NCBI GenBank assembly: GCA_030429735.1
Contig: JAUIET010000006.1
Span: 186,001-250,000 of the forward strand
Direction of reading: 5' to 3'
Length of the DNA stretch: 64,000 nucleotides
DNA from: Gammaproteobacteria bacterium
GTDB lineage: Bacteria; Pseudomonadota; Gammaproteobacteria; Pseudomonadales; JAUIET01
The translations under genes and the position numbers were made by a program. How positions within the stretch are numbered: position 1 is the stretch's first letter; every line of letters starts with the position of its first letter. A model generated the notes under the pieces. That model had not been told where the DNA came from, did no database searches, and was given only the letters and a program-made list of their open reading frames with translations. This document shows positions 1 through 64,000 of the stretch, piece by piece.

Positions 1-18
1 CTCGACTTCTTATTCTGT

Positions 19-2904
19 ATGCAAGCTTTACCCGCCTTCGTACCCGGCCAACGTTGGATTAACGACGCCGAATTGCAACTCGGCCTTGGTACGGTATTGA
101 CGGTGGAGCATCGCACCGTACAGATCGTGTTTCTGGCCTCCGGCGAAACGCGTGTGTACGCCAAGCAAACGGCGCCACTGACCAGGGTGCGCTTTAGCCC
201 GGGCGACGAAATACGCTGCGATGACGGCAGCATGCTTGAGGTTGAAACCGTAATCGAATCTGATGGCTTATTGATCTACCAGGGCAATAGCGATTCCGGC
301 GAGCGTAGAGATGTACCCGAAACCATGCTGGATAACTTTATTCAGCTCAACAAACCGCAAGAACGCCTGTTTACCGGACAAATAGATCACAACAAATGGT
401 TCGAGTTGCGCTATCAAAGCTGGTTTGAAAAAGCACGCCTAGCGCATTCTGAGCTGCACGGCTTGACCGGGGCACGAACCAGTCTTATTCCGCATCAGTT
501 GTACATAGCGCATGAAGTTGCACGGCGTTTCGCCCCTCGTGTTTTACTGGCCGATGAAGTGGGCCTGGGTAAAACCATTGAAGCCGGCTTGATCCTTCAT
601 CACCAACTGCTCACGGAACGCGCCCAACGCGCACTCATCGTGGTGCCCGATCCGCTGCTGCATCAATGGCTGGTGGAAATGCTGCGCAAGTTCAATTTGC
701 ATTTTAGTATTTTCGACCAACAACGTCTGTCGTCAGCAGTATCCGAAACAGTGGACGAGTTTGGCGAGGATACTGCCATTAATGATGAACTCAACTCAGA
801 ACCGGCAGACGTTAATCCGTTCATGCAGGAGCAGCTGGTGTTATGTAGCCTGGATTTTTTGCGGGACAACCCTGAAGCGTGCCGCCAGGCTGAGGCCGCA
901 GAGTGGGACTTGCTCATTGTTGATGAAGCCCATCACCTGGAGTGGAGCGAGACCTCCCCCAGTCTTGAATACAGCATAGTCGAGCGCCTCGCGAACAAAA
1001 CAGCCGGCGTATTGCTACTCACCGCTACGCCAGAGCAACTTGGCAAGGAAAGCCATTTCGCCAGATTGCGCTTGTTGGACCCGGATCGATTCAGCTCTTT
1101 CGCAGAATTCAGCGCCGAGGAGCAGAGTTATGAGCCGATCGCCGACGCCATAGAATTGTTGCTCAACGAGAGTGCCGATCCCGCATCGTTTAATGCCGCC
1201 ATTGCACCTCTGTTGGATCCGAACGAAGACGCAGCGCTGCTGACCCGGCTGGCCAGCGGTGATACAACGGAACGTGAAGAGGCACGTACCGATTTGATCG
1301 ATCATTTGCTCGACCGCCACGGCACAGGCCGGGTATTGTTTCGTAATACCAGAGCCGCCATCTCTGGCTTTCCAGGGCGGTCCCTGCATGCCTATCCGAT
1401 GACCAAGCCAGAACCCTACAGCAATACTCACCTAACGCCGGAGCGCCCGTATCGAAATACCACTCCGTCACCTGCCTGGGTGAGCATTGATCCACGCATA
1501 CCCTGGCTAGAGCAAATGATCAAAGATCATCGCGGCCAAAAGTTACTGCTGATAACAGCAAGCTCTGAAACGGCACTGGATATTGCCGAAGCACTGCGTG
1601 TCAATATCGGCTTTCAGGCCGCTGTGTTCCATGAGGGCATGAGCATTGTGGAGCGCGACCGTGCCGCTGCCTTTTTTGCTGATGAGGACTATGGCAGCCA
1701 GTTGCTGGTGTGTTCGGAGATTGGCAGTGAAGGCCGAAATTTTCAATTCGCACACCATCTGTTGTTGTTTGATCTGCCATCCAATCCGGACCTTCTTGAA
1801 CAGCGCATTGGCCGACTGGATAGAATCGGCCAGACGGAAACCATCAAAATTCACGTGCCTTACTTTGAATCCACGGCACAGGAAGTACTGTACCGCTGGT
1901 ATCACGAAGGCATGAATGCCATTGAACACGCTTGCCCGGCCGCGCACACAGTATTTGTCGAGATGGGTCAGCAACTGCGGGCTCTGGAGCAACGCGGCGA
2001 ATGCGACGACGATTTCATTGTGCGCACACGCGAGCTGACCCAGGCACTGAATGAACAATTGCACAACGGGCGTGATCGGTTGCTTGAATACAATTCCTGC
2101 CGTTCTCACGTTGCATCTGATCTCGCAACGCAGGCCGTGGAGGAAGATTCAAATTCTGACCTGCCTGCGTTTATGGAATTGGTGTTCGATTGCTATGGCG
2201 TGCACAGCGAGCCGCACAGCGAACGAGCCACCATTATCCGACCCGCCGAAAACATGTACGCGCCTTTCCCGCTGCTGCAGGATGAAGGCATGACTGTGAC
2301 CTATGACCGGGCAACAGCGCTGGCGAATGAAGACTGGCATTTTCTAACCTGGGATCACCGTATGGTGATCGGCGCGCTGGATCTGGTGCTTGGCGCCGAA
2401 AAGGGAAACTGCGCTGCCATTGCGGTAAAAACCGCTGGCCTCAAACCGGGCACCCTACTGCTAGAAACACTGTTCGTAATTGACAGCCCGCAGCAGACCA
2501 GCCGCTACTTGCCACCCAGCACTATCCGTGTGTTGGTTAACGAGCAAGGCCAAGCCTTGCATCACGCCGTGAGTTTTGAGCTACTCAACTCAGCGGCTCA
2601 GATATTGGACCGGAAAACATCGGTCAAGGTGGTCAAAGCCCGAACCTCGGTATTGGAACATCTGATTAAAAACACAAGAACCCTTGCTGAACAACAATCT
2701 CAGAACATGCTGACTCAAGCGCATCAGCACGCGGAGCACGCGCTGAATGATGAAATCAGCCGTCTGGAAACATTGCAGCGGGTGAACCCTAACGTACGAG
2801 ACATTGAAATCGATGCTCTGCGGGAAGAGCTTGCCAAGGTCAACAGTGTTATTGACGCGATGGTGTTGCGCCTGGATGCGCTGCGAGTGGTTGTAGCGGT
2901 ATAG
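19..2904 (+). CDS. rapA: RNA polymerase-associated SNF2-family ATPase RapA (HepA)
   Basis: RapA is a Swi2/Snf2-type ATPase that binds RNA polymerase and promotes its recycling after transcription. The 961 residues are close to the roughly 968 of E. coli RapA. An N-terminal Tudor-like region (about 1-110) precedes the ATPase core. Visible motifs are Walker A DEVGLGKT at 179-186, a DEAH box at 302-305 and a C-terminal helicase lobe ending in a QRIGRLDRIGQ-type motif VI near residue 600. The C-terminal third matches the RapA-specific region. The ATG lies only 18 bases inside the window, so its promoter is not visible. The last 56 bases overlap the convergent gene on the other strand. Family assignment is firm; physiological role is from family knowledge. 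Confidence 0.95.
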   Translation: MQALPAFVPGQRWINDAELQLGLGTVLTVEHRTVQIVFLASGETRVYAKQTAPLTRVRFSPGDEIRCDDGSMLEVETVIESDGLLIYQGNSDSGERRDVPETMLDNFIQLNKPQERLFTGQIDHNKWFELRYQSWFEKARLAHSELHGLTGARTSLIPHQLYIAHEVARRFAPRVLLADEVGLGKTIEAGLILHHQLLTERAQRALIVVPDPLLHQWLVEMLRKFNLHFSIFDQQRLSSAVSETVDEFGEDTAINDELNSEPADVNPFMQEQLVLCSLDFLRDNPEACRQAEAAEWDLLIVDEAHHLEWSETSPSLEYSIVERLANKTAGVLLLTATPEQLGKESHFARLRLLDPDRFSSFAEFSAEEQSYEPIADAIELLLNESADPASFNAAIAPLLDPNEDAALLTRLASGDTTEREEARTDLIDHLLDRHGTGRVLFRNTRAAISGFPGRSLHAYPMTKPEPYSNTHLTPERPYRNTTPSPAWVSIDPRIPWLEQMIKDHRGQKLLLITASSETALDIAEALRVNIGFQAAVFHEGMSIVERDRAAAFFADEDYGSQLLVCSEIGSEGRNFQFAHHLLLFDLPSNPDLLEQRIGRLDRIGQTETIKIHVPYFESTAQEVLYRWYHEGMNAIEHACPAAHTVFVEMGQQLRALEQRGECDDDFIVRTRELTQALNEQLHNGRDRLLEYNSCRSHVASDLATQAVEEDSNSDLPAFMELVFDCYGVHSEPHSERATIIRPAENMYAPFPLLQDEGMTVTYDRATALANEDWHFLTWDHRMVIGALDLVLGAEKGNCAAIAVKTAGLKPGTLLLETLFVIDSPQQTSRYLPPSTIRVLVNEQGQALHHAVSFELLNSAAQILDRKTSVKVVKARTSVLEHLIKNTRTLAEQQSQNMLTQAHQHAEHALNDEISRLETLQRVNPNVRDIEIDALREELAKVNSVIDAMVLRLDALRVVVAV

Positions 2905-4735
2905 TATCGAATACCCGAACAGTGTCCTGAATGACACTCCATTGTGCGCGCATCCAGCTTCCACCGTCCGGGTCTTTTAATACCTCGCCAACGCCACCCG
3001 GAAAATCAAAAACAAGAGTTTGTGTTTGTTGCTGGTAACACGAAGTGGCTGGTAAATTGAGCTTTTCCAGTGCACTAATAACACCAGCCGCATCAAATTC
3101 AAACTCAACGGTTTGTGTGCCCTGCTTGCCGGTGCGCGGGCATATTTCTGCGTCCAGGCGCAGCACCGTTAGCGCCTGTTCGATCAAATCGGAATCTTGC
3201 TTGTGCTGGGTGCACCACTCAATGAGCGTGGATCGGATGATCGCAAAGCAGCGATCGCGAGCATTCATCAGCGTAAGATAGATAGCGGCTCTGCCCTCGT
3301 ACACTGCCAGTTTGTCGTCGCTGTCTATAGCGAATGCGATCAATAGTCGTTTCAGCAACACTCTCAACAATGGTGTTGCGGGCAAACTCCGCTGCATAGC
3401 CAGAAAACGTATCGTCAGCGGCATAATATGGCCATGAATTAAAATCATGTGCGCCGCAATGAGAAAGTAACCGTCCAGACCTTCCTCTCGACCAAACGTA
3501 TGACAGGCCACCACATACTCACCTTTGGCTTTGCCATAGCCGGCAACTGGAACAGCATCAATCTGATACTCTGCCCGACGCTTGTAAAATTCAGTACCAG
3601 GCAGCAAGGTATAACCAAAAATATTGATGTTTGGGAACGTTGCCAGTAGCTGATCCAGATTCCGCTCGAAATCCGCCAGATTGTCGCCCGGTAGACCCCA
3701 GATAAGCTCGGCAGCAATCGGCACACCGGCATCCGCCATCTCTCTGGCGATCGGTTCATACTTGTTCGCTGCCATGTTTTTTCGGTTGGATAATTCCAAT
3801 GCCAGCGGCGTCAGGGTTTGCAGAGCCAACTGATAGTGCGGCAGCAAGCCGTTTTGATTCAACATCAGCACAATCTGCTGAACCTTGGGGCTATGCTTTT
3901 TCGACCAACTCGTCGCAAACGTGCGTGGTAGCCCGGTTTTATTTTTCAATTCGCAAATCAATCGTGTCTTGTCGATATCCTCTCGCAAGGCACCAAAATT
4001 AGAGTCTGCCAACCAGATATTTTCGATGCCTGCCGCCACCACTTTCTGCCAGTCGTCACGAATTCGGTCCATGGAATACTGGATCATTTTGGTACCGATC
4101 GCTCCAGTTCCCCACTCACAAAAAGCGCATTTAAACGGGCAGCCACGGCTGGTTTCATAGGCAATCGAATCGTACAAGGGCTCGCCGGCCTTGTCGGTCA
4201 ATGGAACCACATCGAGTGCCGAAGGCAAGCGATCCAGATCCGTTTCTCTTGTCCGCTGCGCGCTTCGAACAATACGATCGGACTGCGCCCATGCCAAGCC
4301 GGCAATGCTTGGCCAGTGTTGCGGTTCTGTCGCATCCAACAGTTCAGTAAATGTCTGCTCACCCTCTCCGAGTACAATCAGATCAATCGGGTCGCTCAAC
4401 AAATAGCTTTCCGCCTCCTGAACATGTGGACCGCCGGCAACGCAAAGCACATCGGGTAGTTGCCTTTTCAGATTAACGATCAACTGCAAAAACTCAGCTG
4501 CGTTCCATGTATAAAAGCTGAAACCCAAAACAGGTTGATACCCCACCGCAAGGGCCGCTTCGCACACTTGACGCAGATCAGAAATGCCGTCTTCTTGCCA
4601 CGCTTCGATATGCTCTGCATCACGAAAATGCAGCAATTGAAATTCTGTGTCATCGCAGCGCTGACCGAAACGCTGGTAATACGCCTGTAGACCGCCCGTA
4701 GTGAGGGGTGCGGCGTGGAACTGCTCTGAGTCCAT
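2849..4735 (-). CDS. B12-binding-domain radical SAM protein, substrate unknown
   Basis: About 628 residues. The N-terminal part (about 40-140) has the look of a cobalamin-binding Rossmann domain (GGPHVQE, then LIVLGEGEQTF). It is followed by a radical SAM domain with the CxxxCxxC cluster motif at Cys199, Cys203 and Cys206 (context RGCPFKCAFCEWG). The C-terminal region of some 200 residues is not recognised. Such enzymes bind a 4Fe-4S cluster, SAM and often cobalamin, and catalyse methylations or rearrangements; the substrate here cannot be read from sequence. The ATG at 4735 is preferred over a TTG 66 bases upstream; neither has a strong ribosome-binding site. The gene is alone and its 3' end runs 56 bases into the convergent rapA. 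Confidence 0.85.
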   Translation of the reverse strand: MDSEQFHAAPLTTGGLQAYYQRFGQRCDDTEFQLLHFRDAEHIEAWQEDGISDLRQVCEAALAVGYQPVLGFSFYTWNAAEFLQLIVNLKRQLPDVLCVAGGPHVQEAESYLLSDPIDLIVLGEGEQTFTELLDATEPQHWPSIAGLAWAQSDRIVRSAQRTRETDLDRLPSALDVVPLTDKAGEPLYDSIAYETSRGCPFKCAFCEWGTGAIGTKMIQYSMDRIRDDWQKVVAAGIENIWLADSNFGALREDIDKTRLICELKNKTGLPRTFATSWSKKHSPKVQQIVLMLNQNGLLPHYQLALQTLTPLALELSNRKNMAANKYEPIAREMADAGVPIAAELIWGLPGDNLADFERNLDQLLATFPNINIFGYTLLPGTEFYKRRAEYQIDAVPVAGYGKAKGEYVVACHTFGREEGLDGYFLIAAHMILIHGHIMPLTIRFLAMQRSLPATPLLRVLLKRLLIAFAIDSDDKLAVYEGRAAIYLTLMNARDRCFAIIRSTLIEWCTQHKQDSDLIEQALTVLRLDAEICPRTGKQGTQTVEFEFDAAGVISALEKLNLPATSCYQQQTQTLVFDFPGGVGEVLKDPDGGSWMRAQWSVIQDTVRVFDTIPLQPLAAHPGATPSRQ

Positions 4736-4880
4736 GCTAAATAAGATGACAGGGCGTTTAATCAACAACTGAAACCGAATAATAAAACAGCGCAAGCGCA
4801 ATTAATAAAGCTAGGAATGTACATTAAATCCTTATGTATGTCCGATTTTTCGAAGCAACTCGGCCAACAGACTTATGTCG

Positions 4881-4889
4881 TGCTATATT
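4881..4889 (+). promoter_or_regulatory. Possible extended -10 promoter element
   Basis: TGCTATATT contains an upstream TG and the hexamer TATATT (4884-4889), about 31 bases before the ATG of the small basic protein. No good -35 hexamer is seen at 17 bases spacing, which extended -10 promoters tolerate. This is weak evidence read by eye. Confidence 0.3.
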
Positions 4890-4920
4890 TGTTTGTTATG
4901 AATTTTTTTCAGACATTGGA

Positions 4921-5265
4921 ATGAAACTGCCGCCCAGTAAGTCACAAATGCGCGATGAACTGCAGCGACAGATGCGCGACTATCTGGCGCGTGGCGGCGA
5001 GGTGCAGGAAGTACCGCGCGGCGCAAGCAGTCGCGACAATGCTGATGGCCCGATTCGGAGCAATAGTTTCGTTCCCAATGGCGGTCAGCACGTTCCGCCG
5101 GAAGACAAGCTACCCCTGAACGACGTTATCCAGTCTATCGAAGCGCGCCGTCGAGCAAAAACAAGCCGCGCAAAGTCCACCAAAGAGTACAAGCCCAAAC
5201 CCAGACGGAAAATGATCTACGATGACTTTGGCGAACCCTTGCGCTGGGAATGGGTAGAAGAATAA
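4921..5265 (+). CDS. Small basic protein with a SutA-like LARGGxVQE motif
   Basis: 114 residues starting at the ATG at 4921; the frame stays open upstream to 4834 but the longer N-terminus looks non-coding. An N-terminal helix carries RQMRDYLARGGEVQEVP. This resembles the conserved segment of SutA, a small Pseudomonas RNA polymerase-binding regulator, and of related short proteins. The centre is Gly/Asn/Pro-rich and probably disordered. The C-terminus is very basic (Lys/Arg run) followed by DDFGEPLRWEW. No signal peptide or membrane segment. The link to SutA rests only on this short motif, so a role at RNA polymerase is inference. It is divergent from the radical SAM gene and has a possible extended -10 box just upstream. 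Confidence 0.7.
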   Translation: MKLPPSKSQMRDELQRQMRDYLARGGEVQEVPRGASSRDNADGPIRSNSFVPNGGQHVPPEDKLPLNDVIQSIEARRRAKTSRAKSTKEYKPKPRRKMIYDDFGEPLRWEWVEE

Positions 5266-5286
5266 ACGTATCGCCGACCAGGCTTT

Positions 5287-7014
5287 TCAGAACGGAAAGA
5301 TCACCGGAATAGCAAACAAAACCGTGATGGAATAGGCGACAGCAACGGGCAACCCGGTGCGGACATAGTCTCCAAAGTGGTAGCCGCCCATATTCTGTAC
5401 CATCAAATTAGTGGTATACCCATACGGTGTCATAAAGCTCGCACTCGCGCCATAAGCTACCGCCATAACAAACGGCATCCAGCTAACATCAAAGCTACCC
5501 GCCAGGGTATAGGCGATAGGAAAAGCCAACGCCGCCGCGGCATTATTCGTCATCAGCTCGGTCATTAACAGGGTCGCCAGAAACACACCAACAAGAGCAA
5601 CACTCGGCCCCCACTGAGCCAAATTTGTATGCAAGCTGCTAGCCAGCATATCCACCAAACCCGAATTATCCAGAGCTGAGGCCATCACCAAAGCAGACGC
5701 AATAATCACCCATAACGCGTAGGGAAACCGCCTTTTTAGCTCTTCCCCAGTTACAACGCCAAACGCCATTATGGCCGCCAGCAGTAACGCAAGGCCTTTA
5801 AACAAGGGAATCAGCTGCAGGGCAGCCAGAATAATAACAGCTGCAAACGCACCCATCAGGGCAGCACTTTGCTTATCAGATAATGAACGCTCAATTTCCA
5901 CGCCATTCAACACTGCGAAGTTTTTGCTGATGTTTTTTCGCGTGGAAAAATCCGGACCAACTGCCAACAACAGACTGTCACCTGCTTTGAGCCTGATACT
6001 GCCCAGCTTGCCCGAGAGTCGGTCACCACCACGTCGGGCGCCCACAACGGCTGCATCAAACATCGCTCTGAACCCAGCGTGCTTAATCGTACGCCCGACT
6101 ACAGGCGCGTTTGGTAGTACCACCACTTCGGTCAGGTTGCTGCTCAACAATCCACTGGTTGTTGCAAAGGTTTCTATGCCTTCCAGCCCCTCAAGCCTGC
6201 CGAGTTCCTTGACATCACCGGAAAAAATAAGAACGTCGTCACGTTCAATAATTTCATACGGGGGTACAGGTGTGATCAGCTTGCCGCTGCGCAAAATCTC
6301 AACCAGAAACAGCGACTCAAGCTCCCGAAGTTTGTTGTCCGTAACACTGCGACCAATCATTTCAGAGTCCTCATTGATGCGTGCTTCCAAAAAATACTCA
6401 TCAACCTTGGGTGCCCTGTCTTCATGGACAGGCAACATTCGTGATGACAACAGCAAGACGGTCAGTCCTGCCACGGTAACCAACACACCGATCGTTAGAA
6501 AGTCAAAAAACGCAAAGCCGCTCTCACCTGCATCCAACAAAAAGCTATTCACCACCAGGTTGGTTGAGGTGCCAATCAATGTTGTCGTTCCACCAAGTAT
6601 CGCTGCGTAGGACAATGGAATAAGTAATCGACTGGCGGCATGCTGACCGTTACGCGCTATGCCATTGGCCAACACCGCAACCACCGCCGTGTTGTTCAAA
6701 AATGCGGACAAGAAAGCCGTCACACCCCCAATTTTTAACAGTGTCAGCGAATAGTTGGGGCTGACCAGACGTCGACTAATCTTCGTCAACCAGTCAATTT
6801 TTTCCAGGCCAACCGAAACGAGAAGCAACAGTATTAAGGTTGCAAGCCCAGGGTTAACGATTTTTGACAACAATTCATCGGTACTGATCACACCAATCGA
6901 ATAACAGGCCAATGCGGAAAATCCGAAAATCCAGGAAGGTCGCCAGCGCGCCCAGGCCAGGTTTACGATCATCACCAGGAAAATGAAGGCAACAGCTATT
7001 TGGATGGTATCCAT
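5287..7014 (-). CDS. SLC13/DASS-family anion permease with two RCK_C (TrkA_C) domains
   Basis: 575 residues. Hydrophobic helices fill residues 1-190 and 390-575. Between them, about 205-370, lie two soluble repeats resembling TrkA C-terminal (RCK_C) domains (EARINEDSEMIGRSV and VVLPNAPVVGRTIKHAGF). This architecture is typical of bacterial SLC13-type sodium:anion symporters or sulfate permeases. Conserved intramembrane loop signatures are visible (LNNTAVVAVLANGIA with an SNT/TSTNLVVN pair, and MTNNAAAALAFPIAY in the second half). It should import a dicarboxylate, sulfate or similar anion across the inner membrane; the substrate cannot be specified. Start ATG at 7014. It stands alone, convergent with the small basic protein. 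Confidence 0.88.
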   Translation of the reverse strand: MDTIQIAVAFIFLVMIVNLAWARWRPSWIFGFSALACYSIGVISTDELLSKIVNPGLATLILLLLVSVGLEKIDWLTKISRRLVSPNYSLTLLKIGGVTAFLSAFLNNTAVVAVLANGIARNGQHAASRLLIPLSYAAILGGTTTLIGTSTNLVVNSFLLDAGESGFAFFDFLTIGVLVTVAGLTVLLLSSRMLPVHEDRAPKVDEYFLEARINEDSEMIGRSVTDNKLRELESLFLVEILRSGKLITPVPPYEIIERDDVLIFSGDVKELGRLEGLEGIETFATTSGLLSSNLTEVVVLPNAPVVGRTIKHAGFRAMFDAAVVGARRGGDRLSGKLGSIRLKAGDSLLLAVGPDFSTRKNISKNFAVLNGVEIERSLSDKQSAALMGAFAAVIILAALQLIPLFKGLALLLAAIMAFGVVTGEELKRRFPYALWVIIASALVMASALDNSGLVDMLASSLHTNLAQWGPSVALVGVFLATLLMTELMTNNAAAALAFPIAYTLAGSFDVSWMPFVMAVAYGASASFMTPYGYTTNLMVQNMGGYHFGDYVRTGLPVAVAYSITVLFAIPVIFPF

Positions 7015-7168
7015 ACAATTCGAATCAGTGAATCGACAGTCAGCCGCAATGGTACACGAATCGCCGCCGTTAGGCGCTCGGTGTCACGTGCCTCGCAGAA
7101 CACGTGACATATCCCGCCGAAGATTTACAATAGCGCGTAGCCGCAATCTCTTTCAGGATGAAAACGCT

Positions 7169-7666
7169 ATGCCAGCCAAGCACTGCATGTGGGTTTTGTC
7201 GGGCATTCTCGCCAGCTCGTCAATCATCGCTCAGACCCAAGACCAACCGGGCGACCTTGGTTACCGAACCGATGGTTACGAGCTTGGTCAGGGAAATACG
7301 CATTCCGGACCGCCTACCGACTACGGTCACGCCCACTTCACTAAGCCACGCTATGGCAATTCGACCTACTATCGAAGCTACCATGCACATAAGGACGTTA
7401 TTAAGGACCGCGGTGGAGACGTCTACTCGCCATGGCAATGGAACCCCTACTACTATCATGATTATGGCTACCCACTGCCAGACCGCCACTATCAGCATCA
7501 ACAGGGTGTTGTTACCGGCAATACGTGGTCAAGCAGCGACCCGGTGGAACGACGCCTGGAGCAAACCCTGGATGGAAGGTGCTTTGAGCTGAAACGCTCA
7601 AATGCTACAGAACTTCGAGTAGAGCTTCCCGCCGAGCAGTGCGCGATAGCATCAACTTCTGAATAA
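7169..7666 (+). CDS. Secreted Tyr/His-rich hypothetical protein
   Basis: 165 residues, not recognised. The ATG at 7169 is chosen because a CAGGA ribosome-binding site lies about 10 bases upstream and a plausible signal peptide follows (basic start, hydrophobic VLSGILASSSIIA, cleavage near residue 21). The mature part is rich in Tyr, His, Gly and Pro (PWQWNPYYYHDYGYPLPDRHYQHQQ at about 96-120), which suggests metal or surface interaction but proves nothing. The C-terminal 50 residues look more ordered and hold two Cys (CFELKR and EQCAIA) that could form a disulphide. The 3' end overlaps the convergent ada gene by 15 bases. The role is unknown. Confidence 0.65.
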   Translation: MPAKHCMWVLSGILASSSIIAQTQDQPGDLGYRTDGYELGQGNTHSGPPTDYGHAHFTKPRYGNSTYYRSYHAHKDVIKDRGGDVYSPWQWNPYYYHDYGYPLPDRHYQHQQGVVTGNTWSSSDPVERRLEQTLDGRCFELKRSNATELRVELPAEQCAIASTSE

Positions 7667-8710
7667 ATCTGGCGGGTTGTCTGATTGCTCAAGCGCCAGC
7701 AGTTTTTGCTTACGCCAAAGCCCTCCGGCATACCCAGTCAGTTTGCCATCCTTGCCAACCACCCTGTGACAGGGCACTACTATCGCCAGGGCATTTTGGC
7801 CATTTGCTCTGGCCACCGCACGCACCGCACTGGGTTTTCCGATCGCGCTCGCCTGTGCGGCGTAACTTCGTGTCTGCCCATAGGGAATATCAATCAAAGC
7901 CTGCCAGGCACGCTGTTGAAACTCGGTACCCGCAAATTGCAGCGGTATACTAAACTGCCGAAGCTGCCCCTCAAAATAGGCTGCCAGCTGCTGCTCCAGT
8001 TGACCAAACAGCGGGTGCTCACCGGCAACAAATTGGGCTCCGAGAATTCGTTGCAAGCGGCTGAGCTGTTGCTGCATGGCCTTACGGTCATCAAACTCCA
8101 GCAGGCACAAACCATTATCACTGGCCGCGGCAAACATTGGCCCAAGCGGGGTTAACAATCGCTTCACCTTAACCATCCGGGCATTCCTGGCGTGTTTAGG
8201 TGAACAGCCGGCCACTCGCTGAAAAGCCTCCCCAAAACCACTCAGTGAATCAAAGCCGCTGGCAAAAGCAGTTTCTGTCACGCTGCTATTCGATTGCAGC
8301 GCATCGTGCGCTGCCGATAGGCGCCGCGAGCGCTGCCACGCTTGAAATGTTGTACCGTAGTGCTTGTTAAACCAGCGCCGAACCATCACCGGATCAATGC
8401 CCATCTGGTGCAAATCAATGTCACGGATTCGTTCATTGCCATTCAAATGCTTCTGCAGCTTTTGCAGCCAAGCTGGCTCACTGCCAGCAAGTGTATCCGG
8501 CTTGCACACCTTACACGCTCTAAATCCTGCCCGTCTCGCTTGTTCACAGTTGCTGAAAAACACGACATTTTTTCGTAAGGGCTTGCGAGCGCTGCACACT
8601 GGTCGGCAAAATATTCCGGTTGTTTTTACGCCAACAATGAAAATCCCCTCATAGTGAGCATCACGATCAAGCAAGGCTTGGTACATTGTATCGGCGCTGG
8701 GCAGATTCAT
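7652..8710 (-). CDS. ada: Ada: methylphosphotriester/O6-methylguanine-DNA methyltransferase and transcriptional activator
   Basis: Ada directly repairs alkylated DNA by suicidal methyl transfer and, when methylated at its N-domain, activates the adaptive response. 352 residues (E. coli 354). The N-terminal zinc/methyl-acceptor domain has Cys35, Cys39, Cys66 and Cys69, matching E. coli C38/C42/C69/C72. An AraC-type helix-turn-helix region covers about 85-180. The C-terminal MGMT domain carries the PCHRV active site with Cys314. The start at 8710 is favoured by GGAG nine bases upstream over a TTG at 8758. No alkA or alkB is adjacent. Autoregulation is expected from the family, but I could not confirm an Ada box. 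Confidence 0.95.
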   Translation of the reverse strand: MNLPSADTMYQALLDRDAHYEGIFIVGVKTTGIFCRPVCSARKPLRKNVVFFSNCEQARRAGFRACKVCKPDTLAGSEPAWLQKLQKHLNGNERIRDIDLHQMGIDPVMVRRWFNKHYGTTFQAWQRSRRLSAAHDALQSNSSVTETAFASGFDSLSGFGEAFQRVAGCSPKHARNARMVKVKRLLTPLGPMFAAASDNGLCLLEFDDRKAMQQQLSRLQRILGAQFVAGEHPLFGQLEQQLAAYFEGQLRQFSIPLQFAGTEFQQRAWQALIDIPYGQTRSYAAQASAIGKPSAVRAVARANGQNALAIVVPCHRVVGKDGKLTGYAGGLWRKQKLLALEQSDNPPDLFRS

Positions 8711-8822
8711 TAACGCCAACTCCGACTGATTAATGGCTAACAAGGCCTGGCTCCTCAAAATTTCTGCTTAGAGCGTTATTATGCCGCGCAACCGGGGGGT
8801 ATTGCTGCCGAAAACTGAACAC

Positions 8823-10166
8823 TCATTTTTCGTGTGAGCCAGTTGCGCCAGCAACTACCTTGGTGCGACTCACCTGCAGATACTGATCGAGGAATTTAAG
8901 CACAAGACCTTGCGCGCTGTTTGCCTCTGGTAGCTCAGTGTTGGCCGTGAACGCGTGCCACATCGCGTCGAAAACATGCAAATCTGCATACACACCAGCT
9001 TCTCGCAATGCACGATGCAGGCGTACTGTGCTGCTCAACAACAAATCACGGGTGCCGGTTATCAGCAGGCTGGGTGGAAAGCCCTTGTGGTAGTCAGCAT
9101 AGACTGGAGACACAAGAGGGTGTTTCAAGCCCGCTTCGCCAGCATAGATTTCAGCTGCCGCTGCCAATACGCCTCCGTACACAGGAAGCACCGGGTCCAC
9201 CGCCTCATTGGTCACGTAGCTATCACCGGTTTTCGATAGATCCGCCCACGGCGTATTCATATAGGCTGCGGCCGGTAAAGGCATACCCTGATCTCTCGCA
9301 CGGATAATCACAGATGCCGTAAGGCTGCCACCGGCACTGGTACCAAATACGGCGATATTTTCTGCCGCTGTAGTGTCCAGAACCGCCTGATATACGGCAA
9401 CCCCGTCATCGACTGCAGCCGGGAAAGGGTACTCTGGCGGCATTCGGTAATCCACCGCAATCACCTTGTAGTGGCCGGCCATTGCAATACTGGCAGCCTC
9501 AAGCAGGCTGGCCTCTCCACCAAAGAACACGTATGCGCCTCCGTGCAAAGCAATCAGTACTTTGTCGCGCTTGGACTCGGGTAGCTTGTTTGGCGTTACG
9601 ATCCTTACTGGCACGCCGCCTAACTGCGTAGTCTCTATAGTCAGCTGTGCTATATTTTTTAGCCGGTCAATCTGCGGCGCTACACGTAAATTCTGCTGGC
9701 GTTTGAGTTGCTGCCATTGTGTGGGTGATGATGGCCTCAGTAACCGTCCTTCCATCAACACAGGCCTGCCAAGAATCGCTTGCGCCTCAGAACTGACGTG
9801 GCGCGGCACCGGGTACTTTGCAGGTACTGGCTTCTCCGTTGCCAGCGCCGGGTTGAAACTAGGGCAGCTCTGAAAAATACCCAATGCCTCTGCGTGGCCT
9901 GTAGCGTGCCGTGATGAGGCGCGTTCCGAAGGCCAGTGCTGGTTGTCCCTGGCGAGGAGCGCAACGAAGTCACGGTGCGCTACAGGCCGCGCCCTCCGGG
10001 GCTTACAGGCGACTCCAGCCTTTTCGTTGCGAGTTTTTGACGTACGGCCAGTATGCCTGCAAACTCGCGCCTCAATGCTGGAGTCGCCTGTAAGCCAGAG
10101 GCATCGGGTATTTTTCAGAGCTGCCCTAGCGCTTATCAGCAAAAAAAACGCAGCGCGACTCAACAT
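8823..10166 (-). CDS. Exported HSL-type alpha/beta hydrolase interrupted in frame by a MITE
   Basis: 447 residues. The catalytic part is a hormone-sensitive-lipase/acetyl-esterase type alpha/beta hydrolase: oxyanion HGG at 208-210, nucleophile elbow GTSAGG with Ser277, and a C-terminal His404 (MWHAF). It should hydrolyse carboxyl esters. ATG at 10166 has an AGGA ribosome-binding site eight bases away. Residues about 14-102 are encoded by the MITE-like element at 9863-10125. The insertion adds exactly 267 bases (89 codons) without a stop. Removing them joins MLSRAAFFLLISA to SFNPALA, restoring an ordinary signal peptide with an Ala-Leu-Ala cleavage site and a 358-residue precursor. Whether the present protein is still exported or functional is open. 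Confidence 0.85.
   Translation of the reverse strand: MLSRAAFFLLISARAALKNTRCLWLTGDSSIEARVCRHTGRTSKTRNEKAGVACKPRRARPVAHRDFVALLARDNQHWPSERASSRHATGHAEALGIFQSCPSFNPALATEKPVPAKYPVPRHVSSEAQAILGRPVLMEGRLLRPSSPTQWQQLKRQQNLRVAPQIDRLKNIAQLTIETTQLGGVPVRIVTPNKLPESKRDKVLIALHGGAYVFFGGEASLLEAASIAMAGHYKVIAVDYRMPPEYPFPAAVDDGVAVYQAVLDTTAAENIAVFGTSAGGSLTASVIIRARDQGMPLPAAAYMNTPWADLSKTGDSYVTNEAVDPVLPVYGGVLAAAAEIYAGEAGLKHPLVSPVYADYHKGFPPSLLITGTRDLLLSSTVRLHRALREAGVYADLHVFDAMWHAFTANTELPEANSAQGLVLKFLDQYLQVSRTKVVAGATGSHEK
9863..10125. mobile_element. MITE-like element, 263 bp with about 30-bp terminal inverted repeats and CTAG target duplication
   Basis: The terminal inverted repeats 9863-9892 and 10096-10125 match at 29 of 30 positions. 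Both ends abut CTAG (9859-9862 and 10126-10129), consistent with a 4-base target duplication; a TA duplication with slightly longer ends is equally compatible. The interior holds two further inverted repeats: 9896-9914 with 9970-9988 (17 of 19), and 10000-10019 with 10077-10096 (perfect 20), the latter enclosing 10029-10036/10061-10068. It encodes no transposase, so it must have been moved by an element elsewhere. CTAG fits the YTAR target of IS5-type elements, but this is only a hint. It sits inside the hydrolase signal-peptide codons. Confidence 0.85.
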
Positions 10167-10277
10167 AGTTTAGTTCCTACCTGAATGCAGGTTTAGTCTA
10201 CAACAGTTTCTATCCATCCAGCAGTTCGACGCAGAAGTATGCGAAAATAGGGGATTGAGCAAAGCAGGAAAACAGGT

Positions 10278-12134
10278 GTGTCCAATACCCCGCAACAAGA
10301 GGGAATTCAGCTGAGTGCAACAGACGGCAAGCAGCAGGAGTCGATACAGGATCCGAATAATCGCCCCAAGGGTAAAGCCAGCCTGGCTATTTTCAGGAGT
10401 CTGCTGCAATTCCTGAAGCCTTACATGGGGACAGTGGTGGCCGCTGGCGCCGCCTTGTTGTTCACGGCGGCAATCACTTTATCGATCGGTCAGGGTGTAC
10501 GGCTGATGATAGATGGTGGCTTTGTATCCAGTAGCGGTGAGCGTTTGAACTATGCCATTGGCATCATCATGGCACTGGCCACGCTAATGGCGATAGGCAG
10601 TTCACTCAGATTTTACCTGGTGTCCTGGTTAGGCGAGCGCGTGTCAGCCGATCTTCGCCAAGCAGTTTTCGACCATATAATCGGTTTGCACCCCAGCTAT
10701 TTTGAGACCAATCTGAGCGGCGAAATAATGTCGCGTCTTACGGCCGACACCACGATTTTACAGTCCATTATTGGCAGCTCCCTGTCGCTGGCATTGCGCA
10801 ATTCGGTCATGCTGGTCGGTGCTCTCATTATCTTGCTGATAACCAACCTGAAGCTAACCTTGATCGTAATGGCAGCGGTGCCGCTGGTGATCCTGCCAAT
10901 CTTTTGGGTGGGCAGAAAAGTTCGAGACCTGTCGCGCAGAAGCCAGGACAGCATTGCCGGAGTTGGCAGCTATGCGGGCGAGGCCATTCAAAACATAAAA
11001 ACTGTACAAAGCTTTGCGCAGGAGCCGCTGGAAAAACAAGCGTTTGGCAAGGAAGTAGAACAGGCCTTTGACATAGCGCGAAAACGAATAATCCAACGCG
11101 CAGTGATGATTGCGATTGCCATTATCATTATGTTCGCAGGCTTGGCCGGCATGCTGTGGGCAGGCGGTCACGATGTACTCAGCGGGGCGATGACCGCCGG
11201 AGAATTAGGCGCTTTCGTGTTTTACGCGCTGATGGTTGGTATGGCTGTTGGCACCTTGTCCGAAGTGTACGGTGATCTGCAAAGGGCCGCAGGTGCCACA
11301 GAGCGCCTTCTGGAACTGATGAACGTACCCGCAGAAATTAGTGCGCCAGCCAAGCCGATTGCAAATGCGGCCTCGGTGCTACCGAATGCTAAGTTCACGA
11401 ACGTAAGATTCGCCTACCCGGCCCGGCCCGACACTGCGGCACTGGAAGACTTCACGCTGGAAGTTGAAGCCGGAAAAAGCCTGGCGCTGGTTGGGCCTTC
11501 AGGGGCCGGCAAATCCACGGTGTTCGAGTTATTGCAGCGTTTTTACGACCCACAAGCCGGTACGATCGAGTTTGGTGGCATCGATATTCGCGAATTCAAC
11601 CCTCGCGAGTATCGCCAGCAAATCGCCGTTGTTGCGCAGCAACCGGCATTGTTTTCCACCAATGTGGCCAGCAACATCCGCTATGGCAACCCTGACGCCA
11701 GCGATACAGAGGTTGTTGACGCAGCAAAAGCCGCACATGCGCACGAGTTCATCATGCAATTGCCCGACGGCTACCGTAGCTATCTTGGTGAAAGAGGTGT
11801 GCAATTGTCTGGTGGTCAACGTCAGCGCATTGCTATTGCCCGAGCCCTGCTCAAAAACCCCCGCTTACTGCTGTTAGACGAAGCCACCAGCGCCTTGGAC
11901 GCTGAAAGCGAGCATCAAATCCAGGAGGCGCTCGAAGTAATAATGCGAGATAGGACCACCGTGATCATCGCTCATCGGCTTGCGACTGTGTTGCACGCCG
12001 ATAAAATCGCTGTGCTGGACCAGGGTCGGCTGGTGGCTCAAGGCACTCACGCCAGTCTGGTGAAAAGTTCTCCTCTGTACAAGCGATTGGCCGACTTACA
12101 GTTTCGGGATGAGCAGCGCGAAGTGGGTAGTTAA
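10278..12134 (+). CDS. ABC exporter half-transporter (ABCB/MsbA-like), fused permease and ATPase
   Basis: 618 residues. A six-helix transmembrane domain (about 38-330) is followed by an ATP-binding domain. Visible motifs are Walker A GPSGAGKST near 405-413, signature LSGGQRQR near 510, Walker B LLLLDEATSALD near 530 and the switch histidine IAHRLAT near 564. It should act as a homodimer exporting a lipid, drug or peptide from the inner membrane. It is not next to lpxK or waaA, so MsbA orthology is not supported. The GTG at 10278 is chosen because AGGA lies eight bases upstream. It is divergent from the hydrolase, with about 110 bases between the starts. Confidence 0.9.
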   Translation: MSNTPQQEGIQLSATDGKQQESIQDPNNRPKGKASLAIFRSLLQFLKPYMGTVVAAGAALLFTAAITLSIGQGVRLMIDGGFVSSSGERLNYAIGIIMALATLMAIGSSLRFYLVSWLGERVSADLRQAVFDHIIGLHPSYFETNLSGEIMSRLTADTTILQSIIGSSLSLALRNSVMLVGALIILLITNLKLTLIVMAAVPLVILPIFWVGRKVRDLSRRSQDSIAGVGSYAGEAIQNIKTVQSFAQEPLEKQAFGKEVEQAFDIARKRIIQRAVMIAIAIIIMFAGLAGMLWAGGHDVLSGAMTAGELGAFVFYALMVGMAVGTLSEVYGDLQRAAGATERLLELMNVPAEISAPAKPIANAASVLPNAKFTNVRFAYPARPDTAALEDFTLEVEAGKSLALVGPSGAGKSTVFELLQRFYDPQAGTIEFGGIDIREFNPREYRQQIAVVAQQPALFSTNVASNIRYGNPDASDTEVVDAAKAAHAHEFIMQLPDGYRSYLGERGVQLSGGQRQRIAIARALLKNPRLLLLDEATSALDAESEHQIQEALEVIMRDRTTVIIAHRLATVLHADKIAVLDQGRLVAQGTHASLVKSSPLYKRLADLQFRDEQREVGS

Positions 12135-12141
12135 GGAATGA

Positions 12142-12306
12142 TTATTTGTCCCAGCCATCCTCATCCAGTTTCTTCAACTTGCTTCGATCGACATCGTCGA
12201 GCATTCGTTCGCTGTTTTTAAGCATTCGCCAGGATGATCTCATCACTCCACCAACAATCAGAATCGCCAGCACGATATATGCAATGGTTTTCAACTCTTC
12301 ATTCAT
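12142..12306 (-). CDS. Small single-pass membrane protein, 54 aa
   Basis: Not recognised. 54 residues. The ATG at 12306 is preceded by AGGAG five bases upstream, a strong ribosome-binding site that supports a real gene. One hydrophobic helix (about 6-24, TIAYIVLAILIVGGVM) is followed by a charged C-terminal tail (KNSERMLDDVDRSKLKKLDEDGWDK). Probably an inner-membrane microprotein. It lies tail to tail with the ABC exporter, seven bases from its stop, and on the same strand as the TauE-like gene upstream. Confidence 0.55.
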   Translation of the reverse strand: MNEELKTIAYIVLAILIVGGVMRSSWRMLKNSERMLDDVDRSKLKKLDEDGWDK

Positions 12307-12418
12307 AGCTGCTCCTAGTGTCCCTTGCCAATATAGTCGATATTCCCTGCGGAACACTTCTAGAAGAACGCCATTGCGCTGGCTCTAAATGGTACGAACT
12401 TATGGTAAGGAACACCAG

Positions 12419-13174
12419 CTAGAAAAACAGCAGTTTAACGATCAGTGCCAGCAATACGAGGTTGAACACCCGACGAATAATCGCATCTCCATGCGCCATT
12501 GTGACATGGGCTCCCAGCCAACCGCCAATTGAATTTCCCACTGCCAGGCACAGCCCAACCAGCCACAGAATTTCTACCTGGCTGGCAAATACCAGAAGGG
12601 CCGCAATGGTGTACACCAGCACGATAAATACCTTGTGCATGTTAACGGCCACCAAATCAAGCTGCATGACCCGGTACAATATGGGCATCAAAATGAAACC
12701 GACTCCCAGCTGGATAAATCCACCCCAAATACCCGCGCCAAACATGCAGACATGGCCAGCTATCCACCTTGCTCTACTCAATGGCTTGGTCTGCTCTTTG
12801 ACTTGAGTCGTTGGTTTTTTGTCGGTGGCCATTAGTATCATAACGACGATCATCACCGCGGCAACCACCCGTTCAAACCACTCGCCCTGTAAGTCTGTGC
12901 CAATTTGCGCGCCAATAATGGCGCCTGGGACAGCGGCCAGGGCAAGGCTCAGGCTCAATTTGAAATCTGAGAAACCCTTTCTGAAGAAAGTGATAACAGC
13001 CGTCACGTTTTGCGCCAGAATGGCGATACGGTTTGTGCCGTTTGCAACCGGACCTGGTATGTCGAGAAATAGCATGGCCGGCACAGTCAGTAGCGAACCA
13101 CCACCGGCCATAACATTCATGAAGCCGGCAGCAATACCCGTTAAAGTCAACAATAGCAGCTGCCAGATTTCCAT
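12419..13174 (-). CDS. TauE/SafE-family membrane permease (sulfite/sulfoacetate exporter family)
   Basis: 251 residues, almost entirely hydrophobic, with about eight predicted membrane helices in two repeats. Each repeat has the family Gly/Pro-rich signature (GIAAGFMNVMAGGGSLLTVPAML near the N-terminus and MFGAGIWGGFIQLGVGFILMPIL in the middle). TauE/SafE proteins are inner-membrane transporters proposed to move sulfite, sulfoacetate or other organic acids; the substrate is not identifiable here. Start ATG at 13174. It is preceded on the same strand by the MFS permease and followed by the 54-residue membrane protein; no sulfur-metabolism neighbours. Confidence 0.88.
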   Translation of the reverse strand: MEIWQLLLLTLTGIAAGFMNVMAGGGSLLTVPAMLFLDIPGPVANGTNRIAILAQNVTAVITFFRKGFSDFKLSLSLALAAVPGAIIGAQIGTDLQGEWFERVVAAVMIVVMILMATDKKPTTQVKEQTKPLSRARWIAGHVCMFGAGIWGGFIQLGVGFILMPILYRVMQLDLVAVNMHKVFIVLVYTIAALLVFASQVEILWLVGLCLAVGNSIGGWLGAHVTMAHGDAIIRRVFNLVLLALIVKLLFF

Positions 13175-13239
13175 GCAGACACCCAGTAGTTAAGAGTTCG
13201 TGCACGTTACCGTGCACGAACTGGTTTGTACAGACAACC

Positions 13240-14493
13240 CTATGGGTCTAAGGCCGTCGTTTCCTCCATTGCAGTTCGGGTCTCGGAACTGATCGTGCTT
13301 TTCGCTAACGCGTAACACAGGGCAAGCACCGAGGCTCCAAGCAGAGGGATGCTGAGCGCGGCCAAACCCAGTAACGACGCCCGCATACCGAACTGATCAA
13401 CTGCAAACCCGAGCATCGGTCCAGCAACAATAAACGCCGCTCTGATCAGCAGATTAAGTACTGAATTTATTGTTGCTCTAAACGCGCCGTCTACCCGCCT
13501 ATTGAGTGCGTCGTACAACAGCACTGAATTCAGGCCACGACACACGGGAAACAGCAAGGCGCAAGCCACACCAGCCCATCCTGACAATCCTGCCATACCG
13601 AGAAATGCAACGACGGTGAATGCGGCCGTTGCCAACATAAGCTGCGCAGCACCCGTCACTTGTTCTAAAGCCGAGGCCCAATGCGCGCTGATGCCGCGTA
13701 TCAAGCAGTGCAGAGCCCACAGGAACCCAAAGTACTCTAAAGGTACCGATTGAAGCTCCCAGTAGCGCTGGAATGTCCAGAACGCCAATAAGGCGATCAG
13801 ACCAAAGCTCACTGTGCTGATGGCACTCCACAGTACAATTCGATCACCGCACACCAGCGTTGTTGCAATAGCACGTGCATTGTCGCTGTGATCGCCCGAC
13901 CCTACAGAGCGCGGTGGCTCAATCAGAGTCAATGACAACAGTAAGGGTGGCACACCCAGCAATAATTGCAGGCCCAATAAGACTTCGAACGCAGGGGCCA
14001 CGTCAAAGCTCAAAAATACGACGCTGGCACTGACAGCAGCAACTCCCTCAGCAATAGATGTCATAGCCACCAACTTACCAACCGACGCCGGCAGGTTGAA
14101 CTTCTTGTTCAATTTCTGCAGGGCTAACTGCGAGTCGAACAACATCGCCATGTCAGACCCGGAGCTTAGGCTCAGGGCAATACCCATGACTATTTCGAAG
14201 ACTATAAAGTCAATAAATGTTTCGGCGGAATACAAGCACGCGTAGCTCAACAGCATCAATACAGCTGACAAACACAAACTGACTTTGCGACCATACACGT
14301 CGGCAAGGTAACCAGAAGGTACCTCGAACACGGCAACAGTCAGCGCAAACGCCGCTTGAGTTTGCAGAATTTCAGCCATGCTCAAGCCCTTACCCAACAG
14401 TAACGGCACGAAAACCGGAATTATCAGCTGCAGCGCGTGGCACGCGCCTATGCCGTAAATTTTCAGTATGTTGTGTATCAAAGCACGTTCCAT
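13240..14493 (-). CDS. Major facilitator superfamily permease
   Basis: 417 residues with about twelve hydrophobic segments. The MFS motif A-like loop between helices 2 and 3 is visible (GYLADVYGRKVSLCLSAVLM near residue 60). It should be a proton-coupled transporter of a small molecule, import or efflux unknown. The ATG at 14493 is preferred over a GTG nine bases upstream because AAAGG then lies eight bases away. The 5' leader contains a terminator-like hairpin about 115 bases before the start and a competing upstream pairing, suggesting attenuation-type control. The neighbours do not reveal a substrate. Confidence 0.85.
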   Translation of the reverse strand: MERALIHNILKIYGIGACHALQLIIPVFVPLLLGKGLSMAEILQTQAAFALTVAVFEVPSGYLADVYGRKVSLCLSAVLMLLSYACLYSAETFIDFIVFEIVMGIALSLSSGSDMAMLFDSQLALQKLNKKFNLPASVGKLVAMTSIAEGVAAVSASVVFLSFDVAPAFEVLLGLQLLLGVPPLLLSLTLIEPPRSVGSGDHSDNARAIATTLVCGDRIVLWSAISTVSFGLIALLAFWTFQRYWELQSVPLEYFGFLWALHCLIRGISAHWASALEQVTGAAQLMLATAAFTVVAFLGMAGLSGWAGVACALLFPVCRGLNSVLLYDALNRRVDGAFRATINSVLNLLIRAAFIVAGPMLGFAVDQFGMRASLLGLAALSIPLLGASVLALCYALAKSTISSETRTAMEETTALDP

Positions 14494-14611
14494 GCTGTTC
14501 ACCTTTCCTCTACTACTTATCTCTCAACAAGACGTCCCTCGCTTGCTATAACCGAGCCTCTCCCACTTCTGACCCAAAGCTGAAAGCTTGCATTTTCACA
14601 GCGCCAGAAAC

Positions 14612-14645
14612 AAAAAAGCCCCCGGGAACGTTATTCGCGGGGGCT
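14612..14645 (-). terminator. Intrinsic terminator-like hairpin upstream of the MFS gene
   Basis: Read on the minus strand, the stem pairs 14634-14645 with 14617-14628 (11 of 12 pairs, GC-rich, 5-base loop) and is followed by six T (14617-14612). It lies about 350 bases beyond lon, which has its own nearer terminator, and about 115 bases before the MFS start. It is therefore either the end of a small transcript or an attenuator for the MFS gene. Confidence 0.65.
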
Positions 14646-14683
14646 GCTGTTCAAAAAGCGCTAGTCGTTGGCGACTATCCCCC
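14639..14683 (-). promoter_or_regulatory. Candidate antiterminator competing with the MFS-leader terminator
   Basis: On the minus strand GGGGG (14683-14679) can pair with CCCCC (14643-14639), enclosing a perfect 6-bp hairpin (14672-14677 with 14662-14667). The same CCCCC is the 5' arm of the terminator at 14612-14645, so the two structures exclude each other. This geometry is seen in attenuators and riboswitches. The pairing is only five GC pairs plus the inner hairpin; no known riboswitch class is recognised. Confidence 0.35.
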
Positions 14684-14903
14684 TGGCTCCACTAGTGTGT
14701 TTTTCACGCGGCTCACGGAATTTGAGCGCAACACGCCACACTTGCCTGCATGCCAAATATGGCCATAAGCACGCATGCCCGACGTTGCCGGAGCAGCGTC
14801 GATGCTAAATACAATGTTTATTGATGGCTGTATCATGTTCAATAAAGTGTGGCTAAGTGTGTATTCCTATGTGCGTACTGCAACAAGAGTTCATCCAAAG
14901 ACG

Positions 14904-14957
14904 AAAAAACGGCCAAGGTTTTAAGGTCTGTGAAAACCCGAAAAACCGCAGCCGTTT
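14904..14957 (-). terminator. Probable intrinsic terminator of lon
   Basis: On the minus strand AAACGGC...GGTTTT pairs with AAAACC...GCCGTTT (arms near 14941-14957 and 14908-14923) with a 3-base internal loop, and ends in a run of six T (14909-14904). It begins about 53 bases after the lon stop codon. The stem is interrupted, so strength is uncertain. Confidence 0.5.
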
Positions 14958-15009
14958 AACTCCGTTAAGTTTGGCCTAAAGCATGATACAAAGCAAGACC
15001 GTGTGCCTA

Positions 15010-17436
15010 CTATTTACCGAATGCTATCTCAAACACTTGATCGTAATGTTCAGCAAAGTGAACTGTTAGACCCTTGCGCAAGTAGTCAGGCAGTTCATCG
15101 AAATCTCTACGACAGGCTTCAGGCAAGATAAGCTCCTTGATTTTGCTGCGCCGTGCTGCAATTACCTTTTCACGAATCCCCCCTACGGCCAACACCTGGC
15201 CTGTTAAGGTGATTTCCCCGGTCATGGCCAACGGTCTCAGTACTTTTTGATTTCTCGCCAGCGAAATCAATGCGGTTGTCATGGTAATTCCCGCACTCGG
15301 ACCATCTTTCGGTGTTGCACCTTCTGGCACATGCAGGTGGATATAAGACTTATCAAAGAACTCCAGGTCACAGTCGTACTTTGCCAGATTCGAAATGACA
15401 TAGCTGTAGGCGATTTCAGCCGATTCACGCATTACCTCGCCCAGCTTTCCAGTTAATTTGAAACCCCGATTGTCGGTGTGAATACACGTTGCCTCAAGCG
15501 GCAGGGTAGCCCCACCCATGCTGGTCCAAGCTAATCCTGTGACCACACCTATACCGGACATCATGCGTTCCTGGCGAAAAATTGGCGGACCTAAGTATTC
15601 TTCAACTTCATCTTTACCAATGCGGAGCTTCTTGTCCGGCTCCCGTAAAAATTGCATGATCGCTTTGCGAATAATGCGCTTCAGTTGTTTTTCCAGATTT
15701 CGAACACCGGCCTCGCGCGCGTAACCTTCGATCAGTAATCGCAGGGCACCCTGGTTTATGCGAAGCTGCTGCGCTTTGACACCCGCTTTTTTCAAGGCTT
15801 TAGGCCACAGGTGATTCTTTGCAATGGCCAGTTTTTCTTCCGTGATATATCCGGCCAGGCGAATGGTTTCCATACGATCCAGCAAGGGCGCCGGAATTGA
15901 ATCAAGCTGATTTGCTGTACAAACAAACAGAACTTTCGACAAATCGATTGGCAGATCAATATAGTGGTCAAGAAATTGTGCATTCTGTTCCGGGTCCAAC
16001 ACTTCCAGCAAAGCGGACGCCGGATCGCCTTGGTAGGACGCGCCAATTTTGTCGATCTCGTCCAACATGATGACGGGATTGGAAACTTCAACCTGTTTTA
16101 ATGCTTGCACAAATTTTCCGGGCATTGCACCAATGTAGGTACGCCTGTGCCCCTTTATTTCCGCTTCATCGCGCATACCACCCAAGCTGAATCTATAGAA
16201 CTTGCGATCGAGCGCATCGGCGATCGAGCGCCCTATCGACGTCTTACCCACGCCCGGTGGACCAACCAGTAATAAAATCGAGCCCGCGATTTCACCTTTA
16301 TACACACCAACCGCAAGGAATTCCTTGATCCGGTCTTTGACATCATCAAGACCATCATGATGTGCATCCAACACCTGCTGGGCGTGTTCAAGGTCAAGCC
16401 TGTCATCAGAGTAAACGCCCCAAGGCACTGAGGTTGCCCAGTCGAGATAATTTCGGGTGACGCCATATTCCGGAGAACCGGAGTCAAGTACCGACAGCTT
16501 TTGCAGCTCTTCCTCAATTTTTTTTAGGGCATAGTCTGGCGGATGCAGCGCGTCCAGTCGTTCTCGAAACTGGTCAGCGTCAGCCGTCCGGTCATCTTTA
16601 GAGATACCCAGCTCTTTCTGGATTATTTTCAATTGTTCGCGCAAAAAGAACTCGCGCTGGTTGTCGCTGACCTGCTCATTAATACGGGCTGTGATGGAGG
16701 TCTGTAACTCAGCCACTTCCATTTCATTGCGCAGCAACACCAGCACCTTTTCCATGCGTTCCTGCAAAGGAATAGTCTCTAATATTTCCTGAAGCGCATC
16801 ACCCTTGGCCGATGTAATTGCTGCGGCGAAGTCGGTGAGTGGTGACGGGTCATTCGGACTGAATCGGCTCAAATAATTTTTTAGCTCTTCAGTGTACAAA
16901 GGGTTCAGCGGCAACAGGTCCTTGATCGCTTTGACGATCGCCATGGCATAGGCTTTAACACCATCACTGTCGTCCGCCTCAGCGGCCGGGTAGCTCACCT
17001 GAGCAATAAACGGCGGTTCATTCTTATACCAGTGCTGGATCTGAAACCGCTTTAGACCCTGCGCAATAAACTGGAGTTGCTCATTATCAGCGATCGCCGA
17101 GTGAATTTTTACCACGCAGCCAATCAACGGCAGGTCTTCAGCCTGAACCTGGTCAGGGTCCTGATCACCAACATACACCAGGCCAAGCGCTGCATGCGGT
17201 GTTTTAGCAACCCGTTTAAGGGTGTCCTTCCAGCGATTCTTATTGACGAGCACCGGCTGGATTTGCGCCGGGAAAAAAGGGCGGCCGGCTATGGGCAGGA
17301 TATAGAGCTTATCGGGCAGCACATCGTCGGGCTTTGCCAGGGTAAAGCCTTCACCTGAAGCATTCTCGTTCAATGTCTCATGATTCTCGTCTGCTCCTGT
17401 GTAAATTAATGATTCTATTGTGTTTTCTTCCGACAT
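15010..17436 (-). CDS. lon: ATP-dependent Lon-family protease (LonA type, variant N-terminus)
   Basis: Hexameric AAA+ serine protease degrading misfolded and regulatory proteins. 808 residues. An N-terminal substrate-binding domain (about 35-230) is followed by AAA+ with Walker A GPPGVGKT at 392-399 and Walker B VIMLDEID. The C-terminal protease carries catalytic Ser714 (PKDGPSAG) and Lys757 (IREKV), spaced 43 residues as in E. coli S679/K722. The N-terminus reads [14 protein letters not shown] rather than the LPLRDVVVFP of classical Lon. This recalls the second Lon of pseudomonads (AsrA type); that subgrouping is from memory. The ATG at 17436 is chosen over 17469 because the heat-shock promoter would initiate at about 17463. 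No clpX or clpP nearby. Confidence 0.93.
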
Positions 17437-17470
17437 TTCTCTCGCTCGTGCGCACACTGACTGCGCCATT

Positions 17471-17499
17471 AATATGGGTGCTTAGACTACAAAATCAAG
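17471..17499 (-). promoter_or_regulatory. Sigma-32 (heat-shock) promoter of lon
   Basis: On the minus strand CTTGATT (17499-17493) and CCCATATT (17478-17471) are separated by 14 bases. This is close to the RpoH consensus CTTGAAA-N13-15-CCCCATNT. Transcription should start near 17463, about 27 bases before the ATG at 17436 and downstream of the ATG at 17469. Heat-shock control of lon is well established in enterobacteria. Confidence 0.7.
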
Positions 17500-17517
17500 C
17501 GCAGCAGACCTGCTGCG
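17500..17517. promoter_or_regulatory. Perfect 8-bp inverted repeat abutting the lon promoter
   Basis: CGCAGCAG-AC-CTGCTGCG is a perfect palindrome with 2-base spacer, immediately upstream of the lon -35 element and within the divergent lon/DUF1631 interval. Its size and position suit a dimeric regulator, but no known operator is recognised. Confidence 0.4.
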
Positions 17518-17691
17518 TAAGCAATTTATACCGTTGAAACCGGACAAGCTGATAATTGACCATTTTTTGAACAAATAATCAACGAGAGCTGGCTTTCTGT
17601 CTATACTCAGATGAGTGCCTGGGGATTGTTGTCTGGAATACAGTACTGCAGGAAGCATAGGCCGATATCTTAATGATTTTTATAGAATAAA

Positions 17692-19353
17692 ATGAAAAAC
17701 ATACAGAATTTTATGCTTCGAGAGCTGCAAAACTACAGCGATGATTTCTGCCGTGTCCATCTGGCGGACTTCTACCAGCAGTTTGAGAGCAAAAACGAGC
17801 AACTTTCTGCACTGCTGGACCAGGAAAAAACAACAGGCAGCGGTGCAATCGCGAGCGAACAGCAGTCTTTGCGCCGGTTTGTGCTGGAAAAGCGCAACAA
17901 AGCGCTTTTCGAACAATTTGAGAGCGCATTTCTAACGGCCATTCACAATACCTATGCCGAATTTGCTGATTTTCTCAATCAAAGGGACAGTGGCGCAGCC
18001 ATCAGCCGCGAGCTGGAACGAGTTATCGAGAGTGAACTGGCATTACCCAATATGATCAACGCGGCTGCCTTGAGAAGCCAAAGCCTGCTCAGTTCGCTAA
18101 ACAGTCGACTATCGGTTATCAGTCAAATGAAAGTCACCGCCGAACGAAACCCTTTCACGCCGCTGAGTTTTGCACACGCGTTTGAGCAAGCAATCAATAG
18201 CCTGCACTGGAACTTGCAGACCCGCATTCTTGCGTTTCGTTTGTTTGAAACATCCTTCCTGCGTCAGCTGAACGAGCTGTATGAGCAGATGAACGAATTT
18301 CTCGCCGAGCAAGGAATACTGCCGAACCTGCGCGACAAAAATAACGAGCCGGAACACGCTCGCTCAAACCTGGCCGAGCAACAGCAACAGGCCGCCAAAG
18401 ATCACGATCATCAGCTTGACATCCAACAACGCAGAGATGTTCTGCAACAGCACGGCGAGATTGAAAACGTTGCGCAGCATTGCGAATCGGGACCAATACC
18501 GGGCAAAGCAATATTCACGCCTGCGGCAAACCAAGCCTTGCAAGACGACAACATTCAGGCCATTGAATCCGTTGGCCAGCTTTTCAATGAATTGCTAAGC
18601 CATGAGGCTATGAGCGGTCATATCAAAAGTTTAGTGAGCCGCTTGTACACGCCCTACGTCAGGTTGGCATTGTCTGACGACAGTCTCGCCAACAACCCCA
18701 ATCACCCGGCACAGCGCTTGTTGCAAACGTTGACCCGCGCGATCGAGCTTTACCAGGGTAAAGCTGCTCCATTGCAGCGCCCCGCCCTGTTGTTGCAAAT
18801 CAAGTCAGTCGTCGAACAGTTAAGTGCACAGTCTGAACTAAGGCCCAGAGTGTTCTCGGAGCTCGCGTTCCGGTTTAGCGCAGAGTTACGCCACCACGAC
18901 CGCATGATCCACGCCCATCTGAATAAGAAAAAGCGCTGTCAGACAGGGCTTCGCCAGCTGGACAGCCTCAGATTGAGCGTTCGCCGAATCGCAGAAGCCA
19001 AGATCCAGCAAGCACGACACCCGGTGCCCGATCTGGTCATTGATTTTCTGTACGACACATGGGTGCAGTATGTCACCAGCTTGTACACCAATAAGCACGG
19101 TGATGCGCAACTGGCTGAGCACTGCTTGAATCTGATTGATCGCATAATCGCGTACGCAGTGGGTGGTGACGGTCAGTCTGAAACAGAATTTACCGAGCTC
19201 GCGCCACAGATTCGCCACGGAATACTGGCTTGCGGCGGCGAGAGCCTGGAAGTCAGGCACTTCTTACAGCAATTGATGCATCATCACAAAAACCCGCATG
19301 TGGGCACGTATGGGCAGTATCAAAATACTGCATTGGAGGCGAAAGCAGGATGA
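17692..19353 (+). CDS. DUF1631-family protein, short form
   Basis: 553 residues, cytoplasmic, largely helical. It is homologous to two longer DUF1631 proteins in this window: residues about 100-220 align with 130-240 of the 45721 protein (ending EFLAEQGILPNL versus QQLINAGVLPKV), and the region VSRLYTPYVRLAL...HPAQRLL matches ISRLQIPVLKIAL...HPARRLI. It lacks the paralogues' N-terminal CDD..FELA...FFEAMRE motif and their C-terminal domain of about 90 residues. The next gene overlaps it by ATGA and encodes a PilZ domain. DUF1631 function is undetermined; database labels such as thymidine phosphorylase are unsupported. No clear ribosome-binding site precedes the ATG. Divergent from lon. Confidence 0.85.
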   Translation: MKNIQNFMLRELQNYSDDFCRVHLADFYQQFESKNEQLSALLDQEKTTGSGAIASEQQSLRRFVLEKRNKALFEQFESAFLTAIHNTYAEFADFLNQRDSGAAISRELERVIESELALPNMINAAALRSQSLLSSLNSRLSVISQMKVTAERNPFTPLSFAHAFEQAINSLHWNLQTRILAFRLFETSFLRQLNELYEQMNEFLAEQGILPNLRDKNNEPEHARSNLAEQQQQAAKDHDHQLDIQQRRDVLQQHGEIENVAQHCESGPIPGKAIFTPAANQALQDDNIQAIESVGQLFNELLSHEAMSGHIKSLVSRLYTPYVRLALSDDSLANNPNHPAQRLLQTLTRAIELYQGKAAPLQRPALLLQIKSVVEQLSAQSELRPRVFSELAFRFSAELRHHDRMIHAHLNKKKRCQTGLRQLDSLRLSVRRIAEAKIQQARHPVPDLVIDFLYDTWVQYVTSLYTNKHGDAQLAEHCLNLIDRIIAYAVGGDGQSETEFTELAPQIRHGILACGGESLEVRHFLQQLMHHHKNPHVGTYGQYQNTALEAKAG

Positions 19354-19712
19354 ACACAGCAGCAAGCGATTACAGCAATCACCGCAAACACAGACGCGTT
19401 TATCTCGGCACAGACATCGCAGTCTACGATGTGCTCAACGGAAACCGAGTGGGCGAAATTGTAAATATCACGGTTGAAGGTCTGATGCTGGTTATGGAGC
19501 GCCAACCAGAGGCTGGCAACATCTACCAGTTCGCGCTGTCTTTGCCACAAGACGTGGATGGACACCGTGTTATCAATGTGGGTGCAGACTGCCTGTGGTG
19601 CAGTCCCAGCAGTATTGCCGGCCAGCATTGGGCCGGGTTTCAGATCATAGACGCATCAGATACTGCTGAAAACCTTATTCAGCACTTGATCGATACCTAC
19701 GGTACCGACTAG
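19350..19712 (+). CDS. PilZ-domain protein (probable cyclic-di-GMP receptor)
   Basis: 120 residues. The PilZ signature is present: an Arg-rich RKHRR near residues 12-16 and the second motif as NITVEG near 43-48 (consensus D/NxSxxG with Thr for Ser), followed by beta-strands typical of the barrel. PilZ proteins bind c-di-GMP and relay it to a partner. The ATG lies at 19350, overlapping the DUF1631 stop by four bases, with GGAGG about ten bases upstream, so translation is coupled. The partner is therefore probably the short DUF1631 protein. Ligand binding is inferred from motif only. Confidence 0.82.
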   Translation: MNTAASDYSNHRKHRRVYLGTDIAVYDVLNGNRVGEIVNITVEGLMLVMERQPEAGNIYQFALSLPQDVDGHRVINVGADCLWCSPSSIAGQHWAGFQIIDASDTAENLIQHLIDTYGTD

Positions 19713-19733
19713 CAACTTGCCCGCACCTGGCAA

Positions 19734-20072
19734 TCAGTCACCGGAATCTACCGGTGCTCTGTTCGGCAAGGGCAGATGCGTTACTTTTTCAAAACCACCT
19801 TTGCTTTCCGTTACCTTCCCAACGCCTTCACGTTCCACCTCATCAATTCTAATGATCGCGTGCATGGGGATGTAACTTCTCGCAACACCGCTGAATTCAT
19901 TTTTGAGTTTTTCTTCGCCAGGGTCGACCAGCACATTGCTGCGCTCGCCAAATACAAACTCTTCAACCTCTATGAAACCGTACATATCGCTCTGATATAT
20001 CTCACGCGCGTACACTTCATAAACCTGGCTTTGGTTCTGAAAAATTACTTTGTAGATTGCCTCATCGGCCAT
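19734..20072 (-). CDS. DUF1820-family protein
   Basis: 112 residues, soluble, acidic. It matches the small gammaproteobacterial DUF1820 family (start IYKVIFQNQSQVYEVYARE, centre GFIEVEEFVFG, then VDPGEEKLKNEFSGV and a conserved YIPMHAIIRIDEV). No function is established for the family. The ATG at 20072 is divergent from miaB, 96 bases away, and the 3' end meets the PilZ gene tail to tail. Confidence 0.8.
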   Translation of the reverse strand: MADEAIYKVIFQNQSQVYEVYAREIYQSDMYGFIEVEEFVFGERSNVLVDPGEEKLKNEFSGVARSYIPMHAIIRIDEVEREGVGKVTESKGGFEKVTHLPLPNRAPVDSGD

Positions 20073-20168
20073 GATTCGAACTCACTGAATAACGCCAGAC
20101 AATATACCATAAATGCCATTGCGCAGTTATAATGCCGCCCCCCAAAAGATAGCCCAGACCCTCTGCGG

Positions 20169-21500
20169 ATGCCTGCTTCTACAAAGAAACTGTTTATAAA
20201 GACTCACGGTTGCCAGATGAACGAATACGACAGCAGTCGTGTGCGTGATTTGCTGCGCCTGGAACACGACCTGATTCCCACTGACAATGAGAATGAAGCC
20301 GATGTTCTGCTACTGAATACCTGCTCCATTCGCGAAAAAGCCCAGGAGAAGGTATTTCATCAACTGGGCCGCTGGCGCCAGCTGAAAGAACAGCAACCGG
20401 GCATCATAATTGGTGTGGGTGGCTGTGTCGCCAGCCAGGAAGGCAGCGCAATTACCGATCGAGCACCGTTCGTAGACCTGGTGTTTGGCCCACAAACACT
20501 GCACCGCGTACCCGAAATGATCAGCAAACGTCAGCCGGGCATACCCGTTGTTGACGTCACTTTCCCGGAAATAGAGAAATTTGACCGCTTACCGGAACCC
20601 AGCGTGAACGGTCCGTCAGCATTTGTGTCGATTATGGAAGGCTGTAGCAAGTATTGCACCTTTTGTGTCGTACCCTACACACGCGGCGAAGAGATCAGTC
20701 GCCCATTTGACGACGTGCTGGCAGAAATCTCTGGTCTCGCAGAACGCGGTGTGCGCGAAGTGAATCTGCTGGGGCAGAACGTTAATGCCTATCGTGGCCT
20801 TAATCATCTGGGTGAAGTCATTGATTTCGCAGAGTTATTGGGCTTCGTAGCCGCAATTTCGGGAATCGATAGAATTCGCTACACAACCTCACACCCGGTG
20901 GAATTCAGTCAGGCGCTGATCGACGCCTACGCAGAGCTGCCGGAGTTGGTCAATCATCTTCATTTACCGGTGCAGAGCGGCTCTGATGACGTATTACGGC
21001 GTATGAAACGAGGCCACACCGCCGAGGAATACATGGCCAAGATTGCACGCCTTAGGCAACACAGACCCGACATCAGTTTGTCTTCAGACTTTATCATCGG
21101 CTTTCCGGGTGAGACCGAGCGAGATTTCGAGCACACCATGAACCTGATCAACGCGATTGGCTTTGATCACAGCTTCAGCTTTATCTACAGTGCCAGGCCC
21201 GGCACACCGGCGGCTGAACTGGCCGACCCGGTACCCATGGCTGAAAAGAAGCAGCGCTTGCATATCTTGCAAGACCGCATCAATCAGCAAGCTCAGCGGA
21301 TAAGCCGACAAATGGTGGGTAGCCAGCAAAAAGTTCTGGTCATGGGGCCGTCAAGAAAGGACCCACAGGAATTGCAGGCGCGCACTGAGAACAATAGAGT
21401 CGTTAACTTTAAAGCTGACAATCACGACCTTATTGGCGATTTTGCGCTGTTGCAGATTGATCAGGCACTGCCAAACTCACTGCGTGGCTCGTTGATCTGA
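20169..21500 (+). CDS. miaB: tRNA-2-methylthio-N6-dimethylallyladenosine synthase MiaB
   Basis: MiaB is a radical SAM methylthiotransferase that adds the 2-methylthio group to i6A37 of tRNAs reading UNN codons. 443 residues, as usual. The N-terminal UPF0004 domain has the second-cluster cysteines Cys15 ([10 protein letters not shown]), Cys52 (NTCSIRE) and Cys86 (GGCVASQ). The radical SAM motif is Cys159-Cys163-Cys166 ([10 protein letters not shown]). A C-terminal TRAM domain follows (about 375-440). It heads the plus-strand series continuing into ybeZ, the same order seen in pseudomonads and enterobacteria. Confidence 0.96.
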
Positions 21501-21643
21501 TTGAGAGCCAAATTAAGGTACCCAAAAGCCGAATTTTCTTATATTCTAGAACTATGTTCTATAGGGTCGACAGGCCCCGGGTGGTATCAGTCACAGCAGG
21601 CAACGCTTGTCAGCAGCATGATGCCCCACCCCTAACATTTTAA

Positions 21644-22741
21644 TTGAAACCCGACACTTCCAGCCTTTCTGACAACCCATCTTTTCCGCCCGAAGCCACC
21701 GTAAGCGCTGAGCATGCATCTGTGGAGCTGGCTGGCGATGCCGATGCGCAAGAAACAATTCAAAGGCGGCTCGAGCTGCAACCGGAGAATACACAACGGC
21801 TTGCTGAATTGTGCGGTCAATTCAATCAAAACCTTATACAGATTGAACAGCGCTTAAAAGTCCAGATTCGAAACCGTGGCAATATTTTTTCAATAGAGGG
21901 GCCAGCTGCACAGGTCAGATCAGCCCAACATGTACTCAAAGAATTGTTTACAGCCACAGCGCGAGGGCACCTGAGCCCTGAACAGGTACATTTGCATTTG
22001 CAGGAAGCCAGCTGGGAACCCTCAAACGATGTGGTCGATGACAAACACGACAGCCTGCTTCGTACACGGCGGATTATTGTCAAACCGCGCGGCGCTAACC
22101 AAAAGCGTTATGTCAAATTAATACAAACAAAAGATATTAACTTCGGTATTGGCCCGGCAGGAACTGGCAAAACCTGGCTAGCGGTTGCCTGCGCTGTGGC
22201 AGCCCTGGAGCAAGACAAGGTCAGCCGAATACTACTGGTTAGGCCTGCGGTGGAGGCCGGTGAAAAACTGGGGTTTTTACCCGGTGACTTAAGCCAGAAA
22301 ATTGACCCTTACCTGCGGCCTCTGTATGACGCCCTTTATGAAATGCTGGGCTTCGAGTCGGTTGGCAAACTAATTGAACGAAACGTTATTGAAGTGGCGC
22401 CACTGGCTTATATGCGTGGCCGAACTCTGAATGACAGCTTTATTATTCTCGATGAGGCACAAAATACAACCAAAGCCCAGATGAAAATGTTTCTCACTCG
22501 AATAGGCTTCGGCTCCACTGCTGTGATCACAGGCGATCTGACGCAGGTGGATCTTCCAAAAGACACGTATTCCGGCCTTAAGCATGCCATCTCTGTACTC
22601 AAGAATATCGACGCCATCGGGCAGGTGTCTTTTGAATCACGCGATGTCGTGCGCCATGAGCTAGTGCAGCGCATTGTGGAAGCTTATGACCGACATGAGA
22701 CCCAATCCAATGCGGGTAAAAAGCCGCCGTTGGTGAAATAA
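21644..22741 (+). CDS. ybeZ: PhoH-like ATPase YbeZ (PhoL)
   Basis: 365 residues from a TTG at 21644. No ATG occurs in the first third, and a GTG near 21722 is an alternative start. The conserved part begins near residue 40 (RRLELQPENTQRLAELCGQF...RNRGNIF). The PhoH ATPase domain has Walker A GPAGTGKT at 170-177 and Walker B FIILDEAQN. YbeZ works with the RNase YbeY in rRNA maturation and ribosome quality control in several bacteria. It is six bases upstream of ybeY and clearly in one operon with it. The poor start codon is the only uncertainty. Confidence 0.9.
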   Translation: MKPDTSSLSDNPSFPPEATVSAEHASVELAGDADAQETIQRRLELQPENTQRLAELCGQFNQNLIQIEQRLKVQIRNRGNIFSIEGPAAQVRSAQHVLKELFTATARGHLSPEQVHLHLQEASWEPSNDVVDDKHDSLLRTRRIIVKPRGANQKRYVKLIQTKDINFGIGPAGTGKTWLAVACAVAALEQDKVSRILLVRPAVEAGEKLGFLPGDLSQKIDPYLRPLYDALYEMLGFESVGKLIERNVIEVAPLAYMRGRTLNDSFIILDEAQNTTKAQMKMFLTRIGFGSTAVITGDLTQVDLPKDTYSGLKHAISVLKNIDAIGQVSFESRDVVRHELVQRIVEAYDRHETQSNAGKKPPLVK

Positions 22742-22746
22742 GAAAA

Positions 22747-23256
22747 ATGAATACACTGAGCGTGCAAGTAGACTATGCCACCGACAGCAGCGACATTCCC
22801 GCTGAATCGCAGTTTGTTCGGTGGGCGGCTGCAATACAGGAGCATCTTGAGTACGGTGGCACGCTGTGTGTTCGCATAGTAGCAGCCGATGAAATGGCGC
22901 GACTCAATAATTGTTACCGCGGTAAACAAGGGCTGACGAACGTACTCTCTTTTGAAGCAGACTATGGCAAGCTGTCTGCGCAAATACTCGATGAGAATGA
23001 AGATCTGCGGTATTTTTTAGGTGACATCGCCATTTGTGCAGACGTGGTCAACAGCGAAAGCCGTGCCCAAAACAAGCAGGTGGAGGCGCATTGGGCACAT
23101 CTTTTTGTGCACGGGGTACTGCATCTGTGTGGCTACGATCACGAACAAGACTCGGACGCTGAAATCATGGAAGCACTTGAGACGAAACTAATGCTCGAGT
23201 TGGGATACAGTGCACCCTATTATGCATACGATGAAATCAAAACAAGAGTGTCATGA
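22747..23256 (+). CDS. ybeY: Endoribonuclease YbeY
   Basis: Zinc-dependent single-strand RNase needed for 16S rRNA 3' maturation and 70S quality control. 169 residues. The catalytic metal motif HGxLHLxGYDH is present with His122, His126 and His132. The upstream strand signature TNVLSFEAD is also recognisable. Start ATG follows ybeZ by five bases. The stop overlaps the corC start in ATGA, indicating translational coupling of the ybeZ-ybeY-corC-lnt operon. Confidence 0.96.
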   Translation: MNTLSVQVDYATDSSDIPAESQFVRWAAAIQEHLEYGGTLCVRIVAADEMARLNNCYRGKQGLTNVLSFEADYGKLSAQILDENEDLRYFLGDIAICADVVNSESRAQNKQVEAHWAHLFVHGVLHLCGYDHEQDSDAEIMEALETKLMLELGYSAPYYAYDEIKTRVS

Positions 23257-24086
23257 ACGAAGAACACGAAGACGAAGATAAGAGCTGGCTGGACAAACTC
23301 GGTCATATCTTTAATGCATCTCCAAAAACGCGGGCCGAGCTGCTTGATTTGCTGGCTGAAGCGCAACAGAACGACCTCATTGATCGAGAGGCCCTGGGTA
23401 TTATTGAAGGCGCCTTGCAGGTATCCGACAAACAAGTGCGTGACATCCTCATACCGGCTGCACAAATGGTCATGGTTTCAATGGATGAACCCGCAGCTGA
23501 ATTAATGCAAAAGATCATCAAGTCTGCGCATTCACGCTTTCCAGTCATCGGTGAAAACAAAGACGATGTACGCGGCATATTGCTGGCAAAAGATTTACTA
23601 CCCCATGTACTGAAAGGTGCCGGCGAGGATTTAAACCTCGCCGACCTGTTGCGCCCGGTGACGTTCATTCCTGAAAGCAAGCGCCTCAATGTGTTGCTTA
23701 GGGAATTTCGCGAAACCCGAAACCACATGGCTATCGTGTTAGACGAATACGGTGATGTTGAAGGCTTGGTGACAATTGAGGATGTACTTGAGGAGATTGT
23801 AGGAGAAATCGAAGATGAACACGATATTCAAGCCGACGATTACATTCGTAAAATTACTGACGATGATTACCTGATCAAAGCGCTCACACCAATTGAGAAT
23901 TTCAACCGTCAATTCAAGGCTGAGTTCAGTGAAAGCGAATTCGATACGATTGGCGGAATACTTATGCAAGAATTCGGTTATCTGCCGAAACGCAACGAAG
24001 TGGTTACCATTGATGATTACCGTTTCAGAGTCATTAATGCTGATTCGCGACAAATACACTTGTTACGCATGACCATTGGCAAATAA
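23253..24086 (+). CDS. corC: CorC/YbeX: CBS-domain protein linked to Mg2+/Co2+ homeostasis
   Basis: 277 residues. A tandem CBS pair (about 65-190; VRDILIPAAQMVMV... and LLREFRETRNHMAIVLDEYGDVEGLVTIEDVLEEIVGEIEDE) precedes a C-terminal CorC_HlyC transporter-associated domain (about 205-277). It lacks the DUF21 membrane domain, as E. coli YbeX does. CorC was named for a role in magnesium/cobalt efflux; recent work on YbeX points to ribosome metabolism, which suits its position between ybeY and lnt. ATG overlaps the ybeY stop. Confidence 0.93.
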   Translation: MNEEHEDEDKSWLDKLGHIFNASPKTRAELLDLLAEAQQNDLIDREALGIIEGALQVSDKQVRDILIPAAQMVMVSMDEPAAELMQKIIKSAHSRFPVIGENKDDVRGILLAKDLLPHVLKGAGEDLNLADLLRPVTFIPESKRLNVLLREFRETRNHMAIVLDEYGDVEGLVTIEDVLEEIVGEIEDEHDIQADDYIRKITDDDYLIKALTPIENFNRQFKAEFSESEFDTIGGILMQEFGYLPKRNEVVTIDDYRFRVINADSRQIHLLRMTIGK

Positions 24087-24096
24087 TTAGTCTGCC

Positions 24097-28117
<4,021 letters not shown>

Positions 28118-28148
28118 CTATTACGACTTACGACAACGAGAGGTGCTG

Positions 28149-28685
28149 ATGAACTCACGACGGGCCGTTGCAGCAGGTATAGTCATGATCATGACCTTGA
28201 GTGCTTGTGGCTTTCAATTGAGAGGCGCTTTTCAGGTGCCAGAGGCATTGGGCACAGTACATCTGAGTAGCGAGAATCCGGGTAGCCCCATACTCAACAG
28301 CGTGCGCCGGGCCATGGTCTCATCCGGTGTGCAGTTGGTTGACTCCGATCAAGATGCGCCGTACTCCCTACATTTAAGCCGAGAGCGCAGCGAAAAGCGA
28401 TCGATCAGCGTTGATAGTCTGGCGGCCGCGGCGGAATTCCAGCTCCGACAATTTGTAAGCTATGAGTTGCGCAGCCGACGAGGGGAATTGCTGGTTGGTC
28501 CGCACCAATTGATTGTCGAGCGCAATTTTCAAAACGATATCAACAATGTTGTTGGAAAGCGCGATGAAGAGCGATTGATTCGCGAAGAGATGCAGGTGTT
28601 ACTCGCGTCACAGATTATGCGCCGCTACCAGGCCATTGATGCCGCTCAGCTGCATACGAGCGGCTCGGAACTAAGCGTGCGTTAG
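28149..28685 (+). CDS. lptE: LPS-assembly lipoprotein LptE
   Basis: Outer-membrane lipoprotein that plugs the LptD barrel and helps insert LPS. 178 residues. The ATG at 28149 has GAGG five bases upstream. A signal peptide ends in the lipobox LSAC (Cys near residue 19), followed by the typical LptE start CGFQLRGAFQVPEALGTVHL. The family's conserved SLAAAAEFQLRQFVSYEL segment is present. It overlaps neither neighbour and sits between leuS and holA, as in most gammaproteobacteria. Confidence 0.93.
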   Translation: MNSRRAVAAGIVMIMTLSACGFQLRGAFQVPEALGTVHLSSENPGSPILNSVRRAMVSSGVQLVDSDQDAPYSLHLSRERSEKRSISVDSLAAAAEFQLRQFVSYELRSRRGELLVGPHQLIVERNFQNDINNVVGKRDEERLIREEMQVLLASQIMRRYQAIDAAQLHTSGSELSVR

Positions 28686-28699
28686 CACGGCCAACAGTT

Positions 28700-29722
28700 A
28701 TGCTAGTTCAACCCAGGCAACTGTCCCGCACATTGCAGTCCGGCGTGCCCGCGGTCACCCTGCTCAGCTCCGCGGATGAATTTTTACTGCAAGAAGCCGC
28801 TGATCAGGTGCGTGCAGCTGCGCGCAATCAAGGGTTCAGCGAACGCCAGAAACTCAGCATTGACCGCGCCAGTGATTGGCAGGCATTGATTTCGCACGCG
28901 CAAAGCTTATCTTTGTTTGACGATAAAAAGCTGATAGAAATACACCTGCCCTCTGCCAAACCCGGCGACGCGGGCGCCAAAGCGATACTTGAGTACATTG
29001 AGCTTGCACCGGAAGAGAATCGATTGCTGTTGATCACCGGCAAACTCGAAGCGTCATCGCTGCGCAGCAAGTGGTTTAAATCACTTGAAAAATCGGCGCT
29101 GGTTTGCCGGCTGTGGCCGATTGGCATGCGCGAGTTACCCTCATGGATCGCAGAACGATTACGCCATCACAAACTTCGCCTGGATGCCGACGCGATCAAA
29201 CTTCTCGCTGACAGAACTGAAGGTAACTTGCTGGCCGCTGCGCAGGAAATCGAAAAGCTGGCCCTGCTCGCACCTGATAAGCCACTCAGTGCCGACGATC
29301 TGCTTCGCAGTATTGGGAACAGTGCGCGTTATAACGCCTTTGAGTTAGTTGAAAGCTGCCTGCACGGACATGCCGACAAGGCACTACAAATGCTGCACGG
29401 ATTGCAATCAGAAGGCGTTGATGCGCGCTCCATCTTGTGGGCCCTGGGTTACGAGATTCGCAATATCAGCGGCGCACTTGGCAGCGGCGGACCTACCGAA
29501 GCTCAGCGCTATTTCCAGAACCAGCGGCTGCCCAAGAATCGCCAAGCCGCATTGCAGCACTATTTACAGCGCTGCACAGTGTCGGGTGTTCGGCAACTGC
29601 ACCGCTTAAGCGCTGAGACCGATCGCAGGATTAAAGGGGCGAACAAGGCAAGCCCTTGGGATGCGCTGGCCGAATTGGTTGTGGAGTTGTCCGGGCGACC
29701 GGTAAGTTTGATTAAAACCTGA
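28700..29722 (+). CDS. holA: DNA polymerase III delta subunit HolA
   Basis: The delta subunit of the clamp loader opens the beta clamp ring during replication. 340 residues, close to the usual 343. The N-terminal domain has the expected pattern of a degenerate AAA fold without Walker A (VTLLSSADEFLLQEAADQVRAAA). The central domain has LADRTEGNLLAAAQEIEKLALL, which is diagnostic, and the collar domain ends the protein. The start lies 14 bases after the lptE stop. It ends convergent with lipB, 42 bases away. Confidence 0.95.
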   Translation: MLVQPRQLSRTLQSGVPAVTLLSSADEFLLQEAADQVRAAARNQGFSERQKLSIDRASDWQALISHAQSLSLFDDKKLIEIHLPSAKPGDAGAKAILEYIELAPEENRLLLITGKLEASSLRSKWFKSLEKSALVCRLWPIGMRELPSWIAERLRHHKLRLDADAIKLLADRTEGNLLAAAQEIEKLALLAPDKPLSADDLLRSIGNSARYNAFELVESCLHGHADKALQMLHGLQSEGVDARSILWALGYEIRNISGALGSGGPTEAQRYFQNQRLPKNRQAALQHYLQRCTVSGVRQLHRLSAETDRRIKGANKASPWDALAELVVELSGRPVSLIKT

Positions 29723-29764
29723 TTAAGCAGGTAGGCTTTAATCCCGCGTTAGGGAGAAAGGTGT

Positions 29765-30442
29765 TTATTGGATAACTTTGGGTAAAACAGGCTCACCCCA
29801 AACCACGCTAGCATAGCCCAGCTGGGCAGCTAATATTGACACAGCCTGTTTCGAAACTGCCGATGTCAGGCTATCAGGTTGATATTCGGGTCCCAACAAA
29901 TCCAGAAGATTGCACACCGCCAGCCCTTCGTATCCGCAAGGGTTGATGCGAGCGAAGTGTTCCTTGTCGGTTGCTATATTGATACTCAAGCCGTGAAAGG
30001 AGCAGCCCCTTCGAATGCGCAAACCAAGCGCGGCAATTTTTTCGTCACCGACATAAACACCAGGGGCCGCGGGGCGAGCATTGGCATTGATATCGTATTT
30101 GCTGAGCAGTTGAATAACACTCTGCTCTATACTGGTTACCAGATCACGCACACCCATTTTGCGTAATCCAAGGTTCAGCATCAGGTAAATCACCAACTGA
30201 CCCGGTCCATGATAAGTCACCTGCCCGCCACGATCGGTTTTTACAACCGGAATATTGCCAGGGGCTAAGACATGCTCGGCTTTACCTGCCTGCCCCAAAG
30301 TAAATACCGCTGGGTGCTGCAGAACCCAAGCTTCGTCACCGCCTGCTTTGCGATCACGTTGATCGGTAAAATTCTGCATGGCTTGCCAGACCGCAGAGTA
30401 TTCTATCAGACCCAACTCTCGAACGAGTAGTGTGTCGTTCAC
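29765..30442 (-). CDS. lipB: Octanoyl-[acyl-carrier-protein]:protein octanoyltransferase LipB
   Basis: Transfers octanoate from ACP to lipoyl domains of ketoacid dehydrogenases and GcvH, the first step of lipoate synthesis. 225 residues. Signatures: the GGQVTYHGPGQLVIYLMLNL stretch, the catalytic Lys loop (GDEKIAALGLRIRRGCSFHGLSINI) and the NPCGYEGLAVCNL active-site Cys. The GTG at 30442 overlaps the ybeD stop in GTGA, so the two are coupled. lipA, often next in the order, is not here; the next gene is convergent holA. Confidence 0.94.
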   Translation of the reverse strand: MNDTLLVRELGLIEYSAVWQAMQNFTDQRDRKAGGDEAWVLQHPAVFTLGQAGKAEHVLAPGNIPVVKTDRGGQVTYHGPGQLVIYLMLNLGLRKMGVRDLVTSIEQSVIQLLSKYDINANARPAAPGVYVGDEKIAALGLRIRRGCSFHGLSINIATDKEHFARINPCGYEGLAVCNLLDLLGPEYQPDSLTSAVSKQAVSILAAQLGYASVVWGEPVLPKVIQ

Positions 30443-30732
30443 AGCACCATCTTTACTTGTCCGCTGGCTTTCAGCTCGTTAAACAGATCTTGCAATTGAG
30501 ATTCGCCAGTTGCCGTTATGATAAGGCGAACCGAGCGGTAGGCCCCGTGGCGACTGTCATTATGCTCCACAGTGCTCACATCAAAGTGAGGGTCGTGACG
30601 ACGCACTATGGAGACAACCAGGTCGGTGAAGCCTTCTACCGAAGCACCGATGACTTTTATTGGGTACGCACAGGGGAACTCTATGCACGGGGCATCCTCA
30701 CTGCCGGGCGTGTCATTGCTCACTCTGCCCAC
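30439..30732 (-). CDS. ybeD: DUF493-family protein YbeD
   Basis: 97 residues in the YbeD/DUF493 family of small ACT-like regulatory proteins found between dacA and lipB. The core is recognisable: IEFPCAYPIKVIGASVEGFTDLVVSIVRRHDP...R-G-YRSVRLIITATGESQLQDLFNELKA. The function is not settled. The GTG at 30732 is chosen because AGGA lies eight bases upstream; a GTG at 30723 is an alternative. Its start overlaps the end of dacA by 20 bases and its end overlaps lipB by four. Confidence 0.88.
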   Translation of the reverse strand: MGRVSNDTPGSEDAPCIEFPCAYPIKVIGASVEGFTDLVVSIVRRHDPHFDVSTVEHNDSRHGAYRSVRLIITATGESQLQDLFNELKASGQVKMVL

Positions 30733-31897
30733 CCAATACTTCCTGCAGGCGTCGCTTGGCCAAGTCGATCAGCCGTGCAAAAAACCCTGCCTGCTCAATA
30801 GAGTTTAATGCGATCAAGGGCGCACTTGCTAAGGTTTCGCCTTCCAGGGAAATTGTCAAAGTACCGTAGCGAGTACCTGCTTCAACGGGTGCAACCAATA
30901 CCTCATCAACCACTGAATCGATGGACATTGCTGCGTGTTTGCCTTTCGGTATGGTCAGCGTAATGTCCTCGTTGACGCCGAGAGATACGCTGGTTGCCAG
31001 ACCTTCCCATACTTTTTCGTCCAGCACGCGATCGCCACTGGCGTACATTTTGTGTGACTCAAAATACCTAAAACCGTAGGCAAATAATTTCTGCGTTTCT
31101 CTGCTGCGTGCTTCAAGGTTCTTGGTTCCCATTACAACACTAACAAGGCGCATATCACCACGTTTTGCAGACGCCACCAGGCAATAGCCTGCTTCCTGTG
31201 TGTGACCGGTCTTCAGTCCATCAACCGAGCTGTCGCGCCAAAGCAACTTATTACGGTTTTGCTGGGTGATGTTGTTGTAGGTGTATTCTTTCTCACTGTA
31301 TAGCTTGTATTGCTCAGGAAACTGTTTGATCAGCGCGCCTGCCAGAATCGCGAGGTCTCTCGCCGTCATATACTGGTTTGGATCGGGCAGGCCATGTGCG
31401 TTCATGAAATGGCTGCTCGACATACCAAGCGTTTCAGCATGCTTGTTCATTACCTCCGCGAAGGCCTCCTGGCTGCCTGCTAAATGCTCCGCGATCGCAA
31501 CGCTGGCATCATTGCCCGACGAAATGATGATGCCACGATGTAAGTCGTCTACCCGAACTTTAGTGCCCACTTCAATCCACATCAGTGATGAACCCGGGAA
31601 ATTTTTCGCCCATGCATTTTCGCTTACGTCGACCAGATCCGCATCATTCACACTGCCCTGCGCCAGCTCGTAAGAGAGTACGTAGCTGGTCATAAGTTTG
31701 GTGAGACTGGCCGGCGGCAAAGGTTCGTCCGCTTGATACTCCGTCAATACTCGACCACTGTTCAGGTCAAGCAATATATGGCTTCTTGAATTGATCTCTG
31801 GTGGCTCAGGTATTACGGCGGCAAGCGCTGGTACACCAATGAAAACTGCACAGAGCGTGAGAAGAATGCGTACTCTGAATACTTGACTGAATCGCAT
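30713..31897 (-). CDS. dacA: D-alanyl-D-alanine carboxypeptidase (PBP5/6 type)
   Basis: Periplasmic, membrane-anchored low-molecular-weight penicillin-binding protein that trims the terminal D-Ala from peptidoglycan pentapeptides. 394 residues. Signal peptide (hydrophobic ILLTLCAVFIGVPALAA, cleavage about residue 27). Active-site SxxK is Ser64-Lys67 (ASLTKLMTSY), with SxN in SSGNDAS and KTG in DGLKTGHTQEAG. A C-terminal PBP5_C beta domain and amphipathic anchor (FFARLIDLAKRRLQEVL) follow. Start ATG at 31897. Sits between rlpA and ybeD. Confidence 0.95.
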   Translation of the reverse strand: MRFSQVFRVRILLTLCAVFIGVPALAAVIPEPPEINSRSHILLDLNSGRVLTEYQADEPLPPASLTKLMTSYVLSYELAQGSVNDADLVDVSENAWAKNFPGSSLMWIEVGTKVRVDDLHRGIIISSGNDASVAIAEHLAGSQEAFAEVMNKHAETLGMSSSHFMNAHGLPDPNQYMTARDLAILAGALIKQFPEQYKLYSEKEYTYNNITQQNRNKLLWRDSSVDGLKTGHTQEAGYCLVASAKRGDMRLVSVVMGTKNLEARSRETQKLFAYGFRYFESHKMYASGDRVLDEKVWEGLATSVSLGVNEDITLTIPKGKHAAMSIDSVVDEVLVAPVEAGTRYGTLTISLEGETLASAPLIALNSIEQAGFFARLIDLAKRRLQEVLGGQSEQ

Positions 31898-31961
31898 GAT
31901 GATTTTCGGATATCCTTGGAAGCTGTTGGTTATTCAGCGCGCCAACGTTGGCTGCGCTGTC

Positions 31962-32906
31962 TTAGTGCGCATCGCTAACGATAAAGGGTTGCCCCATATT
32001 GACCGCCAACATTTCATTTTGCAATTTTCGCAGCACCGCCTGTTCAGTGCTCGGCCCTATGCGTACACGATAGACAGTACTACTGTTTTTTGCAGAGTCT
32101 TGCAGAATACTCACGGGCAGAGACGTAATATAGCGAAGGCGACGTTGCAGTTGTACCGCCGTTGATTCTGTAGTGAACGCACCGGCCTGCAAATACCATT
32201 CCCCACCTTCCGGCGTGGATCTGGGACCAGGCAGCTGATTCTGACTCGTGGGGCGTATAGCGGGTTGATCGGGCACAACCGGTGACCGTGGCTGAAAGTT
32301 AGGGTTTACCGGTTTGGATTCTGCAACCGGTATTGACGCCGATCTTTGTATCGAATCATTGACGCCAGGCGTCAGCACCTCTATCTCTACGGGTGCCGTG
32401 CCCTGGTCGGCGAACCCGAGTCTGACTGCAGCAGCATAAGATAGATCAATCAGACGATTGCCATGAAACGGACCGCGATCATTAACCCTCACGACGATGG
32501 TCTTATTGTTCTTCGTATTCCTGACTCGCACATAGCATGGAATGGGCAAGGTTTTGTGAGCTGCGGTCATGGCGTTCATATCATACACCTCACCGTTGGC
32601 AGTGCGACGACCATGAAATTTTGTGCCGTACCATGACGCCGTACCGCGCGCTTTGTACCCTTTTGACTGGCTGAGCAGGTAATAGGTTTTGCCAAATACT
32701 GTATAGGGGTTTTTATTGCCAGCCTTGGTCACTGTTTCGGTTTTTGGTACTGCGTCGGGTACACGCATTAACTCTGACTTACTGGTTCCTGGAGCGCCAT
32801 CACGTTGCACGGGTGCGTTCGCACATGCTTGAATCAGCGCAATCAGCACTACAAGCGCACCCAGTCTGGTTCGCATACCGGTTGCCAAGCGTCGCCTGCA
32901 ATTCAT
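31962..32906 (-). CDS. rlpA: RlpA: septal-ring lytic transglycosylase lipoprotein with SPOR domain
   Basis: RlpA cleaves glycan strands lacking stem peptides at the division septum in pseudomonads. 314 residues. The N-terminus has a lipoprotein-like signal with Cys at residue 28 (LIQAC). The double-psi beta-barrel (about 85-170) has the conserved GTASWYGTKFHGRRTANGE and RVNDRGPFHGNRLIDLS, including the catalytic Asp region. A Pro-rich linker leads to a C-terminal SPOR domain (GGEWYLQAGAFTTE...VYRVRIGP) that binds denuded septal glycans. The ATG overlaps the mltB stop (ATGA). A second ATG ten codons in is possible. Confidence 0.93.
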   Translation of the reverse strand: MNCRRRLATGMRTRLGALVVLIALIQACANAPVQRDGAPGTSKSELMRVPDAVPKTETVTKAGNKNPYTVFGKTYYLLSQSKGYKARGTASWYGTKFHGRRTANGEVYDMNAMTAAHKTLPIPCYVRVRNTKNNKTIVVRVNDRGPFHGNRLIDLSYAAAVRLGFADQGTAPVEIEVLTPGVNDSIQRSASIPVAESKPVNPNFQPRSPVVPDQPAIRPTSQNQLPGPRSTPEGGEWYLQAGAFTTESTAVQLQRRLRYITSLPVSILQDSAKNSSTVYRVRIGPSTEQAVLRKLQNEMLAVNMGQPFIVSDAH

Positions 32907-33943
32907 CGCTTGACCGATGCTTCCTGGCTTTTTGCCAGAATCTGTCGACTAAGCTCAAACACCGCTCTGGCGTACAACCGACTGTGATTGTAACGGGTGA
33001 TAGCGTAGAAGTTCTGCAAACCGAGCTCATATATAGGGCCTTGCTCGGATTTAAAGCGGAACAAGGCTACTTTTGCGTCGTTGCTCAAACGCTCGGGCTG
33101 CCGAAATCCGAACGACGGTAACTGACTCGCGCGAATTCCAGGCTTCAGATTCTTGTTCAATGCTGCCAGCGTAACCGGTCGGTTATTGCGCTCGGCCGGC
33201 AATAGAATCACACCACCCTTGCGCCAACCGTGTCTGGCGAGATAGTTGGCCACACTTCCGATTGCATCCGTTTTATTGTTCCAGATATCAACCTTGCCAT
33301 CCGCATCGAAATCAACCGCGTATTCACGGTAGCTGCTGGGCATAAACTGCCCGTAGCCCATAGCGCCCGCATAAGAACCCAACGGCGCCGACGGATCGAT
33401 CTCCTGCTCCGCACACAACAGTAAGAAATGTTCCAGCTCCTTCGTGAAAAAGGTCGATCGTTTGGGGTACTCGAAAGCCAGCGTCGCCAATGCATCCAAA
33501 ACGCGGTGATTACCCATAACCTTACCGTATTTTGTCTCGACACCGATGATCGCGGTGATAATTTCTCTGGGCACACCATAACGACTCTCAGCAACCATCA
33601 TGGTTGTTGAGCGTTCACGCATAAAATCCACGCCGGCATCAATGCGCTCTGGCTGCAGAAAAATGGCGGAGTAACGTTGCCAGTCCAGTGTACGCTCGAC
33701 GGGTTTACTGATGGCTTTCAGAATTGCTTGTTTGACCCGCGCCTGCGACAGTGCGCCCCGGATGGCATGCATACCGAGTTCTTCATGCTGGCTGGCGCGT
33801 TGCATGAATGCCTGAATATCTTTTCTATCCAGATCCAGTGCTGCATCAGCAAATGCGTAACGACCACTAAGCGACAGCGAGATTGCACAAAGCGCAATAG
33901 CCAGTTGTCGTCCAAGATGTAAGTATGACATTGCCACGATCAT
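32903..33943 (-). CDS. mltB: Membrane-bound lytic murein transglycosylase B
   Basis: Cleaves the MurNAc-GlcNAc bond of peptidoglycan to 1,6-anhydro products. About 346 residues, family 3 (SLT_2) transglycosylase. Catalytic Glu lies in IIGVETKYGKVMG, and the family signatures SYAGAMGYGQFMPSSYREYAVDFDADGKVDIWN and DAIGSVANYLARHGWRKG are clear. An N-terminal hydrophobic segment (LAIALCAISLSLSGRYAFA) is a signal peptide without an evident lipobox, so it may be soluble like SltB-type enzymes. The start at 33943 (alternative 33931) lies four bases after rodA. Overlaps rlpA by ATGA. Confidence 0.92.
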   Translation of the reverse strand: MIVAMSYLHLGRQLAIALCAISLSLSGRYAFADAALDLDRKDIQAFMQRASQHEELGMHAIRGALSQARVKQAILKAISKPVERTLDWQRYSAIFLQPERIDAGVDFMRERSTTMMVAESRYGVPREIITAIIGVETKYGKVMGNHRVLDALATLAFEYPKRSTFFTKELEHFLLLCAEQEIDPSAPLGSYAGAMGYGQFMPSSYREYAVDFDADGKVDIWNNKTDAIGSVANYLARHGWRKGGVILLPAERNNRPVTLAALNKNLKPGIRASQLPSFGFRQPERLSNDAKVALFRFKSEQGPIYELGLQNFYAITRYNHSRLYARAVFELSRQILAKSQEASVKR

Positions 33944-33947
33944 AAAA

Positions 33948-35096
33948 CTATCGGGTGATACGTTTCGCTTCAGTGCTGACGGCCATAAGCAAACCAAAGC
34001 CTGCAAGCAACGTGACTATAGAGGTCCCCCCCTGGCTCACGAAAGGCAGCGGTACGCCCACAACCGGCAATAGGCCAGATACCATACCCATGTTGACAAA
34101 CGCGTACACGAAAAACGTCAGGGTAATACTACCAACCACCAAGCGGCTGAATGCATCTTGCGCGCGAAGTCCAATAATGACCCCTCTGCCTATGACCAAC
34201 AGGTACAAACCGATCAAAACCAGTACGCCAAACAAGCCGAGCTCCTCGGCCAACACAGCAATAATAAAGTCAGTATGACTTTCTGGCAGAAAGTCCAATT
34301 GGGACTGAGTCCCATTCAGCCAACCCTTGCCCTGCCAACCACCAGAACCTATCGCGGTTTTCGATTGAATAATATTCCAACCGGCACCTAACTTGTCCGC
34401 TTCAGGGTCAAGCAAAGTCAGTATTCGTTGCTTCTGATAGTCGTGTAACACGTAATTCCAGATCAGCGGCGAACTCACTCCGGCTGCGACGACGACAGCA
34501 CTGACGTAGTACCAACTCAAACCGGCAAAATAGAGCACGAACACGCCAGATACAGCAACCAGCAGGGAAGTCCCCAGATCTGGCTGTGCGCCAATCAGTA
34601 AGGTTGGGATAATGATCAGCACCACACTGACCATCACTTGAAAAAATCTGGGGGGCATGGATCGACCCGACAAATACGCAGCCACCGTTAGCGGAAGGGC
34701 AATTTTCATGATCTCCGACGGCTGGAATCGCGGCAAACCCGGCAGATCAATCCAGCGTGTCGCTCCTTTTGCACCGCTGCCGTAAAAAATCACCGCTACC
34801 AGCAAGCCTATCGCAACCAGATACAACAGCACTGACCAGCGTCGGATCAGACGCATGTCGATCTGCGCAATGACCAACATGGCGATAAAGCCGGCCAGAA
34901 TAAAGCTGCATTGGCGCAACATGGTTGGCTGATGCTGCCCGCTGGCACTCCACAACACCATCAAACCGAAGCCACACACGCCAGCCAGCGAAAGTAAAAG
35001 TATCGGGTCTATGTGCATTCTCTGCAGGTGACTGGCAGCGGGCTGAAAGCTGGTGGCCGTGCCCTGCATGCTTCGAACAAAATCACCGCTGCTCAT
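33948..35096 (-). CDS. rodA: RodA, SEDS peptidoglycan glycosyltransferase
   Basis: RodA polymerises lipid II during cell elongation, in complex with PBP2. 382 residues, ten membrane helices. SEDS signatures are present: GATRWIDLPGLPRFQPSEIMKIALPL, the LLIGAQPDLGTSLLVA segment, the FLPESHTDFIIAVLAEELGLFG loop and the C-terminal GLLPVVGVPLPFVSQGGTSIVTLLAGFGLLM. The ATG overlaps the mrdA stop by four bases, so the two elongasome partners are translationally coupled. Confidence 0.96.
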   Translation of the reverse strand: MSSGDFVRSMQGTATSFQPAASHLQRMHIDPILLLSLAGVCGFGLMVLWSASGQHQPTMLRQCSFILAGFIAMLVIAQIDMRLIRRWSVLLYLVAIGLLVAVIFYGSGAKGATRWIDLPGLPRFQPSEIMKIALPLTVAAYLSGRSMPPRFFQVMVSVVLIIIPTLLIGAQPDLGTSLLVAVSGVFVLYFAGLSWYYVSAVVVAAGVSSPLIWNYVLHDYQKQRILTLLDPEADKLGAGWNIIQSKTAIGSGGWQGKGWLNGTQSQLDFLPESHTDFIIAVLAEELGLFGVLVLIGLYLLVIGRGVIIGLRAQDAFSRLVVGSITLTFFVYAFVNMGMVSGLLPVVGVPLPFVSQGGTSIVTLLAGFGLLMAVSTEAKRITR

Positions 35097-37015
35097 CCCA
35101 CTTCCCCATTCCCGGCACCGATCGGCTCAGATTTCAGATCCGCAGCTTGTTGCGTATTGGCGGTTTTCCCGTCACTCTCGGGTGTGAGTAGCGGCAACAG
35201 ATAGGCATCTAACACTTCACGTACCAGCGGTGCACCAACAACCTTGCCCGTTTTACCGCCATTTTCGATAACCGCAGCAACGGCTATCAATGGCTTGTCA
35301 ACGGGCGCAAATGCGACGAATAATTTATGGTCACGATTGCGCTCTGCCAGCGCTTCGGCATCATATTCCTCACCCTGGGCAATGCCAACGACTTGAGCCG
35401 TTCCTGTTTTTCCAGCAATTTTATAGCTCAGATTTCTGGAAATGCTGCGTGCCGTGCCACGTTCTCCATGCACCACATCAACCATTGCATCGATAACCAT
35501 CTGCCATTCGTGCTCAGTGTTTTCCAGGCGATTGGGGACACTTCGTGCTGACGTATCTGACACAGGACCTTTCACAAGCCTCGGCGTTATGCTTTGACCG
35601 CGCCGGGCCAAATTGGCTGTGGCAACAGCAAGTTGCAACGGTGTGACCAGCATGTAACCCTGACCAATACCCGCACTTAGTGTTTCGCCGGGGAACCACG
35701 CCTGGCCTCGTACGTTTCGTTTCCATGTGGTGGATGGAAGTATGCCCCTGCGTTCACTGGGAATATCCAGCCCGGTGCGTTTACCCAAGCCAAACTGAGC
35801 GGAAAAATCGTGCAGGCGGTCTATACCGAGATTGAAGGCAAGCTCGTAGAAATAGATATCACAGGACTCCACAATTGCCTGGTGCAAGCCTACCCAGGTG
35901 CCATGCCCTTGTCGCTTCCAGTCGCGGTACTGTCGACTGTCGTTGGGCAGTCGATACCAGCCTCGATCTCTTACCACAAAGTTTTCGTCCACTACACCGT
36001 AGTGCAATCCAGCCAAAGCAAAAACCGGCTTCAAGGTTGACCCCGGGGGATACTGACCCTGAATTGCGCGGTTATACAGAGGGAGATCAGGCGAGTCGCG
36101 CCACTCCGAATACTGCTTGGTGCTAACGCCAGTAACAAACTGATTGGCATCGAAGCTCGGCGTGCTTACCATGGCAACAATGCCACCTGTTTCCACCTCA
36201 ATCGCTACGATCGCACCGCGGTTGACACCAAGCGCATCGTGCGCAACCTTGTGAACTCTACTGTCCAGGTATAACTCCAGATCAGTGCCCGGTTGCGGGT
36301 CACTGCTTTCGATTTCACGAATGATGCGCCCGAAGGCGTTGACCTCTACGTTGCGATACCCGACCTCGCCCAGCAACAGGTCCTCGTACTGCTTTTCAAG
36401 ACCTACCTTGCCAATATGGTGCGTGCCGTCGTAACGCTCCTTGTCGATTTGAGCCTGCTCTCTCTCGTTAATTCGACCGGTGTAGCCAACCACATGGGCG
36501 TAGAGCTCACCTTCTGGGTAGTAACGGGCAAGCTCAGCGGTAATTTCGACACCAACCAGGGTATGTTGATTCACTGCCAATATTGCGATTTCTTCTTCGC
36601 TGAGATTAAATTTCAGAGGTACTGCTTCGAACGGCCGGGCAAATCGCAATTGATCTCGAAAACGCTGTAAATCAGTATCTTCGATTTCTATAAGCTCAAC
36701 CAGCGCAGCCAATACCCCTTCCAGATCACGAATTCGCTCTTTGACCAAGCCCAGCGTCCGACTGGGTCGATTCTCGGCCAGCAGTATGCCGTGTCGATCC
36801 TTGATCAAGCCGCGTTTAGGTGCCATTGCCTGAACATGCACCCGGTTACGCTCTGATTCGGTGGTGTAGCGATTATGCTCGATCACTTGCAGGGAAAAGT
36901 ACCGCCAGACAATGAGTAACAGACAGGCCAGCACAATCAACACAGCCAGCGTCAGCCGGCTCATGTATAGGCGTTGTTCGCTGTAGTTGTCTCTGAGCGT
37001 AAGAGAATCTGACAC
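35093..37015 (-). CDS. mrdA: Penicillin-binding protein 2 (transpeptidase of the elongasome)
   Basis: Class B PBP that crosslinks peptidoglycan during lateral growth. 640 residues. One N-terminal helix (about 19-42), then the pedestal/dimer domain and the transpeptidase domain with active Ser326 (PPGSTLKP; E. coli Ser330), an SCD second motif and KTGTAQ third motif. The GTG at 37015 is used; an ATG at 36961 would remove 18 residues. The C-terminus has a short extension (TPESDGKTANTQQAADLKSEP) that looks disordered. Overlaps rodA by ATGA; 239 bases separate it from rlmH upstream. Confidence 0.95.
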   Translation of the reverse strand: MSDSLTLRDNYSEQRLYMSRLTLAVLIVLACLLLIVWRYFSLQVIEHNRYTTESERNRVHVQAMAPKRGLIKDRHGILLAENRPSRTLGLVKERIRDLEGVLAALVELIEIEDTDLQRFRDQLRFARPFEAVPLKFNLSEEEIAILAVNQHTLVGVEITAELARYYPEGELYAHVVGYTGRINEREQAQIDKERYDGTHHIGKVGLEKQYEDLLLGEVGYRNVEVNAFGRIIREIESSDPQPGTDLELYLDSRVHKVAHDALGVNRGAIVAIEVETGGIVAMVSTPSFDANQFVTGVSTKQYSEWRDSPDLPLYNRAIQGQYPPGSTLKPVFALAGLHYGVVDENFVVRDRGWYRLPNDSRQYRDWKRQGHGTWVGLHQAIVESCDIYFYELAFNLGIDRLHDFSAQFGLGKRTGLDIPSERRGILPSTTWKRNVRGQAWFPGETLSAGIGQGYMLVTPLQLAVATANLARRGQSITPRLVKGPVSDTSARSVPNRLENTEHEWQMVIDAMVDVVHGERGTARSISRNLSYKIAGKTGTAQVVGIAQGEEYDAEALAERNRDHKLFVAFAPVDKPLIAVAAVIENGGKTGKVVGAPLVREVLDAYLLPLLTPESDGKTANTQQAADLKSEPIGAGNGEVG

Positions 37016-37254
37016 GGTAAATAGCCACTGGAGTCCACCCGATATTGTGCTATCAGTAGAGCAATTAAGACAGGCAAGTATTTACAGGTTTGGGTCTTTG
37101 TTAGTGTCCGTTAACTTAAGTCCCATGGATGGGTTCAAAGTTGGCCCCGCAAGCATAGCGAGTGCTTCGGGTCCGACGTGTCCCGCTAGTCTATATTTGA
37201 TTCATCACCTCAGCGCCACAGAAACCCACTTATGCGATAAAAAAACGATCAACA
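37016..37254 (-). other. Intergenic region between rlmH and mrdA
   Basis: 239 bases, unusually long for this otherwise overlapping minus-strand block. It contains a small hairpin (AAGCA...TGCTT near 37153-37169) and a CCCAT/ATGGG repeat near 37122-37134, but no T run and no convincing -35/-10 pair. It probably carries the mrdA-rodA promoter; I cannot point to it. Confidence 0.4.
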
Positions 37255-37722
37255 TTACTTGTGGTAAGGGTGCCCCTGCTGGATCGTCCAGGCCCGGTAG
37301 AACTGTTCAAAAAGCAGCACTCTAACCAACGGGTGCGGAAGGGTCAGCGCTGACAAAGACCATCGCTGTCGCGCTTTTTTCAGGCAGTCGGGGCCAAGAC
37401 CATCCGGGCCGCCAATCAATAAACAGACATCGTCTCCCTGTTGCTGCCAGTCACTCCAGTTGGCCGCGAGCTGCTCGGTAGTCCAGCTTTTGCCAGCTTG
37501 ATCCAGCGCTATAACCGATTCTCTAGGTCGAATGGTGGCCAACATGCGCTGATCTTCATCAGCAATAATTTGAGCAAGTGATTTCCCGCTACTGCGTTTC
37601 GCTACTGGCAATTCGTGTAACTCTGGCGTGTGGCTGGCAGGTAATCGTTTGCTGTATTCTGCGCAGGCCGTATCAACCCAGGCGGGCATGCGGGTGCCAA
37701 CAGCCACTATTCGCAGTTTCAT
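37255..37722 (-). CDS. rlmH: 23S rRNA (pseudouridine1915-N3)-methyltransferase RlmH
   Basis: SPOUT-family methyltransferase acting on pseudouridine 1915 of helix 69 in assembled 70S ribosomes. 155 residues, exactly the E. coli length. The ATG at 37722 (MKLRIVAVGTRMPAWVD) overlaps the rsfS stop by four bases. SAM-binding knot motifs LLIGGPDGLG and the C-terminal LPHPLVRVLLFEQFYRAWTIQQGHPYHK are diagnostic. Partner gene of rsfS in nearly all gammaproteobacteria. Confidence 0.96.
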   Translation of the reverse strand: MKLRIVAVGTRMPAWVDTACAEYSKRLPASHTPELHELPVAKRSSGKSLAQIIADEDQRMLATIRPRESVIALDQAGKSWTTEQLAANWSDWQQQGDDVCLLIGGPDGLGPDCLKKARQRWSLSALTLPHPLVRVLLFEQFYRAWTIQQGHPYHK

Positions 37723-38066
37723 CCGGGTTGATCGGACACTTCGCCCATGTCCGACCAAAGGCCCTCAAGGTCATAGAAAGTTCGGATAGATGGCTGCATG
37801 ATGTGTACCACCACGTCAGCAAAATCAACCAATACCCACTCGGAAGCATCTTTACCTTCCACTCCGAGGGCACGGTAGCCTGCCTTCTTGGCTTCCAGTT
37901 CTACGTTCTCAGCCAAGGCGTTCACATGCCGATTCGAGGTACCGCTGGCAATCACCATGTAATCGGTCAGATCGGTCATTGAGCTAACGTCCAGCGCAAT
38001 CGTGTCCTGCGCCTTCAAATCGTCCAGCGCCGATTCAACCAGCGATAAAAGTTCTTTTGATGTCAT
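37719..38066 (-). CDS. rsfS: Ribosomal silencing factor RsfS
   Basis: Binds ribosomal protein uL14 and blocks subunit joining in stationary phase or starvation. 115 residues. The family core is clear: LDDLKAQDTIALDVSSMTDLTDYMVIASGTSNRHVNALAENV and GVEGKDASEWVLVDFADVVVHIM. Overlaps nadD at its start (ATGA) and rlmH at its end (ATGA), so nadD-rsfS-rlmH form a coupled unit. Confidence 0.95.
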   Translation of the reverse strand: MTSKELLSLVESALDDLKAQDTIALDVSSMTDLTDYMVIASGTSNRHVNALAENVELEAKKAGYRALGVEGKDASEWVLVDFADVVVHIMQPSIRTFYDLEGLWSDMGEVSDQPG

Positions 38067-38797
38067 AATTCTGCTTCTTTACTCAGTGTAAGACGGGCAT
38101 TAGCAGGCCGATAAAGCTGGTGTTGTTCTATGTAATGGCACACGGCCTCAGGCAGTAAAAAGTCTGGGGCCCAACCCCGGGCTATCTGCTCTCGAATGCG
38201 AGTTGACGAAATAGCCAGCGGCGTCATCTCCAGTTTGTAAAGTAATCCGCTTGGTGTGCTGAGCAATGCATCAGCAGCCGAAACCCAATGTGCCGCAAAC
38301 GGCAAGGTCTGGTCGCTGATCGCATTTACATCCGTTCCCGGCCTGCTCAACACGGCAATATTGCTTACCTCAAGCAATTCATTGGCGCGATGCCAACTGG
38401 CTATTTTCTCAAAAGCATCCGCACCCAGCCCAAATATCAGGGGTGCCTCAACACCAAACTCTTCGCGCAGTGACATCAGCGTGTCAATGGTATAAGACGG
38501 CCCATTTCTGTCCATTTCGCGCGTATCTAATTTCAACTGGCCGCATTGCCTAATCGCCAACTCCAGCATAGCAATACGATGTTGCGCACTGACATCGGCG
38601 AGTGCTCGATGTGGCGGCTGATGATTAGGCACCAGACGCACAGATTCCAGGTTAAACGTGAGTGCCAGTTCCAGCGCGGCGCGCAGATGGCCAAAATGAA
38701 CCGGATCAAACGATCCGCCAAACACACCTATTGCTTTTTTGCCTAACGGTTTTTTATTGCTGATTTGCTTTGTACTCACCGTGCGTGATGTACTCAC
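38063..38797 (-). CDS. nadD: Nicotinate-nucleotide adenylyltransferase NadD
   Basis: Makes deamido-NAD from nicotinate mononucleotide and ATP. 244 residues. The nucleotidyltransferase motifs are [12 protein letters not shown] (with the HxGH equivalent) near residue 27-38 and [13 protein letters not shown] near the C-terminus. The first 22 residues (Ser/Thr/Lys-rich) are not conserved; the GTG at 38797 overlaps the proA stop, and later GTG starts are possible. Confidence 0.94.
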
Positions 38798-40119
38798 TGA
38801 CGTATGTGTCCATCGCCCAAAACAATGTACTTTTGTGAGGTAAGACCTTCCAGGCCAACTGGACCTCTGGCGTGCAGTTTATCGGTGGAAATGCCAATCT
38901 CCGCGCCCAAGCCATACTCGAAACCGTCGGCAAAGCGTGTGGATGCGTTAATCATCACCGAACTGGAGTCGACCGCGCGAAGAAAGTGCTGCGCCAGACT
39001 GTAGTTTTCGGTCACAATGCTATCCGTATGCTGCGAGCCGTACTGGTTGATATGATGTATCGCTTCGTCACTGGAGTTCACAATTTTTATTGCCAGAATC
39101 GGTGCCAGATATTCTTCATACCAATCTTGTTCTGTCGCCGAGACCGCGTCTCGCAAAAGTGGCTTGCTGCGTTCACACGCTCGAATCTCAACACCATGGG
39201 CTGCCAACTGAGCGGCAATTTCATCGAGAACAAGATCGACTATTTGCTCGTGAATCAGAAGCGTTTCCATAGTATTGCACGTACCGTATCTCTGCGTTTT
39301 CGCATTGATAGCGATGTTAATCGCTTTGTCGATATCGGCCGCCTGGTCTATGTAAACGTGGCAAACGCCATCAAGGTGTTTTATAACCGGGATATCAGAT
39401 TCTGCGCTAACGCGCTCAATCAGGCCCTTACCGCCGCGCGGCACAATAACGTCGATGGCATCTCGCATTTTTAGCATAATCCCTACCGCAGCACGATCAA
39501 CAGTTGGCAGTAACTGTACGGAGTACTCAGGCAGGCCTGCCTCACTCAAACCTTGCGCAACGCACTTGGCGATCGCTTGATTCGAATACTGTGCTTCCGA
39601 ACCACCGCGCAACACTGCCGCATTGCCAGATTTCAGGCAAAGGCTGGCCGCCTCGACAGTGACATTCGGTCTGGATTCGTAAATCATTCCGATAACACCG
39701 AGCGGCACTCGCATTCGACCCACTTGGATGCCACTGGGCTGAGAACACAGCTCCGAAACAGACCCCACTGGATCAGCCAGACTGGCAACTTGCTCCAGCC
39801 CTTCGAGCATGCCGTCTATCCGCGCCGGGGTCAGCGCCAGTCGGTCAATCAACGCCGGATCCAGCTTGCGCTCGGCAGCGCCGGCAAGGTCTTGCTGATT
39901 AGCGGCTTCCAGGGCCTGCCTTTGCGCATCCAGTGCGGCGGCCATTGCACGTAATGCAGCGTTTTTCTGCGCAGTGCTGGCGCAGGCCAATACACCGGCA
40001 GCAGCTCGTGCCCGTTGCCCTAACTGCTGCATATCGGCTATCAGTTCATCCACCGCTGTTTGTCCGGCGGAATTTTCGGGCGCAGAGGTTATACTATTGA
40101 CGTTGCTCAAATTACTCAT
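38794..40119 (-). CDS. proA: Gamma-glutamyl phosphate reductase ProA
   Basis: Reduces glutamyl-5-phosphate to the semialdehyde, the second step of proline synthesis. 441 residues. An aldehyde-dehydrogenase-like fold with catalytic Cys in [17 protein letters not shown]-binding [35 protein letters not shown], and C-terminal [32 protein letters not shown]. The first-step kinase proB lies about 1.3 kb away in another transcription unit (41268-42392). First gene of the minus-strand proA-to-lipB block. Confidence 0.96.
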
Positions 40120-40133
40120 GACGGCATTATATA

Positions 40134-40802
40134 GTGCCGCTCACAAACTACCATCCTCTTCGCCAGAGACCGCTTTTTTTGCACGTAAATGACCTTATTA
40201 ACAGCCCGTTTTACGCGTGGCTTGTTGCTAATCCCGACTGGATTGCGGCGATGGTACTGCTAATTGCGTTCGTTGAGTCATTCGCGATTGTCGGCATTTT
40301 GGTACCCGGCGTTTTTTTACTGTATGTGGCCGCGTTTCTGGCCGGTACCGGTTTGTTGGCACTACCCATGGCGTTGACCATGGCTTTTCTAGGGGCTGTG
40401 CTGGGCGATGGCTTGAGCTTCCTGTTGGGCTGGCGGTACAAAAACGATGTACGGCGTTGGCCGGTGATACGAGACAATACCCAATGGATGGACCGAGGTG
40501 AGCAGTTTATTCTGGCACACGGCGCAAAAAGCATCGTAGCGGGCCGGTTTATCGGGCCTATTCGCCCGCTCACGCCGTTAATTGCTGGTACATTGTCGAT
40601 GCCGCCAGGGCACTTTTTTGCGGTAAACATAGTCTCAGCGATCGCTTGGGCGCCGGTCTACATTCTACCTGGGTACGCACTTGGGGCCGCTTTGGACCTG
40701 CCATTCACTCACCTTGAAATGAGCTTAATCGCTGTTGCCGGTGTCGCTGTGCTGACGGCCGGCTTTTATTACTTGCGCCGCTGGTTCAATCTCAGCCGTT
40801 AG
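40134..40802 (+). CDS. DedA-family inner-membrane protein
   Basis: 222 residues from GTG 40134; a TTG at 40179 would give 207. DedA/VTT-domain proteins are proton-coupled and some are undecaprenyl-phosphate or lipid flippases. Visible family features: [17 protein letters not shown] with an acidic residue in the first re-entrant part, [12 protein letters not shown], and the second re-entrant loop with Arg in [22 protein letters not shown]. Four to five hydrophobic segments. It is divergent from proA with only 14 bases between starts if GTG is used, which favours the downstream start. The substrate is not known. Confidence 0.88.
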
Positions 40803-40836
40803 CGGCTGGAGTGCGAGCATGGGACGGACAGCGTAC

Positions 40837-40865
40837 TTGACAATTTGACCGTAAATCGGAATAAT
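40837..40865 (+). promoter_or_regulatory. Sigma-70 promoter of rpsT
   Basis: TTGACA (40837-40842, perfect -35) and AATAAT (40860-40865, five of six -10 positions) are separated by 17 bases. This is the best sigma-70 promoter I found in the window. It lies 70 bases before the rpsT start, as expected for a strongly expressed ribosomal protein gene. Confidence 0.75.
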
Positions 40866-40934
40866 CCGCCTCCATTTTCGGTGGGACTGGCCTCAAGCGC
40901 GCAGTTCCATGCACTGTGACAGAGGACAGGACCA

Positions 40935-41198
40935 TTGGCTAATTCGCCCCAGGCACGTAAAAGAGCTCGTCAGATCGTTAACCGCCGCGCATTGCGTATC
41001 GGGCAACGTTCAGCAATTCGCACAGCCATCAAGAAAGTGCATGCTGCGATCGCGACCGGTGACCAGGAAAAAGCCAAATTGGCATTTGTTGAAGCTCAGC
41101 CCATCATTGATCGTCTGGCAGACAAGCGAGTGATCCACAAAAACAAGGCCGCACGTCATAAAAGCCGCTTAACGGCGCACATCAAAGCAATGGCCTAA
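40935..41198 (+). CDS. rpsT: 30S ribosomal protein S20 (bS20)
   Basis: 87 residues. The sequence is typical: ANSPQARKRARQ...IRTAIKKV...HKNKAARHKSRL. S20 binds 16S rRNA early in 30S assembly. Translation starts at TTG (40935) behind an AGAGGACAGGA ribosome-binding region. The E. coli rpsT also uses UUG, which is linked to autogenous translational control, so this start is likely real and conserved. Monocistronic with its own strong promoter; convergent with proB. Confidence 0.97.
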   Translation: MANSPQARKRARQIVNRRALRIGQRSAIRTAIKKVHAAIATGDQEKAKLAFVEAQPIIDRLADKRVIHKNKAARHKSRLTAHIKAMA

Positions 41199-41267
41199 AC
41201 GATACCGGGAGTGAGGCAAGAACAACGGTTTGCTTATTAACCGATTGCCGCGTTCTCCCCTGTAGCA

Positions 41268-42391
41268 CTATAGCAGTACCAGGTTATCCCTGTGAATCAG
41301 CTCAGCGTCGCGAGGCTGAACATTTGCCTCGGCGATCTGCTCACGCGTTTTGCCAAGAATTTGAACCACTTCTTCCGCTGGCATAGCAACTAAACCCCGC
41401 GCTATTTCCTTACCTTCCGGGTTCAGGCAACTGACTACGTCGCCGATCGCAAACTGCCCCTCACAGCGGGTTACGCCCACAGGCAGCAAACTTCTGCCGG
41501 ATTTGGAAATCACCTTTACCGCACCGTGGTCCAACCAGAGTTTCCCTCGCGTGTTCGAATTTCCAGCAATCCATTGTTTTCGGGCAAGCGCCGGTTTGCG
41601 ATCTGCCGTCAAATGTGTGCCCAAGGCCTCGCCCGCATACAGGCGCAGTAACACATTTTCAGCTCTACCGCTGACGATATAGGTATCTGTTCCTGAGATC
41701 GCCGCTTGCCGGGCAGCCAGCACTTTGGTTCTCATCCCACCTCGACCCAGCGCCCCTGAACCTTCACCTGCTTTGGCAAGCAATGATTGATCCGATGCTT
41801 TCGCTTCGGTAATCAAGCGTGCGCCCGGGTCCTTACGCGGATCGGCCGTGAACAGACCCAGCTGGTCAGTCATGATCACCAGTCGATCGGCGTAAATAAT
41901 ATTCGCGACCAGCGCGGCAAGGCTATCATTGTCGCCAAAGCGAAGTTCTTCATTGGCTACAGTGTCGTTTTCATTAACCACCGGTACAACATCATACGCC
42001 AGCAGCGAGTTCAGCGTTTTACGCGCGTTCAGGTACCGCTGTCTGTTTCGGATATCGTCTTCGATCAGCAGCACCAGAGCAGTATGCGCCCCATAACTTT
42101 GAAACTGGGACTCCCATGCCTGAACGAGACCCATTTGCCCAACCGCGGCTGCGGCCTGCAATTTATGCAATTCTCGAGGGCGCCGTTGCCATCCCAGACG
42201 GCCACATCCTTCAGCCACAGAGCCGGAAGACACAATCACCACATCGATTCCATGGGTACGCAGTTGTTGCATCTGGGCGGCCCAATCGGCGATGGCCTCT
42301 TTAGCAAGGCCTAGCCCATCTTCGGTCAGCAGCGAACTGCCGAGTTTTACAACCCATCTTGGCCTGCGCTTTGACTCCGCCCCCTTACTCA

Positions 42392-42392
<1 letters not shown>
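41268..42392 (-). CDS. proB: Glutamate 5-kinase ProB with PUA domain
   Basis: Phosphorylates glutamate in the first, feedback-inhibited step of proline synthesis. 374 residues. The amino-acid kinase domain (about 12-260) has VVKLGSSLLT, SSGSVAEG, NENDTVANEELRFGDNDSLAALVA and GGMRTKV. A C-terminal PUA domain (about 285-365) follows. The ATG overlaps the obgE stop by one base (TGATG). The proA gene lies nearby on the same strand but in a separate unit. Confidence 0.96.
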
Positions 42393-43588
<1,196 letters not shown>

Positions 43589-43650
43589 TTACTCCCTGAA
43601 TACACGAACGCTTTGAATACGGAATTAGAACACACAAAAACAGGGTACAA

Positions 43651-43675
43651 AAAACCCCGCACGTGGCGGGGTTTC
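43651..43675 (-). terminator. Intrinsic terminator after rpmA
   Basis: On the minus strand a GC-rich stem (AACCCCGC pairing with GCGGGGTT around 43654-43673) is followed by a run of T (43655-43649). It sits 20 to 45 bases past the rpmA stop and upstream of obgE, so it separates ribosomal protein transcription from obgE-proB, perhaps incompletely. Confidence 0.8.
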
Positions 43676-43696
43676 TCCACGAATTGCAGCTCGCAT

Positions 43697-43954
43697 TTAG
43701 CCAGGCACAATGTTAACAAACTTACGATTCTTTGGCCCTTTCACGGCAAATTCTACAGTTCCAGTCGCCGTTGCGAACAGCGTGTAGTCCTTACCGCAAC
43801 GTACGTTTTCTCCCGGGTGGAAACGAGTACCACGCTGGCGAACAATAATAGTGCCTGCGTTCACTTCCTGACCGCCGAATCGTTTTACGCCCAGCCGTTT
43901 GGACTCCGAATCACGACCGTTTCTAGTACTGCCGCCTGCTTTTTTGTGTGCCAT
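43697..43954 (-). CDS. rpmA: 50S ribosomal protein L27 (bL27)
   Basis: 85 residues, typical L27: [18 protein letters not shown]...[27 protein letters not shown]. The N-terminal tail reaches the peptidyl transferase centre. Second gene of rplU-rpmA, 55 bases after rplU, followed by an intrinsic terminator. Confidence 0.97.
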
Positions 43955-44009
43955 GTCGATTTAACTCCGTATGTCTCTGCTCAAGCTGCACAGCTCAAGC
44001 ATAGCCAGT

Positions 44010-44321
44010 TCAGGCAGATATACCTGTGATTTTGACCTGAGTGTACCACTGCCGGTGCCCGGCTCGCTTCATGTGGTGCTTTCGGCGTCTGAATTTAATG
44101 ATCTTGACCTTGTCGTGACGGCCATGCTCAAGCACCTCAGCGGTTACCTTGCTGCCCGCAACATAAGGGCTACCTACTTTCAGGTCAGCGCCCTCACCTA
44201 CTGCTAAAATTCTTTGAAAATCAACGCTTTGACCCGTCTCAACGTCCAATTTTTCAAGCTTGAGGGTATCGCCCTCTGTCACTCGGTGTTGTTTACCACC
44301 GCATTCAATAACCGCGTACAT
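44010..44321 (-). CDS. rplU: 50S ribosomal protein L21 (bL21)
   Basis: 103 residues from the ATG at 44321 ([14 protein letters not shown]), the standard start and length of bL21. Conserved [26 protein letters not shown] near the C-terminus. It binds 23S rRNA with L20. First gene of rplU-rpmA and divergent from ispB, the usual arrangement. Confidence 0.97.
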
Positions 44322-44510
44322 AATCTGTCCGAATGATGACCTTTCAGGAAGGGCGCGAATTGTACGGAATATTGCGGAAGGCCGCAAGTGCCGTGTTCAC
44401 GGTAAATTGACCGTCACCGGCACAGAGTGCGCCAGTTGTTAGCGTCGAATACGGCGCTTCGATCTTGACTAATTTCACCACTGTTCATAGCATGCCCCAC
44501 CATCTCTCCA

Positions 44511-45500
44511 GTGACGCCATTTTCGCCTCGTATGAAAGCATTTTTACAGGCCCTCAAGCCCGAACTACAGTGCCTGAACGATGTGATTACAGCGCGACTG
44601 CGGTCTAAAGTGCCATTGGTTGAGGAAATAGGCGAACACTTGATTGCCGCCGGCGGAAAGCGTTTGCGCCCGCTGCTGACGATCATCTCGGCCAGATGCG
44701 TCGAGCCCGATCAGCCTACCCACCTTATTCACGACCTTGCCGCAGTTATCGAATTTTTGCACACCGCCACATTGCTGCATGACGATGTCATCGACGTCTC
44801 AGCTTTGCGTCGCGGGCGGCCTACCGCCAATGCCACATGGGGCAATGCGCCAAGTGTTCTTGTGGGCGACTTTTTGTATTCTCGCGCCTTTCAAATGCTG
44901 GTGGAGATTAACCACAGTGGTGTTATGGCGGAGTTGGCGGATACCACTAACCTGATTGCCGAAGGGGAAGTGCTGCAATTGACGCGTGCTGGCGACCCGG
45001 ATACCACTGAAGAGCAGTACATAGAAGTCATCCATTACAAGACAGCCAGGCTGTTTGAAGCGGCCGCGCGTTGCGGGGCATTGCTGGCGGGCGATAAATC
45101 CGAGCACGTCGCAGCACTGAGCCGTTATGGGCATTCAATTGGCATGGCATTCCAACTCATGGATGACTATCTGGATTACGCGGGTAATGCCGAGGTAATG
45201 GGTAAGAATGTGGGTGATGACCTGGCCGAAGGTAAACCCACCTTGCCACTGATCAAAGCCATGCAATTTGCGGAACAACACGACGCGACATTGATACGGA
45301 ACGCTATTGCGCAAAAATCCGGTGAGCACCTGCAGGCCATCTCTGCGTGCGTGCGCAACTGCGGAGCGCTGGATGCAACTGTTGAATTGGCGAAACATTA
45401 TACTGATAACGCACTTACAGCGCTTGCCACACTTCCGAATTCACCGGCCAAGCATCAATTGCAGACGCTTGCCGCGCTGGCTGTTAACAGAGAGTCTTGA
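44511..45500 (+). CDS. ispB: Octaprenyl (polyprenyl) diphosphate synthase
   Basis: Builds the side chain of ubiquinone or menaquinone from FPP and IPP. 329 residues from GTG 44511; an ATG at 44532 is an alternative. The first Asp-rich motif is LLHDDVIDVSALRRGRPT and the second is QLMDDYLDYAG, with GGKRLRPLL near residue 47. The length and position divergent from rplU match IspB. The product chain length (C40 or other) cannot be determined by eye. Confidence 0.94.
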   Translation: MTPFSPRMKAFLQALKPELQCLNDVITARLRSKVPLVEEIGEHLIAAGGKRLRPLLTIISARCVEPDQPTHLIHDLAAVIEFLHTATLLHDDVIDVSALRRGRPTANATWGNAPSVLVGDFLYSRAFQMLVEINHSGVMAELADTTNLIAEGEVLQLTRAGDPDTTEEQYIEVIHYKTARLFEAAARCGALLAGDKSEHVAALSRYGHSIGMAFQLMDDYLDYAGNAEVMGKNVGDDLAEGKPTLPLIKAMQFAEQHDATLIRNAIAQKSGEHLQAISACVRNCGALDATVELAKHYTDNALTALATLPNSPAKHQLQTLAALAVNRES

Positions 45501-45720
45501 GAGGCACGACGCTTATCGCAGCCTGAACGCTGTTCATGGCAACCAGGCGTGGAATCAAGTACCGACTAACAAGACTGCTTCAGAAAAATGCGCGCAAATT
45601 CCTGACGATAAGGCGTTCTCAAGCTGAAAAAATTGCCCAAAATATAAGCAATCGTCCGTTTATGTGACGCTTTATGGCATACTTTGCGTACCTTAACCCC
45701 GCTTCAATGGTAATAGACTG

Positions 45721-47994
45721 ATGGATTCGTCAGAAGGTCGCACCGTGGTAGATGACTCGCAGTCCTCAACACTCAGAGCTCTACCTGGTGTGGTTGCTCA
45801 AGTGCGTGATTCAGCCACCAGCAGCCTTTCAAATCACTTGAATCGCATGTTTGCGAGCTGTGACGACGTGTTCTTTGAGCTTGCGCAAACTGCTCACTCA
45901 AATAACGAACAAAACACCTTTTTTGAGGCAATGCGAGAAATTCGTCTAAAGAAAGACGGCGTAATCGCACGGTTTATTGGCCAGTTTGAGAAGCAATTTT
46001 TAGAGCTGCGGAAAAGCCGGCATGCTGGCGCAATAGATGCGAAAAAGCCAGGCTCGGCCGATGCGTTGGACCTGGTGCAAACAGAAGAGATGGAATCCAG
46101 TGTGGCGATCACCAGTATGGTGACACGCGCGCGTCTCGATTGTCAGAATCAGCTCTACCATTTGGCCAAACGTCTTGACTACCTTCTGGTCGACGTCAGC
46201 ATCGATGAGCGAAACAACCCCCTTGACCCGCAACAAATTGGCAATGCCTTCAAGTCAGCGTGCGATATTCTGGACCTGGACATCGCTGCACGCCTGGTGC
46301 TGTTCAAGCATTTCGAGAAAACCGTTACGCGCGAGTTTCACACCTTGATTGCGACAGCGAACCAACAGCTCATCAACGCGGGCGTATTGCCGAAGGTTTC
46401 TCACAAAATACAAAAAACAAAGTCTGAATATCAGGCTGGCGCACAGCCCTCTGATCAGACACCTGTACGGTCAAAAACGGCACCGGCACCGCACGCAGAG
46501 CGCCAATTCAGCCAGCAGTTTAGTGAACTCAGCGAACTGCTGCGCAGTGTTCGCGAGCTGGCTATTTCCGGTAATCTCGGATTTCCGTTGTTCCTGAGCA
46601 CCGGTGCAGGCCCTGCCCTGGACAGCGACGAGCTGACCTCAATACTAACCCAACTGCAGCGCGAAAATCCGCTTAAGCAAAGTGGTGCGGAGCTGCTCAA
46701 GCCACAACTTGATTTACGAAGCCTGCTGACCCAAGCACTACAGCAACGCCAATCCAAAGGCGAGAAAACCCGTGTTGGCAAGTCAGATGAAGACGTCATT
46801 AATTTGATTGCGATGTTCTTTGATTTCGTGCTGGATGACAAGAACCTGCCGATACAAGTACAGGCCCTGATCAGTAGACTGCAAATTCCGGTGTTAAAAA
46901 TTGCTTTGCGTGACAAGAAGTTTTTCAGCTCTAGCAGCCATCCGGCGCGCAGGCTAATCAATGAAGTGGTTGCCGCGGGTATTGGCTTGAGTGACAAGGA
47001 AACCGAGAGCAAAACCGCCCTGGTCGCCAAGATTTCTCAGATTGTGCATGATATTCACGATCACTATGAAGATGGTGACGCTGTGTTTTTAACGAGCCTT
47101 GAAGTGCTGCGTACTTTCAGAAAACAAGAAGACCAACGCGCCTCGAAGATCGAAAAGCGTACCAGCGAAGCCGCAGAAGCAGAAGCAAAAACGCGGCATA
47201 CCAAGGCCATGATCGAAGATCTGGTGCTTGAACGTTTGGGCAATGTTGAAATACCTCAACAAATACAGGACTTCGCGGTTGGCGAATGGCAGCAAGTGTT
47301 GTTGTTGGCCAAGCTCAAACACGGTAACGACAGTACCGAGTGGAACGAGGCACTGCAAACTCTGGATGACTTAATTTGGTCGTCGCAACGCCACGACGAT
47401 GAAAAATCACAGCGACGTCTGCAACGCATCATTCCAGACTTGCAGACCAGGCTTCAACATTGGCTGGCTACGGCCAAGCCTACTGATGAACACGCACGCG
47501 AATGCCTGGCACCCATTGTGTCTGTGTTTGAAAGCTTGTTGAATCCTGCAGATGCTGAGTCAGTGGGCAGAGGCAAGTTAGGCGCTCATCACAAGCAAGC
47601 GTTGCAGGCCACACCAAGAGATGAAAAGCCTTGGAAAGAGATGACCGCCGTTGAACGCCAACAAGTGCAGTACCAAGCGCTAACCTATGATTTCATACGC
47701 AAAGCCGATGAAATTCCTATTGGCAGCTGGATCCTGTTCGGTAAAACGGCGCACGGTGACTCCATACGCTGCAAGCTCGCGGCAAAAATAGAAACCAGTG
47801 ATACTTTTGTATTCGTTAATCGCGCGGGCTTCAAAATTGCGGAGAAGAAGCGTAAGGAATTTGCGCATAATTTGCAGGAAGGTAGAGCACAAGTATTGCA
47901 GCAAGAGTGGTTTTTTGATCGAATAATGAGCAAAGTCAGCGCCAGACTCCTTAAGCACGCGACAGAGCAACGCAATCTGGTACAGCCCGCATAA
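45721..47994 (+). CDS. DUF1631-family protein, long form A
   Basis: 757 residues, mostly helical and soluble, no signal peptide. The N-terminal part carries CDDVFFELAQTAHSNNEQNTFFEAMREIR; the middle has MFFDFVLDDKNLPIQVQALISRLQIPVLKIALRDKKFF; coiled-coil-like charged helices follow. The C-terminal 90 residues (PIGSWILF...RCKLAAKIETSDTFVFVNRAGFKIAE) look like a small beta-barrel resembling a degenerate PilZ fold. Function unknown. It is about as similar along its length to the 48079 protein as a tandem duplicate would be, and the pair precedes prsK-prsR on the same strand. Confidence 0.86.
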   Translation: MDSSEGRTVVDDSQSSTLRALPGVVAQVRDSATSSLSNHLNRMFASCDDVFFELAQTAHSNNEQNTFFEAMREIRLKKDGVIARFIGQFEKQFLELRKSRHAGAIDAKKPGSADALDLVQTEEMESSVAITSMVTRARLDCQNQLYHLAKRLDYLLVDVSIDERNNPLDPQQIGNAFKSACDILDLDIAARLVLFKHFEKTVTREFHTLIATANQQLINAGVLPKVSHKIQKTKSEYQAGAQPSDQTPVRSKTAPAPHAERQFSQQFSELSELLRSVRELAISGNLGFPLFLSTGAGPALDSDELTSILTQLQRENPLKQSGAELLKPQLDLRSLLTQALQQRQSKGEKTRVGKSDEDVINLIAMFFDFVLDDKNLPIQVQALISRLQIPVLKIALRDKKFFSSSSHPARRLINEVVAAGIGLSDKETESKTALVAKISQIVHDIHDHYEDGDAVFLTSLEVLRTFRKQEDQRASKIEKRTSEAAEAEAKTRHTKAMIEDLVLERLGNVEIPQQIQDFAVGEWQQVLLLAKLKHGNDSTEWNEALQTLDDLIWSSQRHDDEKSQRRLQRIIPDLQTRLQHWLATAKPTDEHARECLAPIVSVFESLLNPADAESVGRGKLGAHHKQALQATPRDEKPWKEMTAVERQQVQYQALTYDFIRKADEIPIGSWILFGKTAHGDSIRCKLAAKIETSDTFVFVNRAGFKIAEKKRKEFAHNLQEGRAQVLQQEWFFDRIMSKVSARLLKHATEQRNLVQPA

Positions 47995-48078
47995 GCGCTC
48001 GATAAAGCCTTCCCTCGCTTAGACAAAAGACCTAATCAAGGCTATTTTTAAAGTTGTTATTCCAGGTCTGAAAATGCA

Positions 48079-50262
48079 GTGCCCCACTCCGCTAGCAAGC
48101 CATCGGCAGACATAAAACAACTGCCATCACCGATCGTTGACGTACGCGATAACGCCGCGGCCTCACTTGAAAAGCTGCTCCATTCTTTTTTTCTGCATTG
48201 TGATGACGCTTTGTTTGAACTCGCCGAAACCGCCGGCAACAACTCCCTGCAGAACATCTATTTTGAGGCCATGCGAGAGCTTCGCATTCATTCGTCCAGC
48301 CTCACTGACAATATTATCCAGCAGTTTCAGGCGGCGTTCACTGGCAACGCCGATGTCGCAGGTAAAAAGAGTGAGACCAGGCTCGCCGATATAGATGCTG
48401 ATGAAGTATCGCTGGAGCTGGTTGGCAACGATGCGCTGGAAGCATCCGTTATCGTACAAACGATCGTAAATCGATCTCGCCTCAAGTGTGCAGAGTCCTT
48501 GATGAAATTCAGTGCCAGATTTCAGCACTTGATGGGCATTCGTGGGCTTGATGAAGATAGCAGCCCGCTGGACCCCGGCACTCTAATGGAGGTCTTTACC
48601 CGTCAGTGCGAAGCTCTTGATATGGAACAGAAGGCCAGGCTCAAATTGTTTGAGCGCTTTGGACAGCAGGTGATTGAGCATTTGGGTGAGCTTGTTGAGG
48701 CAGCAAATCAAACCTTGATTAGCGCCGGTGTACTGCCGGATCTTAAGCTACGAACCCGCAATGCAGACAGGAACCCTCTGGCGCACCGGAAACCAAGCAC
48801 TGCCGTTGACGAGCAACCCAAACCTGCCGACATTGATGATGAGCTGATTCAATTGGTCTCTGCACTCAGGCAGAACCCGACTACTCGACAAAACCTGATC
48901 AACCTGGCCCAGTTCTCTAACGGTGCGGTGCTGTCCAGCCCGGAACTCTCGGGATTGCTTTCGAACATAGAAAACCTGGGCATTGATACTCGGCACAGCG
49001 ACGCCAGCGCAGACAATATCAACGTACTGCCTGATGTATTGCAATCGCTGTTAAAGGCGAGACAAGAGCAGGGGCAACCTACCACCTTGCATTCCGCTGA
49101 CGAAAACACGATCAACCTTGTCAGTATGTTCTTTGACTTCGTGCTAGACGACGAAGCCTTACCTGTTGATATGCAGGCATTGCTGGCTAGATTGCAGATC
49201 CCCGTCTTAAAAGTAGCGCTGAGGGACAAATATCTGTTCACCACTCGAGAACATCCCTTGCGCCACTTGGTCAACGAGCTTGCACATGCCAGTTACGGGC
49301 GCGATATTGGCAAGCAGGAACACGAAGCGTTCTACGCGTTGGCCAACCGAATAGTACAGAAACTTATCGAAAATACTGAAGCGGTTGATGCTGATTTTCA
49401 GGTCCTGCTGGTAGACCTCCAGGATTTGCTCCATGAAGAGGCTCAGAAATCCCAGGCCATAGAGCAGCGAGTCAGCCAGTCTGCAAGAAATAACGCCTTA
49501 ACTCGCCATGCTCGGGAAAAGGTCAGCATTGTACTCAGTGAAAAATTCAAACATAAACGCGTACCAGCTGTCGTTAGCGACTTTCTGCATCGTCATTGGC
49601 AGAAGTTAATGCTGCACAACTATCTAAATTATGGTGAACAAAGCAGCGAGTGGCTTGAATCGGAACAATTGGCCGATGACTTACTGTGGACTGCGCAGGC
49701 GCACCGGGATGAACGTTCAAGGAAGCGGCTTGAACGACTGCTGCCCGAATTGTACGGGACCATTGAGAAGTATCTATCAAGCTACCAGCAGGCGGATCAA
49801 AGCTGGAAGCAGGCATTGGTTGATATGCGCGAGCTGCACAAACTGATTTTGGCGGATGACATCGAGGCCATCGAGTTAAGTCCAGGCGCGATAGCGGAGG
49901 ACCATCAAGACCACGAAGCGAATAAAGACTCCTGGGAGATGAGCTCCGAGCAACCGTTGCCGGAATTTCGCTACTTGAAGACCATCAATGAGTTGCGTGA
50001 AGGCGACTGGATTCGCCTTAAACTCAATGAACAGTGCCCGGGTAAGTACTGCAAGGTCTCCGCGTTCCTTGATACTGAAGATAGCGTATTACTGGTTAAC
50101 CGATTCGGCGCGCGGTTCGCCATATTGCCAAGACGTGATTTGGCCCAAAGCCTTCAGGATGGTCGCTTAAAGATCGTTGAAGACACACCTTTGTTCGATC
50201 TTGCAGTTGCCAGCATTTCCAATAAACTGATTAACGCCGCGAACGAAAACAAGCTGGAATAA
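48079..50262 (+). CDS. DUF1631-family protein, long form B
   Basis: 727 residues from GTG 48079 (no ATG in the first 80 codons). It shares with its upstream neighbour CDDALFELAETAGNNSLQNIYFEAMRELR, MFFDFVLDDEALPVDMQALLARLQIPVLKVALRDKYLF and the C-terminal barrel-like segment (REGDWIRLKLN...CKVSAFLDTEDSVLLVNRFGARFAI). A weak AGG lies 12 bases before the start. It follows form A by 84 bases and is 112 bases before prsK, so a shared transcription unit is possible. No catalytic motif is recognised; a structural or signalling role is inference. Confidence 0.85.
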   Translation: MPHSASKPSADIKQLPSPIVDVRDNAAASLEKLLHSFFLHCDDALFELAETAGNNSLQNIYFEAMRELRIHSSSLTDNIIQQFQAAFTGNADVAGKKSETRLADIDADEVSLELVGNDALEASVIVQTIVNRSRLKCAESLMKFSARFQHLMGIRGLDEDSSPLDPGTLMEVFTRQCEALDMEQKARLKLFERFGQQVIEHLGELVEAANQTLISAGVLPDLKLRTRNADRNPLAHRKPSTAVDEQPKPADIDDELIQLVSALRQNPTTRQNLINLAQFSNGAVLSSPELSGLLSNIENLGIDTRHSDASADNINVLPDVLQSLLKARQEQGQPTTLHSADENTINLVSMFFDFVLDDEALPVDMQALLARLQIPVLKVALRDKYLFTTREHPLRHLVNELAHASYGRDIGKQEHEAFYALANRIVQKLIENTEAVDADFQVLLVDLQDLLHEEAQKSQAIEQRVSQSARNNALTRHAREKVSIVLSEKFKHKRVPAVVSDFLHRHWQKLMLHNYLNYGEQSSEWLESEQLADDLLWTAQAHRDERSRKRLERLLPELYGTIEKYLSSYQQADQSWKQALVDMRELHKLILADDIEAIELSPGAIAEDHQDHEANKDSWEMSSEQPLPEFRYLKTINELREGDWIRLKLNEQCPGKYCKVSAFLDTEDSVLLVNRFGARFAILPRRDLAQSLQDGRLKIVEDTPLFDLAVASISNKLINAANENKLE

Positions 50263-50374
50263 ACTTGCCTGTCGTTGGAAGCGCTTTAGCGACAGTATTA
50301 CCACATTCCACCCTGTCTGTTTATTGCATAATTAGATCTCAACTCATAACGCTGGCCGTTCAGAGCCCACTGCA
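50263..50374 (+). promoter_or_regulatory. prsK upstream region with hairpin and weak sigma-54-like motif
   Basis: A 6-bp inverted repeat (CTGTCG 50269-50274, CGACAG 50290-50295) encloses TGGAAGCGCTTTAGC (50276-50290), which has GG and GC at the 12-base separation of sigma-54 promoters but mismatches elsewhere. No T run follows, so it is a poor terminator. Confidence 0.25.
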
Positions 50375-52429
50375 ATGCCCATCGATCAATTTGCCGTAAC
50401 CAGCCATAGTGCGGCCAGCTTGCTGTTTATCGCATTGGCGTTTTTTTTCATACGTCCCTGGCGTGAAGGAATCTACTCGCCGCTATTCATACTTGCCAGC
50501 CTGATCACTGCTTGCTGGCACTTTAGCGCGCCGTCGAACCCGACCGCACAACCGGCTGCACTGACTCAGGTTTTGGCAACACTGCACTATGCCGCCTGGG
50601 TAACAGCACTGCTTGCGACACTGCTTATCCATGTGGCGGATGAGGAGGGTCGAAAACGTTTATTACCCGTCTATGCCCTGCTCGGCTTGCTGATGCTCAT
50701 TGGCGCGTTGCTGGCACCATACCTTCTTATCAGTGAAAAGGCTGCTACTGCCCTGAACGCACTGATCTGGGCCAATTTATTGTTGGGCCTGCTAGGTATT
50801 ATTGTTGTGGAACAGGTTCTGCGAAATACGCTTGACCGACAGAAACAAGCTGTCTTGTTTCTGTGCATCGGCACGGCCTTGTTTTTCGTATTTGACGTTG
50901 TGTTTTACGCCAATGCGCTTCTGTTTAATCGAATTGACCCTTCTATTGAGGAGTTCCGTCCCATCGTTAATCTGGTGGCCGGTATCAGCTTGCTGTTTGC
51001 AACCACGCGAAGCCAATACAGCAGCCGCGTTAGCATCTCCCGAAAAGTGGTTTTTTACAGCGCAAGCCTTATTATTGCGGGTATATTCTTGTTTGTGATG
51101 GCTGCCACGGCCTACTATATAAAAGCGTTTGGGGGCAGCTGGGGCGCTATTTTGCAGGTTGCTCTGCTGGTTGGCACCGGCACCACAATGATAATTCTCT
51201 TCACCTCACCCAATCTGCGCTCGTCGATACGTGTATTTATCAATAAGAACTTCTTTATGCATAAATACGACTATCGGACTGAGTGGTTGAACCTGATTAA
51301 TATTTTGTCTCAGCCTTCCGCAGACAAGGATGAGAAGGCGATAGCTCTGGATGCTGCATGCGCTGTATTTCATGCAAATTCCGCATTTCTTTGGTTACGC
51401 AATGAGGATGACTTTCGGTTCGCAGCCGGCACCATGGACAACATAGAGCCCTTACCTTCGATTCCTGCTGATAGCGATTTTGGCGAACTGTTGGCCGCAG
51501 ATTGGGTATTTCACCCACGCGGCAATCAACGAAACAATGCCAATCACAATCAAGCCCTTCCCGGGTGGCTTTCTCAAATGAACGATATATGGGTTGTGGT
51601 GCCGCTAATCGCACAACAGAGACTGATGGGCTTTATTTCGCTCTGCCGTCAGGATAATGCGACTAATCTTAGTTGGGAAGATCTGGATGTACTGAAAACG
51701 GTAGGTCGACAACTGGGCAGCTACCTGGCGCTACACGTTGCAGCAGAACAAATTGCCCAGTCGAAGCAATTTGACACCTACAACAAGTTAACGGCGTTTA
51801 TCATGCACGATCTGAAGAACCTGATCGCACAGCAAGCCCTCGTGGTAGAAAACGCGAAAAAACACAAGGAAAACCCTGCATTTGTTGAAGATGCCATTAA
51901 AACCATTGAAAACTCTGTCGCACGAATGAGTAATTTGCTCAGCAAAATGCAGCAGAGAGGACCTTCTACCACTCGAAGCCTGGAACTTAATCGGATTCTA
52001 TTGGAGTCGGTGAATAAGTGCAGAGATAAGAAACCGGCACCGTCACTGCGAATGGGCAATGAGTCGGTCTGGGTGTCGGGAGACCACGACCACCTGGTTA
52101 TGATCTTTGCTCACGTTATAAAAAATGCGCAAGAGGCTACGCCGAGCAATGGATTTGTTGATGTATTTATTGAGCAGAGCGAACAAAAAGTGCTGGTGAC
52201 CGTGGAAGACAATGGTCAAGGTATGAATGAGGATTTTATTAAGGATCGATTGTTCAAGCCTTTTGACACTACAAAATCCGGTCAGGGAATGGGTATTGGC
52301 GTTTTTCAAACAAGAGAATACATACGCAACCTGGGTGGTGATGTTAAGGTTCAAAGCACGGAAGGCGTGGGTACCACTTTTTGCATTTCTATGCCGATCG
52401 TAGAGGAACATATACAACATGTCGGATAA
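50375..52429 (+). CDS. prsK: PrsK-type membrane histidine kinase (PEP-CTERM/exosortase-associated)
   Basis: 684 residues. Seven to nine hydrophobic helices (about 10-290), then a GAF-like region (about 310-460), a dimerisation helix with probable phospho-acceptor His478 (FIMHDLKNLIAQ), and a HATPase domain with N-box HVIKNAQEATP and DNGQGM G-box. The architecture and start (SLLFIALAFFFIRPWREGIYSPLFILASLITACWHF) match PrsK, described with PrsR in bacteria carrying exosortase-linked polysaccharide loci. It probably senses an envelope signal and controls PrsR. Its end overlaps prsR by 11 bases. Confidence 0.88.
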   Translation: MPIDQFAVTSHSAASLLFIALAFFFIRPWREGIYSPLFILASLITACWHFSAPSNPTAQPAALTQVLATLHYAAWVTALLATLLIHVADEEGRKRLLPVYALLGLLMLIGALLAPYLLISEKAATALNALIWANLLLGLLGIIVVEQVLRNTLDRQKQAVLFLCIGTALFFVFDVVFYANALLFNRIDPSIEEFRPIVNLVAGISLLFATTRSQYSSRVSISRKVVFYSASLIIAGIFLFVMAATAYYIKAFGGSWGAILQVALLVGTGTTMIILFTSPNLRSSIRVFINKNFFMHKYDYRTEWLNLINILSQPSADKDEKAIALDAACAVFHANSAFLWLRNEDDFRFAAGTMDNIEPLPSIPADSDFGELLAADWVFHPRGNQRNNANHNQALPGWLSQMNDIWVVVPLIAQQRLMGFISLCRQDNATNLSWEDLDVLKTVGRQLGSYLALHVAAEQIAQSKQFDTYNKLTAFIMHDLKNLIAQQALVVENAKKHKENPAFVEDAIKTIENSVARMSNLLSKMQQRGPSTTRSLELNRILLESVNKCRDKKPAPSLRMGNESVWVSGDHDHLVMIFAHVIKNAQEATPSNGFVDVFIEQSEQKVLVTVEDNGQGMNEDFIKDRLFKPFDTTKSGQGMGIGVFQTREYIRNLGGDVKVQSTEGVGTTFCISMPIVEEHIQHVG

Positions 52430-53774
52430 CGAGAAAAAAACGCTATTGATTGTCGAAGATGATCTTGGGTTGCAAAGCCAGTTACGCTGGCATTTTGATC
52501 AATACGAAGTAGTCATCGCAGGCGACCGCGAGGCCGCGATTGCCGAACTGCGCAAGCATGAACCTGAAGTAGTGTTGCAAGACCTCGGCTTGCCACCCGA
52601 TGATGAAGGTGTTGAAGAAGGCTTTATGGCACTGGATGAAATACTTCGCCTTGCGCCGTATACCAAGGTCATCGTGGTGACAGGCAACCATGACTACGAA
52701 AACGCTGTACGCGCGGTATCGCTGGGGGCTTACGATTTTTACGAAAAGCCAGTCAATACCGACGTTCTGGACTTAATTGTGCAACGTGCCTTTCAAATGC
52801 ATGACCTGGAGCTCCAGAACAGAAATTTGGCAGCACAAGCGAAGTCTCCTCTGGACGGAATTATCGCTTCTGCACCCAATATGCTGGACGTGTGTCGAAC
52901 TGTTGAGAAAATTGCCCCCACCCAAGTCACTTGCCTCATTCTTGGCGAAAGTGGAACCGGTAAGGAAGTCTTTGCCAGAGCAATCCACAATCTCAGCGAA
53001 AACTGCGATGGGCGTTTCGTAGCCATCAACTGTGCTGCCGTGCCAGAAAATCTCATGGAGAGCGAACTTTTTGGCTACGAAAAAGGGGCTTTTACAGGTG
53101 CTGCGAAGCGCACTCTTGGCAAAGTGGAAGTGGCCGGAAATGGCACGCTGTTTCTCGATGAAATTGGCGATATGCCGCTTGCACTGCAGGCCAAGCTTTT
53201 ACGCTTTCTGCAAGAACGAGTTATTGAGCGAGTCGGTGGCAGAGAGGAAATTCCCGTTGACGTACGGGTGTTATGCGCAACAAACAAGGACCTGCAAACC
53301 ATGGTCAGCGAAGGTACTTTTCGCGAGGACCTGTTTTATCGAATCAGTGAAATGATCATTGAACTGCCGCCGCTACGTGAACGCGGATCTGACACTGTCT
53401 TACTGGCGCGCCATTTGGTCAGCAAATACAACACCGAACTAAAGAAAAAAATTAAAGGCTTAGCTGCAGATGCCGCAATCGCGATCGAAAACTACCAGTG
53501 GCCGGGCAACATTCGAGAACTGGAGAACAAAGTAAAACGCGCGGTGATAATGACGGATGGCAACAAGGTAAGTGCTCAGGATCTGGGATTAACGGTCGGT
53601 GAAGAACAAGTTCTCAATTTACGGCAAGTGCGTCAGGAGGCAGAGGTTAGAGCCATCAATGGTGCGCTCGCGACTGCAAACGGCAATGTATCCGCCGCTG
53701 CTAAGTTGCTGGGCATAACGCGCCCAACACTGTATGACCTGGTTAAGAAATACGAACTGGATCTCGATGACTGA
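52419..53774 (+). CDS. prsR: PrsR-type sigma-54-dependent response regulator
   Basis: 451 residues. Receiver domain with acidic pocket Glu13-Asp14-Asp15 and phospho-acceptor Asp55 (LQDLGLP), AAA+ sigma-54 activator domain with Walker A GESGTGK at 176-182 and the sigma-54 contact loop GAFTGA at 223-228, and a Fis-type helix-turn-helix (NVSAAAKLLGITRPTLYDLVKKY). It should drive RpoN promoters of the polysaccharide or PEP-CTERM genes when phosphorylated by PrsK. The receiver has the family's characteristic insertion LPPDDEGVEEG. Overlaps prsK; convergent with the deacetylase gene. Confidence 0.92.
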   Translation: MSDNEKKTLLIVEDDLGLQSQLRWHFDQYEVVIAGDREAAIAELRKHEPEVVLQDLGLPPDDEGVEEGFMALDEILRLAPYTKVIVVTGNHDYENAVRAVSLGAYDFYEKPVNTDVLDLIVQRAFQMHDLELQNRNLAAQAKSPLDGIIASAPNMLDVCRTVEKIAPTQVTCLILGESGTGKEVFARAIHNLSENCDGRFVAINCAAVPENLMESELFGYEKGAFTGAAKRTLGKVEVAGNGTLFLDEIGDMPLALQAKLLRFLQERVIERVGGREEIPVDVRVLCATNKDLQTMVSEGTFREDLFYRISEMIIELPPLRERGSDTVLLARHLVSKYNTELKKKIKGLAADAAIAIENYQWPGNIRELENKVKRAVIMTDGNKVSAQDLGLTVGEEQVLNLRQVRQEAEVRAINGALATANGNVSAAAKLLGITRPTLYDLVKKYELDLDD

Positions 53775-53783
53775 TAGTGCGGG

Positions 53784-54563
53784 CTAGCGGCGCAGTTCCA
53801 GCAAGCTCTCACGAATATCCATATAGCGCTGATTGCCCAGCATACGCCTCAACAGGACGAGAGCCGACTTTCTCAATTGATGACGGCGGTAATAGGTTGG
53901 ATCAGCATTAACTATCTTTTCAAAAAGTGAGATTGATGTATCACAGCGAATGGCAATTCTGGGCACCGCCAGCGGGTAGTTGTTCTCGTTACACGTATCG
54001 ATTTCCGATGTGCATATGTAATTCAAGTTGCACAGCTCTACCAGTTCTGCAAGCCGATCTGGCAAGCGCCCACCCGGTGCAGAGAAGCGATCCACAGCAG
54101 ATCCAACTATATCGGCCAACTGCATGGTAGAACGTTCAATCTCCTGCCTGGCCTGTTCGAATGTAAAGTCGTTAAAAAACTGGTGGCTTACGCCGTGGCT
54201 TCCTACTCCCATTCCCGCCCGATGCAGAGCACGAATGCCATCTTCATCTACATAGCTCGGTTTGCCAATCCAGTCGGTCGTGAAAAAAAACTCGGCAGTA
54301 AACCCGAATTTTTCAAGCAATGGCAAGGCAATGCCTACATCACTCGCGTGACCGTCATCAAAGCTGATGACTATTCTTCGTTTATCACTGGCCTGGAAAT
54401 CAGTCAATTCATCTAGTCTGCAAGCGACAAACCCATTGTCTCGCAAATAGCCGAGCTGCGCCGTGAAATTCTCTTCTGATACCACAAAATCAGCGTCGTC
54501 GTATTGCTGGCTACCAGAAGAGCCAGAACCAATAGCATGGTACATCAGAACAGGTACGGTCAC
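53784..54563 (-). CDS. NodB-type polysaccharide deacetylase
   Basis: 259 residues. The NodB homology domain has SFDDGHASD (Asp69, Asp70), the metal-binding pair in GVGSHGVSHQFF and a RFSAPGGRLP motif for the catalytic Arg/Pro region. It should remove N-acetyl groups from a polysaccharide or its lipid-linked precursor. No signal peptide is apparent, so it probably acts in the cytoplasm or on a membrane-side substrate. GTG start, nine bases after the preceding GT2 gene, with which it forms an operon. Confidence 0.85.
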   Translation of the reverse strand: MTVPVLMYHAIGSGSSGSQQYDDADFVVSEENFTAQLGYLRDNGFVACRLDELTDFQASDKRRIVISFDDGHASDVGIALPLLEKFGFTAEFFFTTDWIGKPSYVDEDGIRALHRAGMGVGSHGVSHQFFNDFTFEQARQEIERSTMQLADIVGSAVDRFSAPGGRLPDRLAELVELCNLNYICTSEIDTCNENNYPLAVPRIAIRCDTSISLFEKIVNADPTYYRRHQLRKSALVLLRRMLGNQRYMDIRESLLELRR

Positions 54564-54572
54564 GCTACTGCC

Positions 54573-55757
54573 TCAGGAGCTGCTTTTGTAGGCAAATGTC
54601 CAAAGCCCTTCTTTTTTGCCGCTCGCAAGACGATAAAACCCTACGACTATCGCCGCGTTAAGAATGCAGAAAAAATAGATTAGCCCTGGAATACGTAAGC
54701 GCCTTACTCGCTCAAAGAAAAACGACACAAAGCCAATTGCATAAACCAGACACTGCAGCATGAACGCCATTGCGTAGAATTGCTGCTCTTTGTGCAGATA
54801 GCTGACGAGAAGTACGGTGAACAAACAGAAGGGCAGCGCCAACCGCAAAATTTTGTGAGACATAAATTGCAGCCACACAGGGTTCTTTAATGGGTTAAAA
54901 AAACCCGGCCGAATCGACATCAGCTGCCAATTCCCAGCCAGAGTTCGAACTTTACGAAACCACTCACGATTACTATCTGAAGGAGCAACATCATAGGCAT
55001 GCGCATCATCGGCAAACTTTACTCGATAACCTTGCATACATATTTGCATCGGTATGACAACATCGTCGATCAAGGTACGTTCCGGAATATCCTTGTATAA
55101 CGACTTTCTGATTGCATAGATCGCGCCAGTGGCACCAATGGTTGAATGACATTTCGATTCCATTTTTCGAATCATTTTTTCATAGCGCCAGTAGGCACCC
55201 GCTTCGGCGATACCATGCCGATCAGTAGGTTCTTCTAAAAACAGCTCACCGCTCACCGCACCAATCCCAGGGTCTGCAAAATGCTTCACCAGGTTGTTGA
55301 GCGCATTCGGAGCGTAGGTCTGTCGTACATCGGCCAGGGCGACAATGTCATGCTCACATCGTCTGATCGCCGCATTGATCACTGTAGGCTTTCCGCTTCT
55401 TGTTTCCAGCTCGAGTATATTTAACGTTGCACCTTCTTGCTCAATCTCATTACGCAGAGATTCCAGCTTAACCTTGGTATTGTCTGTGCAGCCATCCAGA
55501 CCGATGATGAACTGGACATTGCCCATCGGATAACTCTGCGAGAGCAGATTTCGCATTCGCCGTTCTATGTTGTTCTCTTCGTTATGAGCACAAACAACAA
55601 CGCTTATGGGCGGAAAACCGAATTCAGAATCGCTGGAGTTTATACCGCTTATCGACTTTTTGACGGCAACAAAGGTAGAAAACAACGCCAGCAAGAGAGG
55701 ATAGCCGATAAACATATACGCGACGATGAAGGCACTCAGAAAGAAGAGTATCTCCAC
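54573..55757 (-). CDS. Membrane-anchored family 2 glycosyltransferase
   Basis: 394 residues. One N-terminal helix (1-25), a GT-A domain (about 50-270) and three to four C-terminal helices (about 300-385). Motifs: ISVVVCAHNEENNIERRMRNLLSQSYP, IGLDGCTDNT, the DxD-like ALADVRQ, and a GAIYAIRKSLYKDIP segment. Such enzymes are processive or repeat-unit polysaccharide synthases. GTG start at 55757. It is followed by the deacetylase, suggesting synthesis and deacetylation of the same polymer. Confidence 0.87.
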   Translation of the reverse strand: MEILFFLSAFIVAYMFIGYPLLLALFSTFVAVKKSISGINSSDSEFGFPPISVVVCAHNEENNIERRMRNLLSQSYPMGNVQFIIGLDGCTDNTKVKLESLRNEIEQEGATLNILELETRSGKPTVINAAIRRCEHDIVALADVRQTYAPNALNNLVKHFADPGIGAVSGELFLEEPTDRHGIAEAGAYWRYEKMIRKMESKCHSTIGATGAIYAIRKSLYKDIPERTLIDDVVIPMQICMQGYRVKFADDAHAYDVAPSDSNREWFRKVRTLAGNWQLMSIRPGFFNPLKNPVWLQFMSHKILRLALPFCLFTVLLVSYLHKEQQFYAMAFMLQCLVYAIGFVSFFFERVRRLRIPGLIYFFCILNAAIVVGFYRLASGKKEGLWTFAYKSSS

Positions 55758-56000
55758 GTCAATGACCTACTGGGGGTATTGTTGTCGGGCGTGCGCGCAT
55801 CAAGTACTTGCATAAATTAAAAGCTTATCGATTCAGTATAATAGAGACTTGAAATTGCGTGACTTATATACATACTAGTGCCCTGCTGTCGGATAAACGG
55901 CGGCAACTTAATGGAATCGATAGAACACTATTGGTACTCTCGTAGAAGCCCATTTGTGAACGCGGGACTACCTAACAATCAAAAAGTGCCAATTTTTTGA

Positions 56001-56036
56001 CCAGGCGACTATCCCGGCGACTATCCAGGCCACTAT
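56001..56036. repeat. Three tandem 12-bp repeats
   Basis: CCAGGCGACTAT, CCCGGCGACTAT and CCAGGCCACTAT follow each other exactly, giving 36 bases of consensus CCNGGCSACTAT. They lie just past the 3' end of the family 4 glycosyltransferase and are not in a coding sequence. The role is unknown; replication slippage could vary the copy number. Confidence 0.8.
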
Positions 56037-56048
56037 CTTTGACAAAGG

Positions 56049-57263
56049 TCAGTCGCAACTGCCGATTGAATCTCTGAACAGGGTTTCCAGCTTGCTGACT
56101 TCATGTTCAATATTAAATTCATTCGTTATTCGTTCACGAGCCGCCTTCACCCTCTCGTCCAAATTCTTACCTGAAAGTGTGCACTTGATACCACGTGCTA
56201 ACGATAACGGATCATTTGGCTCTACCAGAATCCCGTTTTTTTCGTGCTCGATCAGCTCTGGAATACCTGAAATTCCCGTGGAAACTACAGGTGTACCAAG
56301 TGCCATGGCTTCCATCAAGACTACCGGTATACCGTCCATATTGCCGTCAGAACCAACTACACAGGGTAATACGAACACTCCGCAGCTTTTCATCTTCTCA
56401 ACAACCACGTCCTGGCTTTGTGCACCGAGCAAGTCGATATTTTCTTCTATACCCAGCTCACTAATGCGGGCTTGCAAGGGTGTAAGTGTGTCTCCATCTA
56501 CCGCGCCCACCAACTCGCAGTGAATATCGGGGTATTCAGACTTCAGAATGCCTATCGCTTCGATCAGATACTTGAAACCTTTTATTTCATCGAAACGACC
56601 GACCGCTAAAATCGATGTATTACGCTCAACCTCGCCAAAGGAGCGCATCTGCTCCAGATCTATTCCGCAATGAACAACATGTACTTTGCTGCTATCGGCT
56701 CCGTATTTGCTGGCCAGCCAACGGACATTGTGGTGCGAAATTGTGCAAGCGAATTTACAGCGATCGACTTTGTATTTTATCAGCTGGTCTTCAACGAATA
56801 TGTCATGTGCGTGGCTTGTGAAGCTAAAGGGAGTGTGGAGAACATCAGACAGCAGAACAGACGCTGTGGAAGGATAGGTTGCCCAATGTGCGTGTATGTG
56901 CTGGATATCCAGCGGCTTGATCACCTCTACCATGGAAGCGGCACGCGCTAAACTGGCAAATGTTTTAAAAAGGGGCTCTGGTTTATTCCAGAACTTGGCG
57001 ATGCTGGAAAGCAAAAGCTCAGTCAACCTGAATGGGTTTTGGAAAAACACTTTGGTCAGCGCAAGTAGCTGTTTGGCTGTCCCGGACGGGTAGATAACTC
57101 GATCTTTGTTCTGCAAGGCATCTGGATGCGCAAATTCTTCGCAATCGTGTTTTAAAGACGCGATATACACGGTGTGCCCGCGCTTGATCAGCGTGTTAAT
57201 TTCACGAACGATGAACGTTTCTGACCAACAGGGGTAAAGAGACACCACATACAGTATTTTCAT
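56049..57263 (-). CDS. Family 4 glycosyltransferase
   Basis: 404 residues, two Rossmann lobes of GT-B type. N-terminal KILYVVSLYPCWSETFIVREINTLIKRGH, then HIHAHWATYPS. The C-terminal lobe has ILAVGRFDEIKGFKYLIEAI and the nucleotide-sugar-binding PVVLMEAMALGTPVVSTGISGIPELIEHEKNGILVEPNDP (EX7E motif). It resembles colanic-acid WcaL-like and other exopolysaccharide transferases. The ATG at 57263 is preferred over the TTG at 57272; GGAG is close upstream. It has its own promoter region shared divergently with the 57635 gene. Confidence 0.88.
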   Translation of the reverse strand: MKILYVVSLYPCWSETFIVREINTLIKRGHTVYIASLKHDCEEFAHPDALQNKDRVIYPSGTAKQLLALTKVFFQNPFRLTELLLSSIAKFWNKPEPLFKTFASLARAASMVEVIKPLDIQHIHAHWATYPSTASVLLSDVLHTPFSFTSHAHDIFVEDQLIKYKVDRCKFACTISHHNVRWLASKYGADSSKVHVVHCGIDLEQMRSFGEVERNTSILAVGRFDEIKGFKYLIEAIGILKSEYPDIHCELVGAVDGDTLTPLQARISELGIEENIDLLGAQSQDVVVEKMKSCGVFVLPCVVGSDGNMDGIPVVLMEAMALGTPVVSTGISGIPELIEHEKNGILVEPNDPLSLARGIKCTLSGKNLDERVKAARERITNEFNIEHEVSKLETLFRDSIGSCD

Positions 57264-57418
57264 ATTCTCCAACGGGGTGCCTCTACTAAAAGTCGCTTTA
57301 GCGCCGATCCGACGGTTGAACGGCTGCCTTCAGGTAATCACACCTGATCTACAACTAGTGTAGCTTAACAGCCGGTTGTAAAGAGCGGCTTGATCCAGCT
57401 TGGCCCAACACCCAACGG

Positions 57419-57452
57419 CGAATTCTGTGGCAAGCGTAATGCGCAGAATTCG
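57419..57452. repeat. 9-bp inverted repeat enclosing a sigma-54-like motif
   Basis: CGAATTCTG (57419-57427) and CAGAATTCG (57444-57452) are perfectly complementary with a 16-base spacer. The spacer is almost wholly the sigma-54-like sequence. It could be a cruciform, an RNA hairpin in the leader, or a binding site. Confidence 0.6.
57428..57442 (+). promoter_or_regulatory. Candidate sigma-54 promoter for the 57635 glycosyltransferase operon
   Basis: TGGCAAGCGTAATGC keeps GG and GC exactly 12 bases apart and matches TGGCACGNNNNTTGC at nine of eleven defined positions or so. Transcription would start near 57454, leaving a leader of about 180 bases. A sigma-54 promoter here fits the presence of PrsR. 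Not verified. Confidence 0.45.
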
Positions 57453-57634
57453 AACTACGCCAAAGGCCTCAGCCCACCCCAGATAACCTGCGCCTTGGGC
57501 AATCTATCCTATACTGATTGGATATATGGACCAACACTGCGGATGGTTATCAAAGGGGCTCAACGTTTGCTCACCTGCTGACCAGATTACCCGTCATTAT
57601 TGATATGTCCGATTAAGATTGTCAGGTATAGGGT

Positions 57635-58759
57635 TTGGCAGGGCGCAAAATAAATTTATTGATAGTCACCGACGAACTTGAAGTTGGCGGCACACAACAA
57701 CAACTTGTCTATTTGCTGTCCAATATTGACCGCGATAGATTTGCCCCTGCGCTACTGTACTTTCGAAACGAATCTCGGCTACTCGATGAGCTGAGAGCGG
57801 CATCTATTCCTGTTTACCATATTGAGAAGCACAAAAAAATCGATTTAATGCTGATCACCCGGATAGCCCGACTGTATAAACAACTGCAAGTAGATCAAGT
57901 TCATTGCTTCTCTCTGACTGCTGAGCTGTGGTGTTCAATAGCACGCATCGCCTATCCACGCGCGATTCTTCACACATCCATAAGAGGCACACATGAATGG
58001 TATTCCAATGCCGAGTGGCTGATTAAACGGCTTGTTACCTTCGCCTCGCACTCGGTGGTAGCAAATTCGAAAGCCGGCAGTGGCTTTACAGCCAGCAAAG
58101 TGCCGGCAGTAAAGAACAAGTTATCCATCATTTACAATGCTGTGGTTCGCAAGCAACAAAGCCTGCGACCTGTCACTGGCCTGACGTTGCCATCCGCTAA
58201 ACCTATTGGTCTGTTTGTCGGCCGCCTGGTGAATGTAAAAAACATACCCTGTTTACTTCGCGCATTGCATATTGTCAAAGAAAGAGGTCATGAGTTTGTA
58301 TTTCTCGTCGCTGGTGATGGTCCGGACCGTGAAATACTACAGGCGCAAATTCTCGATTATGGCATGCAGGATTCAGTGCTCATGCTGGGAGAACGAGATG
58401 ATGTTCAGGCACTAATGCGTGAGAGTCAATTCCTTGTTTTACCATCTCATAATGAAGGGCTTTCCAACACCGTTCTTGAAGCAATGGTTAACGGTTGCCC
58501 GGTCATTGCTTCGAACGTACCTGGCAATGCAGAGGCGCTAACTCATGAGCTTACCGGCCTACTGTTTGAGCCGAACAACGAAAAGCAACTAGCAGAATAT
58601 ATTACCCGGATATTAGATGAGCCAACATGGGCGCGAGCGATTGGGCAGGCCGCGCAACGTGACGCAAATGAGAGGTTCGAATTGAACACTATGGTGAATG
58701 GTTTCATGAGGCATTATCAATCCTTCAGCAGCAGCGCCAATGTGAGTGCAGCTCAATGA
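57635..58759 (+). CDS. GT-B glycosyltransferase
   Basis: 374 residues from TTG 57635, the only early start codon compatible with the N-terminal beta strand (KINLLIVTDELEVGGTQQQLVYLLSNID). The C-terminal lobe has IGLFVGRLVNVKNIPCLLRALHIV and LVLPSHNEGLSNTVLEAMVNGCPVIASNVPGNAEAL (EX7E motif of family 4). It transfers a sugar during polysaccharide assembly on the cytoplasmic face; donor unknown. Its stop overlaps the next gene by ATGA. Confidence 0.86.
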   Translation: MAGRKINLLIVTDELEVGGTQQQLVYLLSNIDRDRFAPALLYFRNESRLLDELRAASIPVYHIEKHKKIDLMLITRIARLYKQLQVDQVHCFSLTAELWCSIARIAYPRAILHTSIRGTHEWYSNAEWLIKRLVTFASHSVVANSKAGSGFTASKVPAVKNKLSIIYNAVVRKQQSLRPVTGLTLPSAKPIGLFVGRLVNVKNIPCLLRALHIVKERGHEFVFLVAGDGPDREILQAQILDYGMQDSVLMLGERDDVQALMRESQFLVLPSHNEGLSNTVLEAMVNGCPVIASNVPGNAEALTHELTGLLFEPNNEKQLAEYITRILDEPTWARAIGQAAQRDANERFELNTMVNGFMRHYQSFSSSANVSAAQ

Positions 58760-60585
58760 ACGGTCGTATCGGCGACTTTATCGCCGTGCTGTCGCGCGAT
58801 GAGCATGGCCTTACCCATGAACTCGACCGCCTCTGCTGGCCTGATGCTTATGACTCACAATCGAAAGAGCAGATAAACTCTACCCGGTCTGGTCCGTTTT
58901 CTGTAGCGACAATTGGTCATGCTTTGCTACAAACTGACGCCAATGACGTAAGTGTTGGTCTATATCATATGCCCACTCCAGCAGCGGAAGAGAAAACGCA
59001 TCAGGCACTTTACGTTGCTTTGAAGAAAAATCAAAATCCCGACACAGGCGGTCAGGTCGGTAAATTCCTTACCGCAGCGTATTGCGCAGACGCGCACACT
59101 GTAAGCATCTGTACGGACTACATGCGAAGCACTCCATTGTACTATGCGGAGACGTCGCAGGGGTTTGTATTCGCCAGTGACTGCCTGTTGCTGGCAAAGT
59201 TCGCCGGAATAAAGCAGGTTGATGATCAGGCGATATATCACTACTTGAATTTCTCCTATGTGCCTACACCCTATTCGATATTCAAGGGGGTTCACAAGCT
59301 TCCACCAGGAACAGTGCTAAAGTACTCCAATGGAAAGAAAAACCTGAATCGTTATTGGCAAGCGAGCTACGACGCGTCTTATGTGGGAACCGAAGCCGAA
59401 GCCGTTGATGCCTTACGCGACAGCCTATCCAGCTCGATAAAACAACACCAACCTGACGGGGATTCCTGGGGAACATTCCTAAGCGGCGGTAACGACAGCT
59501 CCACAATTACCGGCGTACTTGCGGCACACACCACTGAATCGCCTGTAAACTCGTTCTCAATTGGCTTCGCCGAACAAGGTTACGACGAATTGCCGTTCGC
59601 GCGTGCTGCTGCATCACATTTCTCGACCCAATCATATACATTATCTGTCAGTGCAACGGACACGCTCAATTGTATCGATACCTTGGTGGCGATGTACGAT
59701 GAGCCATTTGGAAACTCATCCGCTATTCCCACCTATTTTTGCGCCTCGCTGGCGGCCGACCACGGAATAGATACCCTGATTGCAGGCGACGGTGGCGACG
59801 AGGTGTTTGGTGGCAACGAGCGGTACGCAAAGGACTCCATTTTTCGCAAATTTTACGCTTTGCCTGAACCGCTTAAATCTCTATTGCGTGGAACGACTCA
59901 GCTTCTCAAACCAGCGGATACTCGCATTCTGAATAGAGTACATAATTTTGTACATCGTGCGTCACTGGCAAACCCTGAAAGATTTTATGTAGATGATTCA
60001 TTTGCGTCGGATTTCTACGAAGAGCTTCTTACCGACGCAATGCGATCAATCGTTGATAGAAACTCATCGCTCAACCTGGTCGACGCTCATTATAATGATT
60101 GCAATGCGAATACGGATTTGCATCGCCTGATGTACATCGATTTGCAGATGGCCATCGCTGACAATGATCTGATGAAAGTCAATAAAACGGCCAAGGCATC
60201 ATCTGTGTCAGTTTTATACCCGTTCCTTGACCGATCGCTGATCGATTTTACGGGAACATTACCTGCACACTATAAAGTTAATGGTCAACAGAAGCGCTAC
60301 CTGTTTCGAAAAGCGGTTGTTAACATTCTTCCTGATGAAATTTTAAATAAGAAGAAGCAAGGGTTTGGACTACCTGTTTCGGTATGGTTCCGAGAACACC
60401 CTCTGTTTCGTGAACTTGTACACGATGTATTGCTAAGCGATAGAGCCAGGCAACGCGGTTATTTTAATCAGGAATTGATCACCCAATTGGTCAGTCGGCA
60501 CGAAAAAAACGCCTGGGATTACTCAAGCGAATTGTGGATGCTGATTATTTTGGAACTTTGGTTTCGAAGGAATATAGATGTGTAG
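58756..60585 (+). CDS. Asparagine-synthetase-like protein lacking the glutaminase Cys
   Basis: 609 residues. The C-terminal domain is a good asparagine synthetase B-type ATP-pyrophosphatase (SGGNDSS at 243-249, IAGDGGDEVFGG, LYPFLDRSLIDF, KKKQGFGLP). The N-terminal part aligns with the class II glutamine amidotransferase fold (TAAYCADAHTVSICTDYMRSTPLYYAE) but begins MNGRIG. The Cys2 nucleophile is missing and no Cys follows nearby, so glutamine hydrolysis is not expected. It may use free ammonia, form a non-glutamine amide or ester bond, or be partnered with the complete paralogue at 61749. ATGA overlap with the glycosyltransferase. Confidence 0.85.
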   Translation: MNGRIGDFIAVLSRDEHGLTHELDRLCWPDAYDSQSKEQINSTRSGPFSVATIGHALLQTDANDVSVGLYHMPTPAAEEKTHQALYVALKKNQNPDTGGQVGKFLTAAYCADAHTVSICTDYMRSTPLYYAETSQGFVFASDCLLLAKFAGIKQVDDQAIYHYLNFSYVPTPYSIFKGVHKLPPGTVLKYSNGKKNLNRYWQASYDASYVGTEAEAVDALRDSLSSSIKQHQPDGDSWGTFLSGGNDSSTITGVLAAHTTESPVNSFSIGFAEQGYDELPFARAAASHFSTQSYTLSVSATDTLNCIDTLVAMYDEPFGNSSAIPTYFCASLAADHGIDTLIAGDGGDEVFGGNERYAKDSIFRKFYALPEPLKSLLRGTTQLLKPADTRILNRVHNFVHRASLANPERFYVDDSFASDFYEELLTDAMRSIVDRNSSLNLVDAHYNDCNANTDLHRLMYIDLQMAIADNDLMKVNKTAKASSVSVLYPFLDRSLIDFTGTLPAHYKVNGQQKRYLFRKAVVNILPDEILNKKKQGFGLPVSVWFREHPLFRELVHDVLLSDRARQRGYFNQELITQLVSRHEKNAWDYSSELWMLIILELWFRRNIDV

Positions 60586-60653
60586 AGACAGTCATACAGT
60601 GTTGATATTACTTGCAAGTGTCTTCTGCGCCAAATCTCGCCCTCATGTAAGTA

Positions 60654-61703
60654 ATGTTGGACGCTAGCACCATGTCATATCCAGTATCAAAGGCCAAATC
60701 GCTCGGTAAGCAACTGGTTAATAATGTAGTGGATATGACGGGTTTGTTTGAGCGAAGAATCAAGCAGCTGGAAAGCGAGCCGTGTTGGATAGTGATTACT
60801 TATCACAGAGTGCTTGATGATTATGCGAAAGATCCGTTTGCACTGGGCATGGTTACCCAGAAGCAGGATTTTAAAGCTCAGATGCAGTTACTCAAACAAC
60901 ACTTTGACATCAGGCAGGCCAATGATGTGATCGCCGCGACTAAGGCAGGTGAGACACTGAACAAGCCAACCGTATCCATTACCTTTGATGATGGTTACCT
61001 GGACAACTTGAATAACGCTTTACCCATTCTTCAAGAGCTGCAACTGCAAGCAACTCTGTATGTTGCTACCGGAGGTCTGGATACAGCCCAAATGCTGTGG
61101 TGGGATAGAGTGATCTATGCCATTCATCAAAGCAGCGCCAATACACTTGATGTACGAAATTTGGATATTACCGGCTGTGATTCGCCGCTCGAATTGTCGC
61201 CACCAAACAAGAAGCGGTCGGTTGAAACATTACTGGACGGCTTATGGACAACTGATCTTTCGCGCTGTATGCGAGCGGTTGATGCAATTGAAGATCAGCT
61301 GAACGTAACAACGAATCAACATTGGGCTCCACGCATGAGTTCAGAACAACTGCGATCGTTTCAGCAGGCGGGCATGGAAATAGGCGCCCATTCAATCCAT
61401 CATCACGATATGTCCCAACTCGATCAGACTAGACTGCAGCAGGAACTGAGTGAGTCAAAAAGTACTCTTGAAACTCTACTCGACAAACCTGTAACCGGCT
61501 TTGCATACCCGGCAGGCCGCCACTCAGAAGTTGTCATAGAATCTACACGGGCAGCGGGTTACGAATACGCCATGAGTACGATACGCGGTTTCAACCATAG
61601 CCCGATTCAGAATCAATACGCTATTCAACGCATGGTGATTGGCGATAATGACGTCAAAGATTTCAAAAGATGCTTTGCCGAGTTAGCGGGCAATATGCGA
61701 TGA
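60654..61703 (+). CDS. NodB-type polysaccharide deacetylase
   Basis: 349 residues from the ATG at 60654 (alternative 60672). NodB motifs: VSITFDDGYLDN with Asp112 and Asp113, the His pair in MEIGAHSIHHHDMS, and GFAYPAGRHS. The preceding ITYHRVLDD also fits the family. A roughly 60-residue insertion between the Asp and His motifs (about 145-205) is rich in charged residues. No signal peptide. It is the second deacetylase of the locus and lies between the two asparagine-synthetase-like genes. Confidence 0.87.
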   Translation: MLDASTMSYPVSKAKSLGKQLVNNVVDMTGLFERRIKQLESEPCWIVITYHRVLDDYAKDPFALGMVTQKQDFKAQMQLLKQHFDIRQANDVIAATKAGETLNKPTVSITFDDGYLDNLNNALPILQELQLQATLYVATGGLDTAQMLWWDRVIYAIHQSSANTLDVRNLDITGCDSPLELSPPNKKRSVETLLDGLWTTDLSRCMRAVDAIEDQLNVTTNQHWAPRMSSEQLRSFQQAGMEIGAHSIHHHDMSQLDQTRLQQELSESKSTLETLLDKPVTGFAYPAGRHSEVVIESTRAAGYEYAMSTIRGFNHSPIQNQYAIQRMVIGDNDVKDFKRCFAELAGNMR

Positions 61704-61748
61704 GTCTGAATGTTCAGCGTCTAAATACAGCAATGGAATTCTAATACT

Positions 61749-63695
61749 GTGTGCGGAATAGCCGGTTTTCTTGACTCAACGGTTCACCCCGGTTCAGCTC
61801 AACAGCTTCTGGAAAAAATGGGTGAGCAACTCCTGCATCGTGGTCCGGACGATAGGGGTCAGTGGTTTGATCGTACTCACGGGATCGGTTTTAGCCATCA
61901 ACGCCTTAGCGTGGTTGATCTATCACCGCTTGGGAGGCAGCCTATGCATTCAAGCAGTGGGCGATTTACCATTGTGTTCAATGGTGAAGTCTATAACCAC
62001 CAACGATTACGCAGGGAACTGGAAGCCAAAGGCAGCGATTTTCACGGTCACTCCGATACTGAAACCATCCTTGAATGCATAGAGCATTATGGCCTGGCGC
62101 ACACGCTTAACAAGCTGGTCGGTATGTTTGCCATGGCAATCTGGGATTCGCATACCGCCCGTCTCTACCTCGCAAGAGACCGGTTGGGCGAAAAGCCATT
62201 CTATTACGGCGCCTGGGATGGCGCACTGGTATTCGGTTCAGAGTTAAATGCGCTGCGAGTTCATCCGCGCTTTGACGGAAACATTGACCGAAACTCTTTA
62301 GCACAGCTGCTTCAGCTTGCGTATATTGCAGCACCTTATTCGATTTATGAAAATATTAGGAAGGTTCGACCTGGGCATTACGTTGAAATCGCTCGTAAGG
62401 ACCTATCACTAGTAGTTGAGGAACACTGTTACTGGTCAATCAAAGAGGCAGCTCTTAACGGTCTGCACGATCCTTATAGCGACTATGAGCAGGCAAGAAG
62501 CAGTATCAAAGAAGCATTGGTAGACGCGGTTGGCTTGCAGATGAATGCCGACGTACCTCTGGGTGCATTCCTGTCCGGCGGCGTTGACTCGTCGGCCATT
62601 GTAGGCATCATGCAAAGCTTAAGCTCAAGTAAAATCAGATCATTCTCGATCGGCTTTCATGAGCAGTACTACAATGAAGCCGAACACGCGAAAAGTGTCG
62701 CCGAACATCTGGGAACCGACCACACGGAGGTCTATGTACACGCCTCCAGCGCACTTGACGTAGTGCAGCAGTTGCCAGAAATCTATGACGAACCATTTGC
62801 AGACGTTTCGCAGATTCCCACTTATCTGGTATCTAAAATTGCGAGATCGGGCGTGACCGTAGCCCTCAGCGGCGATGGTGGCGATGAGCTTTTTGTCGGC
62901 TACCATCGATACTTTTTGAACCAGCAATTGTGGCGCAAGTTCGCAAGAGCACCTCTTAAACTCCGGCAGTTGATGGCGAAACTAATCACGATTTGTCCCG
63001 ACCAACTGCTGAAAATAGCAGCGCAGTTAGCGTCGCCATTTTCGAATGCGAACCTGGAAACCTCCAGCTTGTACGACAAAGCGCGTAAGCTTCAACATCT
63101 GATTGCTGCGGAAAGCCCACACGATTTGTACCAATGCCTGGTGTACTTCTTTCGCCCGAGCGATCAGTTGGTGATAGGCGCCTCAGTGTACCCATCTATT
63201 TATTCTGAAAACGACTATTGCCAATGGCCAACTGATCAGGAAAGTATGATGTGTTACGCTGATATGAATAGCTATCTACCTGACGACATTATGGTAAAGG
63301 TTGATCGAGCAGCAATGGCAGTGAGCCTGGAAACCAGGGCGCCTTTTTTGGATCATCGCCTTGTTGAAGCAGCATGGCGTGTTCGCCCTGAATGGAAGCA
63401 TCAAGATGGCAATGGAAAACTGATACTCAAGGATATTCTGTCAGACTATGTGCCAAGTTGCCTGACCGATCGACCAAAACAGGGGTTCGCTGTACCGATG
63501 GGTATGTGGTTGCGCAAGGAGCTGCGACCATGGGCTGAAAGTTTGCTGGACGAGCAACAATTACGCCAGGATGGCTATTTTGATTCAGATAAAGTGCGCA
63601 AGCTTTGGAATGAACATTTATCCGGCGAGCGAGACTGGCAGCATCATTTATGGAGCATAATCAGCTTTAATGCCTGGCTGCGGCATTATCACTGA
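61749..63695 (+). CDS. Glutamine-hydrolysing asparagine synthetase-type amidotransferase
   Basis: 648 residues. GTG start at 61749 followed directly by the catalytic Cys2 (MCGIAGFLD). The class II glutaminase domain (1-200) carries RGPDDRG, the RLSVVDLS segment and NGEVYN. The synthetase domain has SGGVDSS at 276-282, SGDGGDELFVGYHRYF, and KQGFAVPMGMWLR near the end. Similar proteins occur in exosortase-linked polysaccharide clusters, where they are thought to amidate sugar acids; in enterobacteria a relative is AsnB. Substrate undetermined; a role in modifying the polymer is inferred from position. Confidence 0.88.
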   Translation: MCGIAGFLDSTVHPGSAQQLLEKMGEQLLHRGPDDRGQWFDRTHGIGFSHQRLSVVDLSPLGRQPMHSSSGRFTIVFNGEVYNHQRLRRELEAKGSDFHGHSDTETILECIEHYGLAHTLNKLVGMFAMAIWDSHTARLYLARDRLGEKPFYYGAWDGALVFGSELNALRVHPRFDGNIDRNSLAQLLQLAYIAAPYSIYENIRKVRPGHYVEIARKDLSLVVEEHCYWSIKEAALNGLHDPYSDYEQARSSIKEALVDAVGLQMNADVPLGAFLSGGVDSSAIVGIMQSLSSSKIRSFSIGFHEQYYNEAEHAKSVAEHLGTDHTEVYVHASSALDVVQQLPEIYDEPFADVSQIPTYLVSKIARSGVTVALSGDGGDELFVGYHRYFLNQQLWRKFARAPLKLRQLMAKLITICPDQLLKIAAQLASPFSNANLETSSLYDKARKLQHLIAAESPHDLYQCLVYFFRPSDQLVIGASVYPSIYSENDYCQWPTDQESMMCYADMNSYLPDDIMVKVDRAAMAVSLETRAPFLDHRLVEAAWRVRPEWKHQDGNGKLILKDILSDYVPSCLTDRPKQGFAVPMGMWLRKELRPWAESLLDEQQLRQDGYFDSDKVRKLWNEHLSGERDWQHHLWSIISFNAWLRHYH

Positions 63696-63724
63696 GTACC
63701 AGCAACTTCCTTTTACATTGCCAC

Positions 63725-64000
63725 TCAGAGTAATTTAGCAGAGTATCGTCCATATGAAATTTTGGACAAATACTGTTGTTGGCTGACCAAAGTTATCCAT
63801 GGCCACTTTGATACGATTTTTTCAAAGTGATCATTATTGAAGTAGAGAATATGAATTTCTCTGGGTGAGGAGCGCAGAGACTGTTCGATGTTGTCAAACA
63901 CTTTTTCCAGAGTAGAACCCTTAAATGGATTGAACAGATAGATAACGTTCACGTCATCCGGAACAGCGTAAGTGGTGGCATCGCATTGAAGCAGCTCAAC
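63725..64000 (-). CDS. Probable class I SAM methyltransferase, C-terminal part (runs off window)
   Basis: 91 codons and the stop are visible; the frame is open to the window edge, so the N-terminal part lies beyond 64000. The segment reads CDATTYAVPDDVNVIYLFNPFKGSTLEKVFDNIEQSLRSSPREIHILYFNNDHF. This is the late beta-strand region of a Rossmann-like SAM-dependent methyltransferase group with a conserved NPF motif. The SAM-binding loop is not in the window, so the call rests on this short similarity. Convergent with the amidotransferase gene. Confidence 0.55.
   Translation of the reverse strand, partial: VELLQCDATTYAVPDDVNVIYLFNPFKGSTLEKVFDNIEQSLRSSPREIHILYFNNDHFEKIVSKWPWITLVSQQQYLSKISYGRYSAKLL

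Follow-up and report, generated by a model that had tools for sequence, protein, structure and literature searches.

A MITE with a two-hairpin interior lies in frame in the signal-peptide sequence of a gammaproteobacterial hydrolase gene

Introduction

In-frame fusions of MITEs with bacterial genes are already known from RPE of Rickettsia and YPAL of Yersinia (PMC10969869, PMC2229807). Among the closest described mobile elements is MITEPsy1 of Pseudomonas syringae pv. phaseolicola, which has the end GGAAGGTCTGAAAAAGCC and a target-site duplication (TSD) of CTAG or YTAA and was shown to move (PMC3189936). The element reported here shares with MITEPsy1 the IS5-like ends, the 4-nt TSD and the lack of autonomy. 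Yet MITEPsy1 has a length of 100 nt, its insertion shifts the reading frame and a two-hairpin interior is unreported (PMC3189936). IS5-group insertion sequences (IS) have their ends and 4-bp YTAR-type targets in common with our element, but carry a transposase and are devoid of the two hairpins.

Rickettsia palindromic elements are open-frame repeats located in frame in protein genes, like the element of this study (PMC10969869, PMC2229807). In contrast to them, the present element has a defined TSD, IS-matching ends, young copies and a two-arm, strand-specific interior; the likeness is one of behavior only and kinship with the RPE families is not claimed. Yersinia YPAL/RU-2 is comparable in that it fuses to form part of a signal peptide, and the 107-bp Correia element of Neisseria has an open intragenic and a closed intergenic form, in parallel to the 263-bp and 285-bp forms described below (PMC2229807). 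Both differ from our element by unrelated ends and a single hairpin. The CIR repeats of Caulobacter and Brucella also consist of two hairpin arms with a linker and are kept across genera (PMC2229807), but they have no stem of terminal inverted repeats (TIR) and are never intragenic, whereas our element has paralogous, convergent arms between its TIR. Finally, P. fluorescens R6 (177 bp with a 34-bp inverted repeat) and R200 (320 bp) are of similar size, a comparison made by description only (PMC2718517). Because the covariance model R1 introduced below matches many genomes of the order, R6 and R200 are possible members of the present family, which we regard as a lead.

Results

The element in the hydrolase gene

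The window, i.e. the whole stretch of 64,000 nucleotides analysed, contains an alpha/beta hydrolase gene with an insertion close to its 5' end. The features of the locus are as follows.

8823..10166, minus strand: alpha/beta hydrolase ORF, 447 aa with and 358 aa without the element
8946..9554, minus strand: Abhydrolase_3 domain (aa 205-407, profile positions 2-209 of 210), unaffected by the insertion
9859..9862: left copy of the TSD CTAG, read from the sequence, a true 4-bp duplication outside the TIR
9863..10125: MITE of 263 bp, with copies in the genome and in a congener
9863..9892: left TIR GGCAGCTCTGAAAAATACCCAATGCCTCTG, its outer part resembling IS5-group IS ends
9882..9884, minus strand: in-frame TTG close to the element end (MGIFQSCPS...), a putative restart codon judged from sequence
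9891..9989, sense plus: hairpin module L (model R1 67.6 bits; covariation, wobble bias)
9990..10001: inter-hairpin spacer CCCTCCGGGG, CCCnnnGGGG pattern in nearly all relatives
10002..10101, sense minus: hairpin module R (model R1 87.7 bits; covariation, wobble bias)
10096..10125: right TIR, 29/30 complementary to the left TIR
10126..10129: right copy of the TSD CTAG, from comparison of element copies
10128..10166, minus strand: first 13 codons MLSRAAFFLLISA, n- and h-region of a signal peptide by hydropathy

The arms 9859-9892 and 10096-10129 comprise 34 nt each and are 97% complementary with CTAG and 29/30 without it, in agreement with an earlier note on this DNA that had described matching terminal repeats flanked by CTAG on both sides. 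Within the 64-kb window the TIR half-pattern occurred at the two ends only (chance expectation 0.01). Folding of the 271-bp stretch yielded -104 kcal/mol compared to -48 kcal/mol for shuffled sequences (z = -15). The element is open in one of six frames, which is the one used by the hydrolase ORF. As the same note had stated, the element plus one CTAG amounts to 89 stop-free codons in this frame, and its removal in silico shortens the protein from 447 to 358 aa, the empty form starting with MLSRAAFFLLISA|SFNPALA.

Copies in the genome and in relatives

The genome contains 13 full-length copies of 263 bp and five of 285 bp, 18 in total, besides several deleted ones. The longer form carries a 22-bp extension within the loop of the L-hairpin (L007-L010, L018). 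Two subfamilies, which start with GGCAGC and GGAAGC, have diverged by about 10%; in the younger one copies of equal length are 99-100% identical. The congener (G001) has four full-length copies of 86-87% identity, and its hydrolase orthologue is free of the 89-residue segment. The near-identical sister copies and this empty orthologue bear out the earlier view of a recent mobile insertion.

Single-hairpin derivatives of 159 or 178 bp were also observed (L019, L020, L021, L022, L246). Since three of these keep intact CTTG, CAAG or CTAG duplications, single-arm forms may move as well. In another genome of the order (G011), which gave about 90 TIR hits, several minimal palindromes of 46 bp consist of little beyond the two TIR (C45:16780-16825, C165:9295-9340, C309:4091-4136).

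Ends, target sites and the putative mobiliser

The TSDs among the copies were CTAG, TTAA, CTTG/CTTG and CAAG/CAAG. Because the duplications vary (TTAA, CTTG, CAAG), the element proper measures 263 bp and the TSD 4 bp; the direct repeats CTTG, TTAA and CAAG at other copies ruled out that CTAG is part of the TIR. Thus the element is short, with 29/30 TIR, a 4-bp TSD, multiple copies and no transposase, as is characteristic of a MITE.

TIR and TSD agree with IS5-group insertion sequences, and complete IS with such ends are present in two relatives. In Bacterioplanes sanyensis (G039) the order is TTAG|GGCACCTCTGAAAAATACCCC, a transposase of the NF033581 type (MSQLSFSDAEG...) and AGGTGCC|TTAG; G015 has another such IS, which reads TTAG|GGAACCTCTGATTAATTC...|TTAG. 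From this kinship of TIR and TSD we infer that the insertion in the hydrolase gene is a recently inserted, non-autonomous MITE copy moved in trans by a DDE transposase of the IS5 group (IS5 family). The enzyme would recognize ends of the GG..CCTCTGAATAA type and 4-bp targets of the YTAR type. Searches of the host genome, which is 97% complete, with PF05598, PF01609 and NF033581 did not detect an IS5-group transposase, which leaves loss, oversight or too great a divergence of the mover as explanations. The IS4-type and other transposases of the host were rejected as mobilisers: none matched PF05598 and the two matches to PF01609 were of the wrong kind.

Two side observations concern transposases. 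At locus L175 (G039:C1:197638) the IS5-group IS breaks off abruptly after its left end and first codons; a repeated sequence follows, which contains an ORF resembling a REP-associated (Y1-type) transposase. Locus L146 (G000:C22:168409) combines a 400-aa ORF, which looks like an IS110-type transposase, with a transposase remnant (DDE_Tnp_1 fragment) immediately behind it.

The two-hairpin interior

The interior consists of two hairpins of about 99 nt, which are paralogous once one of them is reverse-complemented. All loci with two matches to model R1 had the orientation plus then minus; thus the arms are convergent. Elements of G001, G002, G006 and G039 follow the same plan with quite different sequences, mostly in 259-263 bp, and all four have the CCCnnnGGGG spacer between the hairpins.

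Twenty modules were compared at 27 pairs. Of all cells, 95.4% were paired compared to 62.6% after shuffling and 35-45% when the alignment was slid. Double changes occurred at 25 of the 27 pairs, and the covariation score was 0.968 compared to 0.296 for shuffles. With L read on the plus and R on the minus strand, the non-Watson-Crick pairs were 63 GU and 2 AC in an alignment not fitted to the structure; 54 modules aligned by the model, an alignment that leans towards the structure, had 144 GU and 3 AC. Since equal numbers of GU and AC would be expected from template-switch repair or from a cruciform in DNA, this asymmetry points to selection on one strand of each arm. The unpaired motifs AAGGCG, CAAC and an apical GTCnAGAC-like sequence are conserved between the covarying stems, and the hairpin length is 97-100 nt in most genera.

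The interior does not look like transposon debris; it comprises two diverged copies of a single structured hairpin. The data suggest that this structure is maintained, in at least 53 genera, by selection on a single-stranded nucleic acid, most likely RNA. Owing to the convergent arms, a transcript from either side would present one sense-strand hairpin first. A consensus scan of the element found neither an outward promoter nor a terminator. In a comparison with attC by eye only, CAAC was located in an internal loop opposite AAGG rather than in a GTTRRRY/RYYYAAC-type pair at the base of the hairpin.

Distribution in the order

Model R1 matched 112 of 392 genomes of the order, i.e. 53 of 142 genera, and many genomes had at least 10 matches. 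The training sequences of the model came from some of the 112 matched genomes, but most of these contributed none. In nearly all sampled genera the element length was 257-267 bp, and loci with both TSD copies intact had CTAG, TTAA or CAAG, i.e. YTAR-type targets. No family of Rfam 15 was matched (highest score 18 bits, gathering score 97), nor was one by eight related loci. Plasmids and phages had no nucleotide match to the element, and viral contigs did not contain the exact TIR pattern. The structured MITE family appears to be undescribed to date.

Insertion sites

Insertion contexts were obtained by reconstruction of the empty sites, with gene boundaries taken from ORFs rather than from a gene finder. 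The stop codon of a long ORF was overlapped by 8 of 22 copies in the host and by 7 of 19 in other genomes, while about 4% of YTAR control sites lie on stop codons (Fisher P ~1e-5 for each set). When compared with the CTAG sites of the host genome alone, P was 0.007. The TSD restores the stop codon after insertion.

Four N-terminal copies are in frame (L001, L003, L012, L013). In these genes the 263-bp form, which adds 267 nt with the TSD, resides in the hydrolase after aa 13, in a lipoprotein at aa 21, in a beta-lactamase-like protein at aa 8 and in a lolA ORF at aa 14. The lipoprotein is 3D-domain-like in our own reading; a Pfam search with it gave no match. The lolA copy, L012 (G000:C17:217173-217443), belongs to the older subfamily and sits exactly on the stop codon of ftsK, simultaneously in frame with the overlapping lolA and directly ahead of its hydrophobic core. 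It may alter the start of lolA, a gene that is usually essential. L014 splits the signal peptide of a DUF2147 protein in the wrong orientation; L016 lies in frame inside a DUF1287 gene, where a change in the TIR now creates a stop. All further copies lie between genes or elsewhere.

The frame-shifting 285-bp copies (L007-L010, L018) were never found within a long ORF. Clear intragenic copies were in the open frame in 4 of 6 cases against an expected share of about 0.22 (P ~0.02), or in 6 of 8 when ambiguous cases were included (P ~0.002). The lower count applies because L005 and L012 are exactly on upstream stop codons and may be in frame by chance. This excess, which rests on few copies, is suggestive. 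With one stop-free frame and an addition of 267 nt, the 263-bp form could persist after insertion into 5' coding ends as an in-frame addition.

The hydrolase product

The congener orthologue (G001:C59, 56% identity) has the signal peptide LFRLFILTASALLLLTTPSFAQQ, and the orthologue of G030, which likewise has no insert, has a corresponding signal peptide. The read-through product of the interrupted gene retains the h-region AAFFLLISA, and the element contributes a candidate ARA|A cleavage site. The likeliest product would be the 447-aa read-through protein with the signal peptide MLSRAAFFLLISARA|ALKNTR... This protein, extended by about 85 residues, may continue to be exported, the 89-residue insert then preceding an intact catalytic domain. 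The earlier note had suggested that the insertion may have rendered an exported esterase cytosolic, mislocalised or differently processed. The location of the insertion in frame in the signal-peptide sequence was verified; loss of export was not established, as the h-region is kept and ARA|A is gained.

A restart at the TTG, which has a weak Shine-Dalgarno-like GAGG 2 nt upstream, would give the hydrolase no signal peptide. For L003, L012 and L013 the corresponding restart products have credible signal peptides.

Discussion

The best explanation as a whole, which we consider quite probable, is a recent copy of an IS5-group MITE with a selected two-hairpin interior that persists in frame. An ordinary MITE in which only the TIR matter could do without such selection: TIR and TSD fully account for mobility, and palindromes and covariation would be functionless products of quasipalindrome repair or gene conversion. 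Indeed, template-switch correction of hairpins is known in bacteria and keeps their palindromes perfect. Yet repair of this kind predicts as many AC as GU pairs and a drift to perfect palindromes, contrary to the observed 63 to 2; moreover, unpaired motifs are conserved between the covarying stems and the hairpin length is nearly constant across genera. Thus we hold a functionless interior to be very unlikely. A role of the hairpins in single-stranded DNA, while the element is replicated or transposed, agrees with the wobble pairs, since the GU:AC asymmetry is compatible with any single strand, and the element is, after all, mobile DNA. However, IS5-group transposases are DDE enzymes that work on double-stranded ends, and features of single-stranded-DNA transposons were not seen. 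This makes a DNA-level role improbable, and RNA the favored substrate of selection.

With respect to the protein, the insertion might abolish export of the hydrolase, leaving it cytosolic or mislocalised owing to a nonfunctional split signal peptide. The h-region is indeed parted from the native ALA cleavage site, and a TTG restart would produce a protein without signal peptide. On the other hand, the read-through form retains the h-region with ARA|A immediately after it, and catalytic domain and reading frame are intact. We regard loss of export as possible but doubtful; judged by these sequence features, read-through with kept or reduced export appears somewhat likelier than a clean loss. 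Alternatively, the element could supply a new 5' end, in which case restart at the TTG would join MGIFQS(C/Y/F)P to the native signal-peptide core and the in-frame N-terminal copies would be functional gene starts. The credible signal peptides of L003, L012 and L013 speak for it, as does the need to express lolA somehow. Yet the sole Shine-Dalgarno-like sequence is the GAGG 2 nt from the TTG, the consensus scan found no promoter and the idea fails for the hydrolase itself, so that we consider it unlikely in general.

Returning to the selected two-hairpin MITE, a wider reading is conceivable, which we put forward tentatively: mobile structured RNAs would be spread across the order as IS5-type MITEs with convergent hairpins, whose conserved loops may be read by a host or transposon factor and whose frame-neutral length in the present genome may let copies settle in the N-termini of exported proteins.

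Most in-frame MITE fusions known before come from Rickettsia, Yersinia and Neisseria. The present gammaproteobacterial genome adds several by an element with a defined TSD and IS-related TIR, and with empty sites in a congener it can be tested what such fusions cost and what becomes of them. Insertion on stop codons, seen for 8 of 22 copies compared to 4% of control sites, hints at the way in which these elements stay harmless. Of greater weight is the double hairpin, strand-specific and conserved in structure, that an order-wide MITE family carries. As a structured module with compensatory changes in 53 of 142 sampled genera and no match in Rfam, it is a clear candidate for a functional RNA, or single-stranded DNA, that travels as a MITE.
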